Below are positions 1-64,000 of a DNA stretch of 64,000 nt, in pieces. Position 1 is the stretch's first letter. Each line of letters begins with the position of its first letter. Position numbers and translations under genes: made by a program. Origin of the DNA: Aquificota bacterium (GTDB lineage Bacteria; Aquificota; Aquificia; Aquificales; Aquificaceae); NCBI GenBank assembly GCA_030549905.1, contig JAUQQK010000010.1, positions 1 to 64,000 of the forward strand, written 5' to 3'. The notes under the pieces are model-generated. The model did not search any database, had not been told where the DNA came from, and worked only from the letters and a program-made list of their open reading frames with translations.

Positions 1-557
1 CCAGCCCTCGCCGCCTCTATGGCTGCGTTCAGAGCTAAAAGGTTTGTCTGCTCCGATATACCCTCTATTATCTTTGTTATCTCCTCTATGTATCTTGATT
101 TTTCCCGCAGAGCGTCCGTAAGCTTCTTCATGTTTGAGATGTCTTCTGCTTCCTTTTTAAGCATGTCAAACATCTGGTTTGTCAGTTCAAGCCCGTTTAT
201 GAGGGTTCTGTATATGTCTTCCAGTTCGTGTAAAGTTGAGGAAAAGCTTCTTTCTATATCCTCCACATTTTTCTTATATTCCTGAACTTCCCTCAAGACC
301 TCAAGAACTTTTTCTGGCTGTTCCTTGCCCTCCTCTACCTTTTTCCTAATGTATACACCCTCCGCCACCTTTATATCCTGCCCTTCACCCTCCTTGGAGA
401 AAAGCACCTGCCCCTCCAGCTCAATACGAACCCCCTCCTCAACCGCTTCAAGGGCTTTTTTGAACAGCTCATTAACCCTCAGAACCCTGTCAAGCTCCCT
501 CTGTAATCTCTCCACCTCTCTTCTTATGCTTTCCTCCTCTCTTTTTCTTCCAAACAT
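1..557 (-). CDS. methyl-accepting chemotaxis protein, soluble (partial, C-terminus off window)
   Basis: The reading frame starts at ATG 557 and runs open to the window edge. The N-terminal ~110 residues are charged and helical, with no signal peptide or membrane segment, so this is a cytoplasmic receptor. At the edge lies the signalling-hairpin tip motif NLLALNAAIEAARAG, diagnostic of MCPs, which contacts CheW and CheA. It is the last visible gene of the cheZ-cheY operon (one base between cheY stop and this start). The ligand-sensing part is short and not recognised. The missing C-terminus should hold the second half of the hairpin. Confidence 0.88.
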   Translation of the reverse strand, partial: MFGRKREEESIRREVERLQRELDRVLRVNELFKKALEAVEEGVRIELEGQVLFSKEGEGQDIKVAEGVYIRKKVEEGKEQPEKVLEVLREVQEYKKNVEDIERSFSSTLHELEDIYRTLINGLELTNQMFDMLKKEAEDISNMKKLTDALREKSRYIEEITKIIEGISEQTNLLALNAAIEAARA

Positions 558-558
558 T

Positions 559-951
559 TTAGCCTCCCTTCAAGGCAGTCCATACCTTTTCTATCTTTTC
601 CTTAAGTGTTTCTGGCGTAAAGGGTTTTACCACATAGTTGTTGGCACCTGCCTGTATTGCCGCAAGCACGTTTTCCTTTTTTGCCTCCGCTGTTACCATA
701 ATCACCGGTATATGCTTTAGCTTTTCGTCCGCCCTTATCTGCTTTAAAGTTTCATAGCCGTCCATTTCTGGCATATTCCAGTCTAAAAGCACGAAGTCAA
801 AATTGCCAGCCCTTAGCTTTGCAAGGGCTTCCTTCCCATTTTCCGCTTCTTCTATGTTTGTGTAGCCCAGCTGGTTTAGTATGGTTCTTACTATTTTTCT
901 CATGGTGCTCATATCGTCCACTATGAGGAACCTTGTCTCCTTCGGCGGCAT
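559..951 (-). CDS. cheY: chemotaxis response regulator CheY
   Basis: A stand-alone 130-residue receiver domain. The acidic pair D12-D13, phosphoacceptor D57 ([11 protein letters not shown]), T87 and K109 (VVKPF) are all present and correctly spaced for CheY. Phospho-CheY binds the flagellar switch protein FliM, whose N-terminal binding peptide is encoded in the same operon. An AGGAGG ribosome site precedes the ATG. Its neighbours cheZ and an MCP fix the role as chemotaxis rather than a generic receiver. Confidence 0.96.
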
Positions 952-961
952 GCTTCACCTC

Positions 962-1522
962 CTAAAGCCCGAGCTCTTCAAGTAGTTTATCCACGTCTTC
1001 CTGAAATATTCTATCACCCGTTAGCATCTCCGTTGCCTTGCCCACTATCTTTTCCTTCTGTTCATCAGAGAGGCTGGACACTTCAACGGAGGAGATAATT
1101 ATCTTGAGTATGGTTTTTTTCAGTTCTTCGAGCACCTCAATGACCTTCTTTATCTGCTGGCTTGCAAGGTCCTGAAAGGACATAAGAGTTACAACCTGCA
1201 GTATGAGGTTTGATAACCTCTGAGACCTTTCCTTCATGCCTTCAAGCTTCTGCCTTATACTGCCTATAGGATTAAGGCTCAGAAGGAAGTCTATGTCCTT
1301 TTGAAACTCTTGGAGCTCACTCATTAAGTCGTTCAAAATGCCCATTATCTGGTGCACGCTCTGCTCGGTGAATTTTATAACATCCTCAAGGCTACCGCTC
1401 GCCATGGGGAGGGCGGAGGAGGTCTCCTCAAGAGGCTTTACCACCTCGTCCAGTTTGGTCTCAAGGTTCTTTACCTCCTCAAGTAGCTCCTTTACAAGCT
1501 GTTTTACATCTTCCATTGCCAT
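962..1522 (-). CDS. cheZ: CheY-P phosphatase CheZ
   Basis: A 186-residue helical protein. It contains the CheZ active-site signature FQDLASQQIKK with D118 and catalytic-type Q122 (E. coli: QDLTGQ, Q147). Its C-terminal tail FQEDVDKLLEELGL matches the CheY-tethering peptide. It dephosphorylates CheY-P to end the signal. The start at MAMED is supported by AGGAGG six bases upstream. It sits between fliN and cheY. CheZ outside Proteobacteria is less common, which makes its co-operonic position here informative. Confidence 0.9.
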   Translation of the reverse strand: MAMEDVKQLVKELLEEVKNLETKLDEVVKPLEETSSALPMASGSLEDVIKFTEQSVHQIMGILNDLMSELQEFQKDIDFLLSLNPIGSIRQKLEGMKERSQRLSNLILQVVTLMSFQDLASQQIKKVIEVLEELKKTILKIIISSVEVSSLSDEQKEKIVGKATEMLTGDRIFQEDVDKLLEELGL

Positions 1523-1538
1523 GCTTGCCTCCTATTTA

Positions 1539-1925
1539 TCATAGAACCTTTTTTATCCTTTCTTCCCTTGTGGCTATTTCTATAACCCTGACGCCAAACC
1601 TGTCCTCCACGATAACTATTTCACCCTTTGCTATCAATTTTCCGTTCACCTTTATATCCACCGGCTCTTCCACGTTCTGCTCAAGCTCCACCACAGAACC
1701 GGGAGCGAGATGCAGGAGCTCTCCAAGTGTCATCACCGTTGAGCCCACTACCACCTCCACCTGCAGGGGTATATCTAAAAACCTTTTAAGCTTTTCCGAC
1801 AGCTCGGGCGCTTCCTCCACCCCGGACTCTTCCACAGCCTGCTCTTCAGCCTTTGAGGCGGACTCCTGTTCTTTGAGAGCTTCCGCCCACATATCCATTA
1901 TGTTTTCCTGCTTTTGCTCCTCCAT
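1539..1925 (-). CDS. fliN: flagellar motor switch protein FliN
   Basis: 128 residues with an acidic, variable N-terminus (about 1-45) and a C-terminal SpoA/surface-presentation domain (about 48-128) containing the conserved IPLQVEVVVGSTVMTLGELL stretch and the PVDIKVNGKLIAKGE core. FliN forms the bottom of the C-ring and helps bind CheY-P. One base separates it from fliM upstream, so the two are translationally coupled in the flagellar operon. Confidence 0.95.
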   Translation of the reverse strand: MEEQKQENIMDMWAEALKEQESASKAEEQAVEESGVEEAPELSEKLKRFLDIPLQVEVVVGSTVMTLGELLHLAPGSVVELEQNVEEPVDIKVNGKLIAKGEIVIVEDRFGVRVIEIATREERIKKVL

Positions 1926-1926
1926 C

Positions 1927-2886
1927 TTAATCCTCCTTTTTTAAGACACGATGCATCTTTACCGCCTTCTTACTTCCCACCTGACCGAGGAAGGCTTCAA
2001 ACTTGGGTATGCCTTCCACACGAACCTCTACAGGTTCTCTGAGGGGCTTTTCAAGGCTTATCACGTCGCCAGCTTTTAGTTCAAGCAGTTCTTTGAAGCT
2101 TATGCTTGTCCTTCCGAGCACCACCTCAAGATTTATCGGCACTTTCTGAAGCTGTTTGAGTAGATTCTGTTCTACATCCCTTGTCTTTGCCTCCGTGGTG
2201 CCCTTGAGTATCTCCCTGTAGGGTGCTATGGCATGCTCTGGTATGGCAAGCTGTATAATTCCCTCACTTCCCTCTATAACCACTACAAGCCTGAATAGTA
2301 TGAACTTTTCCCTTGAACGGGCTATGGTTAAAAGAGCTGGATTTGTTTCTATACCTACTGGGTTTATCTTTACTTCCAATACTGTGTTCCATGCTATTTC
2401 CAGTTCTTGATAGCAGGCGTTTAGAAGCCTCTGTATTAGCTTCAATTCTATTCTTGTGAAATCCTTTCCTTCAATCCTGTAGGGTTTTGCTCCACCTCCA
2501 AAGACGGTACTAACCACTATGTATATGAGCTTAGGGTCTATAGTTATAAGGCATGTGCCCCGCAAGGGCTCTATGTTGAAAAGACCGATGGCAGAGGGAA
2601 CAGGTAGTTTTGCGATAAGCTCCCCAAACCTTACAATGCTAACACCTTCTTTGAAAAGCGTAGGTATGGTGGCTACTATGGAGGTTAAGGCTCTCCTTAG
2701 CCCGTTTATCCACCTTTCAAATATGAGCTCAAGCCCGGGTATCCTTCCTGCGGATATGCGTTCAAAAAGGCTAAGGTCTAAGGGTCTTATCCTTTCTTCC
2801 GCAACCTCAACCTTTTTTTCCTCCTCCTTTCCAAGGGTTTGCAGTAGTAGGTTAATCTCTTCTTGGCTAAGCAGTTCGTCCGCCAT
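1927..2886 (-). CDS. fliM: flagellar motor switch protein FliM
   Basis: 319 residues. The N-terminus LLSQEEINLLLQ is the CheY-P binding peptide, followed by the CheC-like middle domain (about 40-230) and a C-terminal SpoA domain (about 245-310) homologous to FliN. It forms the C-ring wall and transmits the CheY signal. It follows fliF by two bases. The intact CheY-binding peptide fits the cheY and cheZ genes downstream. Confidence 0.96.
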   Translation of the reverse strand: MADELLSQEEINLLLQTLGKEEEKKVEVAEERIRPLDLSLFERISAGRIPGLELIFERWINGLRRALTSIVATIPTLFKEGVSIVRFGELIAKLPVPSAIGLFNIEPLRGTCLITIDPKLIYIVVSTVFGGGAKPYRIEGKDFTRIELKLIQRLLNACYQELEIAWNTVLEVKINPVGIETNPALLTIARSREKFILFRLVVVIEGSEGIIQLAIPEHAIAPYREILKGTTEAKTRDVEQNLLKQLQKVPINLEVVLGRTSISFKELLELKAGDVISLEKPLREPVEVRVEGIPKFEAFLGQVGSKKAVKMHRVLKKED

Positions 2887-2888
2887 GT

Positions 2889-4397
2889 TTATGCCTTACT
2901 TCTCAACCAACCTTTTATTATCTTGGCTACCTTTTCTGGCTCTTCCTTAGCGGTCTTAACAATAGCTTCTACCGCTTCCACCTTTTCCGCTTTCATCCTT
3001 ATCTCCTCAGCACCTTCTATCACTTCAAGGGTTGGTGCCACAGCAGGAGGTATAGAAACTACCACCTCCTCCTTCTTCTTCAAGAGCCTTCTTAGAACCA
3101 CAAGGGATACGCCCGTAGCCACGAGCACAAGGAAGACTAAAAGGGCAAGTCTTATATACTTTTCATAATCTGGTGCTGGCTTTTCAAAGGCGGGCTTCTG
3201 GAAGGGCAGGGTTTCCACCGTTATCACATCGCCCCTCTGGGCATCTATACCTGCGGATGCGGAAACTATCCTTTTAATCTTTTCCGTGTCTATGTTCTTT
3301 AAATTGGCGTCTACAAGAACGCCCACGCTAAGCCTCTTTACCCTAAAGGCTGAGTCAAGAGTATAAACCTCCTTTTTGCTCACTTCATAGTTGGTTATCG
3401 TCTCGCTCCTTTCCGTTATAACCTGACCACCGCCTGCCACAGCACCCGCACCCGGTGGTATGTTAGCCTGAGCTCCGGGCACGCCTGCCACACCACCGCC
3501 CGTTGTTCTTTCCTTCTTCTTCTGCTGGCTTACCACTGCGGTCATATCCGGGTCATATATCTCTTCCTTCTGCTCCCTTTTTGTAAAATCAAGCTCCGCC
3601 GAAACCTTTACCTTAACACTTCCGTAGCCTAAAGCCTCCTCTAAAGCCTTTTGAACCTCCCTCTCTAACTTCCTTTCAAACTCATACTTTACCTTCAACT
3701 CCCTTTCCCTTATGTGGCTTTCCCCCTCCTCAAGCATGGCGGTAAGCTCCCTGCCCCTGTCATCTACCACCACCACCTTCTGAGGTTTGAGCCTTGGCAC
3801 GCTTGCGGAAACTAAGTTTCTTATAGCCTTTACCTGCTCCTCGGTAAGCTCATACCCGGGCTTTAGTTTTATAAAGACGCTTGCGGAAGGCTCCTCCTCC
3901 TCCCTAAGGAATATGGACTTCTGCGGCATTCCTATGTTTACCTTCACATCCTCAACTCCAGCCATCCTCATTATGGTCCTTGCCAGCTCGCCTTCCACAG
4001 CCCTCTTAAAATTCACCTGGTTTTGAAAGTCAGAAACGCCTATGCCAGTTTTGTCAAAAATCTCATAACCCACTATGCCCTTGCTTGGCACGCCCTTCGC
4101 CGCAAGCTTTAGCCTTATGTCCCTCGCTTTTTCCTCTGGCACGAGCAGGCTCCTTCCGTCCGGACCCACCTTGTAAGGCACGCCTTCCTTGTCAAGCTCC
4201 ACCATGACAGCGGACATATCCTCCTGAGAAAGACCCGCATACAGCACCGTGTAGTTGGGTTTTACCGCAAAAAGAGCCACAAGGCTAATAAGGATGAGAG
4301 CTATAAGGGGTGTGGCTATGAGAGCTACCTTCTGTGTAAGGGGAAGGGCTAAGAACCTCTCCTTCAGGTTGTTAAGCGTCTCTTTTATATCCGCCAT
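2889..4397 (-). CDS. fliF: flagellar MS-ring protein FliF
   Basis: 502 residues. An N-terminal membrane helix (about 24-46) is followed by the YscJ/FliF ring-building domain (VLYAGLSQEDMSAV), a Gly/Ala-rich linker near 300, a second membrane helix (about 413-435) and a cytoplasmic tail ending EEPEKVAKIIKGWL. That tail matches the FliG-binding segment of FliF, so a FliG should exist although none is encoded nearby. It forms the MS ring, the assembly base of the flagellum. Starts one base after fliE. Confidence 0.96.
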   Translation of the reverse strand: MADIKETLNNLKERFLALPLTQKVALIATPLIALILISLVALFAVKPNYTVLYAGLSQEDMSAVMVELDKEGVPYKVGPDGRSLLVPEEKARDIRLKLAAKGVPSKGIVGYEIFDKTGIGVSDFQNQVNFKRAVEGELARTIMRMAGVEDVKVNIGMPQKSIFLREEEEPSASVFIKLKPGYELTEEQVKAIRNLVSASVPRLKPQKVVVVDDRGRELTAMLEEGESHIRERELKVKYEFERKLEREVQKALEEALGYGSVKVKVSAELDFTKREQKEEIYDPDMTAVVSQQKKKERTTGGGVAGVPGAQANIPPGAGAVAGGGQVITERSETITNYEVSKKEVYTLDSAFRVKRLSVGVLVDANLKNIDTEKIKRIVSASAGIDAQRGDVITVETLPFQKPAFEKPAPDYEKYIRLALLVFLVLVATGVSLVVLRRLLKKKEEVVVSIPPAVAPTLEVIEGAEEIRMKAEKVEAVEAIVKTAKEEPEKVAKIIKGWLRSKA

Positions 4398-4398
4398 G

Positions 4399-4683
4399 CT
4401 ACACCTGCATCCTGTTTAGTTCCTGGAAGGCTTCCACCAGTTTGTTCCTTACCTGAATGAGAAGGTTTAGTGCCACGTTGGCCTTCTCAAACTCTATAAC
4501 CATCTGATGCAACGGAATATCCTCACCCCTTAAAACTGCTTCCTTTATGCCTTCCGCCTTCTCCTGCTCCTCATTAACCCAGTTTATAAAGTTCTTGAGC
4601 TCCTCCACAAAGCCACCACTTTTGCTCTGAGGTTTTTCCTTGTCTAAAGCCCTTAACACACCTTCTAAGGCTCTTATCTCCAT
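4399..4683 (-). CDS. fliE: flagellar hook-basal body protein FliE
   Basis: 94 residues with the FliE C-terminal pattern of helices around VALNLLIQVRNKLVEAFQELNRMQV. FliE joins the MS ring to the rod. The start overlaps the end of flgC by 10 bases, as in the canonical flgB-flgC-fliE order. No export signal is expected because FliE leaves by the flagellar type III route. Confidence 0.93.
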   Translation of the reverse strand: MEIRALEGVLRALDKEKPQSKSGGFVEELKNFINWVNEEQEKAEGIKEAVLRGEDIPLHQMVIEFEKANVALNLLIQVRNKLVEAFQELNRMQV

Positions 4684-5087
4684 AGCTCTAAGGTCCTCTG
4701 TGCCATTTCCCTTGTGGTTCTGAAGGCATTGAGGTTTGCCTCGTAGCTTCTCATGGCTGAAATCATGTCCGCCATTTCCTTCACAAGCTCCACGTTTGGC
4801 AACCGGACAAAGCCTTGTGCATCAGCTCTGGGGTTTGTGGGGTCAAAGACAAGCCTGAAGGGTTCATTAGATTCCCTTATTTCCCTCACGCTTACAGGCA
4901 CAAGGCCCTTTTTAAGGTTTTCTTCCGTTTCTACAGCTTCAAAAACAGGTTCCAGCTTGCTGAAGGGCTGTCCGTTTGTTCTGTAGGATTCAAAGTTGGC
5001 TATGTTGCTGGCTACCACATTAAACCTTATCCTCTGGGCGTACATACCGCTTGCGGATATGTTAAAGGCGTTAAAAAGGTCCCTCAT
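4674..5087 (-). CDS. flgC: flagellar basal-body rod protein FlgC
   Basis: 137 residues. It has the N-terminal rod/hook motif VVASNIAN, a middle region with DPTNPRAD, and a C-terminal helix MRSYEANLNAF typical of FlgC. It is a proximal rod subunit exported by the flagellar apparatus. The start overlaps flgB by 4 bases. Confidence 0.95.
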   Translation of the reverse strand: MRDLFNAFNISASGMYAQRIRFNVVASNIANFESYRTNGQPFSKLEPVFEAVETEENLKKGLVPVSVREIRESNEPFRLVFDPTNPRADAQGFVRLPNVELVKEMADMISAMRSYEANLNAFRTTREMAQRTLELWR

Positions 5088-5441
5088 TGCCTGCCCTCCT
5101 TGATAATGCTGTTAAGCTCATTTAGAGAACCTGTAGCCATCTTCATGTAAACTTCATAGGCTATCCTGTTCTGGTTTAGCTTAGACATTTCTTCCTCAAG
5201 GCTCACATCGTTAAGGTCATTGCCCACAAGCCTTTTCCTGACCTCAATCACCTTAAAGTCTTCGGAGCTTGAAGGTTTTATATGCTTATCTCTTGTAGTT
5301 TTTAACTTTCCCGCCTCTTCCCTGCTGAAGAGCACCTCTTTTGTCCTGTAGTTTGGTGTGTCCGCATTGGCAATATTGCTCAGTATTACCTTATGCCTCT
5401 TCCATGTGTAGTTAAGGTGTGGCATTACTTTGTCTACCCCC

Positions 5442-5455
<14 letters not shown>
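5084..5455 (-). CDS. flgB: flagellar basal-body rod protein FlgB
   Basis: 123 residues with the FlgB signature LSNIANADTPNYRTKEVLF near the N-terminus and a C-terminal rod helix ending in LNSIIKEG. It is a proximal rod subunit. The start lies inside the 3' end of the TPR gene (14-base overlap), preceded by GGGGGC, so rod synthesis appears coupled to translation of that upstream gene. Confidence 0.94.
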
Positions 5456-8349
<2,894 letters not shown>

Positions 8350-8380
8350 TTATTTGCCATACGTCGAGTGAGAAATAGGC

Positions 8381-9178
8381 TCATTGAAAGACCTCCATTC
8401 TGAAAAAGCTATACCAGAGAGCATAGGCATACAAACAGGTAAGCAAGCATATACAGTTCCTCCACCTGCTTGAATAGTTAAACTGCTTTAGCATTGAAAA
8501 TACACCCTCTACCCTCTGCCTTTGTGATTTGTCCTCTCTACTGCTACAAACCTTTACAAGCTCACATCCCCTATACCCCCTATCACCTATAAGCTCAAAC
8601 CTCTCAAGCAAACTCCTAAGCAATGAACTCTTTGAATGCCTCAACCTTAAAGACCTTACCTCATGATAACTTCCTGGGTGAAACCAAAGCTCATAAACAA
8701 CTCCATAATAAAGCTATTTGAACTTGACCCTTTGTTTGTAATGCTGGCTATAGAGATTTCTGTTTCTTACACCCCAAAATTGTTTGCCTGACATCCGCTT
8801 TATCTTGTGCGTTCTTGCTCTGTTGACATTAGCTACTGGCAAAATTGTACCATCAACTACAAGCCTTATCTTCTTTCCAGCAGTTAATTTCAAGAGCATA
8901 AGCAGATACACCCGATAGAGCATATACTCTCTCAAAATTCTATAAACTCTTCTCACTTTTGACTTTCTGAAGATGTGATAGGACATTATTTTGTTGCTGA
9001 TAAGAAGTCTGGCAAGTTTCAAGACGGGTGTTCCTGTAAGGAAGGAGAGAATAAAAAGGGATGCTATTTGCTCATCAGATAGCTTAGGCTTTCTGCCTAC
9101 TTTTGGGCTATGGTCTATAGCTTTTGAGAAAGTTTGTATGGTTTGCAGTATTCTGTGATATACTTCAAGTAGTAGCAT
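8381..9178 (-). pseudogene. DDE transposase (IS982/IS5-like) broken by one in-frame TAG
   Basis: One continuous 266-codon frame interrupted by a single amber codon at 8714-8716 (codon 155). The N-terminal part has a helix-rich binding region (GRKPKLSDEQIASLF) and the first acidic residue in VVDGTILPVAN. Beyond the stop, in the same frame, come ELWFHPGSYHEVRSL, the second Asp in IGDRGYRG and the Glu in RQRVEGVFSMLKQF. This D-D-E spacing and the overall size fit the IS982 group best. AGGAGG precedes the ATG at 9178. Terminal inverted repeats were not found by eye. It lies at the trailer end of the CRISPR array. Confidence 0.8.
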
Positions 9179-9265
9179 TTTGATACCTCCTAAGTGGGGT
9201 ATTGGGTAGGGTAGTATAAAGGCTACTCTACACGCTTCTTATTTTAGCAAGGAGTGTCTATTAAA

Positions 9266-9689
9266 AGGAATTTCTCACCCGACGTATTAGCAACAAGTTG
9301 TACTATTAGTTTTCCTGCCCTCCCCCAGGGGCGTTTCAACTCCACACGGTACATTAGCAACGACGATGCAGCAACGCCCACTACCTTCACGGAAGGCACT
9401 TTCAACTCCACACGGTACATTAGCAACAAAGAAAGGCAACCTTTAGACCTGCCAGCTATTCAGCTTTCAACTCCACACGGTACATTAGCAACCATCACCA
9501 AGTTTTCCGCTTGCTTGCCCGCTCAAAGCGTTTCAACTCCACACGGTACATTAGCAACTTAATGAACTCCAATATTCTTTCCCATCTTTAATAACGTTTC
9601 AACTCCACACGGTACATTAGCAACCATAAGCTTAATCCATAAAACTTTTTGCAATTCTACGTTTCAACTCCACACGGTACATTAGCAAC
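9266..9689 (-). CRISPR. CRISPR array, 6 intact 29-nt repeats plus one degenerate terminal repeat
   Basis: Repeats on the plus strand begin GTTTCAAC and end ACATTAGCAAC, at 9333, 9399, 9464, 9530, 9596 and 9661. The copies at 9399 and 9464 start with C instead of G. Spacers are 36-37 nt. A decayed copy ends at 9294 (shares TTAGCAAC), adding one 38-nt spacer. The reverse complement ends in GTTGAAAC, the usual 3' end of a type I repeat, so transcription runs on the minus strand. The decayed repeat at the low-coordinate end is the trailer, consistent with that. No cas gene is in the window. Confidence 0.97.
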
Positions 9690-9800
9690 CCAACCTCACC
9701 ACACAAAAAATAATAAGCAATGACAAGGATTTTGTCAAGGGGGTACCCCTCTCAAATGAAGGTGGTTTGCCAGAAGTCCGAGGTAATGCAAACTTGAGTG
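9690..9800 (-). promoter_or_regulatory. CRISPR leader with sigma-70 promoter
   Basis: On the minus strand TTGACA (9733-9738) and TATTAT (9710-9715) are separated by 17 bases, so transcription would start near 9703, about 14 bases before the first repeat. Upstream of the -35 is the perfect palindrome GGGGTACCCC (9740-9749), and TGACAA/TTGTCA (9721-9738) forms a second inverted repeat across the spacer and -35. The outer limit of the leader is a guess. Confidence 0.75.
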
Positions 9801-9849
9801 TGGTATTATTAAATTTAAGTCCTTGTATTTCAATACTTTGAAGCTTACG

Positions 9850-9910
9850 CCATAAAGCCATAAAACCATAAAGCCATTTTTATGGTCGTATGGTCATACG
9901 GTCATTATGG
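9850..9910. repeat. head-to-head 8-bp iteron array
   Basis: Three tandem 8-mers of the form CCATAAA(G/A) at 9850, 9858 and 9866 plus CCAT at 9874 face three tandem 8-mers TA(T/C)GGTC(G/A) at 9881, 9889 and 9897 plus a final TTATGG. CCATA and TATGG are reverse complements, so the block is one imperfect inverted repeat made of two direct-repeat arrays. It lies between the CRISPR leader and a small ORF and looks like a multi-site protein-binding region. Confidence 0.7.
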
Positions 9911-9923
9911 TAAAATAAAAGCT

Positions 9924-10127
9924 ATGAAACGCAAAGCTCAGAAAAAGGAGAAAAAGGAAAATACAAGAAAACTACCATACTGCTGCCCTACCACCTTTGG
10001 GAAGAGCTACGACATAGAAAGCATCAAAAAGGGCGTTCCTATGGGAGAGCTTATAGCTCAAAAACTCCAAAGGCTCAAAGCCCTCATAGAAAAGACTGCT
10101 ATGACAAACTCCTCCCTTGACTTTTAG
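9924..10127 (+). CDS. hypothetical 67-residue basic protein
   Basis: Start at ATG 9924 is preferred over an earlier ATG at 9882, which would translate through the iteron block. The protein has a lysine-rich N-terminus (MKRKAQKKEKKEN), then KLPYCCPTTFGKSYDIESI and a helical C-terminal half ending SLDF. No weight-bearing homology is recognised. A TAAAAT box at 9911 sits 7 bases before the ATG. It may be expressed under control of the adjoining iterons, but its reality as a gene is uncertain. Confidence 0.4.
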   Translation: MKRKAQKKEKKENTRKLPYCCPTTFGKSYDIESIKKGVPMGELIAQKLQRLKALIEKTAMTNSSLDF

Positions 10128-10296
10128 CCTACCCTTCAGGAGCCTCTCACCTATTCAACTGTCAAGATGACAAGGGAGCCAAAGCCCCCTCAGATAAAAC
10201 TGCTGGTTATATTATACCATAAGCCTGTAGAAAGGTATGTTCTCATCAAAAGCTTGTGATAAAATTAAAACACAAATTTTCTGGAGGTGCTTGAGG

Positions 10297-11460
10297 ATGC
10301 ATGAATACTCACAGAGGATTAAAAGCCTTCCCCCTTACCTCTTTGCTCAAATAGACAAGAAAAAGAGGGAAAAACTCGCTCAAGGAATAGACCTTATAGA
10401 TTTAGGCGTGGGAGACCCGGACCTTCCTACACTTAAGCCTGTTGTGGAGGCTATGAAAAGGGCTGTAGAAAAGCCAGAGCATCACAGGTATCCTTCTTAC
10501 GAAGGCATGCTTTCCTTCAGGCAGGCTGTAGTTAGCTGGTATAAAAGGCGTTTTGGCGTAGAGCTGGACCCAGAAAAGGAAGTGGTTGCCCTGATAGGCT
10601 CAAAGGAAGGCATCGCTCACTTTCCTTTAGCTTTTGTAAACCCCGGAGATGTGGTGCTCTGCCCAGACCCAGCCTATCCAGTTTATAAGATAGGCACGCT
10701 GTTTGCAGGGGGAGAGCCTTACTTTTTGCCTTTGAAGGAAGAAAATGGCTTTTTGCCAGATTTTAAAAGCTTGCCAAAAGATGTCTTAAAAAGAGCTAAG
10801 ATAATATGGGTCAATTATCCTAACAATCCCACCTCAGCAACCGCCACAAAAGAGTTTTATAGGGAGCTTATAGACTGGGCAAGGGAAAACAACATAATCG
10901 TCGCCTCAGACCTTGCCTATTCAGAGATTTACTTTGGGGAAGAAAGACCGCCCTCCATTTTAGAGATAGAAGGAGCAAAGGAGGTAGCTATAGAGTTTCA
11001 TTCTCTTTCAAAGACCTACAACATGACTGGCTGGCGTATAGGTATGGCGGTGGGTAATGCACAGCTTGTGGCGGGTCTTGGAAAGGTGAAAACTAACGTG
11101 GATTCCGGGCAGTTTCAGGCTATACAGGAGGCAGCCATAACAGCTCTTAGCCTTCCTGAAGTAGAAGTTCAAAAGATAAGGGATATATACAGGGAAAGAA
11201 GACAGGCTATGGAGAAAGCTTTAAAAGAGGCAGGTCTTGAAGTCTATCCATCTAATGCCACCTTCTACCTGTGGGTAAAGGTGCCAAAGGGCTATAGCTC
11301 TGCGGAATTTGTATCTCTTCTTCTTGACAAGTGCGGGATTGTATGCACACCGGGAAATGGCTTTGGTGAAGCTGGAGAGGGCTACTTCAGGATATCTCTT
11401 ACGGTACCTACAGAAAGGCTCTTGGAGGCTGTAGAGAGGATTAAAGGGTTGAAGCTGTGA
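10297..11460 (+). CDS. dapL: LL-diaminopimelate aminotransferase (class I/II PLP aminotransferase)
   Basis: 387 residues from ATG 10297, chosen for the GGAGG at 10283. Fold-type I features: GVGDPDLPT, PNNPTS, Schiff-base lysine K239 in HSLSKTYNMTGWRIG, and phosphate-binding R247. The GSKEGIAHFPLAF segment is typical of the DapL/AspC-like group found in Aquificota, which transfers an amino group from glutamate to tetrahydrodipicolinate in lysine and cell-wall synthesis. A broader aspartate/alanine aminotransferase cannot be excluded. It heads a three-gene run with the CBS protein and HDLP. Confidence 0.85.
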   Translation: MHEYSQRIKSLPPYLFAQIDKKKREKLAQGIDLIDLGVGDPDLPTLKPVVEAMKRAVEKPEHHRYPSYEGMLSFRQAVVSWYKRRFGVELDPEKEVVALIGSKEGIAHFPLAFVNPGDVVLCPDPAYPVYKIGTLFAGGEPYFLPLKEENGFLPDFKSLPKDVLKRAKIIWVNYPNNPTSATATKEFYRELIDWARENNIIVASDLAYSEIYFGEERPPSILEIEGAKEVAIEFHSLSKTYNMTGWRIGMAVGNAQLVAGLGKVKTNVDSGQFQAIQEAAITALSLPEVEVQKIRDIYRERRQAMEKALKEAGLEVYPSNATFYLWVKVPKGYSSAEFVSLLLDKCGIVCTPGNGFGEAGEGYFRISLTVPTERLLEAVERIKGLKL

Positions 11461-11473
11461 AAAGGTATAGGTC

Positions 11474-12778
11474 TTGTCCTCATATATGAAGGAAATAGAG
11501 CTTTCTCAGCTTGCCACTGGCGTTCCCTACATGGATTTTAAGACTGGCATAAAAGAAGCATTAAAAACCTTTGAAGAACACAGTCTTTACGATTTTATGG
11601 TGGTTTTAAAAGAGGGCAAGCCAGTAGGCATAGTAAGCAGGCTTGAACTCATCAAAGCTCAGCACAGAGATTATCTTACGGTTGGAGACCTGGCAAAGCC
11701 CCTGATGAAGCTAAGAAACTCAAGCCTAAAACCAGAGCAGATACCTTCCCTTCTTGATTTTTTCAACAGTCAGAAAAACCCCATATTTCTTGTGGATAAG
11801 GGCGGGCATTACATGGGCGTACTCTTTTATCATGTGGTTATGCATTACGCAAGCCTTTATAAGGAAACAGCTATACCTGTGTTTCAGAAACTGAGCTCCC
11901 TTTTTGCTCAGGATTACTACTTTTACTGCTTCTATATAAGAGGCATAAAGGACTTCAGGGATGCATATGGTGCTGAAAAAACAGAGGGTATATATAAAAT
12001 CCTGATAGAGGATATAAAAGACCATATAGAGGGCGATGTAAGCTTTTCTAAAGGCGAGGGGGAAGTCTATGCTCTTTCAAAGACTAAACTGAGTGAAAGA
12101 GATGTAAGAAACATCTATGAAGAGTTTCATAAGGAGTTTTCCCTGCTTTACGCAGAGGCTAAACTTCTGCATGTTCATGGCTACTGCATACCTTTAAAAG
12201 AGGTAAAAACCTTTGAAGAGTTTTTTAGAATATCTTCTGAGTTAAAAAACAGGCTCAAAGGTATGCAGGAACTATCCTTTTTTATCTTTTATCAGGAAGT
12301 ACCAGTCATAGTTGCCTGTGAATATAAGGCAAAAGAATTAATTCCTAAGATAAAAGAAAAAATAAAAGGGGATTTTGAAAAGGTTGTGGAACATCTGAAA
12401 AGAACAGAAAAAGATTTATGGGAATTTGTACTTTATGACTTTTTCAAAGAATTTCCCTACTTTGAGCTTTTTTATGTAATTAGCGAAAGCGGGATACAAG
12501 TTTCCAACAACATAATAAATCCACGGATAAGATATCCCATAAAGACAGGTAAAAAAGGTGCTGACAGGTCCGGTAAAGAATATTTTAAAAAGGCAAACCC
12601 TGAAGAAGTTTATATATCTCCCATATATATTTCACAGGCAACGGACGACTTCTGCATAACAGTGTCCAAAAAGTTTCAGTATGGGCAGAAAAGCTATGTG
12701 CTTGCTGGAGACATAAACTATAAGGAAATACACAGGCTTGTAAGAACATATGCGGAAGAAGGTATCCTTAATAGGTAG
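11474..12778 (+). CDS. CBS-pair protein with degenerate GGDEF-like and C-terminal Cache/PDC domain
   Basis: 434 residues from TTG 11474 (AAAAGG eight bases upstream; ATG 11486 is the alternative). Two CBS repeats (about 15-65 and 75-135) are followed by a segment aligning with a diguanylate-cyclase fold but lacking GGDEF (GEGEV near 200). The C-terminal third has FELFYVISESGIQVSN, GADRSGKEYFKKA and VYISPIYISQATDDFCITVSKK, the pattern of a PDC/Cache sensor. There is no signal peptide or membrane helix, so the sensor is cytosolic, as in YkuI-type proteins. Probably a ligand-binding regulator rather than an enzyme. Overlaps HDLP by 29 bases. Confidence 0.65.
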   Translation: MSSYMKEIELSQLATGVPYMDFKTGIKEALKTFEEHSLYDFMVVLKEGKPVGIVSRLELIKAQHRDYLTVGDLAKPLMKLRNSSLKPEQIPSLLDFFNSQKNPIFLVDKGGHYMGVLFYHVVMHYASLYKETAIPVFQKLSSLFAQDYYFYCFYIRGIKDFRDAYGAEKTEGIYKILIEDIKDHIEGDVSFSKGEGEVYALSKTKLSERDVRNIYEEFHKEFSLLYAEAKLLHVHGYCIPLKEVKTFEEFFRISSELKNRLKGMQELSFFIFYQEVPVIVACEYKAKELIPKIKEKIKGDFEKVVEHLKRTEKDLWEFVLYDFFKEFPYFELFYVISESGIQVSNNIINPRIRYPIKTGKKGADRSGKEYFKKANPEEVYISPIYISQATDDFCITVSKKFQYGQKSYVLAGDINYKEIHRLVRTYAEEGILNR

Positions 12779-13880
12779 CTACCGCTACAGGAAGCTAAGA
12801 TACACGAACAACCATCCCCTAAGAATTCCAAGGGTATCCCTGCTAATGGAATTCCTGAAGGCTATGGGGCTTTTAGAAAAGGAAGAGCTGGTGGAAGGGA
12901 GAGAGGCAAGCCCTCAGGAGCTTCTTCTCTTCCACAAAGAGCAGTATATAAAAGCCCTTGAGGAGTGCGACAAAACAGGCAAAGTTTCAAGAGAATACAG
13001 AGAGATGTTCAACATAGGCACCTATGAGAATCCTCTTTCTCCAGCCATGTGGAAGGGCTCTCTTCTTGCAACAGGCTCCTCTGTACAGGCGGTGGAGCTT
13101 TTCCTTGAGGGGTGCGTAGCTTTTAGCCCAGCAGGTGGCATGCACCATGCTTATCCTTCAAGGGCTAACGGTTTTTGTTTTCTAAACGACCCGGGCATTG
13201 CACTGCAGAGCCTTCTTCAAAGAGGCTTTGAGCGTGTGCTTTACATAGACCTTGATGCCCACCATTGCGACGGTGTGCAGGACTTTTTCTACGAAAGCGA
13301 CAGGGTTTTTGTCTATTCTATCCACCAGTCTCCTGAGTATGCCTTTCCTTTTAAAAGGGGCTTTTTTGAAGAGCGTGGTTCAGGAAGAGGCAGAGGCTAC
13401 AACCTAAACATTCCACTGCCCAGAGGGGTAAATGATACAGAATTTCTCTATGTACTTGAAAAAACTCTACCTCTTGTAGTGGAGGCTTACAAACCACAAG
13501 CGTATGTGCTTCAGTTAGGAACGGACAGTCTCTTAGAGGATTATCTTTCCAAATTTGAGCTTTCTAACTGGGGCTTTCTTAAGGCTTTTGACATGATAAG
13601 AAGTCTTCTGGGTGAAGGCATATACTTAGGAGGTGGAGGCTACCACCCCATAGCCTTAGCCCGTGCATGGGCTTTGCTCTGGTGTAGAATGTCTGACAGA
13701 GAAATTCCTGAAAAGCTAACAGCTGAGGCGGTAAAGCTGCTAAAAAGCGTGGATTTTGAGGAATTTGAGGAGGAAACAGACAGAAGCTACATGTATGAAA
13801 GCCTTTTAGACAGACCGAGAGAGGGTCAAATAAGAAGGGAAATAAAGGAGCTTGTGGAGAAGGTCAGGGCTGAGTTTTAG
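12750..13880 (+). CDS. histone-deacetylase-like protein (HDLP/AcuC family)
   Basis: 376 residues, essentially the length of the structurally known Aquifex HDLP. Active-site residues appear at +1 relative to that protein: H132-H133 (PAGGMHHA), zinc ligands D169, H171 (DLDAHHCDGV) and D259 (QLGTDSLLEDYLS), and catalytic Y298 (LGGGGYHP). It should remove acetyl groups from lysine or a polyamine-type substrate. The natural substrate is unknown; acetyl-CoA synthetase is a precedent for AcuC. Its start lies within the CBS gene, so the two are coupled. It converges with the SCO gene (17-base overlap). Confidence 0.95.
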   Translation: MRKKVSLIGSYRYRKLRYTNNHPLRIPRVSLLMEFLKAMGLLEKEELVEGREASPQELLLFHKEQYIKALEECDKTGKVSREYREMFNIGTYENPLSPAMWKGSLLATGSSVQAVELFLEGCVAFSPAGGMHHAYPSRANGFCFLNDPGIALQSLLQRGFERVLYIDLDAHHCDGVQDFFYESDRVFVYSIHQSPEYAFPFKRGFFEERGSGRGRGYNLNIPLPRGVNDTEFLYVLEKTLPLVVEAYKPQAYVLQLGTDSLLEDYLSKFELSNWGFLKAFDMIRSLLGEGIYLGGGGYHPIALARAWALLWCRMSDREIPEKLTAEAVKLLKSVDFEEFEEETDRSYMYESLLDRPREGQIRREIKELVEKVRAEF

Positions 13881-14595
13881 AAGCCCTTAGCTCTTCTTTC
13901 CTTGCCAGATATTTTGAAAGCTTTATAACCATAAAAAGACCACTACCTGCGGTGCCTATAAGTCCTATGAAGAAAAACCACCTGTATAGCTTGTCTATAA
14001 AGCTTTCCTTTCCAAGGGCATACCCTAAAGCCTTTTCCATATCCTCTTCCTTAAAAACAACGCCGTAGAGGTATCTCTTTATCTTCATATCTGGTGATAT
14101 AAAAACTATAAGGTTTGGATGCACAAAGTCCTTGCTTTCAGGTACAGACATGAAGCGAAAGTCTATGGCATCAAGAAGTTCAAAAAGGTCTTTTTTATTC
14201 TTTGCCATAACCACCTTCCAGCCATAGCCATCAATTCCATGCTTTTTCTGAAAGTCTTTTATGTTGGTAAGCCCATCTGTAGGGTCAAAGGTAAGGGACA
14301 GAACCCAGAAGTCTTTGCCGGGAATTCCAAGCTTTGGAATAACCTTTTTCAAGGAATCTGTTATTATGGGACATGCGGAGGTGCAATTAGTGTAGATGGG
14401 ACTAAGGATTACAGGTTTTCCCTCAAGGTCGTAAAGATGAAATTCTCTGCCCTGCGTATCTATAAGTCTTACGTTCGGAAGTTTCTGTCCTAAGGTCTTT
14501 GATTCATTTGGTGGGATCCCTGTAGAGCCCTCCTGAGAAAAGGCTGTAAAAATAAAAAATAGGAGGGCGATAAGCCCCCCAAGCAAATGGCGCAC
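13864..14595 (-). CDS. SCO1/SenC-family copper chaperone for cytochrome oxidase
   Basis: 243 residues from GTG 14595, chosen because GAGGG overlapping the coxA stop lies seven bases upstream and a signal segment (LLGGLIALLFFIFTAFS) follows. Thioredoxin fold with copper-binding C71 and C75 (YTNCTSACPIITD) and H159 (KDFVHPNL). A C-terminal membrane helix (FFFIGLIGTAGSGLFMVIKL) anchors it. It delivers copper to, or keeps reduced, the CuA site of the oxidase encoded upstream. Last gene of the ba3 operon. Confidence 0.92.
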   Translation of the reverse strand: MRHLLGGLIALLFFIFTAFSQEGSTGIPPNESKTLGQKLPNVRLIDTQGREFHLYDLEGKPVILSPIYTNCTSACPIITDSLKKVIPKLGIPGKDFWVLSLTFDPTDGLTNIKDFQKKHGIDGYGWKVVMAKNKKDLFELLDAIDFRFMSVPESKDFVHPNLIVFISPDMKIKRYLYGVVFKEEDMEKALGYALGKESFIDKLYRWFFFIGLIGTAGSGLFMVIKLSKYLARKEELRASKTQP

Positions 14596-14605
14596 GACGG
14601 AACCC

Positions 14606-16348
14606 TCATTTAACCTCTGCAGTCTTCTTTTCATCTTCCTTTGCTGTCTGAGGCTTTGTGATGGGTGCCGGGTTCTTATCGTTATACCCGGGAGAGTCAT
14701 GGAAGACACCCCTCTTCATAACATCGTATAGGGGTGGTATGTAAGATATGAGGAAGAGCAAAGAGCTAAAGACAACCCATGGAGCAAGCTTTTGAAGGGC
14801 TGGCATTTGTTCATCATGGTATGCCTGTGCTGTGGGAATTTCAAGGTCCGCTTCCCTTACTGCTGGAGACAGTAGAGTGCCAAAGAAGGAAACCGCCCAG
14901 AAGACAAAGCCAATCACTATCAGCACTCCAGCAAACACTGAAAGCTCCGCATAGCCTACCCATTCAGGCCTGTATAGAGGAGACTCGGGGTTAAGGTAAG
15001 ATATGCCCGTGTTGGTCCTTCTTGGAAAGCCATGCATGCCTGCCACAGACATAGCATATTCAAATATAAGCATACCCTGCCACCAGAGCCACGGAGCAAG
15101 CACCGCAAGGCCTTTGAACCTAATTTCCTTTCCGGTAAGCTGAGAAAGGAAATATAGAGACATGCCAAGGAATACGAGGGTAACAAGACCACCTACGGTA
15201 GTATGAAAGTGTCCCGGCACAAAAGATGTGTTATGCACCACCTGGTTCATATTGTAGGAAGCGTTTATTATTCCAGTTATACCACCCACGAAGAATAGGA
15301 AAAGTCCAGCCATAAAATAGGAAACAAGCCACTTATTTCCTTCAAGGCTTATGTAAGGTATTTTTGTCCACCAGTAGAAGAGGGAGTCTTTAACCTCTGG
15401 ATACTTAGACTTTATGGAGTATTCTAAAGAGGAAGCCACTGTAAAGGCTGTCAGCATGCTTGGAACAGCCACGCCGAAGGTAAAGAGAGCGTGTATTAGC
15501 TTGTAGTTGTTAGTAATGCCCGGCTCTGTAAACTGGTGGTGAAGACCCACCGGGAAGGAAAATATGAGGAAAAGTATAAAGGCAAGTCTTGCAGCACCAT
15601 CAGAATACAGTTTTCCTTCACCGGTGACTATATTGGGAAGCACCGTGTACAGGAAGGTGTAGGCGGGAAGAAGCCAGAAATAAACAACAGGGTGTCCAAA
15701 AGCCCAGAAAAGGGTTCTCGCAAGAGATGGATTTATCTCCTGCACCAGACCAAGAGAAAGGGGCAGAAGCTGGAAAAGAACCTCTATAACTACAGGCACC
15801 ACCATTATTACCCACATGATATGATTTACCAGTATTCCATATACCGCAAGGGGCACCTTCTGACTGGGGTTTTCTCTCTTCCATGCAAGATAGTTAGGTA
15901 GCCAGTCGAAGAATAAAGGAACAATAGAGCCTATAATAAGCAGTGCAGCACCAAGATAGAAGGTCCAGTGGGCAAGAAGAGGCGGATAGAAGGTATATAG
16001 CACATTAGCTTTTTTGGTGAACATAGCCCACGCAGCCATCAAAGTTCCACCAAACATCAAAATAAGGCTCAGCCACTGAACTGCTGGACGGAGAGGTTTC
16101 TTAAGGTAGTAGAGGAAAACTATGTTTCCAAAGGCAACTATAAGTATGGTGGTGAAGACTATAGCATTTATAACACCGTGAAGGGTAAGACCCTGATAGT
16201 ATTCAATGCCGCCCACCGACATATCCTTTATAACGCCAGCCCTGTAGAGAACCTGCATAAGACCATGGTATATACCAAAGACAAGAAGCAATACAGGAAA
16301 GACTATCTCCGCCACTATTATGTTTCTTATGGTTTTATCCACCTTCAT
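14606..16348 (-). CDS. ba3-type cytochrome c oxidase subunit I
   Basis: 580 residues with about 13 membrane helices. Heme and CuB ligands are visible: H in LTLHGVINA, H in FGHPVVYFWLLPAY, HHQF, and the two histidines of FVPGHFHTTVGG. The HPVVYFW form lacks the Glu of A-type oxidases and marks the B (ba3) family, as in Thermus. It reduces oxygen and pumps protons. The C-terminus is a charged Lys/Glu tail. Located after subunits IIa and II. Confidence 0.95.
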   Translation of the reverse strand: MKVDKTIRNIIVAEIVFPVLLLVFGIYHGLMQVLYRAGVIKDMSVGGIEYYQGLTLHGVINAIVFTTILIVAFGNIVFLYYLKKPLRPAVQWLSLILMFGGTLMAAWAMFTKKANVLYTFYPPLLAHWTFYLGAALLIIGSIVPLFFDWLPNYLAWKRENPSQKVPLAVYGILVNHIMWVIMVVPVVIEVLFQLLPLSLGLVQEINPSLARTLFWAFGHPVVYFWLLPAYTFLYTVLPNIVTGEGKLYSDGAARLAFILFLIFSFPVGLHHQFTEPGITNNYKLIHALFTFGVAVPSMLTAFTVASSLEYSIKSKYPEVKDSLFYWWTKIPYISLEGNKWLVSYFMAGLFLFFVGGITGIINASYNMNQVVHNTSFVPGHFHTTVGGLVTLVFLGMSLYFLSQLTGKEIRFKGLAVLAPWLWWQGMLIFEYAMSVAGMHGFPRRTNTGISYLNPESPLYRPEWVGYAELSVFAGVLIVIGFVFWAVSFFGTLLSPAVREADLEIPTAQAYHDEQMPALQKLAPWVVFSSLLFLISYIPPLYDVMKRGVFHDSPGYNDKNPAPITKPQTAKEDEKKTAEVK

Positions 16349-16360
16349 GGCACCACCTCC

Positions 16361-16798
16361 TTACTTGACTATTATTTTTGTGGACATATCCTGATGCCCT
16401 ATACCGCAGTATTCATGGCAAACGATGTGATAAACGCCGGGCTTTTCAAACTTGTAGCGGGCATAGGCTACTGTGCCGGGTATTGCCATAAGGTTCACAT
16501 TGGTGCCGTCAATCTGAAAGCCGTGAACCACATCCGCACTGGTGAGGTATATATCTACCACAGAGCCTGCAGGAATTTCCACATCGGCGGGTTCAAAATA
16601 CCACATTTTAGCTACATAGTGTATCTCGTACCTGTTCTGCGCATGCTGTATTACCTTCCCCTCAGTGAAGGGCTTTACATCAGTTATGCAGGTAGGCACA
16701 TCAATGTTTAAAGCCTTTGCAGCATACACCAGAAGACCAGCAAAAAAGCCAAGGAAACCTATCGCCAAGATAAGGGCTGTCCTTTCTGCCTTGTCCAT
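16361..16798 (-). CDS. ba3-type cytochrome c oxidase subunit II (CuA)
   Basis: 145 residues: one N-terminal membrane anchor (about 7-29) and a cupredoxin domain. CuA ligands are H92 (DVVHGFQI), C127 and C131 (CHEYCGIGHQDM), H135 and M138. It accepts electrons from cytochrome c. Short, single-helix architecture matches the ba3 family. A GGAGGTGTAAGCC segment precedes its ATG. Confidence 0.95.
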   Translation of the reverse strand: MDKAERTALILAIGFLGFFAGLLVYAAKALNIDVPTCITDVKPFTEGKVIQHAQNRYEIHYVAKMWYFEPADVEIPAGSVVDIYLTSADVVHGFQIDGTNVNLMAIPGTVAYARYKFEKPGVYHIVCHEYCGIGHQDMSTKIIVK

Positions 16799-16811
16799 GG
16801 CTTACACCTCC

Positions 16812-16937
16812 TTATGGTTGTGTTTGACCGCGGGCAAGCATTGTCAGATAGATGCTGAGCCATACAAGGGCATAAAAACCCAGCATGAAAAGAAAGAAGG
16901 CTACCGCCCCCTTTGGAAAGAAGTGCCCGTCCTTCAC
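16812..16937 (-). CDS. ba3-type cytochrome c oxidase subunit IIa (41 aa)
   Basis: Starts at GTG 16937 with AGGAGG just upstream. One membrane helix (AVAFFLFMLGFYALVWLSIYL) flanked by KDGHFFPKG and LARGQTQP. Size, single helix, C-terminal ARG and position directly before subunit II match the CoxIIa subunit of the Thermus ba3 enzyme, which replaces a missing helix of subunit II. First gene of the oxidase operon. Confidence 0.8.
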   Translation of the reverse strand: MKDGHFFPKGAVAFFLFMLGFYALVWLSIYLTMLARGQTQP

Positions 16938-16969
16938 AGCACACCTCCTATAAGAAGTTTTTATAAAAG

Positions 16970-16989
16970 TATAAGTTTCACTTATAAGT
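16970..16989. promoter_or_regulatory. palindromic operator-like site at the oxidase promoter
   Basis: TATAAGT-TTC-ACTTATA (16970-16986) is a perfect inverted repeat, and ACTTATAAGT (16980-16989) is a second perfect palindrome sharing its right arm. They overlap the -10 box and expected transcription start of the oxidase operon, a classic repressor position. Confidence 0.5.
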
Positions 16990-17015
16990 ATATGCGTATT
17001 TATGCTTTTTGTCAA
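16987..17015 (-). promoter_or_regulatory. sigma-70 promoter of the ba3 oxidase operon
   Basis: On the minus strand, TTGACA (17010-17015) and TATACT (16987-16992) are separated by exactly 17 bases. The start of transcription would be near 16980, giving a leader of about 43 bases before the GTG of subunit IIa. Confidence 0.8.
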
Positions 17016-17081
17016 TAGTTTTCAATTACAAATTTACACATTAACATGCTTTGTAGTTAAAGTATATTTTTATGATAAAAT

Positions 17082-17087
17082 TATAAT
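17082..17087 (+). promoter_or_regulatory. -10 box for thiS-thiG-hemY
   Basis: TATAAT on the plus strand; transcription would start near 17094, so the ATG at 17088 cannot be used and thiS must start at 17115 or 17136. No good -35 at standard spacing. The leader of about 40 bases is too short for a TPP riboswitch. Confidence 0.4.
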
Positions 17088-17135
17088 ATGCTCACCCCTT
17101 GCCAAATTAAAGCCATGTCTATATTTAATAAATCC

Positions 17136-17342
17136 ATGAAGCTCCTCGTAAATGGCAAAGAAGTGCAAGCAAGGGAAGGAATCAGTTTGCTTGAGCTTTT
17201 AAAGGAGATAAATATTGAAGTAAGACCTGTAGGTCTTGCGGTGGCTGTCAATGAAGAGGTTATTCCAAAAAGTAGATACGGAGAGGTTTTTCTCAAGGAA
17301 GGGGACAGGGTTGAGATTGTAAATATCGTAGGAGGTGGATAA
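17136..17342 (+). CDS. thiS: sulfur carrier protein ThiS
   Basis: 68 residues of ubiquitin-like fold starting [10 protein letters not shown], the usual ThiS start, and ending IVNIVGGG. The terminal glycine is adenylated and thiocarboxylated to donate sulfur for thiazole formation. An in-frame ATG at 17115 would add seven residues. Its stop overlaps the thiG ribosome site. Ends in three glycines rather than two. Confidence 0.9.
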
Positions 17343-17343
17343 A

Positions 17344-18147
17344 ATGCTGGACTATGAAGCCCTCTTAGAAGAGGACTACCTTGAGATAGCGGGCAGACGT
17401 TTTCGCTCAAGGCTTATAATAGGTTCTGGAAAGTTCAAAAGCTTTCAGGAAAACAAGGAAGTCCTTGAGGCTTCTGGCGCAGAGATAATAACGGTGGCCG
17501 TCAGACGTGTAAATATTACTGACAGGACAAAAGAAAACCTCTTAGACTACATAGACCCCAACAAATACCTGATTCTTCCAAACACAGCAGGATGCTACAC
17601 CGCCGATGAAGCCATAAAGACTGCCATGCTGGCAAGGGAAGCCACCGGCATAAACTGGGTAAAGTTAGAGGTTATTGGAGACCAGAAGACGCTCCTTCCG
17701 GACATGGAAGAAACCCTAAAGGCGGCAAAGGTGCTTGTAAAGGAAGGCTTTATAGTGCTTCCGTATATCTTTGACGACCCTGTTTATGCCAAGAAGTTTG
17801 AAGATGTGGGTTGTGCGGCTGTAATGCCTCTTGCGGCTCCGATAGGTTCAGGTCTGGGTTTGCAAAACCCCTACAATCTTATATTCATAAAAGAAGCTGT
17901 CTCTGTGCCTGTGATAGTGGATGCGGGCATAGGAAGTGCGGCGGACATTCCTCCCGTGATGGAGCTTGGCGTGGATGCCATACTTACCAATACAGCCCTT
18001 GCAGAAGCGAAAGACCCTATAAAGATGGCAGTAGCTATGAAATATGCTACAATAGCGGGCAGGCTTTCATATCTGGCGGGCAGGATGCCTAAAAGAACCT
18101 ACGCAGTTCCTTCTTCACCTCTTAAAGGAGTGCCTTATAAGACATGA
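17344..18147 (+). CDS. thiG: thiazole synthase ThiG
   Basis: 267 residues from ATG 17344 with GGAGG eight bases upstream (a GTG at 17335 is in frame but less well placed). TIM-barrel features: LIIGSGKF near the start, WVKLEVIGD with the Schiff-base lysine region, and phosphate-binding [14 protein letters not shown] and TNTALAEA. It condenses deoxyxylulose 5-phosphate, dehydroglycine and ThiS thiocarboxylate. Overlaps hemY by 4 bases. Confidence 0.95.
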
Positions 18148-19460
18148 TAGACGTAGCTATAGTGGGTGCAGGAATTTCTGGTCTTTCTACCGCCTTCCAT
18201 CTTTCAAAAAAGGGTTTTAATGTGCTTGTGTTTGAAAAAGAAGAAAATGCAGGGGGGAATATTCAGACTCTTTACAAAGATGGTTATGTGCTTGAACTTG
18301 GACCACAGACAGTGCTGGCAGACCAGAAGGTGGAGGACTTTTTAAAGGAGCTTTCCCTCCAGCCCCAGTATGCAAGCCCCAGCTCAAAGATAAGATACAT
18401 TTACAAAAAGGGACAGCTCATGCCTCTTCCCCTATCCCCCATTTCTTTTTTCACCTCACCTCTTCTTTCTCTAAGTGCAAAGATAAGAGTGCTTAAGGAA
18501 CCCTTCGTGCCACCTTCCGTAAAAAGTGAGGAAAGCATAGGAGAGTTTGTAAGACGAAGGCTTGGAAAAGAGTTTCTTGATTATATAGTAGCTCCTTTTG
18601 TCTCTGGCGTTTATGCGGGCGATGTAGAAGAGCTGTCGGTAAAATATGCGGTAAGGCGTGTCTATGAGCTGGAGCAGAAGTTTGGAAGCCTTATAAAGGG
18701 TGCCATAAAGCTTAAAGCCCTTGGACCATCAGGAAAGCTTATATCCTTTGAGGGAGGAAATTACAGACTCATAGAGACACTTACCTCAAAATTGCAAGTG
18801 GAAACGGAAAACGTAGTTCTTAGAATAAGGAAGAAGGAAGATAAATTTGTGCTTGAGGCAAAAAAGGGTAAATATGAGGCAAAGGCTGTGGTCATATCCG
18901 CACCGGCTACCTCCTCTGGCTATCTTTTAAGGGAGCTATCCTGGAGCTTAGCTCAGGAGTTTGACAAGATATATTATGCTCCTGTGGTGGTGGTGCATGC
19001 AGTAGTGAGAAAAGGAGAGGTGCCTGAGGGCTTTGGCTTTCTGGTACCGAGGGTGGAAGGGAAGAGAACTCTGGGTGTCCTTTTTTCCTCACAGCTCTTT
19101 CCCGGAAGGTCTCCTCAGGAGAAAGAGCTTCTTACCATATACCTTGGCGGTGCCACAGACCCTGAGGTGGTGGAATACGAAGAGGAAGCCATATACTCTA
19201 TTGTGGAAAAAGAGTTAAAAGAGATGCTCAAGGTTAGCTCTGTAGAGTTTTTAAACATAAAAAGGTGGAAGAAGGCTATTCCTCAATATACCTTAGGCTA
19301 TGGAAGGTATTTAGAGCTTGCAAAGGCGGTAGAGAAGGAGTATCCCGGGCTCTTTCTGACAGGCAACTACCTTCATGGCGTTTCTGTGGCGGACTGCATA
19401 AGGGCGAGCTATGAAACAACAAACAGGGTGGAGGAGTTCCTTACAAGAGTTCCTTCTTAA
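18144..19460 (+). CDS. hemY: protoporphyrinogen/coproporphyrinogen oxidase (HemY type)
   Basis: 438 residues. FAD-binding N-terminus [21 protein letters not shown] with [13 protein letters not shown], and a C-terminal FAD contact near [16 protein letters not shown], both typical of the HemY/PPOX amine-oxidase fold. It performs the six-electron aromatisation step of heme synthesis. Position behind thiG is incidental to thiamine but convenient next to the oxidase operon. Protoporphyrinogen versus coproporphyrinogen use cannot be told from sequence. Confidence 0.9.
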
Positions 19461-19560
19461 TGTTTTCTGTAAGCCCCTCAAGGTTTTTAAAAAGGTTTTT
19501 GCCAGCTCCATTGCTTGAGTTTTTGAGCTTTTCCTCCAAAGAAAACCTTTCTTCACTCAA
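19441..19560 (-). CDS. possible 39-residue protein coupled to the nucleotidyltransferase
   Basis: A frame starting at TTG 19560, overlapping the stop of the nucleotidyltransferase gene, encodes a charged helical peptide beginning MSEERFSLEEKLKN and ending [15 protein letters not shown] lies eight bases upstream. Its last 20 bases overlap the convergent hemY end. Composition resembles local coding sequence, but it is short and unrecognised. Confidence 0.25.
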   Translation of the reverse strand: MSEERFSLEEKLKNSSNGAGKNLFKNLEGLTENIKKELL

Positions 19561-19867
19561 CCTTTAAACCCTCTCTCAAAACCTTCTGTGTAAGCGTGCT
19601 AAGCTGGGAGGGTTTTCTGATTATAAGGTTTATAAAGATGCGGTGCCTTGCGTTGTATTCAGAAAGTATGTCATAGAGCAACTGACTATCCTTTTCTGTC
19701 CAGTCCTCAGGCACCAGTGCTAAAAGGTCTATATCCGAGCTCCATGTGTAGTCCCCTTTTGCATAGGAGCCAAAAAGGTATAGCTCCACCCCTTTACCCG
19801 TGCTGGCTCTTATTTCCTTCCTCAGCCTCTTCAGAAGCTCCATAAGGCTTTTGCCCAGCACCTGCAT
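19553..19867 (-). CDS. MNT-type nucleotidyltransferase domain protein
   Basis: 104 residues with the minimal nucleotidyltransferase signature LFGSYAKGDYTWSSDIDLLAL (G-S then D-x-D metal ligands). Such proteins are usually paired with a HEPN partner as toxin-antitoxin or tRNA/protein AMPylating systems; no HEPN gene is adjacent here, only a 39-residue frame downstream. Substrate unknown. Confidence 0.8.
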   Translation of the reverse strand: MQVLGKSLMELLKRLRKEIRASTGKGVELYLFGSYAKGDYTWSSDIDLLALVPEDWTEKDSQLLYDILSEYNARHRIFINLIIRKPSQLSTLTQKVLREGLKVE

Positions 19868-19876
19868 GTTTCTATT

Positions 19877-20335
19877 CTAACAGAGCTTTAGTATTTCCTC
19901 CAGCTGACTTTTTAGCCTTTCGTGATGAGAACCCTTCCAGTAAACCTTACCACAGGAAGGACAAAGTGTAAAATCCCTCCCGTAAATGTAAACGAGCGGT
20001 GGAAGCCTATCCTTTACTTTTTCCCTGTCTACACTCATAAGTTTTTCATTGCAGTAATAGCATCTGTCAAGTCTTAGCTCGGGCTTGATGCCAAAGTATC
20101 TTATCAAAAGGCAGAGCTGTACCTTCCAGTTTTCCCTTGGAAGCAAAAAATAATCTACATCCCACGCCTTTAAATGCCCTTCAAGTCTTCTTGATGTGGT
20201 TATAAACACACGGTCAAGATATTTCAACAACTTCCGCTTTTCTATGGGACCAGACAGGAGCAGGGCGTCCTGCCCCAGAAACCTGAGCCATTGGGCTATC
20301 CTGTGAAGGTCCGCTTCAAGCAAAAACTTCTTCAA
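19877..20335 (-). CDS. Mut7-C RNase domain protein (PIN-like, zinc ribbon)
   Basis: 152 residues. The N-terminal half (LEADLHRIAQWLRFLGQDA and DRVFITTSRRL) is the PIN-like Mut7-C/DUF82 fold; the C-terminal half has two Cys pairs, CYYC and CPSC, forming a zinc ribbon with GKVYWKGSH. Predicted RNase acting on an unknown RNA. Its start overlaps the 3' end of leuC by 20 bases. Confidence 0.85.
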   Translation of the reverse strand: MKKFLLEADLHRIAQWLRFLGQDALLLSGPIEKRKLLKYLDRVFITTSRRLEGHLKAWDVDYFLLPRENWKVQLCLLIRYFGIKPELRLDRCYYCNEKLMSVDREKVKDRLPPLVYIYGRDFTLCPSCGKVYWKGSHHERLKSQLEEILKLC

Positions 20336-21605
20336 GAACCTCCTTACCCACTACTTCCTCAGGATGTGCTATCCTTCCCAGTACCGCGCTTGCCGCCACC
20401 ACTGCCGGATTTGCCAGGTAGGCTTCGCTCTTTGGATGTCCCATCCTTCCCGGGAAGTTTCTGTTGGAGGTGGATATGCAGCGCTCGCCCTCTGCCAGTA
20501 TGCCCATATGCCCGCCAAGACAGGGTCCGCAGGTGGAAACAGAAACCGAACAGCCCGCCTCAAGGAATATGTCAATGAGGCCTTCTTTCAGAGCCTGCAT
20601 ATAAACCTGCTTGGAAGCCGGAATAACTATGCATCTCACATAAGGATGCACCTTTCTACCCTTGAGTATCCTTGCGGCAACTCTTAAATCCTCTATCCTG
20701 CCGTTGGTGCAGGAACCTATGAAAGCCTGATCTATGGTGATATGCGTGGATTCAGAAACGGGATGCACGTTGGAGGGCAGGTAGGGCCAGGCTACAAGGG
20801 GCTCTATTTTGCTTGCGTCCCATTCATAAACCACCTCATACTCCGCATCGGGGTCGCTCTGATAGACCTTCCAGGGCTTTTGAGCCCTCTGAGATACATA
20901 CTCTATGGTCTTCTCATCGGGCGATATTATCCCGCTTTTACCCCCAGCCTCTATCGCCATGTTGGCTATGGTGAGCCTCTGCTCAACGGAGAGGCTTCTT
21001 ATGGCTTCGCCGTCAAACTCCATAGCCTTGTAAAGGGCTCCATCAACCCCTATCTGACCTATGGTGTGTAGAATAAGGTCCTTACCGGAAACCCAGGTCT
21101 GTAGCTTTCCGTAAAAGATAAACTTCATGGTGGCTGGCACTTTGAGCCATGTTTCACCTGTTGCCATGGCGTAGGCTATGTCAGTAGAGCCCATGCCCGT
21201 TGAAAAAGCACCTATGCCCCCGTAGGTGCAGGTGTGAGAGTCCGCACCCACCACAAGGTCTCCTGGCACTACAATACCTTTCTCTGGTAGTATAGTATGT
21301 TCTATCCCTTCACCTTCTTGAAAGAACCACTTTATGTTGTGCCTTTTTGCAAAGTCTCTGACTATCTTTGCCTGCTCAGCGGACTTTATATCCTTTGCAG
21401 GTACAAAATGTGAAAGCACGAGGGCAATCTTATCAGGGTCAAAGACCCTGTCTATACCATACTTTTCCAGCACTTTGAGGGCTAAGGGAGCTGTCACGTC
21501 GTTTGCCATCACCAGGTCCACCTTTACGGTAACCAGCTCACCCGCATGCACCTCCTTCTTGCCCGCATGGTCAGCTATTATTTTTTCCGTAATGGTCATG
21601 CCCAT
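20316..21605 (-). CDS. leuC: 3-isopropylmalate dehydratase large subunit
   Basis: 429 residues, the shorter LeuC/HacA subtype. 4Fe-4S ligands occur in GSCTNGRIEDL and in TCGPCLGGHMG; VVGADSHTCTYGG and GRMGHPKSEAYLANP are conserved aconitase-family segments. It isomerises 2- to 3-isopropylmalate in leucine synthesis; the small subunit is not in the window. Start ATG preceded by GGAGGTAAGGAA. Homoaconitase activity cannot be excluded. Confidence 0.93.
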   Translation of the reverse strand: MGMTITEKIIADHAGKKEVHAGELVTVKVDLVMANDVTAPLALKVLEKYGIDRVFDPDKIALVLSHFVPAKDIKSAEQAKIVRDFAKRHNIKWFFQEGEGIEHTILPEKGIVVPGDLVVGADSHTCTYGGIGAFSTGMGSTDIAYAMATGETWLKVPATMKFIFYGKLQTWVSGKDLILHTIGQIGVDGALYKAMEFDGEAIRSLSVEQRLTIANMAIEAGGKSGIISPDEKTIEYVSQRAQKPWKVYQSDPDAEYEVVYEWDASKIEPLVAWPYLPSNVHPVSESTHITIDQAFIGSCTNGRIEDLRVAARILKGRKVHPYVRCIVIPASKQVYMQALKEGLIDIFLEAGCSVSVSTCGPCLGGHMGILAEGERCISTSNRNFPGRMGHPKSEAYLANPAVVAASAVLGRIAHPEEVVGKEVLEEVFA

Positions 21606-21629
21606 TTCCTTACCTCCTTAAAGTATTCA

Positions 21630-23510
21630 TTATTTTGCCACCTCCTCCTTCTCCTCCTGCTTTTCCTGAACCTTAAACTCCTCCTTTTTGCATTCGTTCT
21701 TTACCTCCACACCGTGAAGCCTGAGTATTTCCACCACCTCCTCACAGCTCATAGTTTCTTTCTCTAAGAGCCTTTTAACCACCGCCCGTATGGCTTCCTT
21801 GTGAGCAAGAACAATTTCCTTTGTTTCCTCGTAGGCTTTTATGAGTATTTTCTTCACTTCTTCGTCAATTTCCCTTCTTAGCTCCTCACTTATATCTACA
21901 GAAGTGGTAATACCACCTAAGAAGGGATTTACAGTCCTTCTCACCGCTATAGGACCTATACGCTCACTCATACCCCACATGGAAACCATCCTGTAGGCAA
22001 GCTCGGTAGCCCTCTGCAGGTCGTTTTCCGCACCGGTGGTTATACCCTCCTTTCCATAAAAGACCTCTTCCGCGGCACGCCCGCCCATGAGGGTAAGTAT
22101 TCTTCCGTAAAGGTCCTGCCTGTCATACATATGCTTGTCATCTATAGGTAGCTGTTGTGTAACACCTAAAGCCATTCCCCTTGGAATGATGGAAACCTTA
22201 TGAAGGGCATCAGAGCCCGGCACCATAAGGCTCATTATGGCATGTCCCATCTCGTGGTATGCTATCTTTTCCTTTTCCTTTTGAGATATGACCATACCCT
22301 TCCTTTCCAGACCCATGGTTATCCTGTCTATGGCTTCCTCAATGTCCTCCATTTCAATAAACTCTTTGCCCTTCCTTGCGGCAAGAAGGGCTGCTTCGTT
22401 CAGCACGTTCTCAAGGTCAGCTCCCGTAAAGCCCGGTGTAGCCCTCGCCACTATCTCCAGGTCCACATTTGGTGCCAGCTTTTTATCCCTTGCGTGCACC
22501 TTCAGTATTTCATACCTTCCCTTTACATCGGGTCTTGGTATGTATATCTGCCTGTCAAACCTGCCGGGTCTTAAAAGGGCCGGGTCTAAAATGTCGGGTC
22601 TGTTAGTGGCTGCTATCACTATAATACCTTCAGAGGTATCAAAGCCGTCCATCTCCACAAGAAGCTGGTTCAGGGTCTGCTCCCTCTCATCATGACCTCC
22701 TCCAAGGTTTATGGCTCCTCTGGAGCGACCCACCGCATCTATCTCATCTATGAATATGATGCAGGGGGCATGCTTCTTTGCGGTGTCAAAGAGGTCCCTG
22801 ACCCTTGCCGCACCCACACCCACGAACATCTCCACAAAATCAGAGCCGGAGACGGATATGAAGGGCACATGAGCCTCGCCTGCTATTGCCTTTGCCAGAA
22901 GGGTCTTACCCACGCCCGGCTCACCGTAGAAAAGGACACCTTTGGGAGGTCTTCCACCAAGCCTCTGAAATTTGACAGGGTCTTTTAAGTATTCAATAAT
23001 TTCCTTTACCTCTTCCTTTACCTCCTCCATACCAGCCACATCCTGAAGGGTTACCTTGGGCTTTTCATCTATATATACTTTTGCCCTGCTTTTTCCAAAG
23101 CTGAAAGCCCTTGAGTTGGGGTTTGCTCCACCGCTCATCTGCCTCATCATGTATATCCATATGCCTATAAAGAGGAGAATAGGAAGCCAGGATATAAGAA
23201 AGGTCATAAGCCAACTACCATGCTCGGGTGTAGCCACCTCCACCTTGACGCCCTTTTCTATAAGCCTGCTGGTGAGGTCAGAACCCGGCGGTATGCCCGT
23301 TTCTATCTTTTGCCCGTCAGTGGTTATACCCGTAAGCACATTGTCTTTTATCTTTACCTCCTTTAACTTGCCCTCTTCCGCCAGCTGCAGGACCGTATTT
23401 ACAGGCGTTTTCACTGCTGATGTGTCTCTATTTCCCTCAAAGAGATTGAAGGCAAGTACCATAAAGCCTAAGATGATAACCCATATAAAAATGCTCTTCA
23501 TCCACTGCAT
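21630..23510 (-). CDS. ftsH: ATP-dependent zinc metalloprotease FtsH
   Basis: 626 residues. Two N-terminal membrane helices (about 6-24 and 103-124) flank a periplasmic domain; AAA module with Walker A GEPGVGKT (usual GPPGTGKT), Walker [12 protein letters not shown] and arginine-finger region RPGRFDR; protease zinc site HEMGH with a downstream Asp in the E-N-D-L segment. It degrades membrane and regulatory proteins. The C-terminus is Glu/Lys-rich. GGAGG precedes the ATG. Confidence 0.97.
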
Positions 23511-23543
23511 TCTTTAGACCTCCACATTAGGAATTTAAAATAA

Positions 23544-24455
23544 TCAACCCTTCAGGCTTTTCAAGTCTATGTAATCACCGCCTGTCTTTCTTATTCTGCT
23601 GATGACCCTCTCCACCTCCTTAAAACTCCTGACACCTAAAAGCTCATAAACTACCCTTCTTTGCAAAGCCCTGTGAAGCCTTAAAAAAGCCTTGCGGTTT
23701 ATAAAGCCATCTTTTAGCAGGTTTTCAATGCTTTTGTGAGTTAATTCCTTCAAAAGCTCTTCCTCCTCTTTAAGCAGGCTTCTTAGCCTCAAAAAGCTCT
23801 CTTCAAAACTGGGGTTTATCTTCCTGAACTCTGGCAGAACCTTATGCCTTATCAGGTTTCTTGCAAGGTCAAGGTCATAGTTGGTAGAATCCTCCACCCA
23901 TCTTTCCCCCTTTGACAGCACATAATCTTCTATCTCCTCACGTCTTGCCAGATACAGAGGTCTTATTACTTTTCCCTCCCTTGGTTCAAAACCGAGAAGT
24001 CCTTCCCTTCCAGCCCCACGCAGGAGCCATAAAAGTATGGTCTCCACTAAGTCTCTCAGGTGGTGCGCGGTGGCTATAAGGTGAAAGCCTTCCCTTTCCC
24101 TTATTCTCTCAAGGGCTTCATACCTTAGCTCCCTTGCCTTCCCTTCAAGGTTCTCGCCTACCGCCTGAGCTTTCACATCTATCCTTTCCATATAAATATC
24201 AAGTCCATGTCTTCTGGCAAAGTCAAGGCAGAAGGCTTCATCTCTGTAGGATTCTTCTCCGCGTAGCTGGTGGTTTATATGTGCGAGGGCAAGTTTTTCA
24301 AGCTTTAAGAAATCTTTAAGCTCCAGCAGGGAAAGGGCAAGGGCGACCGAATCCGCACCTCCTGAGAAGGCTATTAAAAGCCTCGAGGCTTCTGGTATGA
24401 GTTGTTCCCTTCTCTGAAGGGATACAACCTTCCTGAGCAGGGGATGATAGCTCAT
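23544..24455 (-). CDS. tilS: tRNA(Ile)-lysidine synthase
   Basis: 303 residues. PP-loop ATPase motif AFSGGADSVALALSLL, then AHINHQLRGEES and ATAHHLRDLVET, hallmarks of TilS. It converts C34 of the CAU-anticodon tRNA-Ile to lysidine so it reads AUA, a frequent codon here. The short form lacking the large C-terminal domain matches the Aquifex enzyme. Start overlaps the upstream gene by 4 bases. Confidence 0.95.
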   Translation of the reverse strand: MSYHPLLRKVVSLQRREQLIPEASRLLIAFSGGADSVALALSLLELKDFLKLEKLALAHINHQLRGEESYRDEAFCLDFARRHGLDIYMERIDVKAQAVGENLEGKARELRYEALERIREREGFHLIATAHHLRDLVETILLWLLRGAGREGLLGFEPREGKVIRPLYLARREEIEDYVLSKGERWVEDSTNYDLDLARNLIRHKVLPEFRKINPSFEESFLRLRSLLKEEEELLKELTHKSIENLLKDGFINRKAFLRLHRALQRRVVYELLGVRSFKEVERVISRIRKTGGDYIDLKSLKG

Positions 24456-25054
24456 GTGATTAGCCTTTTTTTAACCTCCTCGTAGTAGGGATGGACCACA
24501 CCCTCCTCGTGCAGTCTTTCAAGCAGTTCAAGGGCTTCTTTTTTGCGACCCCTTCTCTCAAGGAGATACACTAAAAGCTCATAAGAGTTTATCTGCGGCA
24601 GGCTTCCACCCCTTTTATTTCTTAGCTCCTCCTTATAGCTGTCAAAAAGCTCCACATCCATCTTTGCGTATAGTTCCATCTTTTCAAAGTCTTTTAGCCT
24701 CTGAGCAAGCATGACAAGGTCGTTGAGTATTAGATGCTTTTCATAGGCACTTACCGCCAGCTCCAAAGCCTTAAGGTATAACCACTCTGCATCCTCATAC
24801 TCTCCTTCAAGCAGAGCAGTCTGAGCAAGGCTTCCAAGGAAGGTGGCTTTTGTATAGCCCGGGTTTTGAACTTCACCCGTGTCAAAGTGCTGTGCCTTGA
24901 AGGGAAAGCGAAGGTCCTTTATGGACTTTAAGGAGAAATATTTTTTAACCCTCTTCTGGTCCTTTGGCTCCAGACCCTCATACCATTCCCATAGCTCAAG
25001 AGCCTTCAAAAGCCCTCCCCTTTCTCTGAATATCCTAAATACTCTGCCAATCAT
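24452..25054 (-). CDS. helical-repeat (TPR-like) protein, function unknown
   Basis: 200 residues, all helical, with two TPR-like stretches ([24 protein letters not shown] and [22 protein letters not shown]). No signal peptide. It overlaps panD by 20 bases and tilS by 4, so all three are co-translated. I do not recognise a family beyond the repeat. Confidence 0.65.
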
Positions 25055-25439
25055 AAAGGGCTACACCCTCTATCTCCATTTCCCTCTTTACTTCCCTTAT
25101 CTGATTGTTCTCATCCACATACACAAGATAGGGTCTAAAGTCCCTCAGCTCCTGCTCACTGAAAAGGGCGTAAGAAGCTATTATTATTATATCGCCTACA
25201 GCCCCAAGCCTCGCTGCCGCACCGTTTAGCCTAACCTCTCCCGAATACCTGGGAGCGGGTATCACATAGGTGGAAAAACGAGCTCCATTGCTCACATTAT
25301 ATATTTCTATCTTCTCAAAGGGCAGAAGCCTTGCAGACTCCATGAGGGCTACATCCAAGGAAAGGCTACCCTCATAATGGAGCTCCGCTCCTGTTATCCT
25401 TGCTCTATGAACCTTAGATTTCAGCATAAACCTCTGCAT
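25035..25439 (-). CDS. panD: aspartate 1-decarboxylase proenzyme
   Basis: 134 residues from ATG 25439, selected by GGAGG five bases upstream and by the self-cleavage site: with this start the Gly-Ser bond is G24-S25 (HYEGSLSLD), exactly as in E. coli. Cleavage at S25 makes the pyruvoyl cofactor. Tyr58-region and GAAARLG loop are present. Produces beta-alanine for pantothenate and CoA. Divergent from ilvE. Confidence 0.95.
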
Positions 25440-25501
25440 GCCTTCCTCCAAAGGATATAAAAATATAACCTGAAACTTATCTGTTTCAAGTGCCTTTCTG
25501 G

Positions 25502-25507
25502 TATAAT
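25502..25507 (+). promoter_or_regulatory. extended -10 promoter for ilvE
   Basis: TATAAT preceded by TGG (extended -10) and lying 7 bases before the preferred ATG at 25515, suggesting a leaderless message. An ATG at 25506 lies within the box itself and is therefore unlikely to be the start. Confidence 0.5.
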
Positions 25508-25514
25508 GTTCTGC

Positions 25515-26432
25515 ATGGAATACGCCTTTTTTGAAGGTAGGTTTGTTCCCATAGAAGAAGCCAACATAAACATAAAGACCAACTCCTTCCATTATGGCAC
25601 CGCGGTCTTTGAAGGCATAAGAGCCTACTGGAACGAAGAACACAAACAGCTATACCTTCTGTTTGCGAAGGAACACTACCAGAGGCTCATAAGAAACTGC
25701 AAAGCCATGTTTATGGAACTGCCCTATTCGGCAGAGGAGCTTGTGAGCATAACAGTGGAGCTTTTAAGAAAAAACCAGATAAGAGAGGATGTGTATATAA
25801 GACCCATTGCCTACTTTAAAGACTTAAAGCTAACACCAAAGCTCATAGACTATACGCCGGAGATAGCCATATACACATACAATTTTGGCAGGTATCTGGA
25901 TACCTCAAAGGGAATAAGGGTAAAGGTTTCCTCCTGGAGGAGGAACGACGACAACTCCATACCATCAAGGTGGAAGGTGGCTGGTGCCTATGTAAACAGT
26001 GCCTTGGCAAAGACAGAAGCACTGCTTGCAGGGTATGATGAAGCCATAATGCTAAACCAGCATGGCTTTCTTGCGGAGGGCTCCGGTGAAAATATATTCT
26101 TGGTGAGGGAAGGAAGAGTAATAACACCTTCCTACTCGGAGCATATACTGGAGGGTATAACAAGAAGTGCGGTGAAAAAGCTGCTGAAAAACGAGCTTAT
26201 TGTGGATGTGGAGGAAAGACCTGTAGCAAGAAGTGAGCTTTATGTGGCGGATGAGATATTTATGACGGGGACCGCTGCGGAGATAACTCCTGTCATAGAG
26301 GTGGATAACAGAAGGGTGGGGAATGGTGATATAGGACCCATTACAAGAGAACTACAGGAGCTTTATTTCAAGGCGGTAAGAGGGTATCTTGACCGCTACA
26401 GTGTATGGCTTACGCCCGTTTATGAAGGGTGA
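25515..26432 (+). CDS. ilvE: branched-chain amino-acid aminotransferase
   Basis: 305 residues, fold-type IV PLP enzyme. Schiff-base K154 ([19 protein letters not shown]), [12 protein letters not shown] and the [10 protein letters not shown] phosphate loop are as in IlvE. It performs the final step of valine, isoleucine and leucine synthesis, consistent with leuC in the window. Start at 25515 follows from the -10 position. Overlaps the next gene by 11 bases. Confidence 0.95.
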
Positions 26433-27504
26433 GCAGGCAAACCTTTTTAAAGACTTAGCATACAAACTGCTTACCGAAAACAGGCTGTTAGGTACGGAGG
26501 GACACAAGAGGGCTTTAAGGATAATAGATTCTCTGCTGGCTTACACAGGTGGCAGGCATACAAAGGAGCCTTTTGAAGCAAAAGGATGGTTTCCCACAAA
26601 GGCATGGATTGAGGTAGAAGACAAAAGGGTGCCAGCAGTACTCTTTTTAGGCAGTCCTCAGGGCGAGTATGAGGGCTACGCTACGAGAAACTACTTTAAG
26701 GACCACATAGCACTGATAGAAAATGTGGACTACATCAAACTATCGCATGCATTAAGTAAAGAGGTGAAGGCGGTGATAACCTACAGACCTTTTTCAGAGT
26801 CTTATATCTATGGTCCTCTTATGGAGAGTGGTTTGCCTGTAGTAAGCGTGAGGCGGGAGGATGTGGAGCTTCTTGAAGACAGGAGGGTAAAGATAGTTAT
26901 TAAGTCAGAGCAAAAGAACGTAAGGGGATGCAATTTTGTGTTTGAAGTGGGCAGAGGTCCCGTAGTATATATTATTGCCTGCATGGACACCACCGCAGAA
27001 ACATACGGTGCGGTTTTCAATGGTATAAGCGTCCTGCTGGCTATCTTCTTGTATCAGGAACTGCTCAAAAGCTACGAAAGACCCTACAGGCTTAGGTTCC
27101 TGCTTGCGGATGCCTGCGAGTTTGGCAATCTGGGGGTAAGCCACCATATAAGCCTGAAGGGTCTTAAGCATGTAAGCTACTGCATAAATCTTGAGGGGGT
27201 AGGCGGCTTTAACCCGAGCGTCATATACAGGGACCGGGAGGGCTACAACGGAGAAAAAATAAACGAGCTTTTCCTGAAGCATGTGGAAGATGTGGGTTTT
27301 AAAATATCCTTCCTACCTGCCAGCGGATTAAAACCAACACATATTCCCTTTAGAAATAAGGGCGTTGAGTGTCTGCATCTTAGCTCGGACGCAAGCCTTA
27401 TAAGGCACACGATACAGGATAATTATGATGCGGTCAGCTTTGAGCATACCTTTATGTGGTATGATGTGATACTGTCCTTTTTGAGGAGGCTTCACAGACT
27501 ATGA
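26422..27504 (+). CDS. M28-peptidase-like protein with degenerate metal site
   Basis: 360 residues from ATG 26422 (upstream GTG/TTG codons in frame overlap ilvE more). The layout follows M28 aminopeptidases: a PA-like insertion (AKAWIEVEDKRVPAVLFLG), then the catalytic half. The canonical HxD is CMDT, the bridging Asp is in GAVFNGIS, the Glu-Glu pair is ACEFGNLG, and the last ligands are ambiguous (HLSSD). Several metal ligands therefore look lost. Either a pseudo-peptidase or an unusual enzyme. No signal peptide. Leads into lolA. Confidence 0.6.
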   Translation: MKGEQANLFKDLAYKLLTENRLLGTEGHKRALRIIDSLLAYTGGRHTKEPFEAKGWFPTKAWIEVEDKRVPAVLFLGSPQGEYEGYATRNYFKDHIALIENVDYIKLSHALSKEVKAVITYRPFSESYIYGPLMESGLPVVSVRREDVELLEDRRVKIVIKSEQKNVRGCNFVFEVGRGPVVYIIACMDTTAETYGAVFNGISVLLAIFLYQELLKSYERPYRLRFLLADACEFGNLGVSHHISLKGLKHVSYCINLEGVGGFNPSVIYRDREGYNGEKINELFLKHVEDVGFKISFLPASGLKPTHIPFRNKGVECLHLSSDASLIRHTIQDNYDAVSFEHTFMWYDVILSFLRRLHRL

Positions 27505-28106
27505 GGCTTTTAATTTCTCTATTTTTAATAACAAGCTTGAGCCTTGCCCAATCCTATGAGGAGCTGGTAAGGTTTCTTGAAGGTATAAGGACGGTAAAGG
27601 TAGCCTTTGTGCAGAAGGTTTATTACCCGTGGCAGTCAAAGCCTGAAGTATCAAAGGGCATATTCTACGCAGAAAGGAGTGGAAGGTTCAGGGTTGAATA
27701 CGAAAGCCCTACAAGAATTCTCATAGTGTCTGATGGTATAAAGGTCATGGTGTATAACGAAAAGGACAGGACAGCCCTTTTAGAGGATGTGGAGAAGAAC
27801 AGGTCGCCGGTGGTGGAGTCTCTTTTCCTCTTCTCAAAACCCGTGCAGGAGGTCTTTGAGCTTGTGGGAGAGCTGGAAGGCAAGGGAGGGAAGGTCTTTC
27901 TGCTAAAGCCAAAGGTGAAGGATGAGTATTTTTCAAAGGTTTATGTGGAGGTCTCGGTGGGTGGCAGGGTGAAAAGCATAAAGGTGGAAGAAAAGGAAGG
28001 TATTACAACCCTTGTGGAGTTTATAAACAGCTCCTATAATTTTACACCCTCAAGTGGTCTTTTTAAGGTGGAGCCTCCAGCAGGTGCAAGGGTCATAAAG
28101 CCATGA
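27501..28106 (+). CDS. lolA: outer-membrane lipoprotein carrier LolA
   Basis: 201 residues with a signal peptide (LLISLFLITSLSLAQS) and the LolA half-barrel pattern: VAFVQKVYYPW, SKGIFYAERSGRFRVEYESP, and ILIVSDGIKVMVYNEKD. It shuttles lipoproteins through the periplasm to the outer membrane. Overlaps the M28-like gene and the GNAT gene by 4 bases each. Confidence 0.9.
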   Translation: MRLLISLFLITSLSLAQSYEELVRFLEGIRTVKVAFVQKVYYPWQSKPEVSKGIFYAERSGRFRVEYESPTRILIVSDGIKVMVYNEKDRTALLEDVEKNRSPVVESLFLFSKPVQEVFELVGELEGKGGKVFLLKPKVKDEYFSKVYVEVSVGGRVKSIKVEEKEGITTLVEFINSSYNFTPSSGLFKVEPPAGARVIKP

Positions 28107-28564
28107 AGATAAGGAGAGCTGATGAAAAGGATATGCCAGAGCTTGTGCAGGTGTATCTTGAAGGCTATAAAGGGCTTGAAGAATACTCTTATACACACCC
28201 AGACGATGTGCAGGCATACCTGAACTGGCTTTTCAGGAGAGATGTGGCGGGCATATGGGTGGCGGAGGAGGACGGCAAAATTGTTGGCTTTCTGGCGGGC
28301 GATGGCAACTGGTTTAGCAAGAGGGAAGGCAAAGTAGTGGGAGCCATACATGAGCTTGTGGTATTGCCAGAATATAGAAACAAGGGCATTGGTAAGGCTC
28401 TTGTTCAAAAGGCTTTAGAATATTTTAAGAGCAGAGGGCTTGACAGGGCGGAGCTGTGGGTGGGGGACGAAAACAAACAGGCTTTAGAGTTTTACAAAAG
28501 CTTAGGTTTCGAAGAAAAGGACAGGTTTAACTACTGGCTGAGGATGACAAGGGCTTTGGACTGA
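28103..28564 (+). CDS. GNAT-family N-acetyltransferase
   Basis: 153 residues. Acetyl-CoA binding motif A is LVVLPEYRNKGIGKALVQKALEY (Q/R-x-x-G-x-G/A), followed by the C-terminal LEFYKSLGFEEKDRF strand-helix. A RimI-like or small-molecule acetyltransferase; substrate unknown. A deacetylase (HDLP) is also encoded in the window but not linked. Converges with ttuA, overlapping by 38 bases. Confidence 0.88.
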   Translation: MKIRRADEKDMPELVQVYLEGYKGLEEYSYTHPDDVQAYLNWLFRRDVAGIWVAEEDGKIVGFLAGDGNWFSKREGKVVGAIHELVVLPEYRNKGIGKALVQKALEYFKSRGLDRAELWVGDENKQALEFYKSLGFEEKDRFNYWLRMTRALD

Positions 28565-29444
28565 GCCTCTCTCTTAACCTGCATACGGAACACACTTCTG
28601 CGGTGGTGGGCTCTCCGCATACTCTGCAGGGTACTAAAGAGACCTCCTCAGAGCTTAGTAAGGGATGCATTCTTCTCAAAAAGTCCATGTAAAACCTCAG
28701 CTTGGTGCCCGGGCTTTTTTCTTCTACCTGGTTGAGTATCATCTTATGTTCTATGGAGCTTGCACCCTCCGCAAAGGGGCACTCTTCCTCCACATATTCA
28801 ATGCCAGCCAAGAAGGCATAAAGGGCATTTTCCTTTTCCGTAAACTTACACAGGGGCTTTACCTTCCTGACAAAGCCTTCCCTCTCTTCCAGTACAGGGA
28901 ACTGTCTTGAGAGGTATTCCATATTCCAGCTAAGCACGTTAGAAAGCAGTGTGGCACTTTCATCATCAAGATTATGCCCTGTGGCGATAACATGGTATCC
29001 CAAAAGCCTTGCATATTTGTTCATGTAATATCTTTTGAGCTGCCCGCAGAAGGAGCAGGCTGGTCTTTTCTCTACCTGTTTAATTTCAGGTATGCTTGCC
29101 ACTTCCCTTTTCAGCTCCACCACATGAAGGACAAGGTCTCTGTCCTTTGCAAACTTATCACAGAGAAGCTTAGACCTTTCAGAGTATTCATCAATGCCCA
29201 AGTTTATGTATAAGCCATCCGCCCTGTAGCCAAGCCTGTGAAGGACATGCCAGAGGGCAAGGCTGTCTTTGCCACCAGAAACCGCCACCAGAACCCTGTC
29301 CTTTTTGCTAAACATTCTGAACTCCCTTATGGTAGCTTCTACCCTCCTTGCATACCACTCCATGTAATGCTCTTTGCACAGAGAGAGCCTGTGCTGTGGT
29401 AAATATACAACCGCCTTATTCTGACACTTTACACACTTCCTCAT
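28527..29444 (-). CDS. ttuA: tRNA 2-thiouridine synthetase TtuA
   Basis: 305 residues. N-terminal zinc finger C4, C7, C23, H26; PP-loop SGGKDS at 56-61; 4Fe-4S cysteines C130, C133 and C222, the same numbering as Thermus TtuA; C-terminal finger around CRVCG and CSVC. It thiolates U54 of tRNA to make heat-stabilising s2T, which suits a thermophile. The sulfur donor ttuB lies directly upstream. Confidence 0.93.
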   Translation of the reverse strand: MRKCVKCQNKAVVYLPQHRLSLCKEHYMEWYARRVEATIREFRMFSKKDRVLVAVSGGKDSLALWHVLHRLGYRADGLYINLGIDEYSERSKLLCDKFAKDRDLVLHVVELKREVASIPEIKQVEKRPACSFCGQLKRYYMNKYARLLGYHVIATGHNLDDESATLLSNVLSWNMEYLSRQFPVLEEREGFVRKVKPLCKFTEKENALYAFLAGIEYVEEECPFAEGASSIEHKMILNQVEEKSPGTKLRFYMDFLRRMHPLLSSEEVSLVPCRVCGEPTTAEVCSVCRLRERLSPKPLSSSASS

Positions 29445-29456
29445 AGCTATAGAAAT

Positions 29457-29660
29457 CTAACCACCAGATATGGCATTTACCACTCTCACCTCTTCACCAT
29501 CCTTTATAAAATCTTCTTCCGTTAGAAGCTCTTCTCCACGAACCACAAAGGCGGATTCTCTTGAAAGACCCATAGCCTTCAGAAGCTCAAGAGCTTTTAC
29601 TTTCTCACCTTCAAACTCCAGCTCAAGCCACTGCCCCCTGTAAAGTACCCTTACCTTCAT
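29457..29660 (-). CDS. ttuB: ubiquitin-like sulfur carrier TtuB/MoaD-ThiS family
   Basis: 67 residues, beta-grasp, ending AISGG; the terminal glycine would be thiocarboxylated. Placement 12 bases before ttuA indicates it is the tRNA-thiolation carrier rather than ThiS, which is encoded separately at 17136. Start overlaps metF by 4 bases. Confidence 0.82.
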
Positions 29661-30544
29661 GCAAGCCCCACAAGAGCGGACTTTATGCCCTCATAGACCA
29701 TAAGAGTTGCCTTTGACTTGTTGAGGGTATAAAAATGAAGCCCGGGGACGCCATTTTCTATAAGGTCAAGGCATTGCTCTATCGCAAATTCTACGCCAAG
29801 CTTGAGGGTTTCCTCAGGTTTGTCCGCATAAGGTTCAAGCCTTTCTATGAGCCTCTGGGGTATCTCCGTCCCACACATGCTGGCAAACTTCTGCACCTGC
29901 CTGAAGTTGGTTATGGGCATAATGCCGGGGATTATGGGTATGTTGATGTCTGCTCTATGGCATAGCCCCATAAACTCGTAGTAGTATCTGTTGTCAAAAA
30001 ACATCTGTGTTATTGAGAAGTCCGCACCCGCCAGAACCTTCCTCTTGAAATACCTTATCTCCCACTCCATGTTGGGAGATTCGGGGTGTCCCTCTGGATA
30101 GGAAGCAACGCCGATTGAAAAATAGTCTCCAAAGTGGGCTTTTATAAAGCTTACAAGCTCCTCCGCATGCCTGCATGCATCCTCCGGAGGTGTAAAATCT
30201 GGCTTATCCTTGGGCTTGTCTCCCCTCAGGGCAAGTATGTTTTCAATACCGATGGCTTTGTATCCAGAAAGTATCTCAAAAAGCTCTTCCTTTGTGTGAG
30301 CTATGCAGGTGAGATGTGCCATCACTGTTATGTTTGTTTCTCTGTGAATACGCTCCACCACCCTTTTTGTTCTGTCTCTTGTAGAGCCCCCCGCACCATA
30401 AGTGACGGAGACAAAGGTGGGCTTTAAGCTCTGAAGCCTTGCCACCGTCTGAAAAAGCTCCTCCTCGCCCTCTTGAGACTTTGGAGGAAAAAACTCAAAG
30501 GAAAGGCTAAACCTCTTTTCCTTCAGATACTCTCCTATCTTCAA
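29657..30544 (-). CDS. metF: 5,10-methylenetetrahydrofolate reductase
   Basis: 295 residues from TTG 30544, chosen for GGAGG six bases upstream; an in-frame TTG at 30559 is the alternative. Motifs: [45 protein letters not shown] and GIMPITN, all typical of MetF. It makes 5-methyl-THF for methionine synthesis (or acts in C1 metabolism). Start lies inside the preceding hypothetical gene. Confidence 0.94.
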
Positions 30545-30854
30545 CCAGCACCTCCACAAAGTTTATAAGTCTTATCTTACAGGGTGCGGGGGATTTTATG
30601 AAAAGGCTTATCAGGTTAATAAGCCTGTCTGTCTCATCGCCATAATTGACCGCAAAGCTGTAAAGCTCCTCCAAAGAATCCTCTATTTCAAAGCTAAGCT
30701 CTCTGTTTGCAAGCACCTCCTGAAGAGACCTGCCCTCTTTAAAAGCCCTCAGAGCCTTTATGGTCCTGCTCAGAAGGTCATCTCTTGAGCGTGCCCACTT
30801 TAAGTCTGTATGTCTTTTTACTATCCGGTGGAAGGCTCTGAGGGTAGCCTCCAT
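30507..30854 (-). CDS. hypothetical helical protein, 115 aa
   Basis: All-helical protein starting [15 protein letters not shown] with a conserved-looking core [16 protein letters not shown] and ending [17 protein letters not shown] overlaps the end of the GYD gene, whose stop is six bases before this ATG, so the two are coupled. I do not recognise a family. Confidence 0.6.
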
Positions 30855-30860
30855 ACAGCC

Positions 30861-31154
30861 TTACATCTCCTTAAGGTCCTTTATAAGCTGTTCTACCTCA
30901 AGGGCTGGCATGGTAAGCGTCCTTATGGTACCTCTGGAGCCAAGTTCAATAGCCATCTTGACAATGGTGTCGTTGTCTGGAGCTTCTATGATGTTTACAA
31001 AGTCATAGGGTCCCATCACCGCATACTGGGCGAGGAGCTTCACGCCAAAACGTTCCATAACCTCTCTATCCACTTCCTTTATCCTTTCAGGCTTGTGCTT
31101 TAGGGTTTTCATACCCTCGTCCGTTAGTGTGGTAAGCATCACATATACAGGCAT
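30861..31154 (-). CDS. GYD-domain protein
   Basis: 97 residues of dimeric ferredoxin-like alpha-beta fold: VYVMLTTLTDEGMKTLKHKPERI, then AVMGPYDFVNIIEAPDND, the G-x-Y-D motif. Such proteins are small cytosolic dimers of unknown function. Heads the run GYD, hypothetical, metF, ttuB, ttuA. GGAGGTG precedes the ATG. Confidence 0.82.
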   Translation of the reverse strand: MPVYVMLTTLTDEGMKTLKHKPERIKEVDREVMERFGVKLLAQYAVMGPYDFVNIIEAPDNDTIVKMAIELGSRGTIRTLTMPALEVEQLIKDLKEM

Positions 31155-31187
31155 GGCAACACCTCCCTAAAGTTGGTCTATAGAAAA

Positions 31188-34100
31188 TTATAACTCCTTA
31201 CCCGTAGCTCGGGGGCGTAAGGGTAGCCTTAGGTTGTCAAAAAGTTCATACAGGACGGGAAGAAGGAAAAGGCTGAGGGGAAGCCCTGAAAATATACCAC
31301 CTATAACTGCAAGGGCAAGGGGCTTTCTTAGCTCCGCACCTGCAGTAAGCCCGAGGGCTACGGGCGTGAGGGCTGAAACCACAGTAAAGGTGGTCATCAG
31401 AATGGGTCTTAGCCTCTCTCTTCTTGCTTGAAGTATGGCTTCACGGGTAGGTATGCCTTCCTTTCTTAGCTGTATTATTCTTTCAATGAAAAGCACCGCA
31501 TCCCTGACGATTATACCCACGAGGAGTATTATCCCGAAGTAGGAGGGGACGCTCAGAGAGGTGTTGGTAAGGAGCAGAAGCCCGAAGGTGCCAGCCACCG
31601 CAAGGGGCACCATAAGAAGCACGGTAAAGGGATGCCTGTAGCTCTCAAAGAGGCTTGCCAGAATCATATAAACGCCCACAAGGGCAGAAACAAGGGCAAA
31701 ACCAAGCCCCTCAAAAGCTCTCTGAAACTCCTTTGCCTGACCCACAGGCTCGTAGGTGTAGCCGGGCGGAAGATTCAACCTGAGCCATTCTTCTAACTCT
31801 TCCACCGCCTTGGCAAGGGGCTTATCGGGAGACAGGTTTGAAAAGAAGGTAAAGGAATACTGCCGGTTGTAGCGGTTGAGGCTCTTATAGCCTGTGGCAG
31901 TCTTTATCTCCACCACCTCTGAGAGGGGGATAAGCTCTCCCCTGCTGTTTTTAACAAAGACCTTCTTGAGGTTTTCTACATCTTTGACAAAGTCAGGGTA
32001 TGCTTTAATGTACAGGTCGTAGCTCTCAGCTCCCAGCTCATAGGTACCCGCCTGATACTTACCAAAAAGCACTTCAAGGGTGAGGGCTACATCGCTCACA
32101 TTCAAGCCAAGGTCCCCAAGCTTTTCCCTTTTTACGCTCACCTGCACCTGAGGCTCATTTAGTCTTAAGTCCGTATCCACATCCCTATAACCGGGCTTGT
32201 TTTTAAACTCAGCAACGAGCCTGTCTGCAATCCTCTGAAGCTCCTCTAAGGAGTTGCCCTTTATCACATACTGAAGGTCCACCTGCCTTCCACCCCCTGG
32301 ACCCACAATGCCCGGAGGCTCCACGCTCACCCTAACATCCTTTAACTTAGCAAAATCTTTCCTTACCATTTCCATTATCTGAGCCTGGTGGGGACGCCTG
32401 CCCTCTTTGAGATAGGCAAAGCCAATACCGCCGTTCACATCTGGTCTTCCCGCCACGCCCTGACCCATAGCAACGCCGAACCTGTCTATGTATGGGTTTT
32501 TAGAGAGGATGGCTTCTATCTCCCTTGTCTTTTGCTCCGTAAACTCAAAGGAGGAACCAACGGGCGTTTCAAACCTTATAAGGAACCTTCCTTCATCCAC
32601 TATGGGGAAAAACTCCTTCTTTGTAGCCTTAAAGAGCTGAAAACCTATAAATACGCTGACCAAGGAAAGCCCAATAACCAGAAGCTTGTGGTTCAAAGAC
32701 CACCTTAGGGCTAAATCAAAGACATGCTCAAACCTCTCGTAGGCTCTTACAAAGGGGTTTTCGCTCCTCTTCCCTGCCACGAGCCTTGAGACTGCCATGG
32801 GTGTAAAGCTAAGAGCCACCAAGTAGGAAAGGGCTATGGCTATCACAAGAGTGAGGGCAAAGGAGCCAAAAAGCTTACCCACCACGCCCTTCAGAAAAAT
32901 AATGGGAAGGAAGACTATGACTAAAGAGGCTGTAGAAGCCAGAAGGGCAAAGATGACTATGCGCGTGCCTTCCTCACCAGCCCTTATAGGCTCTAAGCCC
33001 TCTTCATACCTTCTTCTAAAGATGCTCTCAAGAACCACTATGGCGTCGTCTATGACTATTCCCACCGCCACCGCCAATGCCAGTAGAGTAAAGGTGTTTA
33101 ACGAATTACCAAGCTGGTATATGAAGAAAAGAGTACCGAGCAGGGTTATGGGTATGGCAAAGACGGGCACGAGGGTGAGCCTTAGGTTTCCGAGGAAGAA
33201 ATAAACCACAAGGGCTGTAAGAAGGCTTCCAATGATTATTTCTTCTATTGCCGCCTCTACGCTGTCTTTGACAAAGATAGAAGAGTCAAAGGTATAGTCC
33301 ATGTGCACGCCCGGTGGAAGTATCCTGTTGAACTCTTCCATCTTTTTCTTTACCGCATCCACCACCTGCACCGTGTTGGTTTTAGACTGCTTATAGACAA
33401 CAATAGCAATTGCCTGCTCCCCCTTATAGCGAGCCATTCCCCTCTTTTCATCTTCTGTGAACTCCACAAAGCCCACATCTTTTAGCCTTACACCGTTTTT
33501 TATGTAGGCAGATTCTAACTCCTTCGGGTCCACTGCCTTTCCATAGAGCCTTATTATGTATTCTCTATCCTTGCCGTAGATGGCACCCGCGGGGGCTTCA
33601 AGGTGGTTTTTCTGCACCGCCTCCACCACCTCCTGAACGGACAGACCCCTTGAATAGAGCTTTTCTGGGTCAATCCTCACCCACAGCACATTGTCGCGAA
33701 AGCCTCCTAAATCCACCTGACCCACGCCGTTTATCCTTTCAAACTCCCTCTTTATAACCTTGTCCGCCCAGTAGGAGAGGGTTTGATAGTCCGCGGTCTT
33801 TGAGTGAAGCATGGTCACAAAGACAGGTGCTATAGATGTATCTACCTTTCTAACTACGGGTGGGTCCACACCCTCAGGAAGCTTACTCATAGCCCTCTGA
33901 ACAGCATCTCTTACCTCCTGAGCGGCTACATCTATGTCCTTCTCAAGGGAAAAGGTTATGGTTATGCGGGATGTGCCAGCAAAGCTGGATGAAGATATGC
34001 TTTCTATTCCACTAATTGTTGCAAGCTGGTCTTCTATAACCCGTGTTACATTAACGTCTACCACATAGGCATTAGCACCAGGATAATTGGTTGTTATGGA

Positions 34101-34229
34101 TACGGTGGGGAAATCCACATCGGGAAGCCTGTCAAGGGGCATATTACGAAGGGAATAAAGCCCAAGCAAGATAAAGGCAAACATGAAGACCCAGGAGGTA
34201 ACAGGTCTGTGTATGAAAAACCTATACAT
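31188..34229 (-). CDS. RND multidrug efflux permease (HAE1/AcrB family)
   Basis: 1013 residues with 12 membrane helices and two large periplasmic loops. N-terminal PVTSWVFMFAFILLGLYSLRNMPLDRLPDVDFP and the paired proton-relay aspartates in VGIVIDDAIVVLESI (helix 4) are diagnostic. It exports drugs or lipids with the divergent membrane-fusion protein and a TolC. Its start is about 10 bases from a TATAAT and shares the operator region with the plus-strand operon. Confidence 0.96.
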   Translation of the reverse strand: MYRFFIHRPVTSWVFMFAFILLGLYSLRNMPLDRLPDVDFPTVSITTNYPGANAYVVDVNVTRVIEDQLATISGIESISSSSFAGTSRITITFSLEKDIDVAAQEVRDAVQRAMSKLPEGVDPPVVRKVDTSIAPVFVTMLHSKTADYQTLSYWADKVIKREFERINGVGQVDLGGFRDNVLWVRIDPEKLYSRGLSVQEVVEAVQKNHLEAPAGAIYGKDREYIIRLYGKAVDPKELESAYIKNGVRLKDVGFVEFTEDEKRGMARYKGEQAIAIVVYKQSKTNTVQVVDAVKKKMEEFNRILPPGVHMDYTFDSSIFVKDSVEAAIEEIIIGSLLTALVVYFFLGNLRLTLVPVFAIPITLLGTLFFIYQLGNSLNTFTLLALAVAVGIVIDDAIVVLESIFRRRYEEGLEPIRAGEEGTRIVIFALLASTASLVIVFLPIIFLKGVVGKLFGSFALTLVIAIALSYLVALSFTPMAVSRLVAGKRSENPFVRAYERFEHVFDLALRWSLNHKLLVIGLSLVSVFIGFQLFKATKKEFFPIVDEGRFLIRFETPVGSSFEFTEQKTREIEAILSKNPYIDRFGVAMGQGVAGRPDVNGGIGFAYLKEGRRPHQAQIMEMVRKDFAKLKDVRVSVEPPGIVGPGGGRQVDLQYVIKGNSLEELQRIADRLVAEFKNKPGYRDVDTDLRLNEPQVQVSVKREKLGDLGLNVSDVALTLEVLFGKYQAGTYELGAESYDLYIKAYPDFVKDVENLKKVFVKNSRGELIPLSEVVEIKTATGYKSLNRYNRQYSFTFFSNLSPDKPLAKAVEELEEWLRLNLPPGYTYEPVGQAKEFQRAFEGLGFALVSALVGVYMILASLFESYRHPFTVLLMVPLAVAGTFGLLLLTNTSLSVPSYFGIILLVGIIVRDAVLFIERIIQLRKEGIPTREAILQARRERLRPILMTTFTVVSALTPVALGLTAGAELRKPLALAVIGGIFSGLPLSLFLLPVLYELFDNLRLPLRPRATGKEL

Positions 34230-34239
34230 GATGCCCTAT

Positions 34240-34273
34240 ATTATAACCTACCGACCGGTCAGTATGTTATAAT
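34240..34273. promoter_or_regulatory. divergent promoters around a TetR-type operator
   Basis: The sequence TACCGACCGGTCAGTA (34249-34264) is an inverted repeat with 7 of 8 pairs matching around the core GACCGGTC. A minus-strand TATAAT (34240-34245) faces the RND gene and a plus-strand TATAAT preceded by TGT (34268-34273) sits 7 bases before the fusion-protein ATG. A dimer bound here would block both promoters. The TetR gene at 36547 is the obvious ligand. Confidence 0.7.
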
Positions 34274-34280
34274 AGCTTGC

Positions 34281-35333
34281 ATGAGGAGACTGCTACTGTT
34301 TTTTATTTTGCTGTCTTTTGTCTTAGCTTGTCAGAAGCAAGCCCAAAGGCAGGAACAGCCAAAAGAGAGAAGAGTGGTAATAAACCTGTATAAGGTGCAG
34401 TCTGAAGGGGTGCCTGTAGAATACACAACGAAGGGATACTTTGAAGGAGAAAAGGATGTAGTGCTGAAACCTTTAGTGAGTGGAAGAGTATTGGGCTTGT
34501 TCGTTGATGAGGGAAGCTTTGTAAAGGCTGGACAGCCTCTTTTGAAGATAGACGAGCAGGACTACAAAAACATAGTTTCTCAACTTTCTTCTCAGATTGC
34601 GCAGGCTAAGGCGAACTTAGAAAACATAAAAGCTCAGGCTGAAAGAAGGAAGTTTCTTTTTGAGAGAGAGCTTATAGCAAGGGAGGAGTATGAAAACTAC
34701 CAGACGCAGGCAAGGGCTCAGGAAGACCTCATAAGAAGTTTGAAGGCTCAGCTTGAAAACGCAAGGCTGAACCTTGAAAGGACAACCCTTACTGCACCTT
34801 TTTCTGGATACATAGCTCAGAGGTTTGTCAACATTGGGGACTATATAACTCCTCAAAGCCAGACCTTCAGATTAGTGAGCCTTGACCCTATAAGGTTTGT
34901 CTTTCAAATACCTCAGGAGTATCTGCCTTATGCAAAGGAAGGTTCAACAGTTAAGATTTATGTAGAACCTTATGGTGAGCTGGAAGGTAAGGTCTTCTTC
35001 GTCTCTCCTGCGGCAGACCAGAGCAGGCTTATAACTATAAAGGCTCGTCTTTCAAATCCAAGAGGTGAGCTAAAGCCTGGCATGTATGGTGAGGCTAGGA
35101 TAACCCTCAGGACAGAAAGAGCTTTCAAGGTGCCAGAAAGAGCTGTGGTGCTTCAAGGAAACAGGAAGGTGGTGTGGAGGATAGAAGGAGGTGTGGCACA
35201 GCCGGTGGTGGTGGATGTAATCAGGCAGGGTGAAGGTTTTGTATATGTAAAGGGTGAGCTAAAAGACGGTGATAACATAGCTTTAGACAATGCTTACATA
35301 CTACAACAAGGTATGAAGGTGGAGGTAAAATGA
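34281..35333 (+). CDS. RND periplasmic adaptor (membrane-fusion) lipoprotein
   Basis: 350 residues from ATG 34281. Lipobox LSFVLAC gives a lipidated cysteine. Lipoyl-like halves (GRVLGLFVDEGSFVKAGQPLLKID and TLTAPFSGYIAQRFVNIGDYI) flank a coiled-coil hairpin (about 95-160), followed by beta-barrel and membrane-proximal domains. It bridges the divergent RND pump and TolC. First gene of a six-gene operon with 4-base overlaps. Confidence 0.93.
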   Translation: MRRLLLFFILLSFVLACQKQAQRQEQPKERRVVINLYKVQSEGVPVEYTTKGYFEGEKDVVLKPLVSGRVLGLFVDEGSFVKAGQPLLKIDEQDYKNIVSQLSSQIAQAKANLENIKAQAERRKFLFERELIAREEYENYQTQARAQEDLIRSLKAQLENARLNLERTTLTAPFSGYIAQRFVNIGDYITPQSQTFRLVSLDPIRFVFQIPQEYLPYAKEGSTVKIYVEPYGELEGKVFFVSPAADQSRLITIKARLSNPRGELKPGMYGEARITLRTERAFKVPERAVVLQGNRKVVWRIEGGVAQPVVVDVIRQGEGFVYVKGELKDGDNIALDNAYILQQGMKVEVK

Positions 35334-36550
35334 TTGGACTTTTGCTTTTTCTAATTGCGGTTGCCTTCTCTCAAGCTCTAACCTTGGAGCAGGCTGTAGA
35401 GCTTGCTATAAAGAATAATACTTCCGCAAGGCTCTCTCTTTTGGACCTCCAGAAGACGGAAGAAGCCATCAGGAAGGCTCGTGCTGGCATTTTGCCCCAG
35501 GTAAGCTTTTCCTACAACTACACGCGTCTTAGCCCGGACCTTGCCTTTGGTTTTACACCAAAGAACAGACAAGCTTACAGCCTTGAAGTGGATCAAACGG
35601 TTTTTAATAAAGCGGTTTTTGAAGGCATAAAACTGGCAAGTTTGCAAAAAGAGCTTCAGGAACTCATAAGGGAAGATGTTCTCAGACAGGTAGAATTTCA
35701 GACAAAGCAGTTTTTTTACGCACTTCTCTATAAGCAACAGGTGGTAAAGCTTCTAGAGGAAAACCTACGCTATTGGGAGGAAAATTACAGACAGACAGAA
35801 GGCAAATTTAAGGCGGGTGTGGTGCCAAAGGTGGAGCTCATGCGTGCAAAGGCTCAGTTGGAGCTTGCTAAGGCTCAGCTTGAATCTGCAGGAGCGGACT
35901 ACAGTAAAAGCCTTGAAGACTTTAAAGCCTTCTTGAGATATGAAGGTGAGCTAAAGCTTGAGGGCGAACTGAAAGAAGTAAATGTTCCTCAACAAGATTA
36001 TGAGAAATTGCTTCTTGAGAAAAACAGCACTATAAGAGTGGCGAGGAAAAACTTGGAGGTTTTTCAAAGAGCTGTAGAAGTTCAGAAGGCTCAGTATTAT
36101 CCAAGCCTTGACCTTTTTGCCACCTATCAAGGTAGCACTGCAAGGCTCGGCTCAGAAACCAAGCTTCTTGAAGGTTATACCTTCGGTGCGAGGCTAAACT
36201 ATAAGCTCTTTGACGGCTTTGCAAGGGAAGCCAGCATAGCACAGGCGAAGATAGACCTTCTAAGACAGCAGGAGAATTATGTTGATACTGAACTCACTCA
36301 GAAGGCAAGCCTTCGGAAAACTCTTGAGGATATAAAGGCTCTTAAAACACAGCTTGAGGCTCTAAAACTTTCCTTGGAGTCCGCAAAAGAAAGCCTCAGG
36401 CTCTCTACAGAGAGATACCGCTTTGGAGTAGCCACTCAGCTGGAGGTCCTGGATGCCATAAGCAACTACAACAGCACTCTTCAGAACTACTATTATACTC
36501 TATACCTCTACAACACCGCCGTAGCACAGTTAGAGAGGCTCACAAGATGA
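35330..36550 (+). CDS. TolC-family outer-membrane efflux protein
   Basis: 406 residues with a signal peptide (LLLFLIAVAFSQA), then TLEQAVELAIKNN and a duplicated pattern of long helices (FKAGVVPKVELMRAKAQLELA; RYRFGVATQLEVLDA) interleaved with strands, as in TolC trimers. It forms the exit duct for the RND system. Overlaps the fusion-protein and tetR genes by 4 bases. Confidence 0.92.
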   Translation: MIGLLLFLIAVAFSQALTLEQAVELAIKNNTSARLSLLDLQKTEEAIRKARAGILPQVSFSYNYTRLSPDLAFGFTPKNRQAYSLEVDQTVFNKAVFEGIKLASLQKELQELIREDVLRQVEFQTKQFFYALLYKQQVVKLLEENLRYWEENYRQTEGKFKAGVVPKVELMRAKAQLELAKAQLESAGADYSKSLEDFKAFLRYEGELKLEGELKEVNVPQQDYEKLLLEKNSTIRVARKNLEVFQRAVEVQKAQYYPSLDLFATYQGSTARLGSETKLLEGYTFGARLNYKLFDGFAREASIAQAKIDLLRQQENYVDTELTQKASLRKTLEDIKALKTQLEALKLSLESAKESLRLSTERYRFGVATQLEVLDAISNYNSTLQNYYYTLYLYNTAVAQLERLTR

Positions 36551-37128
36551 CCGCAAGGGAGAGGATACTCCAGTCCGCAAAGGAGCTTTTTGCAAAAAAG
36601 GGCTATAAGAACACAAGCGTAGAAGAGATTGTCCAGCAGGCAGGTATCTCCAAAGGGGGCTTTTACTTTTACTTTAAGAGCAAGTCAGAGCTTATGAAGG
36701 AGCTTATAGAACAGATGGCTCAGAGGACGAAGGATATAATGAGAAAATGGCTTCAGAAGGAAACTTCTGCGGAGGAAGCCATAAAGGGTCATATTATGGA
36801 GTTTTTAAGAGAGTGCTACAGCGAAAGGCACATAGCCTATATCTTCTTCTTTGAGCTTCTTTGTGGAGAGGAAGAGTTTAGAAAGCTTCACAAAAAACAT
36901 ATGGAAGAAATAAGAGGGCTTCTAACTCAGATGATAAAAAGGGGCTATGAAAGGAAGGAATTCCTCTGTGGAAGTGTGGAGACGCTCACTAACTTAATAG
37001 TGGGCTACATAAAGCTCATATACATGGAGGAACTGCTTTTAAAGGACAAACCACTTGAAGAGATTCTGGCACGCGCAGAGGAAGGTCTTGAGCTTATCAT
37101 GAGGGGTGTAAAATGCGTTGGCTCTTGA
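36547..37128 (+). CDS. TetR-family transcriptional repressor
   Basis: 193 residues. N-terminal helix-turn-helix: ILQSAKELFAKKGYKNTSVEEIVQQAGISKGGFYFYFKSK, the TetR signature. The C-terminal helical domain binds an inducer. Lying mid-operon between two efflux systems, it probably controls both through the GACCGGTC operator at 34249. Overlaps neighbours by 4 and 16 bases. Confidence 0.94.
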   Translation: MTARERILQSAKELFAKKGYKNTSVEEIVQQAGISKGGFYFYFKSKSELMKELIEQMAQRTKDIMRKWLQKETSAEEAIKGHIMEFLRECYSERHIAYIFFFELLCGEEEFRKLHKKHMEEIRGLLTQMIKRGYERKEFLCGSVETLTNLIVGYIKLIYMEELLLKDKPLEEILARAEEGLELIMRGVKCVGS

Positions 37129-38381
37129 GCCTATTTATGCTTTTTGAAATTGCTTTTCCTCTAAGCCTTGAAGAGCTACTTCAGAGTGCAGTAGAAAAAA
37201 ACCCTCAACTTCTTTCTAAAAGGTATGCGGTAGAAGCTTCAAGATGGAACCTAAAAGCGGATAGACAACTCTATATGCCTGAAATTCTTTTCAATTACAA
37301 ACTTACCTACCAGTCTGAAAAGCAAAGTTTCCAGCTTCCAGCCTTTGGAGCTTTTCCTCCTGCAAGGTTTGAGAGCTCAAAACAAAGCTATAAAAGTCTT
37401 CAAGCGGGCATAAGACAGCTCCTTTTTGATGGTGGAGGAAGGTCTGCAAAGGTAGAGCTTTCCAGAAGTTTGCTTTTTATATCGGAGAAGGACTATGAGG
37501 AAAGTCTTCTGGAGCTAAAGCTTGAAGTGATTAATGCTTATCTTGACCTTCTTTCCGCACAAGAACTTCTTGAAGTAAGCAAAAAAAGAGTAGAAGCTCT
37601 TCAGTCGGAGCTCTATCAAAGAGAAGCTTTTTTTAAAGAGGGGCTTGTAGCCATTACAGATGTACTTCAGGCAAGAGTAAGACTTGCTCAAGCACAGAGA
37701 GAACTCCGTGAGGCGGAAGGAAATTACAGAATAGCCTTATCAAACCTCTCCAGACTTACAGGTATTGAGGAAGAAAAGCTAAAGGACCTCAAGAAAATAC
37801 AGGTAGAACCAAAAGTTGAAAGCCTTGAAGAACTTATCTTAAAAGCTTTACAAAAAAGACCCATCCTTAAACTGTACGCACAAAGAATTAGGCTTTCAGA
37901 AGTTCAAAGAAAAGCGGAGCTTTCTAACATGTACCCTAAGGCATTTGTGGAAGCCCTCTACAACTACTCGGACCAAAACCCTGTAGTTTCACCTAAAGGT
38001 TTTTTCACGCTTAGTGGAGGTATAAGTTGGTCCTTTCAAGGATTATCCAGCTATTACAAAGCTCTATCACACGTAGAAGAAGAAAAGAAAGCAAGAGAAG
38101 AACTAAAAGACCTCCAAGATAAACTCAGGCTTGCTATAAAGAAGGCTTATGAGAATTACCTGACTGCAAAGGACAATCTCAAAGTAGCGGAAGAAAACCT
38201 CAGGTTTGCGGAAGAATATTATAGACTCTCAAAGGAGCAATATAAAAACCAGATAATAAGCGGAACAGACCTTCTTCAGGCGGAAGCGGAACTTACCCAA
38301 GCAAGAAAAGCAAGGATTATAGCCTATTATGAGCTTTTGAAAGCCTACTATAGACTATTGAGAGAAAGAGGTGAGTTATGA
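37113..38381 (+). CDS. second TolC-family outer-membrane efflux protein
   Basis: 422 residues with a signal segment (LLSLFMLFEIAFPLS), SLEELLQSAVEKNPQLLSKRY, and two helix-rich repeats ending in EQYKNQIISGTDLLQAEAELTQA. Probably the duct of the EmrAB-like pump encoded downstream. Distinct from the other TolC copy, so each pump seems to bring its own channel. Confidence 0.92.
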   Translation: MRWLLSLFMLFEIAFPLSLEELLQSAVEKNPQLLSKRYAVEASRWNLKADRQLYMPEILFNYKLTYQSEKQSFQLPAFGAFPPARFESSKQSYKSLQAGIRQLLFDGGGRSAKVELSRSLLFISEKDYEESLLELKLEVINAYLDLLSAQELLEVSKKRVEALQSELYQREAFFKEGLVAITDVLQARVRLAQAQRELREAEGNYRIALSNLSRLTGIEEEKLKDLKKIQVEPKVESLEELILKALQKRPILKLYAQRIRLSEVQRKAELSNMYPKAFVEALYNYSDQNPVVSPKGFFTLSGGISWSFQGLSSYYKALSHVEEEKKAREELKDLQDKLRLAIKKAYENYLTAKDNLKVAEENLRFAEEYYRLSKEQYKNQIISGTDLLQAEAELTQARKARIIAYYELLKAYYRLLRERGEL

Positions 38382-39499
38382 AGAAGGCAGGTATCTTCAT
38401 ACTTGTCTGTCTTTTAGTAGTTTTTTCCTTCTTTTCTTACAAATGGATAAAGCACCGTATGGAGTATGCTATAACAGATGCGGTTTTTGTAAAGTCTGAA
38501 AACTTAGGTAATGTAGCCTTTGAGGTCTCAGGTAGGGTGGTTGAAGTCTATAAGGATTTAGGGGACTATGTAAAAAAGGGAGAGCCTTTAGCTAAAATTG
38601 AAGACACAGACTACAAGCTTCAGGTGGAAAATCTTCAAGCAAGGCTTAGGTCTTTGGAGGCTCAAAAAGAAGCTCTAAGCCTTCAGATACAGAAGGCTTC
38701 TTCTCAAACAGACCTCAATGTAAAAGCTCAGCAAGACACTCTAAAAGAGCTACAAGCCAAGGAAAAAGCTCTTTTGAGTCAACTTGAAGAGCTTGAAGTA
38801 AGGCTAAACCAAGTACGGAAAGATAGACAAAGGCTTGAAAACCTTCTAAAAGAAGGTCTAATACCCAGTCAGAAGTTTGAGCAGATAGATACAGAATATA
38901 AAAGCCTTCTAAAAAGAAGGCAGGCTCTTGAGGAAAACATAGAGGAGATAAGGGCAGGCTATCAGAAGGCTCAAAAGTCCCTTCAGATGGCGGAGGCTGA
39001 AATTCTGAGCGTTTCAGAGCTAAGAAAGAGGCTGGAAGCCCTTCAGTCAGAAATAGAATCTGTAAGACGTATGCTTGAGAAGGCTCAGCTGGACTTAGAA
39101 AGAACTATCCTTAAGTCTCCTCTGGAAGGTTTTATAGCAAAAAGGTTTATAAGCGTGGGAGACATGGTCAGAAGCGGACAGCCAGCCTTCAGTATAGTTG
39201 CTACCAACTCTCTCTATGTGGAGGCTTTGCTTGAAGAAACTAAACTTAAAGGTATTAAAGTAGGTTCAAAGGCATACTTTTATCCAGATGCCTTTCCTGA
39301 TAAGGTCTTTGAAGGTGTGGTAGAGGAAATAAGTCCTGCTTCCGCTGCCACCTTTGCCCTCATGCCAAGAGACATATCCGCAGGTGAATTTACAAAAGTA
39401 GTACAAAGAATTCCTGTAAAGGTAAGACTACTCAAAGGAGATTTAAGCCTTTTAAGGGTTGGTATGGGTGGAAGGTTAGAAATAAAGAGAGAGAGATGA
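38378..39499 (+). CDS. EmrA/HlyD-family membrane-fusion protein
   Basis: 373 residues. One N-terminal membrane anchor (FILVCLLVVFSFFSYKWI), lipoyl half (VFEVSGRVVEVYKDLGDYVKKG), a very long coiled coil (about 80-240, heptad-rich), second lipoyl half (ILKSPLEGFIAKRFISVGD) and a beta-barrel. Anchored, not lipidated, as in EmrA. Works with the MFS pump immediately downstream (4-base overlap). Confidence 0.92.
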   Translation: MKKAGIFILVCLLVVFSFFSYKWIKHRMEYAITDAVFVKSENLGNVAFEVSGRVVEVYKDLGDYVKKGEPLAKIEDTDYKLQVENLQARLRSLEAQKEALSLQIQKASSQTDLNVKAQQDTLKELQAKEKALLSQLEELEVRLNQVRKDRQRLENLLKEGLIPSQKFEQIDTEYKSLLKRRQALEENIEEIRAGYQKAQKSLQMAEAEILSVSELRKRLEALQSEIESVRRMLEKAQLDLERTILKSPLEGFIAKRFISVGDMVRSGQPAFSIVATNSLYVEALLEETKLKGIKVGSKAYFYPDAFPDKVFEGVVEEISPASAATFALMPRDISAGEFTKVVQRIPVKVRLLKGDLSLLRVGMGGRLEIKRER

Positions 39500-41070
39500 A
39501 GCCCTTTCATGAAACTCTTAGCACTTCCGAGCGTGTGCTTTTGACCTTTTCTCTGATGGTGGGAGTTTTTATGGCTATTTTGGATACCACCATAGTGGAT
39601 ATTGTGGTGCCTAAGATGATGGCACCGCTCAGCACAGACCTCTATGGTGTTCAATGGGTGATAACCGCCTATATGACTTCTGCCGCCACAGCCATCTTGC
39701 TCGTAGAATGGCTTGAAAGTTTAATGGGGCTAAAGAAGGTTTTTCTTCTGGGACTTTTCCTCTTTACAACCGCTTCCTTCTTCTGCGGGCAGGCTCAGTC
39801 CTTAGAGTGGATGATAGCATCAAGGACCGTGCAGGGCTTTGGAGAGTCTCTTATTGTGGTAAGTGCTGAAGCTCTACTTTTTTCTGCCTACGCTCCAGAA
39901 AAGAGAGGGCTTGCCATGGGCATTTACGGGCTTGGAGTGAGCTTTGCGCCCGCCTTAGGTCCTACCCTCGGAGGCTGGATAACCGAACACATAGACTGGA
40001 GGTGGATATTTTACATAAACCTGCCTATAGGCATTATAAACTTTACCTTAGCCTTTTTCTTCCTTCGGGACTACAAGCCAGCTCACACCCTAAGGCTTAA
40101 CTTTATGTCCTATCTTTTCATATCCATAGCCACCGTGAGCCTCCTTATAGTTCTTTCAAGGGGTCAGAAGGAGGGCTGGTTTTCCTCAGACTACATACTC
40201 CATCTGTCTCTTGTCTCTCTCTTTTCCTTTCTTCTGTTCCTTCTTTCGGAGCTTGTCTCAAAAAACAAGCTCATAGACCCTTCCATCTTCAGAATAAAGG
40301 AGTTTGTGGTAGCCTTCTGGGTCTATCTTTTCGTGCTGGGCTTTTCCATGTATCAGGTCTTTTATCTGATACCCCTATACTTTGAGAGGCTCAAGGGCTA
40401 TACGACCCTTCAGGCAGGGCTTGCCATACTGCCTATGGCTCTGGCAATAGGCTTTCTGTCTCCTGTGGCTGGTATGATTTCTGACAAAAAGTCTCCAAAG
40501 CTTGCCCTGTATGTAGCTACCGCCTTATACCTTCTTGTGAGCCTCTTTGTCCTTCCGAGGCTCAACTACTTTACACCAAAGGAAGAAGCTCTCTTTTACC
40601 TCGTCCTTATGGGTATAGGTATGGGCTTTTTCTTTGCACCAGCCACACAGCTGGCTCTCAAGAAGTTAGGAGATAAAACTACCCTTGGTGTGAGCCTTAT
40701 GCACTACATAAGGTTTGTAGGAGGCTCTTTTGGAACCGCTTTGGCTACTAATGACCTTCAGAGATTTGCATGGGAAAACTTTCAAAGAACCAACGAGCTT
40801 CAGGATTACAACCTTCTTAGCCTTAAGCTGGAAGAGGCTGTCCTGTGGCTCTCTGACTACACGCATCAGGCTCAGGAAAAGGCTCTTGGCATGCTCTACA
40901 ACTTTCAGTATCTTTATGCCTTCTCAGATGCCTTTGGCTCCACCCTCTTTCTGGCAGGTCTGTGGGCTTTGGTAGGAGCTTTGGCGGTGGTTTATATGCT
41001 TTTTGCGGACTTGCTGGAAAGGAAATACAAAAACCTGAGAAAAGATGCTACCACTACCGATTTCATATAA
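39496..41070 (+). CDS. DHA2-family MFS drug transporter (EmrB-like)
   Basis: 524 residues with about 14 membrane helices. Characteristic DHA2 segments are ILDTTIVDIVVPKM, GFGESLIVVSAEALLF, GLGVSFAPALGPTLGGWITE and HIDWRWIFYINLPIG. Proton-coupled export of lipophilic compounds via the EmrA-like adaptor and second TolC. Last gene of the efflux operon; the 112 bases to the convergent gcvPA hold no clear terminator. Confidence 0.94.
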   Translation: MKPFHETLSTSERVLLTFSLMVGVFMAILDTTIVDIVVPKMMAPLSTDLYGVQWVITAYMTSAATAILLVEWLESLMGLKKVFLLGLFLFTTASFFCGQAQSLEWMIASRTVQGFGESLIVVSAEALLFSAYAPEKRGLAMGIYGLGVSFAPALGPTLGGWITEHIDWRWIFYINLPIGIINFTLAFFFLRDYKPAHTLRLNFMSYLFISIATVSLLIVLSRGQKEGWFSSDYILHLSLVSLFSFLLFLLSELVSKNKLIDPSIFRIKEFVVAFWVYLFVLGFSMYQVFYLIPLYFERLKGYTTLQAGLAILPMALAIGFLSPVAGMISDKKSPKLALYVATALYLLVSLFVLPRLNYFTPKEEALFYLVLMGIGMGFFFAPATQLALKKLGDKTTLGVSLMHYIRFVGGSFGTALATNDLQRFAWENFQRTNELQDYNLLSLKLEEAVLWLSDYTHQAQEKALGMLYNFQYLYAFSDAFGSTLFLAGLWALVGALAVVYMLFADLLERKYKNLRKDATTTDFI

Positions 41071-41182
41071 AAGCGAAAAGACTCCTACCTACGGTGAGTT
41101 GTAGGCTACTTAAGAAAAGCTACACTTCCTACACATACAAATCTTCTGATGGGCTACAAGCTTCACAACAGATTTTAGACTA

Positions 41183-42502
41183 TTACTGAAAAGCTTTCCA
41201 AACATGGAAAAGTCTATCTATCTCTTCTTTCCTTCTCTTTTCGGTAGCGCAGAAAAGTATCGTGTTTTCATAGCCAAAGTTTTCTAACAAGACTCCCGCA
41301 AGAAAACCCTCTTCAAGAGCTTTTTTGTATAGCTCCTTAGCCTTTTTATGTCTTAGAGGAAATTCCCACAGATGCTTTCCGCTATATACTTCTTCAAAGC
41401 CCACCTCAAGGAGTTTCTTCTTTAGATACATAGCCTTTGAGAGGCTTTGACGAGCCACATCTCTAAGACCTTCTTTACCAAGTAAAACCATATATATAAG
41501 ATTTGCAAGAGCTATAAGGTTTTGATTGGTACATATGTTAGAAGTGGCTCTTTCTCTTCTTATATGCTGTTCTCTTGTTTGAAGAACAAGCGCAAAAGCT
41601 CTGTTGCCTTCTATATCTTCCGCCATACCGACAAGTCTTCCAGGCATCTTCCTTACATGTTCCATCTTTGTAGCAAAAAAGCCCGCATAAGGACCGCCAA
41701 AGTGCAGAGGCACACCAAGAGACTGCCCTTCACCTACCACTATGTCCGCACCGTACTCTCCTGGAGGTTTCAAAACAGACAAAGCTATAGGGTCTGCCAC
41801 TACTACAAGAGGAACTTCGTAGGCTTTTGCAAGCTTTGAAATATCTTCAAGGTTCTCTATATAGCCCATAAAGTTTGGTTGTTGAACAGCAAGAGCGTGA
41901 GCTTCTTTATCTTTCAAAGCCTCTTCCAAAAGCTGAAGGTCCGTAGTACCTTCCTTATTCAGTGGAATTATCCTTATTTCATCTTGATAGCCCAGAAGGT
42001 ATGTTTTTACCACTTGCTTGTAATAAGGATGAATACCTTCAGAAAGGACAACCCTGCTACCCTTTCCTCTTATAGCTCTTGACATAAGGACAGCTTCCGC
42101 AAGAGCGGACGCACCATCGTACATACTGGCATTGGCTACTTCCATACCTGTAAGCTCGCATATAAGCGTCTGATATTCAAAGATAGCCTGAAGGGTTCCC
42201 TGAGAGGCTTCTGGTTGGTATGGTGTGTAGGCGGTTAAAAATTCACCCCTGCTGAGCAACTGCCATACAACGGAAGGTATTATTCTGTCATAAGCCCCAA
42301 AGCCCGCAAAACATACAAGGTTTTTATTCTTTGATGAAAGCTCTTTAAAGATGGCTCTTAGCTCTTCTTCACTTTTTGGTTCTTCAAGGAAAGGTTCAGA
42401 AAGAAGAGAAGGGTCTATGTGAGAAAAAAGCTCTTCTAAGCTTTTTAGACCTAAAAATTCAAGAATCTGACGCCTTTCTTCTTCCGAGTGGGGTATATAC
42501 AT
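41183..42502 (-). CDS. gcvPA: glycine dehydrogenase (decarboxylating) subunit 1
   Basis: 439 residues, the N-terminal half of glycine dehydrogenase in its two-subunit form: MYIPHSEEERRQILEFLG at the start, AYTPYQPEASQGTLQAIFEYQTLI, and NASMYDGASALAEA. The PLP lysine is on the partner GcvPB, which is not in the window. Overlaps gcvH by one base. Confidence 0.95.
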   Translation of the reverse strand: MYIPHSEEERRQILEFLGLKSLEELFSHIDPSLLSEPFLEEPKSEEELRAIFKELSSKNKNLVCFAGFGAYDRIIPSVVWQLLSRGEFLTAYTPYQPEASQGTLQAIFEYQTLICELTGMEVANASMYDGASALAEAVLMSRAIRGKGSRVVLSEGIHPYYKQVVKTYLLGYQDEIRIIPLNKEGTTDLQLLEEALKDKEAHALAVQQPNFMGYIENLEDISKLAKAYEVPLVVVADPIALSVLKPPGEYGADIVVGEGQSLGVPLHFGGPYAGFFATKMEHVRKMPGRLVGMAEDIEGNRAFALVLQTREQHIRRERATSNICTNQNLIALANLIYMVLLGKEGLRDVARQSLSKAMYLKKKLLEVGFEEVYSGKHLWEFPLRHKKAKELYKKALEEGFLAGVLLENFGYENTILFCATEKRRKEEIDRLFHVWKAFQ

Positions 42503-43032
42503 TAGCGTTCCTTTTCCTCGTATCCAAGCTCCTCTTCTGGTAGAGCTTCAAGAGACTCCTCAACCCTTTCTTCAAACTCTTCCTCTGGTAAGTTTAGCTT
42601 TATACTTTCTCCCTTCTCGTCCTTTATTATTTCCACCAGAAGCTGTGCGTAGTCCTCTGCAGGCATAAGGTCCTCCACTTCCATAGGGTCAGAAAGCTCA
42701 ATGACCGCTATCCACCCATCGTCGTAAGGGGACTCATTCACCAAGTGAGGCTCGTCGTTTAAAAGTTCGTTCACCTCCACAACCCTCCCAGACAGGGGCG
42801 TGTATATGGGAGAGACACTTTTAACAGACTCTATGTTTGCAATGGTATCCCCGCTTTCATAGGACTCCCCAACCTGAGGCAAATCCACATACACCACATC
42901 ACCAAGCTCCTTCTGAGCATAGTCGGTTACACCTATCCAGGCCTTGTTGCCCTTTACCAGAGCCCATTCATGGTCTTTTGTGTAGTATCTGTCCCTTCTA
43001 ATCAAATACTTGCCTACCACAAGCTCTTCCAT
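42502..43032 (-). CDS. gcvH: glycine cleavage system H protein with acidic C-terminal tail
   Basis: 176 residues; the lipoyl domain (about 15-130) has the lipoylated lysine in NIESVKSVSPIY and the WIGVTDYAQKELGDVVYVDLP signature. Typical GcvH ends near 130; here a Glu-rich tail (FEERVEESLEALPEEELGYEEKER) adds about 40 residues. Pairs with gcvPA. GGAGG precedes the ATG. Confidence 0.94.
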   Translation of the reverse strand: MEELVVGKYLIRRDRYYTKDHEWALVKGNKAWIGVTDYAQKELGDVVYVDLPQVGESYESGDTIANIESVKSVSPIYTPLSGRVVEVNELLNDEPHLVNESPYDDGWIAVIELSDPMEVEDLMPAEDYAQLLVEIIKDEKGESIKLNLPEEEFEERVEESLEALPEEELGYEEKER

Positions 43033-43043
43033 CTTACACCTCC

Positions 43044-43526
43044 TTACAGTGCTTCATATTCTATACCATAATCCTCTTTCACCTTATTCACTACCTGCGT
43101 AAGTTCTTGCTCCTCGGTGAGAAAGTTCTCAAGGGTTCTTATAAGATAGTCCAGGTCTATAAGCCTGATGGACATTATACCTCCCCATAAGCCGTTGATG
43201 GAATGAACCAGATTCTTACGCCTTCTGGCTATAACTTCCTTGAGGGCCTCCAAGCTAAACATGCCTGAAGGGTCTATCACCAGCACATCGTTTCCTCTCA
43301 ACTTTCTAAGACCCTTATAAAGCCCATAAAGTAAAGTTCCCCTATCATTTCTTATAAAGACAAGGTCAGGAAACCTGTCTATAAAATCCTTCATCTCAGA
43401 AGTTATCACCGCATAGAGGCTGTCCGGACCAATGAGCTTTTTAAGAAGCCTTATCTTCTCCTCTACCTTTATTAAAAGCTCACTGTCTTGGAGGAGCCTG
43501 GAATAAAAAACCATTAAGACCTTCAT
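43044..43526 (-). CDS. nucleotidyltransferase-like (MobA/GT-A fold) protein, degenerate
   Basis: 160 residues. RNDRGTLLYGLYKGLRKLRGNDVLVIDPSGMFSLEALKEVI resembles the product- and metal-binding core of NTP transferases (G-x-x-x-S/G-x-x-x-x-L then D-x-x), but the N-terminal signature loop is missing. It diverges from inositol-phosphate synthase, where a CTP:inositol-phosphate transferase would make sense; that is only inference. Could also be a small Rossmann-like protein of another kind. Confidence 0.45.
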   Translation of the reverse strand: MKVLMVFYSRLLQDSELLIKVEEKIRLLKKLIGPDSLYAVITSEMKDFIDRFPDLVFIRNDRGTLLYGLYKGLRKLRGNDVLVIDPSGMFSLEALKEVIARRRKNLVHSINGLWGGIMSIRLIDLDYLIRTLENFLTEEQELTQVVNKVKEDYGIEYEAL

Positions 43527-43531
43527 CCTGC

Positions 43532-43543
43532 TATAATATTATA
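43532..43543. promoter_or_regulatory. divergent -10 boxes (palindromic TATAATATTATA)
   Basis: TATAAT on the plus strand (43532-43537) abuts TATAAT on the minus strand (43538-43543). The first serves inositol-phosphate synthase (start 43563, with GGAGG), the second the minus-strand gene starting at 43526. Confidence 0.5.
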
Positions 43544-43562
43544 AGCTCCTACGGAGGCGACA

Positions 43563-44666
43563 ATGTCAAAAAAAATACGGGTAGCCATTGCAGGCATCGG
43601 CAACTGTGCCAGTAGCTTAGTTCAAGGCATCTATTATTATGCAAAAAACAAGGAAGGTGTGAGTGGTCTTATGTTTGAGGACGTGGGTGGGTATAAGCCA
43701 TGGGACCTTGAGGTGGTGGCCGCTTGGGATATTGATGCAAGAAAGGTAGGCAAAGACCTTTCAGAAGCCATATTTTCACCACCCAACTGCACCGCGGTCT
43801 TTGAGCCCAATGTGCCAAAAACAGGCGTAAGGGTAAGAAAGGGTAAGGTGCTGGATGGTTATGCTTCCCATATGGCAAACTATCCACCTGAGAGAAGCTT
43901 TGTGCTGTCTGATGAAAAAGAAGATGAACTGGAAGATGTGGTGGCCCTTCTCAAAGAGGTGCAGGCGGACGTGCTTATAAATTATGTGCCTGTTGGTTCG
44001 GAGCAAGCGGCAAGGTTCTATGCGGAAGCCTGTTTGAGAGCGGGAGTTTCTTTCATAAACGGTATGCCCACCTTCATCGTTTCCGACCCCGAATGGGCGA
44101 AGAAGTTTGAAGTGGAAGGCATACCAGTGGTAGGAGACGATATAAAATCCCAGGTAGGTGCCACCATAGTACACAGGACGCTGGTTCAACTTTTTATAGA
44201 CAGAGGTGTGAAAATAGACAGAACATACCAGCTAAACTTTGGAGGCAATACGGACTTCTTAAATATGTTAGAAAGAGAACGTTTAAAAACCAAAAAAGTT
44301 TCAAAGACAGAGGCTGTCTCTTCTTTAATTCCATACGAAATAGACCCGTACAACATACACATCGGACCATCTGATTGGGTACCATGGCTCAAAGACAGGA
44401 AGATAGCGTACATACGCATTGAAGGAAGGCTCTTCGGTGATGTACCCATGTATGTGGAATTAAAATTAGATGTGGAAGACTCACCCAACAGTGCAGGTTC
44501 TATGATAGATGCCATAAGGTGCTGTAAGCTGGCAAGAGACAGAGGCATAGGAGGACCTCTTTATTCCATAAGTGCCTACACGATGAAACACCCTCCCATA
44601 CAGTATCCTGACTGGCAAGCAAGAAAGATGGTAGAAGAATTTATTCGTGGAGAAAGAGAAAGGTAA
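43563..44666 (+). CDS. inositol-3-phosphate synthase
   Basis: 367 residues. NAD-binding [18 protein letters not shown], then [30 protein letters not shown] and [12 protein letters not shown], the archaeal/actinobacterial-type MIPS signatures with the active-site lysines in [16 protein letters not shown]. It cyclises glucose 6-phosphate to inositol phosphate for lipids or a solute such as di-inositol phosphate. GGAGG precedes the ATG. Overlaps waaA by 20 bases. Confidence 0.95.
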
Positions 44667-45681
44667 GCTTTGGGTACATACCGCCAGCGTAGGTGAATTC
44701 AATACTATAAAGCCACTCTTAAGAAGGCTTGTGGCAAAGTATCACATCATCCTCACCTACTTTTCCTTCAGAGCCAAAGAATACCTAAAGGCTCAAAGAG
44801 GCTTTTTTCATGAACTTTACCGTCTTCCTATAGACCTGCCACCACTTGTAAGAAGGTTTGAAAAAAGCGTGAAGCCTGACGCCATACTCATAATGGAACG
44901 CGAACTTTGGCCCTCTCTAATACTCTTTACAAAAGCACCAAAGGTTTGGCTCAACGCCTATGCAAAGGAAAGCTTGCTTGAAAGGTTATTATCCAAAAGG
45001 TTCAAACTTATTCTGACAAGAGGAGAAAAAGACAAAGATAAATTTCTCTCTTATGGATGCAAGGAAGTTATTGCCTGTGGAAACCTTAAGTTTCTTTTGG
45101 AAGAGCCTCCAGAGGCTTTCTTGAGGTTTTCAGAAGGAAAGCTACTTGTGGCAGGAAGCACGCACGAAGGAGAAGAAGAACTTCTCAAAAGTATATTTCT
45201 TAAACTTAAGGCAGATTTTCCAGAGCTAAAGCTTGTGATAGCTCCAAGACATATAAGCAGGGCTCAGAAGGTAGCGGAGCTGTTTGCAGGTCTCAAAGTT
45301 AGCTTTAAAAGTGCTGAGGAAGAAGGCTGGCAGGTGCTGGTGGTGGATACACTTGGAGAGCTTTTTTCTCTCTACAGGTATGCAAGCTTTACCTTTGTGG
45401 GTGGCACCTTTGTACCTGTGGGAGGGCATAACCTGTTGGAACCTGCTTACTTCAAAAAACCTGTGCTTTTTGGACCTTACACACACAAGGTGAAGGACCT
45501 TAAAGACTTCCTTATGGAAAAGGGTATGGGCTTTGAGATAAGAACAGAGGAGGAATTTTATCACCTTGCCAGAAAACTGCTATCGGGCGAGCTTGCCCTT
45601 CCAGACTTTGACCTAAAAGACCACTCCCAGAAAGTCCTTCACTGCTACGTGCATGCCTTGGGGGCTTTTCTTGAAAAATGA
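44647..45681 (+). CDS. waaA: Kdo transferase WaaA (KdtA)
   Basis: 344 residues from GTG 44647. Glycosyltransferase-B fold with catalytic-base region [39 protein letters not shown] and the C-terminal [22 protein letters not shown]. Adds Kdo to lipid A precursor at the inner membrane. The enzyme lacks the N-terminal membrane anchor of E. coli WaaA and has the short Aquifex form. Confidence 0.95.
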
Positions 45682-45708
45682 TAAAGCTTATAGGATAATA
45701 ATCTCTCA

Positions 45709-47202
45709 ATGAAAGACCTTAAGCTAAACCTTTTAGCCCTTCTTGTCCTGATAGGGCTGTCGGTGGCGGTGGTGCTTTTAAAACCCATAAACCTGGGACT
45801 TGACCTCAGAGGTGGTATTTCCTTTGTCCTGCAGCCAGACATAGCCTACAGCCTACAGCAGGAGTATGAAAGGTATGCAAAGGATATGGAGCTAAAGGCA
45901 AGGGAAAAGGGCATTAAGGTGCTTGATGTAATCCCTTCAAAGGAGGGCATAAGGGTTGAGCTGGTGGAGGAGGAAGACGTAAAAAAGCTTTCAGAGCTTG
46001 TAGAGAAGCAGTTTCCAAGGTTTTCAGTGGTCAGGAGTGAAAAGGGTAGTGTGCTTATAAGTTTGAAGGAAAGAGAGATAGAGCAGTTCAAAAGCGGCGT
46101 GCTGACGCAGACCATAGAAGTGCTAAGAAAGAGGATTGATGAGCTTGGTGTGGTCCAGCCAGTGATAACACGGATAGGCGAAGACAGGGTGTTGGTGGAG
46201 CTTCCGGGCGTTCTTGACCTCCAAAAGGCAAAGTCCATAGTAGGAAGAACAGCCCTCTTAGAGCTAAAGCTGGTGGTGGAGGCAGGACCAAAAGAAGTCT
46301 TACAGGGCAAGCTAACCAAAGATTATGAGCTTCTGCCTTCACTTCAAGGGAATGAGTGGTTTCTTGTGGAAAAACTGCCTGTAATAACGGGTGCGGACCT
46401 TAAAACCGCCTACACCTCCACTGACGAGTTTGGCATGCCTGCAGTTGCCTTTGAGCTAAACGAGAAGGGTGCAGAGGCTTTTGCAAAAGCCACCGAGAAA
46501 AACATAGGCAGACGGCTTGCAATAGTGCTTGACAAAAGGGTAGTCTCCGCACCTGTGATAAGAAGCAGGATAAGCGACAGGGGTCAGATAAGCGGAAACT
46601 TTACACCAGAAGAGGCAAAGGAGCTTGCCATAGTCCTTAGGGCTGGAGCTTTGCCTACAAGGGTGGAGTTTCTACAGGAAACGGTGGTGGGACCTTCTCT
46701 TGGGAAAGACGCCATAGAGCAGGGTATAAGGGCTGGCGTAGGTGCCTTTATCCTTCTGGTGCTTGTGCTTCTTGCAAGGTATAAAACTGCTGGTATTACC
46801 GCCACCTTTTCCATACTTCTGAACGCCCTTATGCTCTGGGCTGGGCTTGTGCTTCTGGGTGGTACGCTGACCCTTCCGGGCATAGCTGGCATAATCCTCA
46901 ACATGGGCATAGCTGTGGACTCTAATGTGCTCATATTTGAAAGGGTAAAGGAGGAATTAAGGCTCGGCAACACGGTAAGAAAGTCCATAGAGCTTGGCTA
47001 TAGGAGAACATTAAATGCCGTCTGGGACACACACATAACCCTTTTGGTGGCAGCCCTCATACTCTTTCAGTTTGGCTCTGGACCCGTAAAGGGCTTTGCC
47101 ACCACGTTAACCATCGGCACCATAGCCTCCTTTATATCCAACGTCTACTATGCTAAGGTACTGCTTGAGCTTCTGAGTAGGTTGAGGCTTTTTAAGATTT
47201 AG
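45709..47202 (+). CDS. secD: protein translocase subunit SecD
   Basis: 497 residues. N-terminal helix followed by LGLDLRGGISFVLQ (D1 motif), periplasmic P1 domain with VLRKRIDELGVVQPVI, and five C-terminal helices with GIAGIILNMGIAVDSNVLIFERVKEELRLG (D4-D5). Uses the proton gradient to pull secreted proteins. secF is not downstream: the next gene is on the other strand, so SecF must be elsewhere. Confidence 0.96.
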   Translation: MKDLKLNLLALLVLIGLSVAVVLLKPINLGLDLRGGISFVLQPDIAYSLQQEYERYAKDMELKAREKGIKVLDVIPSKEGIRVELVEEEDVKKLSELVEKQFPRFSVVRSEKGSVLISLKEREIEQFKSGVLTQTIEVLRKRIDELGVVQPVITRIGEDRVLVELPGVLDLQKAKSIVGRTALLELKLVVEAGPKEVLQGKLTKDYELLPSLQGNEWFLVEKLPVITGADLKTAYTSTDEFGMPAVAFELNEKGAEAFAKATEKNIGRRLAIVLDKRVVSAPVIRSRISDRGQISGNFTPEEAKELAIVLRAGALPTRVEFLQETVVGPSLGKDAIEQGIRAGVGAFILLVLVLLARYKTAGITATFSILLNALMLWAGLVLLGGTLTLPGIAGIILNMGIAVDSNVLIFERVKEELRLGNTVRKSIELGYRRTLNAVWDTHITLLVAALILFQFGSGPVKGFATTLTIGTIASFISNVYYAKVLLELLSRLRLFKI

Positions 47203-47204
47203 AT

Positions 47205-48596
47205 TTAAAGGTAAGCCCTAAAGCCACCCTTAAGCTCAGGTTCTAAACTACTGGCCTGTTTTAGAGGTGTGTCCTCTCTGTAGTTTTTCCTGCCACCCTG
47301 TCTGTGGTCCTGATTGTATAGACTGTTGCCGTTGAGCTTTAATACCTCTACCGTCAAGCCAAAACTCTGAAGGGAATGAATAAGCTGGTTCACCTCATAG
47401 TTGGTGGGCGTTCTGTAGAGGTTTTCATTCAGGTTTAGATGGAGCTTCACCCTTTCTCCAAGAAGTATAAGCCTTGCATTTGCTTCATCAAGCCTTATAG
47501 CTACATGCTTTGGCTCATAGCTCTGAAAAACCTGGGGTTTCTCCACAGTTTCCACCTTAGGTGGTGGGCTGTCCTCTTTAAATCTTACAGCCGTCTCCTG
47601 CGTGTAGGCATGTCTTGCATCTAAGCCTGTCTTTCCTTCCTTATTGCCATTAAAAGCTTCTTTATCCCCCATAAGCTCTTTTGAGTCTATATCTAACCGC
47701 TTGTTAGCATAGTTGTTCTCAAAGGTTATACCCTCCTTAGAAACCCATGCATGAGGCTTAATGACCCTCTCTTCTGGTATATCATCCCCGGCTCTTTCCA
47801 CAGCTTGAAACCCCAACTTTAAAATATTCCCTTCCCTTGGAGGACTGGTTTCACTCTGCTCTTTGAAAGATTTCTTGGTTTCTTCAGCCCCCGATGTGCT
47901 TAATACCTTAGGCTCACCGACAAAAGCCTCTTTTTTATCCCCCACCTCACTTATTAAGCCTGAAACTTTAAAAATCATCTGGATTTCTTTAGAGACTTTC
48001 TCTTTGCCAGTCTGTCCATAATCTACCTTACTTTCTGAAGGCTCAAGCTTACCTTTCACATCAAGCAAAACCACCGCCTGCACTTCAGAACTCTTCAAGC
48101 CCCCTTCCACAGTTAGGCTTTCCCCTTTCATGTCTAAACCCTTATTTTCCTGCTTTATCGCCTGCAGATGGAGAGCCTGCGGAACAATCCCTTGGAGCCC
48201 CTCCACCTTAGAATTATCCAAATTTACCTCTACTGATTGACCTTTCACTTCTGTGCCTGAACCTTTATCTCCCTGCTCCATAAACAGCTGAGGAAACATC
48301 TGTGGAGCAACATCTAAAACCTTAGAATTATCCACACCCTCCTCTACCGGCTGGCTTTTAACTTCTGTGCCTGATAATTGAATAAGCGTCTGCGTTATGG
48401 GGGTTATAAGTAAAGGCTCAGAGAGAATTTCTTGTGGATTAACCTCACTTTTAACCTTCTCCTGCTCATCTACTTGTCCCTTTTGAGAAAAGGCTTCCAA
48501 AAGCATACTCTCAAAATCTCCACCACCAAATTGAGCACCCTTTGAGGAAAGGTCCACAGAGGCTATCTTTTCAAACAGCACTTCTATACTTTCCAC
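47205..48596 (-). CDS. FliK-like hook-length control protein
   Basis: 463 residues from GTG 48596 with GGGGGAG five bases upstream. Mostly disordered, Lys/Glu/Ser-rich. The N-terminal third has imperfect ~40-residue repeats (GTEVKSQPVEEGVDNSKV; GTEVKGQSVEVNLDNSKV; MKGESLTVEGGLKSSEV). Near the C-terminus VKLHLNLNENLYRTPTNYEV then SLQSFGLTVEVLKLNG resembles the Flg_hook domain of FliK. Low-complexity plus this domain is the FliK plan. Isolated from the flagellar operon. Assignment is tentative. Confidence 0.55.
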   Translation of the reverse strand: MESIEVLFEKIASVDLSSKGAQFGGGDFESMLLEAFSQKGQVDEQEKVKSEVNPQEILSEPLLITPITQTLIQLSGTEVKSQPVEEGVDNSKVLDVAPQMFPQLFMEQGDKGSGTEVKGQSVEVNLDNSKVEGLQGIVPQALHLQAIKQENKGLDMKGESLTVEGGLKSSEVQAVVLLDVKGKLEPSESKVDYGQTGKEKVSKEIQMIFKVSGLISEVGDKKEAFVGEPKVLSTSGAEETKKSFKEQSETSPPREGNILKLGFQAVERAGDDIPEERVIKPHAWVSKEGITFENNYANKRLDIDSKELMGDKEAFNGNKEGKTGLDARHAYTQETAVRFKEDSPPPKVETVEKPQVFQSYEPKHVAIRLDEANARLILLGERVKLHLNLNENLYRTPTNYEVNQLIHSLQSFGLTVEVLKLNGNSLYNQDHRQGGRKNYREDTPLKQASSLEPELKGGFRAYL

Positions 48597-48616
48597 CTTA
48601 ACTCCCCCAGTGTCTT

Positions 48617-48644
48617 ATTATATGCCCTTATAACAATTTTGCAA
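48617..48644 (-). promoter_or_regulatory. promoter of the FliK-like gene
   Basis: On the minus strand TTGCAA (48639-48644) and TATAAT (48617-48622) are 16 bases apart. Transcription would start near 48610, leaving a leader of about 13 bases that begins with the ribosome site. Confidence 0.6.
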
Positions 48645-48699
48645 GTGTCTTAAAGACTGGTTCAAATTTTAGGTCAATGTGCTACGTTCATTTTCTATA

Positions 48700-48795
48700 A
48701 AGCTACAGCATTATGCCAGTGCTCTTGTAAAGAGGGCGCAAAACACCGTGAGCGGTGCTTGCTGAGAAGTAGCTTCAATTTACATAGCATTGGCA
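48700..48795. other. structured intergenic sequence, candidate small RNA
   Basis: The 306-base gap 48597-48902 holds no convincing gene. Within it AAGCTAC (48700-48706) pairs with GTAGCTT (48769-48775), extended by AGCA/TGCT across a five-base bulge; inside are hairpins CTCTT-GTA-AAGAG (48722-48734) and CACCG-TGAG-CGGTG (48744-48757). A competing ten-pair helix joins 48714-48723 to 48786-48795 with one G-U. This density of pairing is unusual for a spacer. Strand and family unknown. Confidence 0.4.
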
Positions 48796-48902
48796 AAGCC
48801 CTTGTCAGGCAGGTGGAGTAGTTTATTAAAACCCTGTCCGATGAGCCAAGCAGGCAACTCATAGGTGTCCTTTTAGGGATGATTGACCATGCAAAGGGAT
48901 AC

Positions 48903-49166
48903 TCAGAAGCCAAAGGTCATAGGAATGTCCATATTCACATCCTTGACTTCCTTTATCTCTGGAAACTTATTCTTGAGAGCCCTTTCAATACCAGCCTTGA
49001 GGGTAAGCACGGACATACCACAGCCAGAGCAAGCACCCACCATTCTTACAAGCACAGTGCCGTCCTCCTTAATATCTACAAGCTCCACATCACCGCCATC
49101 AAACCTAAGAGCTGGTCTTATTTCATCAAGCACTGCTTCTACCTCTTCCCATGTGGGCATCGCCAT
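48903..49166 (-). CDS. NifU C-terminal-domain (Nfu-type) iron-sulfur scaffold
   Basis: 87 residues starting MAMPTWEEVEAVLDEIRPAL with RFDGGDVELVDI and the cluster-binding pair CSGC in GACSGCGMS. Such Nfu proteins carry 4Fe-4S clusters to apo-enzymes like LeuC and TtuA, both encoded in the window. The ATG follows GGAGGTTTGGT. Divergent from rimM. Confidence 0.92.
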   Translation of the reverse strand: MAMPTWEEVEAVLDEIRPALRFDGGDVELVDIKEDGTVLVRMVGACSGCGMSVLTLKAGIERALKNKFPEIKEVKDVNMDIPMTFGF

Positions 49167-49201
49167 ACCAAACCTCCTTCAAAGTTTTAAACTATTAGAA
49201 T

Positions 49202-49735
49202 ATGCAGAAGGAAGGCAAAGGCAATGAGGAAAATCATTTTGTGGTGGTGGGCAAGATACTTGAGCCCTACGGGCTTAAAGGAGAGCTTAAAGTGGAGCCT
49301 TATCTTGAAGGCTCTAAATGGAAGGATATAAAAAGAGTTTTCTTAAAGAGAAAGGGAGGCGACTACGTGCCTTTTAAAGTAGAGCTTATAAAAAGGCATG
49401 GGACAGACAGACTTTTGATTAAGTTTGAAGGCTTTGACGAGAGGGGGCGGGTGGAGGGCTTTGCCGGTGCAAGGGTTTTTCTGCCAGCAAATGAACTTCC
49501 CAAAACAGAAAGAGGAGAGTATTATTACTTTGAGCTGGAAGGTCTTGAGGTTTTTACAGAAAAGGGGAAAAGGCTCGGCGTGGTCTCCGGGGTTGTGCCT
49601 CAAAAGCCCTACCATCTTTTAGAGGTAGAAGGCGGAAAGCTATACATACCCTTTGTGAAGGAGCTGATAAAGAGGGTGGAAAAAAGGAAGGGTAAAATCG
49701 TGGTTAGCCACCTTTTGGAAGAGCTTATAGACTGA
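49202..49735 (+). CDS. rimM: 16S rRNA-processing protein RimM
   Basis: 177 residues: VVGKILEPYGLKGELKVEPY at the N-terminus (RimM domain) and a C-terminal PRC barrel with YYYFELEGLEVFTEKGKRLG and PFVKELIKRVEKRKGKIVV. Binds ribosomal protein S19 during 30S maturation. The usual neighbours trmD and rplS are absent. Converges with the DUF29 gene, overlapping by 11 bases. Confidence 0.93.
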   Translation: MQKEGKGNEENHFVVVGKILEPYGLKGELKVEPYLEGSKWKDIKRVFLKRKGGDYVPFKVELIKRHGTDRLLIKFEGFDERGRVEGFAGARVFLPANELPKTERGEYYYFELEGLEVFTEKGKRLGVVSGVVPQKPYHLLEVEGGKLYIPFVKELIKRVEKRKGKIVVSHLLEELID

Positions 49736-50219
49736 GTTCCTTTTGCATGGCTTCTTCAAAGGTGTAGGGGCAGTCCTCAGGAAGCTTGAAAGCCTCTGGA
49801 TTATACCCATTCTCTTCAAGCCAGTCCAACAGGTCTTCTCTTGCTTCAAGCCATGCCTTGGGAAGCTCTTCCTCCACCTTTACTTTCAGACTTGGAGACT
49901 CTTCAAGAAGGTTTCTTATAGCCCTCCGTGCGTTCTTTATGCTTTTCTTCCAGCCATAGCCTCCCCTCTCCTCACCGCCTGAAGTAAGTCCCTCAAACCT
50001 TTCCCATTTGTATAGATGCTCTAACAGCACCACAAGGTAGCTTCTAAGAGACCTTAACTCTGCTCTACCCATCGCTTCTATCTCCTCCGCCACCTTTTCC
50101 CAGTCCACCAGTTCATAAAGCCCTTCTTTTATCAGCTCCGCATTAGTCTTTGCCCAGAGGTAAAAGTCCTTATCGTATAGCTCTTTTACTTCCTCTGCGG
50201 TAATTATAGACTTTTTCAT
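49725..50219 (-). CDS. DUF29-family protein
   Basis: 164 residues with the DUF29 pattern: YDKDFYLWAKTNAELIKEG, DWEKVAEEIEAMGRAELRSLRSYL, LLEHLYKWE, and a C-terminal LEENGYNPEAFKLPEDCPYTFEEA. Common in cyanobacteria and thermophiles, function unknown; often near mobile genes, though not here. Confidence 0.88.
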   Translation of the reverse strand: MKKSIITAEEVKELYDKDFYLWAKTNAELIKEGLYELVDWEKVAEEIEAMGRAELRSLRSYLVVLLEHLYKWERFEGLTSGGEERGGYGWKKSIKNARRAIRNLLEESPSLKVKVEEELPKAWLEAREDLLDWLEENGYNPEAFKLPEDCPYTFEEAMQKELSL

Positions 50220-50230
50220 AGGTTATTAAT

Positions 50231-51622
50231 TTAATGCCTCTTTGCCCAGGTGATGGGTCCAAAATGCACCTCCATACCCGCCTGAACTATAACTTCTGAG
50301 AGAGAAGGATGCGAATACATGGAGGTGGAAAGAAAGTCCGCCTTAAGCCCTGCCTTCATGAGATGCACTACTTGATGGATAAGCTCGCCCGCATGCGGTC
50401 CAAGGATATGACAGCCAAGAAGCTCGCCTTCTTCTGAAACCACAAGCCTGACAAAACCTTCATTTTCTCCATCATCCATAGCCTTGGGGTTAGGCACAAA
50501 AGATACAACACCCACTTTATACTCATAGCCCTCCTCCTCCGCCTGGTCTTCTGTAAGACCCACCGAGGCAACCTCATAAGCGGAGTATATGACCTTAGGC
50601 ACTATCCTCTCGTCTCTTTTCATATGCCCCTCTCCGAGCATATGGTTTATGGCAACCCTGGCTTCATACATGGACTTATGAGCGAGCATGAGGGGTGAGG
50701 TAATATCACCACAGGCATAGATGTTAGGAATACTGGTCTGGCAGTGTTCATTGACCTTGACAAAGCCCCTTTCCTCCAATTCTACACCAACCTCCTCTAA
50801 GCCAATACCCTCCGTGTTTGGCTTTCTACCAACGCCGAGAAGTATAAAATCCACCTCCACCTCAGAGCCATCGCTAAGCCTTGCCCTGACGCCAGAAGAC
50901 TTCCTTTCCCAAGACTCCACAGTAGTTCTGAGCCTTATATCCACACCGAGCCTTTTTAGCTTCCTTGCCAGATACCTTGAGGATTCTTCTGGAATGTCTG
51001 GGGATGGCAAAAGCCTGTCCTTTAATTCCACAAGAACCACTTCCGAGCCATACATTCTGAAAATGTAGGCAAACTCCACACCCACTGCACCACCACCCAC
51101 TATGAGAAGCCTTCTTGGAAAGTCTTCAAGGCTCCATATCTGGTCCGTGTCATAAATATATTTTCCGTCAGGTACAAGGCTCCCAATGGACATGGTAGAA
51201 GAGCCTGTAGCAATCAGGATAAACTTAGCCCTGAGAAGCTCTCCCGAAGGCTGGACCTCTACCGTGTGGCTATCTTTTAAAACACCCTTGCCGTAGTATA
51301 TGGGTATGCCTATCTGCTGGGCAAACTTTTTGAAGTTTTCTCTTATGGTAAAGACAACCCTGTCCCTGCCTGCCTTTAGAGGAGCCATATGGACCTCGTA
51401 GCCCTTTAATTCCACACCGTAGTCCTTTAGCTTAGCAAACTTGTCTATTAGGTAGGCACCATGCCTCATATACTTTGAAGGAATACATCCCCTGTTGAGG
51501 CAGTTTCCGCCGACCGTTTCAGGGCTTAGCTCCACAAGAGCCACCTTCATGCCCCTTCTATGGGCATATAAAGCTCCTTCATACCCTCCACTGCCAGCAC
51601 CCACTATCACAAGGTCATACAT
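50231..51622 (-). CDS. lpdA: dihydrolipoamide dehydrogenase-like flavoprotein
   Basis: 463 residues. FAD motif VIVGAGSGGYEGALYA, redox-active pair in GGNCLNRGCIPSKYM, NAD motif LIVGGGAVGVEFAYIF, and C-terminal SHPSLSEV near the active-site base. Reoxidises lipoamide of glycine cleavage or other complexes; GcvH is encoded at 42502. In Aquificota, lipoyl proteins also serve sulfur oxidation, an alternative partner. GGAGGAGAAG precedes the ATG. Confidence 0.9.
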   Translation of the reverse strand: MYDLVIVGAGSGGYEGALYAHRRGMKVALVELSPETVGGNCLNRGCIPSKYMRHGAYLIDKFAKLKDYGVELKGYEVHMAPLKAGRDRVVFTIRENFKKFAQQIGIPIYYGKGVLKDSHTVEVQPSGELLRAKFILIATGSSTMSIGSLVPDGKYIYDTDQIWSLEDFPRRLLIVGGGAVGVEFAYIFRMYGSEVVLVELKDRLLPSPDIPEESSRYLARKLKRLGVDIRLRTTVESWERKSSGVRARLSDGSEVEVDFILLGVGRKPNTEGIGLEEVGVELEERGFVKVNEHCQTSIPNIYACGDITSPLMLAHKSMYEARVAINHMLGEGHMKRDERIVPKVIYSAYEVASVGLTEDQAEEEGYEYKVGVVSFVPNPKAMDDGENEGFVRLVVSEEGELLGCHILGPHAGELIHQVVHLMKAGLKADFLSTSMYSHPSLSEVIVQAGMEVHFGPITWAKRH

Positions 51623-51818
51623 CTTTTCTTCTCCTCCTTTCCTTATAAACTTCCTGCCTGCACTGGCGTATTATTGCCCTGTATTTGTAATAAACGGAAG
51701 GCACTTTAATGGGTAGCTTGTAATACCTTTCAAGCATAAGAAGAATATCCTCCGTGGTGGTGTATTTATGGTTTCTTATAATACCCTTTATGTACTTGAC
51801 TATCCTTGTTTCCTTCAT
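51615..51818 (-). CDS. hypothetical small basic protein, 67 aa
   Basis: Begins MKETRIVKYIKGIIRNHKYTT and ends RQEVYKERRRRKDV; strongly basic, with an N-terminal helix pair reminiscent of a small DNA-binding domain (TTTEDILLMLERYYKLPIK). Overlaps lpdA by 8 bases, suggesting co-translation. Family not recognised. Confidence 0.5.
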   Translation of the reverse strand: MKETRIVKYIKGIIRNHKYTTTEDILLMLERYYKLPIKVPSVYYKYRAIIRQCRQEVYKERRRRKDV

Positions 51819-51910
51819 AACCTTTTCTATTTTATCAGGGCTGTTTTACAAACCTCGTGAGCTTTGTCATTGAAAGATGCCCTTTTAGAGCTTTAAAGTA
51901 TATCTTAAAC

Positions 51911-52465
51911 ATGACGCCCGAGCAGTGGGATTTTATAAACGTGCTTATTATAGTAGCAAGGTTTATACAGGTTCTGGGCTTTTTATTTGCAGTGCTCATG
52001 CTGGTAAAGGAATTCCCTCTTGGCTATACTTTTGGCGTTTTTGCGGTGAACCTGGTGGGTTTTTTTGGTGTGCTTGTGGGCGTTCTCACCAAGTTCCTAT
52101 CCCTCATTGGCGTACTACTGGTGGATGCATTAATAATAGCTGTAAGCATTCTGCTATTCATCAAGGCATACCGCATAAAGAAGTTCAAAGAGCGATTTCC
52201 CCCACCTCCAAAAACAAACACACGCTGTCCTGTCTGTGGAGCCTACATAAAGCCTCAGGATAGCTACTGTGTGCTAATGGACAGCAAAAGTCTTTTATAT
52301 TTTGATAACAAAGAACATATGAAGGCTTTTATTGAAAACCCCTCCGCTTACAAATTGTCAAAGGAAATAAATTATGATGGTGTAAGAAGGATATGCGTAA
52401 ACAAGAAGGAAGGGTGGATTGAGTTTAAAGGGGGGCAAAGCCCCCAGGGGGGCATTACTTTATAA
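51911..52465 (+). CDS. membrane protein with C-terminal NosL/YHS-like metal-binding domain
   Basis: 184 residues from ATG 51911 (an upstream GTG at 51857 is in frame but unsupported). Three membrane helices (about 10-95), a proline linker, then RCPVCGAYIKPQDSYCVLMDSKSLLYFDN and EHMKAFIENPSAY, the pattern of YHS/NosL domains that bind copper or another metal by Cys. Near SOD and a copper chaperone, so a metal-related role is plausible. Last 11 bases overlap sodA. Confidence 0.6.
   Translation: MTPEQWDFINVLIIVARFIQVLGFLFAVLMLVKEFPLGYTFGVFAVNLVGFFGVLVGVLTKFLSLIGVLLVDALIIAVSILLFIKAYRIKKFKERFPPPPKTNTRCPVCGAYIKPQDSYCVLMDSKSLLYFDNKEHMKAFIENPSAYKLSKEINYDGVRRICVNKKEGWIEFKGGQSPQGGITL
52431..52445 (-). 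terminator. terminator of the superoxide dismutase gene
   Basis: On the minus strand GGGGGC-TTT-GCCCCC forms a six-pair hairpin about 10 bases after the SOD stop, followed by C then TTTAAA. It lies inside the 3' end of the convergent plus-strand gene. U-run is short. Confidence 0.5.
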
Positions 52466-53090
52466 AGTCCTTGAGAACCTCATAGGCTTTCATAGCCTTT
52501 TCAAACCTTTCGTTTATCACGTCCCAGTTGAGGCTGTTCAGGAAGGCATCTATGTATGGGGGTCTTTTGTTCTTCTGGTCCACATAATAGGCGTGCTCAT
52601 ATGTGTCAAGCACTATTATGGGTATAAGTCCTGTATAGTTATAAACATTGTGAGCGTCAAGACCATTTACTACAAGCCTTCCTGAGAAGATATCAAGTCC
52701 AAGGATTGCCCAGCCCCTGAAGGCTATACCCGCCGCCTTTATCTCCTGAATACAGGCATCCCAGGAGCCAAAGTCTTCTTCCACTTTCTTCTTCAGAGCG
52801 TCAGAGGGCTGTCCCTGAGGTTTCAGGTGTCCAAAATAAAGCTCGTGCAGGACAACTCCCATATAGTTGAAGGTCTCTTCTACCTTCAGCTCCCTGTATT
52901 CAGAGTAGTTCTGGTTTGCCTTGCTCCTGTCGGAGAAGCTCATGTCCGCAAGCTTTTCCTGAATCTCGTTATACTTAGCCACATAGCCCTTATAATGGGC
53001 TTCAAAGTGAGGCTCTATCTGCTCGTTAGATATGCCGTTCAGATTTGAAGGCTTAAGATGGTCCTTTGGCTGAAGCTTATGCACAGGCAT
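52455..53090 (-). CDS. sodA: iron/manganese superoxide dismutase
   Basis: 211 residues with metal ligands H28 (HFEAHYKGYV), H82 (VVLHELYFGH), D162 and H166 (VLDTYEHAYYVD). No signal peptide, so cytoplasmic. Fe or Mn preference is not clear from the second-shell residues seen. Detoxifies superoxide, fitting an oxygen-respiring microbe. GGAGG lies before the ATG. Confidence 0.95.
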   Translation of the reverse strand: MPVHKLQPKDHLKPSNLNGISNEQIEPHFEAHYKGYVAKYNEIQEKLADMSFSDRSKANQNYSEYRELKVEETFNYMGVVLHELYFGHLKPQGQPSDALKKKVEEDFGSWDACIQEIKAAGIAFRGWAILGLDIFSGRLVVNGLDAHNVYNYTGLIPIIVLDTYEHAYYVDQKNKRPPYIDAFLNSLNWDVINERFEKAMKAYEVLKDFIK

Positions 53091-53185
53091 GCTACACCTC
53101 CTTTAGTATGATTTCTTTTTTTGAATTTTATCACATGGAAAGGTGGTCCTTCAATGACCTCAATCATTCAGTGATTAACAGAGCA

Positions 53186-53207
53186 GGCATGGGCTTAAAC
53201 CCATGCC
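53186..53207 (-). terminator. hairpin downstream of the PCuAC gene
   Basis: GGCATGGG (53186-53193) and CCCATGCC (53200-53207) form a perfect eight-pair stem with a six-base loop, 10 bases past the stop of the copper chaperone gene. There is no strong U-run, so termination efficiency or an RNA-stability role is uncertain. Confidence 0.5.
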
Positions 53208-53217
53208 CCATTACCTT

Positions 53218-53652
53218 TTAATGTCCGTGGTGCATATGCTCCTTTTCCATACCTTTCCTTACAGGAGCCTCTACCTTTACCTCTCCAGACTTTTCAAACC
53301 TCAGCACCAGCTCCACCTTATCGCCCTCTTTAAGAGGCTTCTTGAGGTTTATGAGCATTATGTGATAGCCCCCGGGCTTTAGCTCCACCTTACCACCTGC
53401 AGGAATCTCTATGGCTTTTACCCTCCTCATTTTACCTTCCACCGTCTCATGGATTTCAGTTATTTCTGAAAGGTTGTTTTTTGCATCTACAAGCCTGTCC
53501 GCTTCCTTGCCCTTGTTTTCAATTATCATATAGGCAGCAGACATCTTTGAGGTGGGCGGCACAGCCCTTACCCACGCATCCTTGACTTCCACCTTTGGCT
53601 GTGCAAAGACAAGACCCCCTACCAAGAGGCTTGTGAAAAGCACCTTTTTCAT
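53218..53652 (-). CDS. PCu(A)C-family periplasmic copper chaperone
   Basis: 144 residues with a signal peptide (VLFTSLLVGGLVFA). Copper site residues are spread as in PCuAC: H in TEIHETVEGKM plus its Met, and the HIM of GGYHIMLINLKKPL. A His/Met-rich tail (KEHMHHGH) adds ligands. Delivers Cu(I) to the CuA site of cytochrome oxidase together with SCO, whose gene is in the ba3 operon. Confidence 0.92.
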   Translation of the reverse strand: MKKVLFTSLLVGGLVFAQPKVEVKDAWVRAVPPTSKMSAAYMIIENKGKEADRLVDAKNNLSEITEIHETVEGKMRRVKAIEIPAGGKVELKPGGYHIMLINLKKPLKEGDKVELVLRFEKSGEVKVEAPVRKGMEKEHMHHGH

Positions 53653-53717
53653 GACTGCACCTCCTGATTGAATTTATAGGAGATTTTATCGTGAATTTAA
53701 TGAAAAGTCAATGAAAA

Positions 53718-53791
53718 CCAGCCCGGCGGGAGTCGAACCCGCAACCTTGGGATCCGTAGTCCCACGCTCTATCCAGTTGAGCTACGGGCCG
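53718..53791 (-). tRNA. tRNA-Arg (anticodon ACG)
   Basis: Cloverleaf on the minus strand: acceptor CGGCCCG/CGGGCTG (one G-U), D arm GCTC/GAGC, anticodon stem TGGGA/TCCCA with loop CTACGGA (ACG at 34-36), T arm GCGGG-TTCGACT-CCCGC. Discriminator G; CCA is not encoded. Reads CGU/CGC/CGA after A34 deamination. Confidence 0.95.
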
Positions 53792-53814
53792 TTTTGAATA
53801 TATTATATGCCATT

Positions 53815-54999
53815 ATGGTAAAGGAGACCATAGACCCCTTAGCCCTGCAGTATGAGTTTGCCAAGAGAAGCTTTTATGAGTTTCTCTCGGAAAGAGACCA
53901 CATAAGACCATACATAACTCCGCCAAAGACTCCCGTACTTCTGCTGGACCTTGAAGGTATAAAAAGGAGGTATTTAGAGGTAAAGTATCATTTTTCTCAG
54001 TTCAAGGTCTATTATGCGGTAAAGGCAAACGACCATGTGGGAGTTTTGAAGACTCTGTCTGAGCTCGGTGCAGGCTTTGAGGTGGCTTCCTCGGAGGAGC
54101 TTTCTAAGGTTTTGAGCCTTGGCGTGAAGCCCGAACGGGTTATATCCAGCAACCCCGTAAAGCCACCGGATTTTATAGACTACGCAAACAAGCAGGGTGT
54201 TAACAGGTTTGCGGTGGATTCCTTTGCTGAAGTGGACAAGGTTTCAAAGATAGCTCCCAGGTCAAGGGTCTATGTGAGGCTTGTGGTGCCTAATGAGGGA
54301 AGCGACTGGCCCCTATCCAAGAAGTTTGGTGTGGATGTGGATACAGCCCTTGACATCCTTGAATACGCTCAGGAAAGGGGGCTTATACCTTATGGTATAA
54401 CCTTCCATGTGGGTTCTCAGTGCAACAATTTTAGAAACTGGCTTATAGGCATAAAAAGGGCAAGTGAGCTGTGGCAGAAGGTCAAGGCAAGAGGCATAAG
54501 GCTACAGGCTTTGAACCTTGGCGGAGGCATACCCGTTAAATACACTTACGAAGCTCTAAGGATCGAAGACATTGCATACTATGTAAAGGGGCTTTTGCAG
54601 AAGTTTATGCCTGCAGCTCCCCATGAGCTTCAGATAGAACCCGGAAGGGGTATAGTAGGAGACCAGGGCATAATGGTTTGCAGGGTCATAGGCAAGGCCA
54701 AGAGAGGGGATGAAAACTGGCTTTACATTGATACGGGTGTTTTTAATGGCCTGGCGGAGGCTCTCGGTGGCATAAGGTATGCCTTCTATCTTGATGGAGA
54801 AGGAGAGCTAAAGGAATGGACCATAGGAGGCGTTTCCTGTGATAGCATGGATGTGATAGCAAGAAGGGTGGCTCTACCAGAGCCGGAAGTGGGAGACTAC
54901 CTATACATTCTTTCCGCAGGTGCCTACACTACCGTCTATGCGGCACCTTTCAATGGCTTTCCTGTGCCTGATGTGGTATGTTTAGAAGCCTGGCCTTGA
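53815..54999 (+). CDS. fold-III PLP decarboxylase (ornithine/lysine/diaminopimelate decarboxylase family)
   Basis: 394 residues from ATG 53815. PLP lysine K70 (YYAVKANDH), FHVGSQ, LNLGGGIPV, phosphate-binding EPGRG, and active-site C342-D343 (VSCDSMD). The CDS-type active site favours ornithine/lysine decarboxylase over DAP decarboxylase. Likely makes putrescine or cadaverine for thermophile polyamines. TATTAT eight bases upstream suggests a leaderless message; the tRNA lies divergently just before it. Confidence 0.85.
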   Translation: MVKETIDPLALQYEFAKRSFYEFLSERDHIRPYITPPKTPVLLLDLEGIKRRYLEVKYHFSQFKVYYAVKANDHVGVLKTLSELGAGFEVASSEELSKVLSLGVKPERVISSNPVKPPDFIDYANKQGVNRFAVDSFAEVDKVSKIAPRSRVYVRLVVPNEGSDWPLSKKFGVDVDTALDILEYAQERGLIPYGITFHVGSQCNNFRNWLIGIKRASELWQKVKARGIRLQALNLGGGIPVKYTYEALRIEDIAYYVKGLLQKFMPAAPHELQIEPGRGIVGDQGIMVCRVIGKAKRGDENWLYIDTGVFNGLAEALGGIRYAFYLDGEGELKEWTIGGVSCDSMDVIARRVALPEPEVGDYLYILSAGAYTTVYAAPFNGFPVPDVVCLEAWP

Positions 55000-55804
55000 A
55001 ACCTTCCGTGTCTTCTTCCACTTCCACAACCGCCTTTATATAAAAGGACAACTCTCCAAGCTCCTTCTTTATAATCTTTAATTCTAATGAGGAAAAGCTT
55101 ACAAGGCTAAGCGTATCCGCTCCAAGCAGTTTAATAATATGCCACAGCTCCTCCACAGGTTCCACATCACCATAGCTGACAAAGAGTATATCTGGTTTCA
55201 TATAGAAGGCGTCCTTCAAACCCTCTCTGAAATTCTCCACATCTACCCCCACCTCCCTCTGTATGACAAGAGACTGCCCGTGTTTGAGCAGAAAGGTAAG
55301 GGGCCTTTCCAGCACGAATATCACCTTGCTGTAATTCATGCATATATACTGAAGGAGGGAATAGACAAAGGTATTGACCCTGACCTGATTTTTTCCAGTA
55401 AATAGCACAAGGCCTGCATGGTTTAACCTTATCAGCTCATCAAGCTGTGCTATGGTGTTTTTATCACTGCAAAGCTGGCTGAGTTGAGGTATGTGATAAG
55501 GTGTCCTTATTATATGAACCACATAACTGCCCCTCTGAGTAATATAGCTGACCCTAAACCTGCCTACATTGTGAACGCCAAAGGAAAACATACCCTCTCT
55601 ACCTATTGGACCAGGTGCAAAGGGCGTATGGCTCCTTAAGGCTACCAGCGTATCCCTTATATCTTCTGGCGAGAGGACAGCATCAGATACCCTAATCAAT
55701 TTACCCTCTCGCTTCTCCATAATAAAGGCGTTTGGCACCAAGTATAACTCCCTGATATCCTCTGTAGCACTCAGATAATTCATCACCTGTGGCATATAGT
55801 TCAT
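54950..55804 (-). CDS. PilT/PilU-like protein with ruined ATPase motifs
   Basis: 284 residues. N-terminal domain (ATEDIRELYLVPNAF... ) and spacing follow PilT. The ATPase core aligns as LVLFTGKNQVRVNTFVYSLLQYI (Walker A, usual GPTGSGKST lost), VIQREVGVDVENFREGLKDAFYMKPDILFVSYGDVEP (the QREVG segment kept, Walker B altered) and no His box. It should not hydrolyse ATP. Perhaps a regulatory subunit of a pilus motor encoded elsewhere. GGGAGG precedes the ATG. Overlaps the decarboxylase 3' end by 50 bases. Confidence 0.7.
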   Translation of the reverse strand: MNYMPQVMNYLSATEDIRELYLVPNAFIMEKREGKLIRVSDAVLSPEDIRDTLVALRSHTPFAPGPIGREGMFSFGVHNVGRFRVSYITQRGSYVVHIIRTPYHIPQLSQLCSDKNTIAQLDELIRLNHAGLVLFTGKNQVRVNTFVYSLLQYICMNYSKVIFVLERPLTFLLKHGQSLVIQREVGVDVENFREGLKDAFYMKPDILFVSYGDVEPVEELWHIIKLLGADTLSLVSFSSLELKIIKKELGELSFYIKAVVEVEEDTEGFKARLLNIPHQAQESH

Positions 55805-55884
55805 CTTCCGCCTCCCTGATTGATAATCCTCATAACTAACATGGCTGTTAAGAATTATATTACTCTTTACAAGAGGAGGTAAGA

Positions 55885-56922
55885 ATGGCTGTAAAGGATA
55901 TTATGGATGCCCTAAGGGATGTGCTTGTGGATAATACAAGGCTTTCTGAGCTTGTGAAAGATATAAAACTTATAGGCAGGCAATTAGAGATTGTTTATAG
56001 GTTGCCAAGACAGGGCATAGAAGAGGAGATAGTGGAAAAAACTAAAAGTGCCTTAGAGAGCGTGCCTGAGGTGGAAGAGGTTAAGGTGAGGTTTGTGGAA
56101 GCTCCCCCAGCCCAGCAGGTTATGGCTCCGCCTATGTTTTCCAAAAGAAGGGTGCCGGGTGTTAAACACCTGATGGCGGTGGGCAGTGGTAAGGGTGGTG
56201 TGGGAAAATCCACCGTCTCCGCCAACTTAGCCTTAGCCCTTTCCAAGCTTGGCTACAGGGTGGGTCTTTTAGATGCAGACATATATGGACCCAGCATACC
56301 CACCATAATGGGTGTTAAGGGGGAAAGGGTGCATGTGGACGAAAACAACAGGATAATTCCTGTAGAGAAGTATGGAATTAAACTGCTGTCCATAGGCTTT
56401 TTGCTTCCCTCTGAAGATACGCCCGTCATATGGCGTGGTCCCATGCTTATGAAGGCTCTGACCCAGTTTCTCTTTGATGTGAGCTGGGGCGAGCTTGACT
56501 ATCTTATATTAGACCTTCCACCCGGCACGGGTGATGTGCAGCTTACTCTTGCTCAAAACGTGCATATGAGCGGTGCGGTTGTAGTCACTACACCACAGGA
56601 TGTGGCCCTTGCGGATGTGAAAAAGGCGGTAGCCATGTTCAGAGAGGTTCAGATTCCAGTGCTTGGTGTTATTGAAAACATGGCGTACTTTGTATGTCCA
56701 GAAAGCGGTAAAAAGTATTACATCTTTGGAAAGGGAAGGGTGGCTGAGTTTGCCACCGCCTATGGTCTTAAGATACTAGGTTCCATACCCATTGACCCTG
56801 AGCTGGCGGAAACATCGGACCTTGGCGTCCCTGTGGTGGAAAGCCATCCAGACTCTGACACGGCAAGAGCCTTTATAAGCATAGCAAAGCTAATAAGCGA
56901 CATAACAGAAAGGAGGTCTTAA
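55885..56922 (+). CDS. Mrp/NBP35-family iron-sulfur carrier ATPase
   Basis: 345 residues. N-terminal MIP18/DUF59 domain (about 1-85), then P-loop GSGKGGVGKSTVSANLALAL, DADIYGPSIPTIMG and LDLPPGTGDVQLTLAQ. The cluster-binding CxxC reads CPES (YFVCPESGKKYYIF): the second Cys is Ser. Transfers Fe-S clusters to apo-proteins. GGAGG precedes the ATG. One base separates it from the cysteine-desulfurase-like gene. Confidence 0.9.
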   Translation: MAVKDIMDALRDVLVDNTRLSELVKDIKLIGRQLEIVYRLPRQGIEEEIVEKTKSALESVPEVEEVKVRFVEAPPAQQVMAPPMFSKRRVPGVKHLMAVGSGKGGVGKSTVSANLALALSKLGYRVGLLDADIYGPSIPTIMGVKGERVHVDENNRIIPVEKYGIKLLSIGFLLPSEDTPVIWRGPMLMKALTQFLFDVSWGELDYLILDLPPGTGDVQLTLAQNVHMSGAVVVTTPQDVALADVKKAVAMFREVQIPVLGVIENMAYFVCPESGKKYYIFGKGRVAEFATAYGLKILGSIPIDPELAETSDLGVPVVESHPDSDTARAFISIAKLISDITERRS

Positions 56923-56923
56923 T

Positions 56924-58144
56924 ATGTTTTTACAAAAGGCAGGAAAAAGGGTGGTTTACTTAGACCACATAGCCACAACGCCCGTAGCTCAGGAAGTTAT
57001 TGAGGCAATGCTTCCCTACTTCAGGGAACACTTTGGAAACCCCACATCCCTTCATAGCTTTGGACAGGTGGCAAAGAAGGCAATAAACAAGGCAAGGGAG
57101 GCGCTGGCAAGCCTGATAAATGCCAATACGCCAGAGGAGATAATTTTCACTTCAGGAGGCATAGAGGCGAACAACTTAGCCATAAAGGGCATAGCGGAAG
57201 CCTATGAAAAGAAGGGAAAACATATAGTATCCACAGAGATTGAGCACCACTCAATACTGCACCCTCTCAAAAGCCTTGAAAGAAAGGGATGGGAAGTTGC
57301 ATATCTGAAGCCTGACAAGTATGGACTTATACACCCCGAGCAGGTGGCGGAGGCGGTACGTCCCGATACGGTGCTTGTGAGCATAGGGCATTCCAACAGA
57401 GAGATAGGCACCATTCAGAACATAAAGGAGCTGGTAAGGGCTGCAAAAGAAAAGAACCCTAAGGTCATATTCCACACGGACGCCTGTCCTACCCTCGGGC
57501 ATCATCCGGTGGACCTAAAAGACTGGGGTGTAGACGCCGCTTCCTTTACCGCACACCTCATGTATGGACCCAAAGGAGTGGGAGCCTTATGGACGCGTAA
57601 AGGTGTAAAGATAAGACCACTTATTGAGGGTGGCACGCAGGAAAGGGGCGTGCGGGCAGGTACAGAAAACGTGCCGGGAATAGTGGGCTTTGGAGCTGCC
57701 TGCGAGTTAGCCATGAAGGAGCTTCCAGACAGGATGCAGAGGCTCTCCTATTACAGGGACAAGCTGAGAAAGGGGCTGGAAGAAAGGCTTGACTATATAG
57801 AATTCACAGGGCATCCAACCCAAAGGCTTCCTCACCACCTTTCTCTCATCGTGCATCTCATTGAGGGTGAGGCAATGCTTCTAAGGCTTGACCTTATGGG
57901 CATAGAGACCGCCTCAGGCTCTGCCTGCGTTTCTCTGGCTTTAAAACAATCCCATGTGCTCTTTGCAGTGGGCGTGCCAAAGGAAGTGGCTAACGGCTCT
58001 ATCGTGTTTAGCTTCGGCAGGGACAACACGGAGGAAGATGTGGATTACGTGATAGAAGAGTTTCCAAAGACGGTCAAGCTCCTGAGAGAGTTATCCCCCT
58101 TCACGCCTGAAAACTGGGAGCAGTATGTGAAGAGTAAAAAATGA
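56924..58144 (+). CDS. cysteine desulfurase (NifS/IscS)-like protein lacking the PLP lysine
   Basis: 406 residues of clear IscS fold: YLDHIATTPV, SGGIEANNLAIKG, STEIEHHSI, and catalytic C335 in SGSACVSLALKQSH. But the lysine that binds PLP, in the usual GHKIYGPKG, is replaced: AHLMYGPKGVGA, with L212 at that place. D186 is kept but the stacking Gln is P189 (TDACPTLG). It may not bind PLP normally; a scaffold or partner role with Mrp is possible. Overlaps queH by 4 bases. Confidence 0.85.
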   Translation: MFLQKAGKRVVYLDHIATTPVAQEVIEAMLPYFREHFGNPTSLHSFGQVAKKAINKAREALASLINANTPEEIIFTSGGIEANNLAIKGIAEAYEKKGKHIVSTEIEHHSILHPLKSLERKGWEVAYLKPDKYGLIHPEQVAEAVRPDTVLVSIGHSNREIGTIQNIKELVRAAKEKNPKVIFHTDACPTLGHHPVDLKDWGVDAASFTAHLMYGPKGVGALWTRKGVKIRPLIEGGTQERGVRAGTENVPGIVGFGAACELAMKELPDRMQRLSYYRDKLRKGLEERLDYIEFTGHPTQRLPHHLSLIVHLIEGEAMLLRLDLMGIETASGSACVSLALKQSHVLFAVGVPKEVANGSIVFSFGRDNTEEDVDYVIEEFPKTVKLLRELSPFTPENWEQYVKSKK

Positions 58145-59385
58145 AGCTTCTGGTCCATATATGCTGTGCCCCCGATGCGGTTTATTTTCTCAAAAGGCTA
58201 AGGGAAGATTATCCTCAAGCCAGCATAGTGGGCTTTTTCTACGACCCAAACATACACCCCTATGAAGAATACAGGCTAAGATACATAGAAACCGAAAGAA
58301 CCTGCAGGGAGCTGGGCATAGAGCTTTATGAGGGTGAGTATGACCTTGAAGGCTGGCTTTCCTCAGTGAGGGGCTACGAGGAAGAGCCAGAGAGAGGAAG
58401 ACGCTGTGCCATATGCTTTGACTACAGGCTCTTAAGAAGCTTGGAGTTTGCAAAAAAAGTAGGAGCCACGCACCTTACCACTACCCTTCTCATGAGCCCA
58501 AAAAAAGAGTTTAACATGCTCAAAGAGAGCGGTCAGAAGGTGTGCGAAAACACGGGCATAGAGTTCTTAGCCTTAGACTACAGGAAGGGTGGAGGCACTC
58601 AGGAGATGTTCAGGCTTTCAAGGGAGCTGGAGCTATACCATCAGGATTACTGCGGGTGCATATACGGGCTCTTCAAGCAAAAGAAGGGTGAGGTCTTCTG
58701 GGACCTTGTATCCTTTGGCGGAAGGCCTCCCGGTAGCAAGGAGGAGATGCTCTTTATAAAAGAGGTAAGGCTCTATGCAGAAACAGAGCTTGGACTTTCC
58801 TGCAGGGAGTGGGACTTTGATTTTTTAAACTGGAGGGTATTGCAGGGCAAGTTAGAGGTGAAGGGTCAGGTGGTACCTTCCTTTGTGAGGCCCTATTCTG
58901 CTTCCGTTAGAGGTCTTTTGAAGGCGGACCCTGTGGAAAAGGCAGGCAATGTTATTTACTACAATAAGGGCGGGCTGAGAATCTTCCTAAAAGAGAGGCT
59001 TGAAGATGAACCCCTTGAGGACTTTGATGGCATATGCAGTCCAGCCTTTTTAGTTTCCAAGGAGTATGAAGAAGTGCTTACAAAAGAAAGGGTTAGCGTG
59101 AGCCTGCAGACCCATATGGAGCCTGGCAGGTCTTCCGTGCTTTTAATGGGAAGCCTTCAGGCAAAGGACATATACGCTATTCCTGCGGACACGCTTCAGG
59201 ACTCAAGGGGTCTCAGCTTAGAGGCTCTAAAAGAGCTTCTTTCCTCAAGCCTTGAGGAAGTGCTAAGAGGTGAAAGGGCTTATCTTCTGTGCGGAGCCTA
59301 CAGCCTCGGAAGGACAGGTATTAAATACTTTGAGCAAAGAACGGGCAGAAGGGTTAAAGCCCTTCTTTGTAGTCAAACTCCTTAG
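58141..59385 (+). CDS. queH: epoxyqueuosine reductase QueH with C-terminal extension
   Basis: 414 residues. N-terminal QueH domain (about 1-190): HICCAPDAV, RRCAICFDYRL, TTTLLMSPKKEF, and HQDYCGCIYG provide the cysteines for the 4Fe-4S and second metal site. It makes the last step to queuosine; tgt is at 7207. A further ~220 residues (from FGGRPPGSKEE) have no recognised motif except Cys residues near GICSPA and LLCGAYS. Overlaps the IscS-like gene, hinting at cluster supply. Confidence 0.9.
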   Translation: MKLLVHICCAPDAVYFLKRLREDYPQASIVGFFYDPNIHPYEEYRLRYIETERTCRELGIELYEGEYDLEGWLSSVRGYEEEPERGRRCAICFDYRLLRSLEFAKKVGATHLTTTLLMSPKKEFNMLKESGQKVCENTGIEFLALDYRKGGGTQEMFRLSRELELYHQDYCGCIYGLFKQKKGEVFWDLVSFGGRPPGSKEEMLFIKEVRLYAETELGLSCREWDFDFLNWRVLQGKLEVKGQVVPSFVRPYSASVRGLLKADPVEKAGNVIYYNKGGLRIFLKERLEDEPLEDFDGICSPAFLVSKEYEEVLTKERVSVSLQTHMEPGRSSVLLMGSLQAKDIYAIPADTLQDSRGLSLEALKELLSSSLEEVLRGERAYLLCGAYSLGRTGIKYFEQRTGRRVKALLCSQTP

Positions 59386-60112
59386 ATTCAAGCCACAGCC
59401 TGTCCATCTCCTCAAGGCTCATATATTTTAAGTCCTTGCCCATTTCTTTAGCTTTCTTCTCCATATACCTGAACCGCCTCTCAAAGCGGTCGTTTGCCTT
59501 TTGCAGGGCAATCTCCGCATCAAGCCTTAAAAACCTTGCCAGCTCCACCACAGCAGTCAGTATATCGCCAAGCTCATGCTCAAGCTCCTTTTCTTCACCT
59601 TTTTCCAGAGCCTGCCTTAGCTCCTGTACCTCTTCCTCTAACTTTTCAAAGACCTGTTCTATCCTTTCAAAATCAAAGCCCACAAGGCTTGCCCTGTCCT
59701 GCAGCTTTTGAGACCTCATGAGGGCAGGAAGGCTTTTGGGAACTCCGTCCAGCACGCTATCCCTTTCCTTTGCTTTCCTCTCCTCCCATTTTTTCAAAAC
59801 CTCTTCAGGGCTTTCACAGCCAAAGACATGAGGATGTCTTTCTATAAGCTTTTTGTTAAGCCCCTTAATAACATCCTCCATATCAAAAGCTCCCCTCTCC
59901 TTTGCAATCTGGCTGTGGAAAACCACCTGCAAAAGCAGGTCCCCAAGCTCTTCTTTTAATTTCTCATCGTCCTTTGAGCCTATGGCATCAAGCACCTCAT
60001 AGGCTTCCTCAATAAGGTATTTTCTCAGGCTCTCATGGGTTTGCTCCCTGTCCCACGGGCATTTCTTTCTGAGCTCCTCCATTATCCTCAAAAGCTCAAG
60101 AAAGGCTTCCAT
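59354..60112 (-). CDS. mazG: MazG nucleoside triphosphate pyrophosphohydrolase
   Basis: 252 residues, two-domain form. Domain 1 has CPWDREQTHESLRKYLIEEAYEVLDAI and E-x-x-E/D metal residues (EELGDLLLQVVFHS); domain 2 repeats EELEHELGDILTAVVELARFL. Hydrolyses house-cleaning or signalling NTPs. Starts 7 bases after a TATAAT. Divergent from the coiled-coil gene. Confidence 0.95.
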   Translation of the reverse strand: MEAFLELLRIMEELRKKCPWDREQTHESLRKYLIEEAYEVLDAIGSKDDEKLKEELGDLLLQVVFHSQIAKERGAFDMEDVIKGLNKKLIERHPHVFGCESPEEVLKKWEERKAKERDSVLDGVPKSLPALMRSQKLQDRASLVGFDFERIEQVFEKLEEEVQELRQALEKGEEKELEHELGDILTAVVELARFLRLDAEIALQKANDRFERRFRYMEKKAKEMGKDLKYMSLEEMDRLWLESKEFDYKEGL

Positions 60113-60116
60113 GGCT

Positions 60117-60125
60117 TATATTATA
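60117..60125. promoter_or_regulatory. overlapping divergent -10 boxes, mazG and coiled-coil operon
   Basis: Minus-strand TATAAT (60120-60125) lies 7 bases before the mazG ATG; plus-strand TATATT (60117-60122) lies 8 bases before the ATG at 60131. Both messages would be leaderless and mutually exclusive. Confidence 0.45.
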
Positions 60126-60130
60126 AGACT

Positions 60131-61333
60131 ATGGTAAGAGAGGCACTAAAGCTTCTTTTCCTTCTTGTTTCTTATAACTTTATACTGCATTACATATCAC
60201 AGTACTTTTCACTTCCCCTATTTCCCTCCGACGCAGAAGGTGTGCTTACTCTTTTTGCCTTTAGCTCCGCCCTTTATTTAGCCTGGCTTACCGGCTACAG
60301 AGAAAAGACGGTCCTATGGCTTGCATACCTCATATTCTTCCAGATACTGGGTCTTGCCCTTCTCAGGCAGAACCATGAGATAGTTTTGGAGTTTGGACCT
60401 TCTTTTCTCATAAGCATAGGTCTTATATGGCTCTTTGAATCTCCACAAGAGATAAGGATGAAAAGGCTTGAGGAAGAAAAGAGAAGGCTTGAAGAGGAGA
60501 TAGACAAAAACAGCTTAGAGGTTCAAAAACTTAGGGAACAGATTGGGCTTTCTCAGGAGCTCATAGAAAGACTTATGAGGGATAAGGAGAGGGTAGAGGC
60601 AGAACTTAGAAGTATAAAAGAAAATGAGTCTGTTAAAAGGGAGGAGCTTGAGAGGGAAAAGGAAAAACTATCTCAAAGGCTTGAAGAGGCTCAGAAGAAG
60701 CTTTCTGAATACATGGAACGGCTTAACAGTCTGTCAGAGGTAAACAGGGGTCTTTTTGAAATGCTTTCAGAAATTCAGGAAAAAGAGCCAAAGGGTGGAA
60801 AGGAGGAGCTGGCAAGGCTAAGGCAGGAAAGAAAAAAGTTATCAAAGGAGCTTATACAGCTTCAGGAGCTGGTGGAGGATTTTTGCAAAGAGAATGAAAG
60901 ACTAAACAGGAAGGTAGAAGAGCTTATGCAGTCCCTTGAAGTTGAAAGAAGAACAAGACAGAGGCTTGAAGTGGAGCTTGAAAACCTCAGAAAGGAGACA
61001 ATAGGCGTTAAAGAGCTTTACAGAGAAGTTTTTGAGTGGCTTTTTGAGAATATAGAGACGGAAGACAGGGCACTGGAAGAGTTTATAAGGCTTGATAGGA
61101 GTTTAAAAAGAGAGTTTATCAGAGAGCTGCTTCTTCTTGACATGAAGGACAGGAACGAAAGGTTTGAGAAGCTAAGGGGCAGGGATGTCTTTAAGCTAAA
61201 GCCCATGGGCGGACGGATATACTTTACCTTCGGTGATAAAAAAAGATGGAAGGTGCTGGGCTTCCTTGAAGGGGAAGATGACAAGGTAAAGGACAGATAC
61301 ATAAGGGAGCTTCTGGTAAAATATAAAAGTTAA
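60131..61333 (+). CDS. membrane-anchored coiled-coil protein with C-terminal RelE-like segment
   Basis: 400 residues from ATG 60131. Three to four membrane helices (about 5-115) are followed by a long charged coiled coil (about 120-310, E/K/R/L-rich), and a C-terminal ~75 residues reading FEKLRGRDVFKLKPMGGRIYFTF and WKVLGFLEGEDDKVKDRYI. That pattern resembles the RelE/ParE toxin beta-sheet, though no catalytic set can be named. First gene of an operon with baeRF and NYN proteins. Function unknown. Confidence 0.6.
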   Translation: MVREALKLLFLLVSYNFILHYISQYFSLPLFPSDAEGVLTLFAFSSALYLAWLTGYREKTVLWLAYLIFFQILGLALLRQNHEIVLEFGPSFLISIGLIWLFESPQEIRMKRLEEEKRRLEEEIDKNSLEVQKLREQIGLSQELIERLMRDKERVEAELRSIKENESVKREELEREKEKLSQRLEEAQKKLSEYMERLNSLSEVNRGLFEMLSEIQEKEPKGGKEELARLRQERKKLSKELIQLQELVEDFCKENERLNRKVEELMQSLEVERRTRQRLEVELENLRKETIGVKELYREVFEWLFENIETEDRALEEFIRLDRSLKREFIRELLLLDMKDRNERFEKLRGRDVFKLKPMGGRIYFTFGDKKRWKVLGFLEGEDDKVKDRYIRELLVKYKS

Positions 61334-61355
61334 ACAGCTTAAAAGGAGGTTGTGA

Positions 61356-62573
61356 ATGTTGGAGCTTAGGAACACGCTTGAAAGGCTACTTTCCTTCAAG
61401 CCAGACGGTTTTCTTGTATCAAGTCTCTATTTAAAGCTTGATGTGGAGAGCCGGACAGACAGGAAGTACCTGAGAACCTTTAAGGACCTTGTAAAAACCC
61501 AGAGGGAATATTTAGAAAAGAGGGGATTAAGGAAGGACGTTTACAGCTCTGTGGAAGAAGACTTTAAAAGGTTTGAAGAGTTTCTGTCAGAGCCTGACAA
61601 CTTAAAGGGTGGCAGGGGAATAGCGCTATTTTCCTCTTCCGCAGGAGGTCTGTTTGAAGTGGTGAAATTGCCCTATGTTTACAAAAACAGGCTTATGGTG
61701 GCAACAGACCCCTTGGTGAGAGAGATAGTTGCCATTGACGAAGAGCTTGGCAGGGTTGGAGTTCTCCTTATAGACAGGAAACATGTCAGGTTTTTCCTTA
61801 TGAACCTTGTGGGATTAGAGGAGGTGGTGGATTTTCTTGAACCCTTAGCTACAAGGGCTCATAAGTTTCATGCTGGCGGTAGCATGCTTAAGGGTGCTCA
61901 GGGTCTTATGAAGTTTTCTATGCCTGCGAGGATAGGCGGTCCCAATGTGGTTCAGCATGCCTTTGGTGAATACAGGTTCCACATGAGGATACAGGAAGAA
62001 AAGCACAGGCTCTTTAAGATAGCTAACGACGCCCTTATGGAAGCCTGGAAGGAACACAAATTTGACAAGCTGGTTATAGGAAGTGAAAGGGAAGACATAA
62101 GGGAAATAGAAAACCACCTGCATACATACCTTCTTGAAAGGCTCGTGGGCTACATAAAGGCAAGCCCCTCCTATGTAAATGAAAGCGAGCTAAGAGAGAA
62201 GGTAATAGACCTGCTTATCCAGAAGGACAGAGAAGATGAAGAGAGGCTTATAAAGGAGCTTGCGGAGCTTGAAGGTAAGGGTCTTGCGGTAAACGGCACC
62301 TCAAAGGTGCTTGAACAGCTTTACATGGGTAATGTAAGGGTGCTTTTAGTGCCTGAAAGCTTTACAAAGCCCGGGTATGTGTGCGAAAAGTCTCACCTGC
62401 CCATGCTAAAGCCCGAATGCCCTTCTGAAGAAAAGGCTTACGAGGTGCCCGATGTGGTAGATGAGATAATGGAGTTTGCCTTTGAAGAAAGGGCAAGGGT
62501 TGAGGTGGTGGCAAGACCGGAGCTTCAAAAGAAGATAGATGGACTTGCTTGCTTTATGCGGTTTAGCATATGA
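61356..62573 (+). CDS. baeRF-type eRF1/Vms1-like protein
   Basis: 405 residues resembling bacterial archaeo-eukaryotic release-factor homologues: N-terminal FLVSSLYLKLDVESRTDRKYLRTFKD, central VLLIDRKHVRFFLMNL then HKFHAGGSMLKGAQGL at the place of the GGQ loop, EEKHRLFKIANDALMEAWKE, and an eRF1-domain-3 end with GTSKVLEQLYMGNVRVLLVPES and C-x-C pairs (YVCEKSH, KPECP). May be a peptidyl-tRNA hydrolase or ribosome-rescue factor. GGAGG before the ATG; 4-base overlap with the NYN gene. Confidence 0.7.
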   Translation: MLELRNTLERLLSFKPDGFLVSSLYLKLDVESRTDRKYLRTFKDLVKTQREYLEKRGLRKDVYSSVEEDFKRFEEFLSEPDNLKGGRGIALFSSSAGGLFEVVKLPYVYKNRLMVATDPLVREIVAIDEELGRVGVLLIDRKHVRFFLMNLVGLEEVVDFLEPLATRAHKFHAGGSMLKGAQGLMKFSMPARIGGPNVVQHAFGEYRFHMRIQEEKHRLFKIANDALMEAWKEHKFDKLVIGSEREDIREIENHLHTYLLERLVGYIKASPSYVNESELREKVIDLLIQKDREDEERLIKELAELEGKGLAVNGTSKVLEQLYMGNVRVLLVPESFTKPGYVCEKSHLPMLKPECPSEEKAYEVPDVVDEIMEFAFEERARVEVVARPELQKKIDGLACFMRFSI

Positions 62574-63166
62574 ACTATGAGAGGGTTGTTATACTGATAG
62601 ATGGTTCCAACCTCTTTCATGCCATAAGGTATCTGAATATAAAAGTTGATTACACAAGGCTTGTGGAGTTTCTGCGTGAAGACAGAAGGCTCATAAGGGC
62701 TTACTTTTATGGTGCGGTGCCGCAGGAAAAGGATGTGAAAAGGAACAGCCCGGAGTGGGAAAGCCTAATAAGGCAAAAGAGGTTTCTTGAAGAGCTTTCC
62801 CTTCAGGGCATTAAGGTAAAACTTGCACACTTGAGGAAACTGCCCTCTGGAGAATACATAGAGAAGGAAGTAGATATTATGCTCGCCACCGATATGCTGA
62901 GCATGGCTTATATGAACGTTTATGATACGGCGGTGCTGGTAAGCGGAGACAGTGATTTTTCCTACACGGTTGAGGAGGTGCAGAGGATCGGCAAAAGGGT
63001 AGAAAACGCTTCCTTTAAAAGGACAAGCTCCTACCATCTTAGAAAGGTTTGCGACAGGTTTATACTTCTTGATGACTTTTTAGACAGGTTTGTGGTAGAA
63101 GAAAAGATTGAGGTTTCTCAGGAGCTTAGCTTCTGGGAAAGAATAAAAAGGCTATGGAAGGGCTGA
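62570..63166 (+). CDS. NYN-domain (LabA/PIN-like) RNase
   Basis: 198 residues. Metal-binding acids are in VILIDGSNLFHAI, KEVDIMLATDMLSMA and VLVSGDSDFSYTVEEV, the complete NYN set. Predicted endoribonuclease. C-terminal helix FWERIKRLWKG may touch the membrane or a partner. Translationally coupled to the eRF1-like gene and overlapping ribF by 13 bases. Confidence 0.9.
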   Translation: MNYERVVILIDGSNLFHAIRYLNIKVDYTRLVEFLREDRRLIRAYFYGAVPQEKDVKRNSPEWESLIRQKRFLEELSLQGIKVKLAHLRKLPSGEYIEKEVDIMLATDMLSMAYMNVYDTAVLVSGDSDFSYTVEEVQRIGKRVENASFKRTSSYHLRKVCDRFILLDDFLDRFVVEEKIEVSQELSFWERIKRLWKG

Positions 63167-64000
63167 TATGTCTTAAAACCAGCAGGAGTGGATGCATAAA
63201 GGGCGTTGAGTGTTTGGAAGAACTAAAAGAGCCTACTGTTCTTACAGTTGGAAATTTTGACGGCGTCCATAAGGGTCATGCAGTGCTACTTGAAAAGGTA
63301 CTAAAAAGGGCAAAAGAGCTTGGGCTTAAAAGCCTTGTCCTGTCCTTTTATCCACATCCTATAAAGGTTCTGAGCCATCAGCAAGCTCCCTGTGAGCTTA
63401 CAAATCTTTGGGAGAGGGCTGAGCTTTTAAAGTCCCAAGGAATGGACTATGTGGTCTTTATAAAGTTTGACAAGGACTTTTCAAAAATGCCGGCGGAGGA
63501 CTTTATAAGGGAAATAATATACAAAAGGCTCAAGTGCAGGCACTTAGTGGTGGGTTATGACTGGCGTTTTGGCTACAGGAGGGAGGGAGAGATTGAGCTT
63601 GCTAAGGAGCTGGGCAAAGAGCTGGGCTTTGAGGTGGAGGAAGTCCAGCCCTACAAAATAAACGGACATGTGGTGAGCAGTACACTTATCAGAAGGCTTT
63701 TGCACATGGGCAGGCTGGAAGAAGCACAGACTTATTTAGGAAGAAGATATTATATAAAGAGAAAAGTGGTAAGGGGCGAAGGTAGAGGCTCAAAGATTGG
63801 TTTTCCCACCGCAAACTTAGAAGGGACAGAAAACCTATGCTTGAAGGAGGGCGTGTATGCAGTCAGAGTAGAAGACAACCTTCTGGCGGTAGCCAACTAT
63901 GGCTATAGACCAACCTTTGAAGGAAAGAAGAAAGTGCTTGAGGTGCATATTCCACACTTTGAAGGAAACTTAAGAGGCAAGACCATAAAGGTGGAGTTTC
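63154..64000 (+). CDS. ribF: bifunctional riboflavin kinase/FAD synthetase (partial, 3' end off window)
   Basis: Frame open from ATG 63154 to the window end (282 codons). Adenylyltransferase domain: TVLTVGNFDGVHKGHAVLL (HxGH), VVGYDWRFGYRREGE, and VVSSTLIRRLL. Riboflavin-kinase domain begins GRRYYIKRKVVRGEGRGSKIGFPTANL (PTAN motif). Makes FMN and FAD. The start is poorly supported (AAAAGG two bases upstream); TSRSG stretch before KGVECLEELKEP may be extra. Confidence 0.93.
   Translation, partial: MEGLICLKTSRSGCIKGVECLEELKEPTVLTVGNFDGVHKGHAVLLEKVLKRAKELGLKSLVLSFYPHPIKVLSHQQAPCELTNLWERAELLKSQGMDYVVFIKFDKDFSKMPAEDFIREIIYKRLKCRHLVVGYDWRFGYRREGEIELAKELGKELGFEVEEVQPYKINGHVVSSTLIRRLLHMGRLEEAQTYLGRRYYIKRKVVRGEGRGSKIGFPTANLEGTENLCLKEGVYAVRVEDNLLAVANYGYRPTFEGKKKVLEVHIPHFEGNLRGKTIKVEF

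Follow-up and report, generated by a model that had tools for sequence, protein, structure and literature searches.

The ISC system is regarded as receiving its sulfur universally through cysteine desulfurases, and in the textbook direction sulfur moves from IscS to TusA. The residues of E. coli IscS that serve the PLP phosphate, the PLP ring, the Schiff base, the substrate carboxylate and the persulfide are established; among them, we take Thr76 to be the PLP phosphate site and Arg354 the arginine of the substrate carboxylate.

Lys-less IscS as such is already known. A. fulgidus IscS has aspartate at the lysine position, shows no desulfurase activity and gives a cysteine ligand to the [2Fe-2S] cluster on IscU (PMC7585200), and IscS1 of M. 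acetivorans, which adjoins IscU1, has no catalytic lysine (PMC7585200). Sulfide supplies IscU in ΔiscS E. coli (PMC13015791), and the SMS and minimal SufBC systems of methanogens assemble Fe-S clusters from sulfide without a cysteine desulfurase (PMC12192291). The residues of E. coli IscS on which TusA docks have also been described (PMC2854127).

Here we analyse a Lys-less IscS/NifS-like protein, called pIscS below, that is encoded in the window, by which we mean the whole stretch of 64,000 nucleotides of Aquificaceae DNA. An earlier, sequence-only reading of the locus had pointed to a lysine-less archaeal IscS, and this protein is real, being the A. fulgidus IscS with Lys changed to Asp (PMC7585200). 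The features discussed are collected in Table 1.

Table 1. Features of the window and, where indicated, of locus L179
Feature	Position	Strand	Basis or remark
pIscS, Lys-less IscS/NifS-like protein, 406 aa	56924..58144	+	ORF call, Pfam/NCBIfam, alignment
Ile16 codon ATA	56969..56971	+	Ala in most Lys-bearing IscS aligned; Leu in Hydrogenothermaceae
Ile80 codon ATA	57161..57163	+	E. coli IscS Thr76
Arg159 codon AGA	57398..57400	+	E. coli IscS Asn155
Pro189 codon CCT	57488..57490	+	E. coli IscS Gln183
Leu212 codon CTC	57557..57559	+	Schiff-base Lys206 of E. coli IscS
Cys335 codon TGC	57926..57928	+	catalytic/persulfide Cys328 of E. coli IscS; invariant in the Lys-less clade
Val361 codon GTG	58004..58006	+	E. 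coli IscS Arg354; Val/Leu across the whole Lys-less clade
mrp, ApbC-type Fe-S carrier P-loop NTPase	55885..56922	+	first operon gene; adjoins pIscS in nearly all Aquificaceae/Hydrogenothermaceae loci read
queH, epoxyqueuosine reductase	58141..59385	+	4-nt overlap with pIscS; linked only in Thermocrinis/Hydrogenobacter-like loci
ORF of 284 aa	54950..55804	-	between mrp and a LysA-like gene; position conserved in Aquificaceae; no Pfam match
L179, iscU	9045..9506	-	acidic C-terminal tail
L179, ThiI/MnmA-like PP-loop protein	8002..9048	-	with NFACT-R RNA-binding domain
L179, short ORF, about 70 aa	7525..7761	-	between tusA and nfu; conserved and in frame across the loci read

Residues at the PLP and substrate sites

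The window protein matches PF00266 (Aminotran_5) with E 3e-80 and is of the NifS-IscS-like type. All its top NCBIfam models are desulfurases and every one of them scores under its equivalog cut-off; the best, NifS, reaches 477 bits with a cut-off of 531 bits. Foldseek aligned the predicted fold to IscS and NFS1 with TM 0.84-0.87, which places the protein in group I by fold and sequence family. The AlphaFold model has a pLDDT of 79, poorest at the Cys loop and the N-terminus, and we do not argue from it how the pocket is filled.

In the alignment with E. coli IscS the Schiff-base lysine of the group I SGHK motif is missing and Leu212 stands in its place. The Thr, Asn, Gln and Arg ligands (T76, N155, Q183 and R354 in E. 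coli) are replaced by I80, R159, P189 and V361, while Asp186 (D180), His108 (H104), His211 (H205) and Cys335 (C328) are still present. The persulfide cysteine lies on the long SGSAC loop, in SGSACVSLALKQS, and is invariant in 29 aligned orthologs; in the aligned Aquificaceae and Hydrogenothermaceae it sits within an invariant SGSACVSxALKQSHV stretch.

The translation of the ORF and the alignment agree with the sequence-only reading in the motif TAHLMYGPKG and in L212, P189 and C335. Its list of changed residues was right for L212 and P189 and incomplete in that I80, R159, V361 and I16, the latter at a position that is usually Ala, were overlooked; the Leu212 codon, which it had put at 57577-57579, is the CTC at 57557-57559. 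The replacement throughout the lineage, the Lys-less clade of several phyla and the link with TusA and DsrE, all given below, had not been seen in it.

Spread of the Lys-less proteins and other sulfur-mobilising genes

Orthologs were searched in 136 genomes of the phylum, 102 of which gave matches, and the ortholog was found in the families f1 and f2, that is, Aquificaceae (Aquifex, Hydrogenobacter, Thermocrinis and Hydrogenobaculum) and Hydrogenothermaceae (Persephonella, Sulfurihydrogenibium and Hydrogenothermus). The PLP-Lys position holds Leu in 49/49 Aquificaceae genomes aligned and Tyr in 20/20 Hydrogenothermaceae, and the remaining PLP ligands are likewise gone in the aligned orthologs of both. 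The reading frames are intact (402-420 aa), and dN/dS of close pairs lies between 0.035 and 0.067, about 0.05, which corresponds to purifying selection. The sole 99%-complete genome of these families without pIscS is G034, where the contig stops directly after mrp; a true loss was ruled out on that ground.

The genome to which the window belongs has 1.65 Mb and is 99.91% complete, and the absence of genes from it rests on targeted six-frame searches. The sequence-only reading had proposed looking for a canonical IscS in the rest of the genome as a check; this search was run, and it matched pIscS alone, with no canonical cysteine desulfurase found. The weaker PF00266 matches are BhcA/PhnW-type transaminase, GcvPA, GcvPB, DegT, AspC-type and KBL/BioF-type proteins; a second, canonical IscS among them was ruled out, as they are transaminases, glycine dehydrogenase subunits and BioF/KBL-type proteins. 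Targeted searches of the same genome gave one IscU and no SufB, and SUF as a back-up system was rejected for the lack of SufB. Within the phylum IscU and Lys-less IscS are confined to f1 and f2, and SufB is confined to f3-f5. In six single-contig Aquificaceae genomes too (G030, G033, G037, G039, G052 and G057) pIscS is the single match; an extra Lys-bearing paralogue is carried by some other Aquificaceae and by most Hydrogenothermaceae.

Further paralogues were noted. A second IscS paralogue, much more degenerate and on a very long branch, occurs in the Aquificaceae genera g1, g4 and g8 (L092, L093, L094 and L098). It is about 360-397 aa long and reads GPSLL or GPFLL at the Lys site, and its L093 copy is flanked by an aldehyde:ferredoxin-oxidoreductase-like gene and a homocitrate-synthase-like gene. 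Genome G031, which also has the main ortholog, carries at L079 another Lys-less IscS paralogue (GHYFYAPHYS, SNSPCISS) with about 44% identity to the window protein. The contigs of L110 and L156, labelled as Acidobacteria and Flavobacteriales MAGs, bear Aquificaceae/Hydrogenothermaceae genes and are probably misbinned or mislabelled.

The genome scan also returned Lys-less relatives outside Aquificota, with Arg at the Lys site in two MAGs (L173 and L176) and Gln in one (L166). Further copies in the GTDB phylum of L173 and L176 have His there. Of the 30 best relatives in the phylum of L166, none has the Lys (Gln, Leu, Gly or Met stand there) or the substrate Arg, and each one keeps the Cys, with ALKxS after it. 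In trees built after removal of the active-site and Cys-loop columns, all Lys-less sequences form one clade with a single change between Lys and no Lys, supported at 97/95 with 52 rows and at 99/96 with 57 rows. The window protein falls in this clade, which spans three phyla and is linked to DsrE and TusA.

Gene neighbourhoods and the link with tusA and dsrE

As previously read from the sequence, pIscS lies between mrp, from which it is separated by 1 nt, and queH, which it overlaps. Considering that adjacency to queH is limited to Thermocrinis/Hydrogenobacter-like loci, we leave QueH out of the main account. The window QueH has about 230 additional C-terminal residues without any Pfam match.

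In Hydrogenothermaceae the operon runs mrp - pIscS - iscU - ThiI-like PP-loop protein - tusA - small DUF1858 ORF - nfu - aroE, with pIscS and iscU about 2 kb apart in Persephonella. In Aquificaceae mrp-pIscS is separated from iscU - PP-loop - tusA - DUF1858-like ORF - nfu (- aroE), which is located elsewhere; the genome of the window has iscU-PPloop-tusA-DUF1858-like-nfu-aroE at another site, so that tusA belongs to the isc gene group. The iscU gene adjoins that of pIscS in Hydrogenothermaceae and in other phyla, not in Aquificaceae. Since the two genes share the Hydrogenothermaceae operon, pIscS is tied to IscU, in a group that also includes the persulfide carrier TusA. A scan of the Hydrogenothermaceae loci with pIscS and iscU (L059-L078) and of the Aquificaceae iscU loci (L179 and L196-L212) gave no dsrE nearby.

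Some components of this gene group deserve mention by themselves. The PP-loop protein, in L179 and in the Hydrogenothermaceae operon alike, is always encoded between iscU and tusA, and it may be a tRNA thiolase linked to the Lys-less ISC system. The conserved gap of about 235 nt between tusA and nfu was considered as a place for a tRNA; there is none in the genome of the window, and the gap contains the ORF of about 70 aa, whose L207 copy matches DUF1858. The IscU of L179 and the other aligned Aquificota copies end in an acidic tail with an extra Cys, e.g. IPDCYEEEEEESREFEFL; neither E. coli IscU nor the aligned IscU of other phyla has this tail.

Outside Aquificota the Lys-less gene is found in cassettes of several kinds. 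Among them, a His-type cassette is iscR-pIscS-iscU-dsrE-tusA with an SQR-like flavoprotein upstream, an Arg-type one is iscR-pIscS-iscU-tusA-dsrE, and a Gln-type one is iscR-pIscS-dsrE-tusA. Counting loci with readable downstream DNA, where the flanks of Lys-bearing copies were mostly 1.5-3 kb, we found tusA within about 1.3 kb of 35/38 Lys-less non-Aquificota loci against 5/75 Lys-bearing IscS loci, and dsrE at 32/38 of the former against 0/51 of the Lys-bearing loci tested. Because the Lys-less proteins are one clade, the association with TusA and DsrE is one event kept with shifting gene order through three phyla, not one of many origins. No PP-loop match was present in the dsrE-tusA cassettes of the two non-Aquificota phyla.

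The five Lys-bearing loci with tusA are iscS-iscU operons. In one Lys-bearing IscS-IscU subgroup (L316, L317, L318, L319 and L321) tusA lies immediately upstream and the position of Asn155 is taken by His; this subgroup may represent a relative stage of the TusA link. Docking of TusA through a surface of the E. coli type was set aside as uninformative: the docking residues W45, E49 and D52 of E. coli are Q48, K52 and N55 in the window protein, and they are not conserved in many other IscS either.

Putative role of pIscS in relation to known systems

Taking into account that the PLP chemistry is lost and that the Cys loop and the operon with IscU are kept, pIscS would work with IscU and sulfur, not on cysteine. 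We consider it very probable, from sequence and gene context, that pIscS is a non-desulfurase partner of IscU. The sequence-only reading had proposed such a scaffold, and the proposal is now well supported by the joint loss of PLP ligands and substrate Arg, the invariant Cys335, the iscU operon in the sister family and the lack of another desulfurase.

The explanation that we favour, with moderate confidence as a whole, is as follows. pIscS would be an IscS paralogue that does without PLP; it has kept the fold of IscS together with the loop of Cys335 and would dock the scaffold IscU. Cys335 would handle sulfur of inorganic origin, not from L-cysteine, and might possibly also ligate the nascent cluster. 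The likeliest donor would be a protein-bound persulfide on TusA, otherwise sulfide, in which case sulfur would move from TusA to IscS/IscU. Where DsrE/SQR-type proteins occur, they would charge TusA, and its persulfide would be passed to Cys335 or straight to IscU; the cassettes favour TusA as source. Against the TusA relay speak the company of tusA in Aquificaceae, which is iscU rather than pIscS, and the lack of dsrE in the Aquificota operon, and we give TusA an even chance of being the sulfur donor to pIscS/IscU. Somewhat short of even stands the more general proposal that a cysteine-independent ISC is widespread in bacteria, in which sulfane sulfur from sulfide oxidation would pass by DsrE and TusA to the PLP-free IscS (Cys335-SSH) and on to IscU; this would reverse the direction from IscS to TusA and would be the sole sulfur route to Fe-S clusters in most Aquificaceae.

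Free sulfide could instead be the source, as suggested by A. fulgidus, with the Lys-less IscS only stabilising IscU and lending Cys335 as a ligand, and TusA adjacent for tRNA thiolation. The inactive, Asp-bearing A. fulgidus protein ligates the cluster in this manner (PMC7585200) and has lost the substrate Arg too (HGTLLLTLGR), sulfide can feed both IscU (PMC13015791) and SufBC/SMS (PMC12192291), and in Aquificota the ThiI-like gene of tRNA-thiolation type between iscU and tusA plausibly gives tusA another job. However, dsrE-tusA adjoins the Lys-less pIscS in two phyla without a PP-loop match and dsrE is absent near Lys-bearing copies, which argues for a dedicated feed by sulfur carriers; moreover, in its C-terminal quarter A. 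fulgidus IscS comes nearer to Lys-bearing IscS than to the clade of pIscS, and the two losses look separate. We regard the supply by free sulfide as less likely than not.

It is very improbable that pIscS is a working desulfurase with PLP held by another lysine or non-covalently. Of the PLP pocket, Asp186, His108 and His211 remain, and there are lysines nearby, e.g. K217, but Thr, Asn, Gln and the substrate Arg vanish together with the Lys in every member, and the Lys position is free across the clade (Leu, Tyr, Arg, His, Gln, Gly or Met). The substitutions in the Aquifex PDB entries described below reinstate the canonical residues at precisely these positions; presumably the depositors had seen no activity of the native protein. 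Unconventional use of PLP, which the sequence-only reading had offered as an option, is for the same loss of PLP- and carboxylate-binding residues disfavoured. A structural or regulatory partner of Mrp or QueH with no role in sulfur supply would fit the tight mrp operon of Aquificota and the queH overlap of some genera, yet the Cys335 loop is invariant and the gene is joined to the iscU operon in Hydrogenothermaceae and in mrp-less loci of other phyla, and we rate this reading marginally lower still. As for a sequencing error at the leucine codon, named earlier as a possible refutation, or a decaying pseudogene, nothing but the odd residue itself speaks for them; the agreement of 49 + 20 genomes, the intact frames and the dN/dS refute both, and their probability is negligible.

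Whole bacterial families and a clade of three phyla keep IscS and its cysteine and drop the PLP chemistry, by which the docking and relay role of IscS is separated from the catalytic one. This suggests that Fe-S clusters can be built from sulfur sources other than cysteine, and whether a dedicated bacterial route feeds IscU from inorganic sulfur becomes a question that can be tested with few small proteins. In Aquificaceae that lack the canonical paralogue there seems to be no cysteine desulfurase that could be recognised, and the database name "cysteine desulfurase" would be wrong for hundreds of genes. The Lys-less clade and its TusA/DsrE link appear to be new.

Among known structures, the unmodified Aquifex entry 9wfy is the direct ortholog of the window protein. 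Over 405 residues it does not differ from locus L040 (genome G001). Its identity to the window protein is 85%, and Leu212, I16, I80, R159, P189 and V361 are common to both. In the engineered entries 9wfe, 9wfb, 9wf8, 9wew, 9wer and 9wep the canonical residues are reinstated stepwise, with R159N+L212K followed by V361R, P189Q, I80T and I16A, and 9wep also has G155M, A188V and T209S. Since six entries reinstate lost residues, the loss of the PLP site is already under study by others. The seven entries carry only the name "cysteine desulfurase" and are absent from the PDB copy ending 2026-04-08, and a literature search found no paper on them.

Against the predicted fold, Foldseek ranks A. fulgidus IscS (4eb5, 4eb7 and 4hvk; D199K mutant 4r5f) first, at about 42% identity; like the window protein it lacks the PLP Lys and keeps the Cys; its substrate Arg is Leu, a loss shared with the Lys-less clade. 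It differs in the Asp at the Lys site and in having no ALKxS motif. Its C-terminal 94 aa, the part available from PDB alignments and compared apart from the tree, are 55-61% identical to Lys-bearing IscS of the Desulfotomaculum group vs 38-54% to the Lys-less clade; judged by this, its Lys loss is probably separate from that of the clade. Methanosarcina acetivorans IscS1, which was likewise outside the tree, resembles pIscS in being Lys-less and IscU-adjacent. The SMS/SufBC systems have an unrelated scaffold (SufB/SmsB), which in Aquificota occurs only in families without IscU and pIscS. With canonical IscS/NifS/NFS1, as in E. coli IscS, pIscS has in common the fold, the Cys loop, the partnership with IscU and, in its relatives, the iscS-iscU order, whereas Lys206, Thr76, Asn155, Gln183 and Arg354 are all replaced; read from its residues, the window protein belongs to the cysteine desulfurases by fold and would not belong to them by function.
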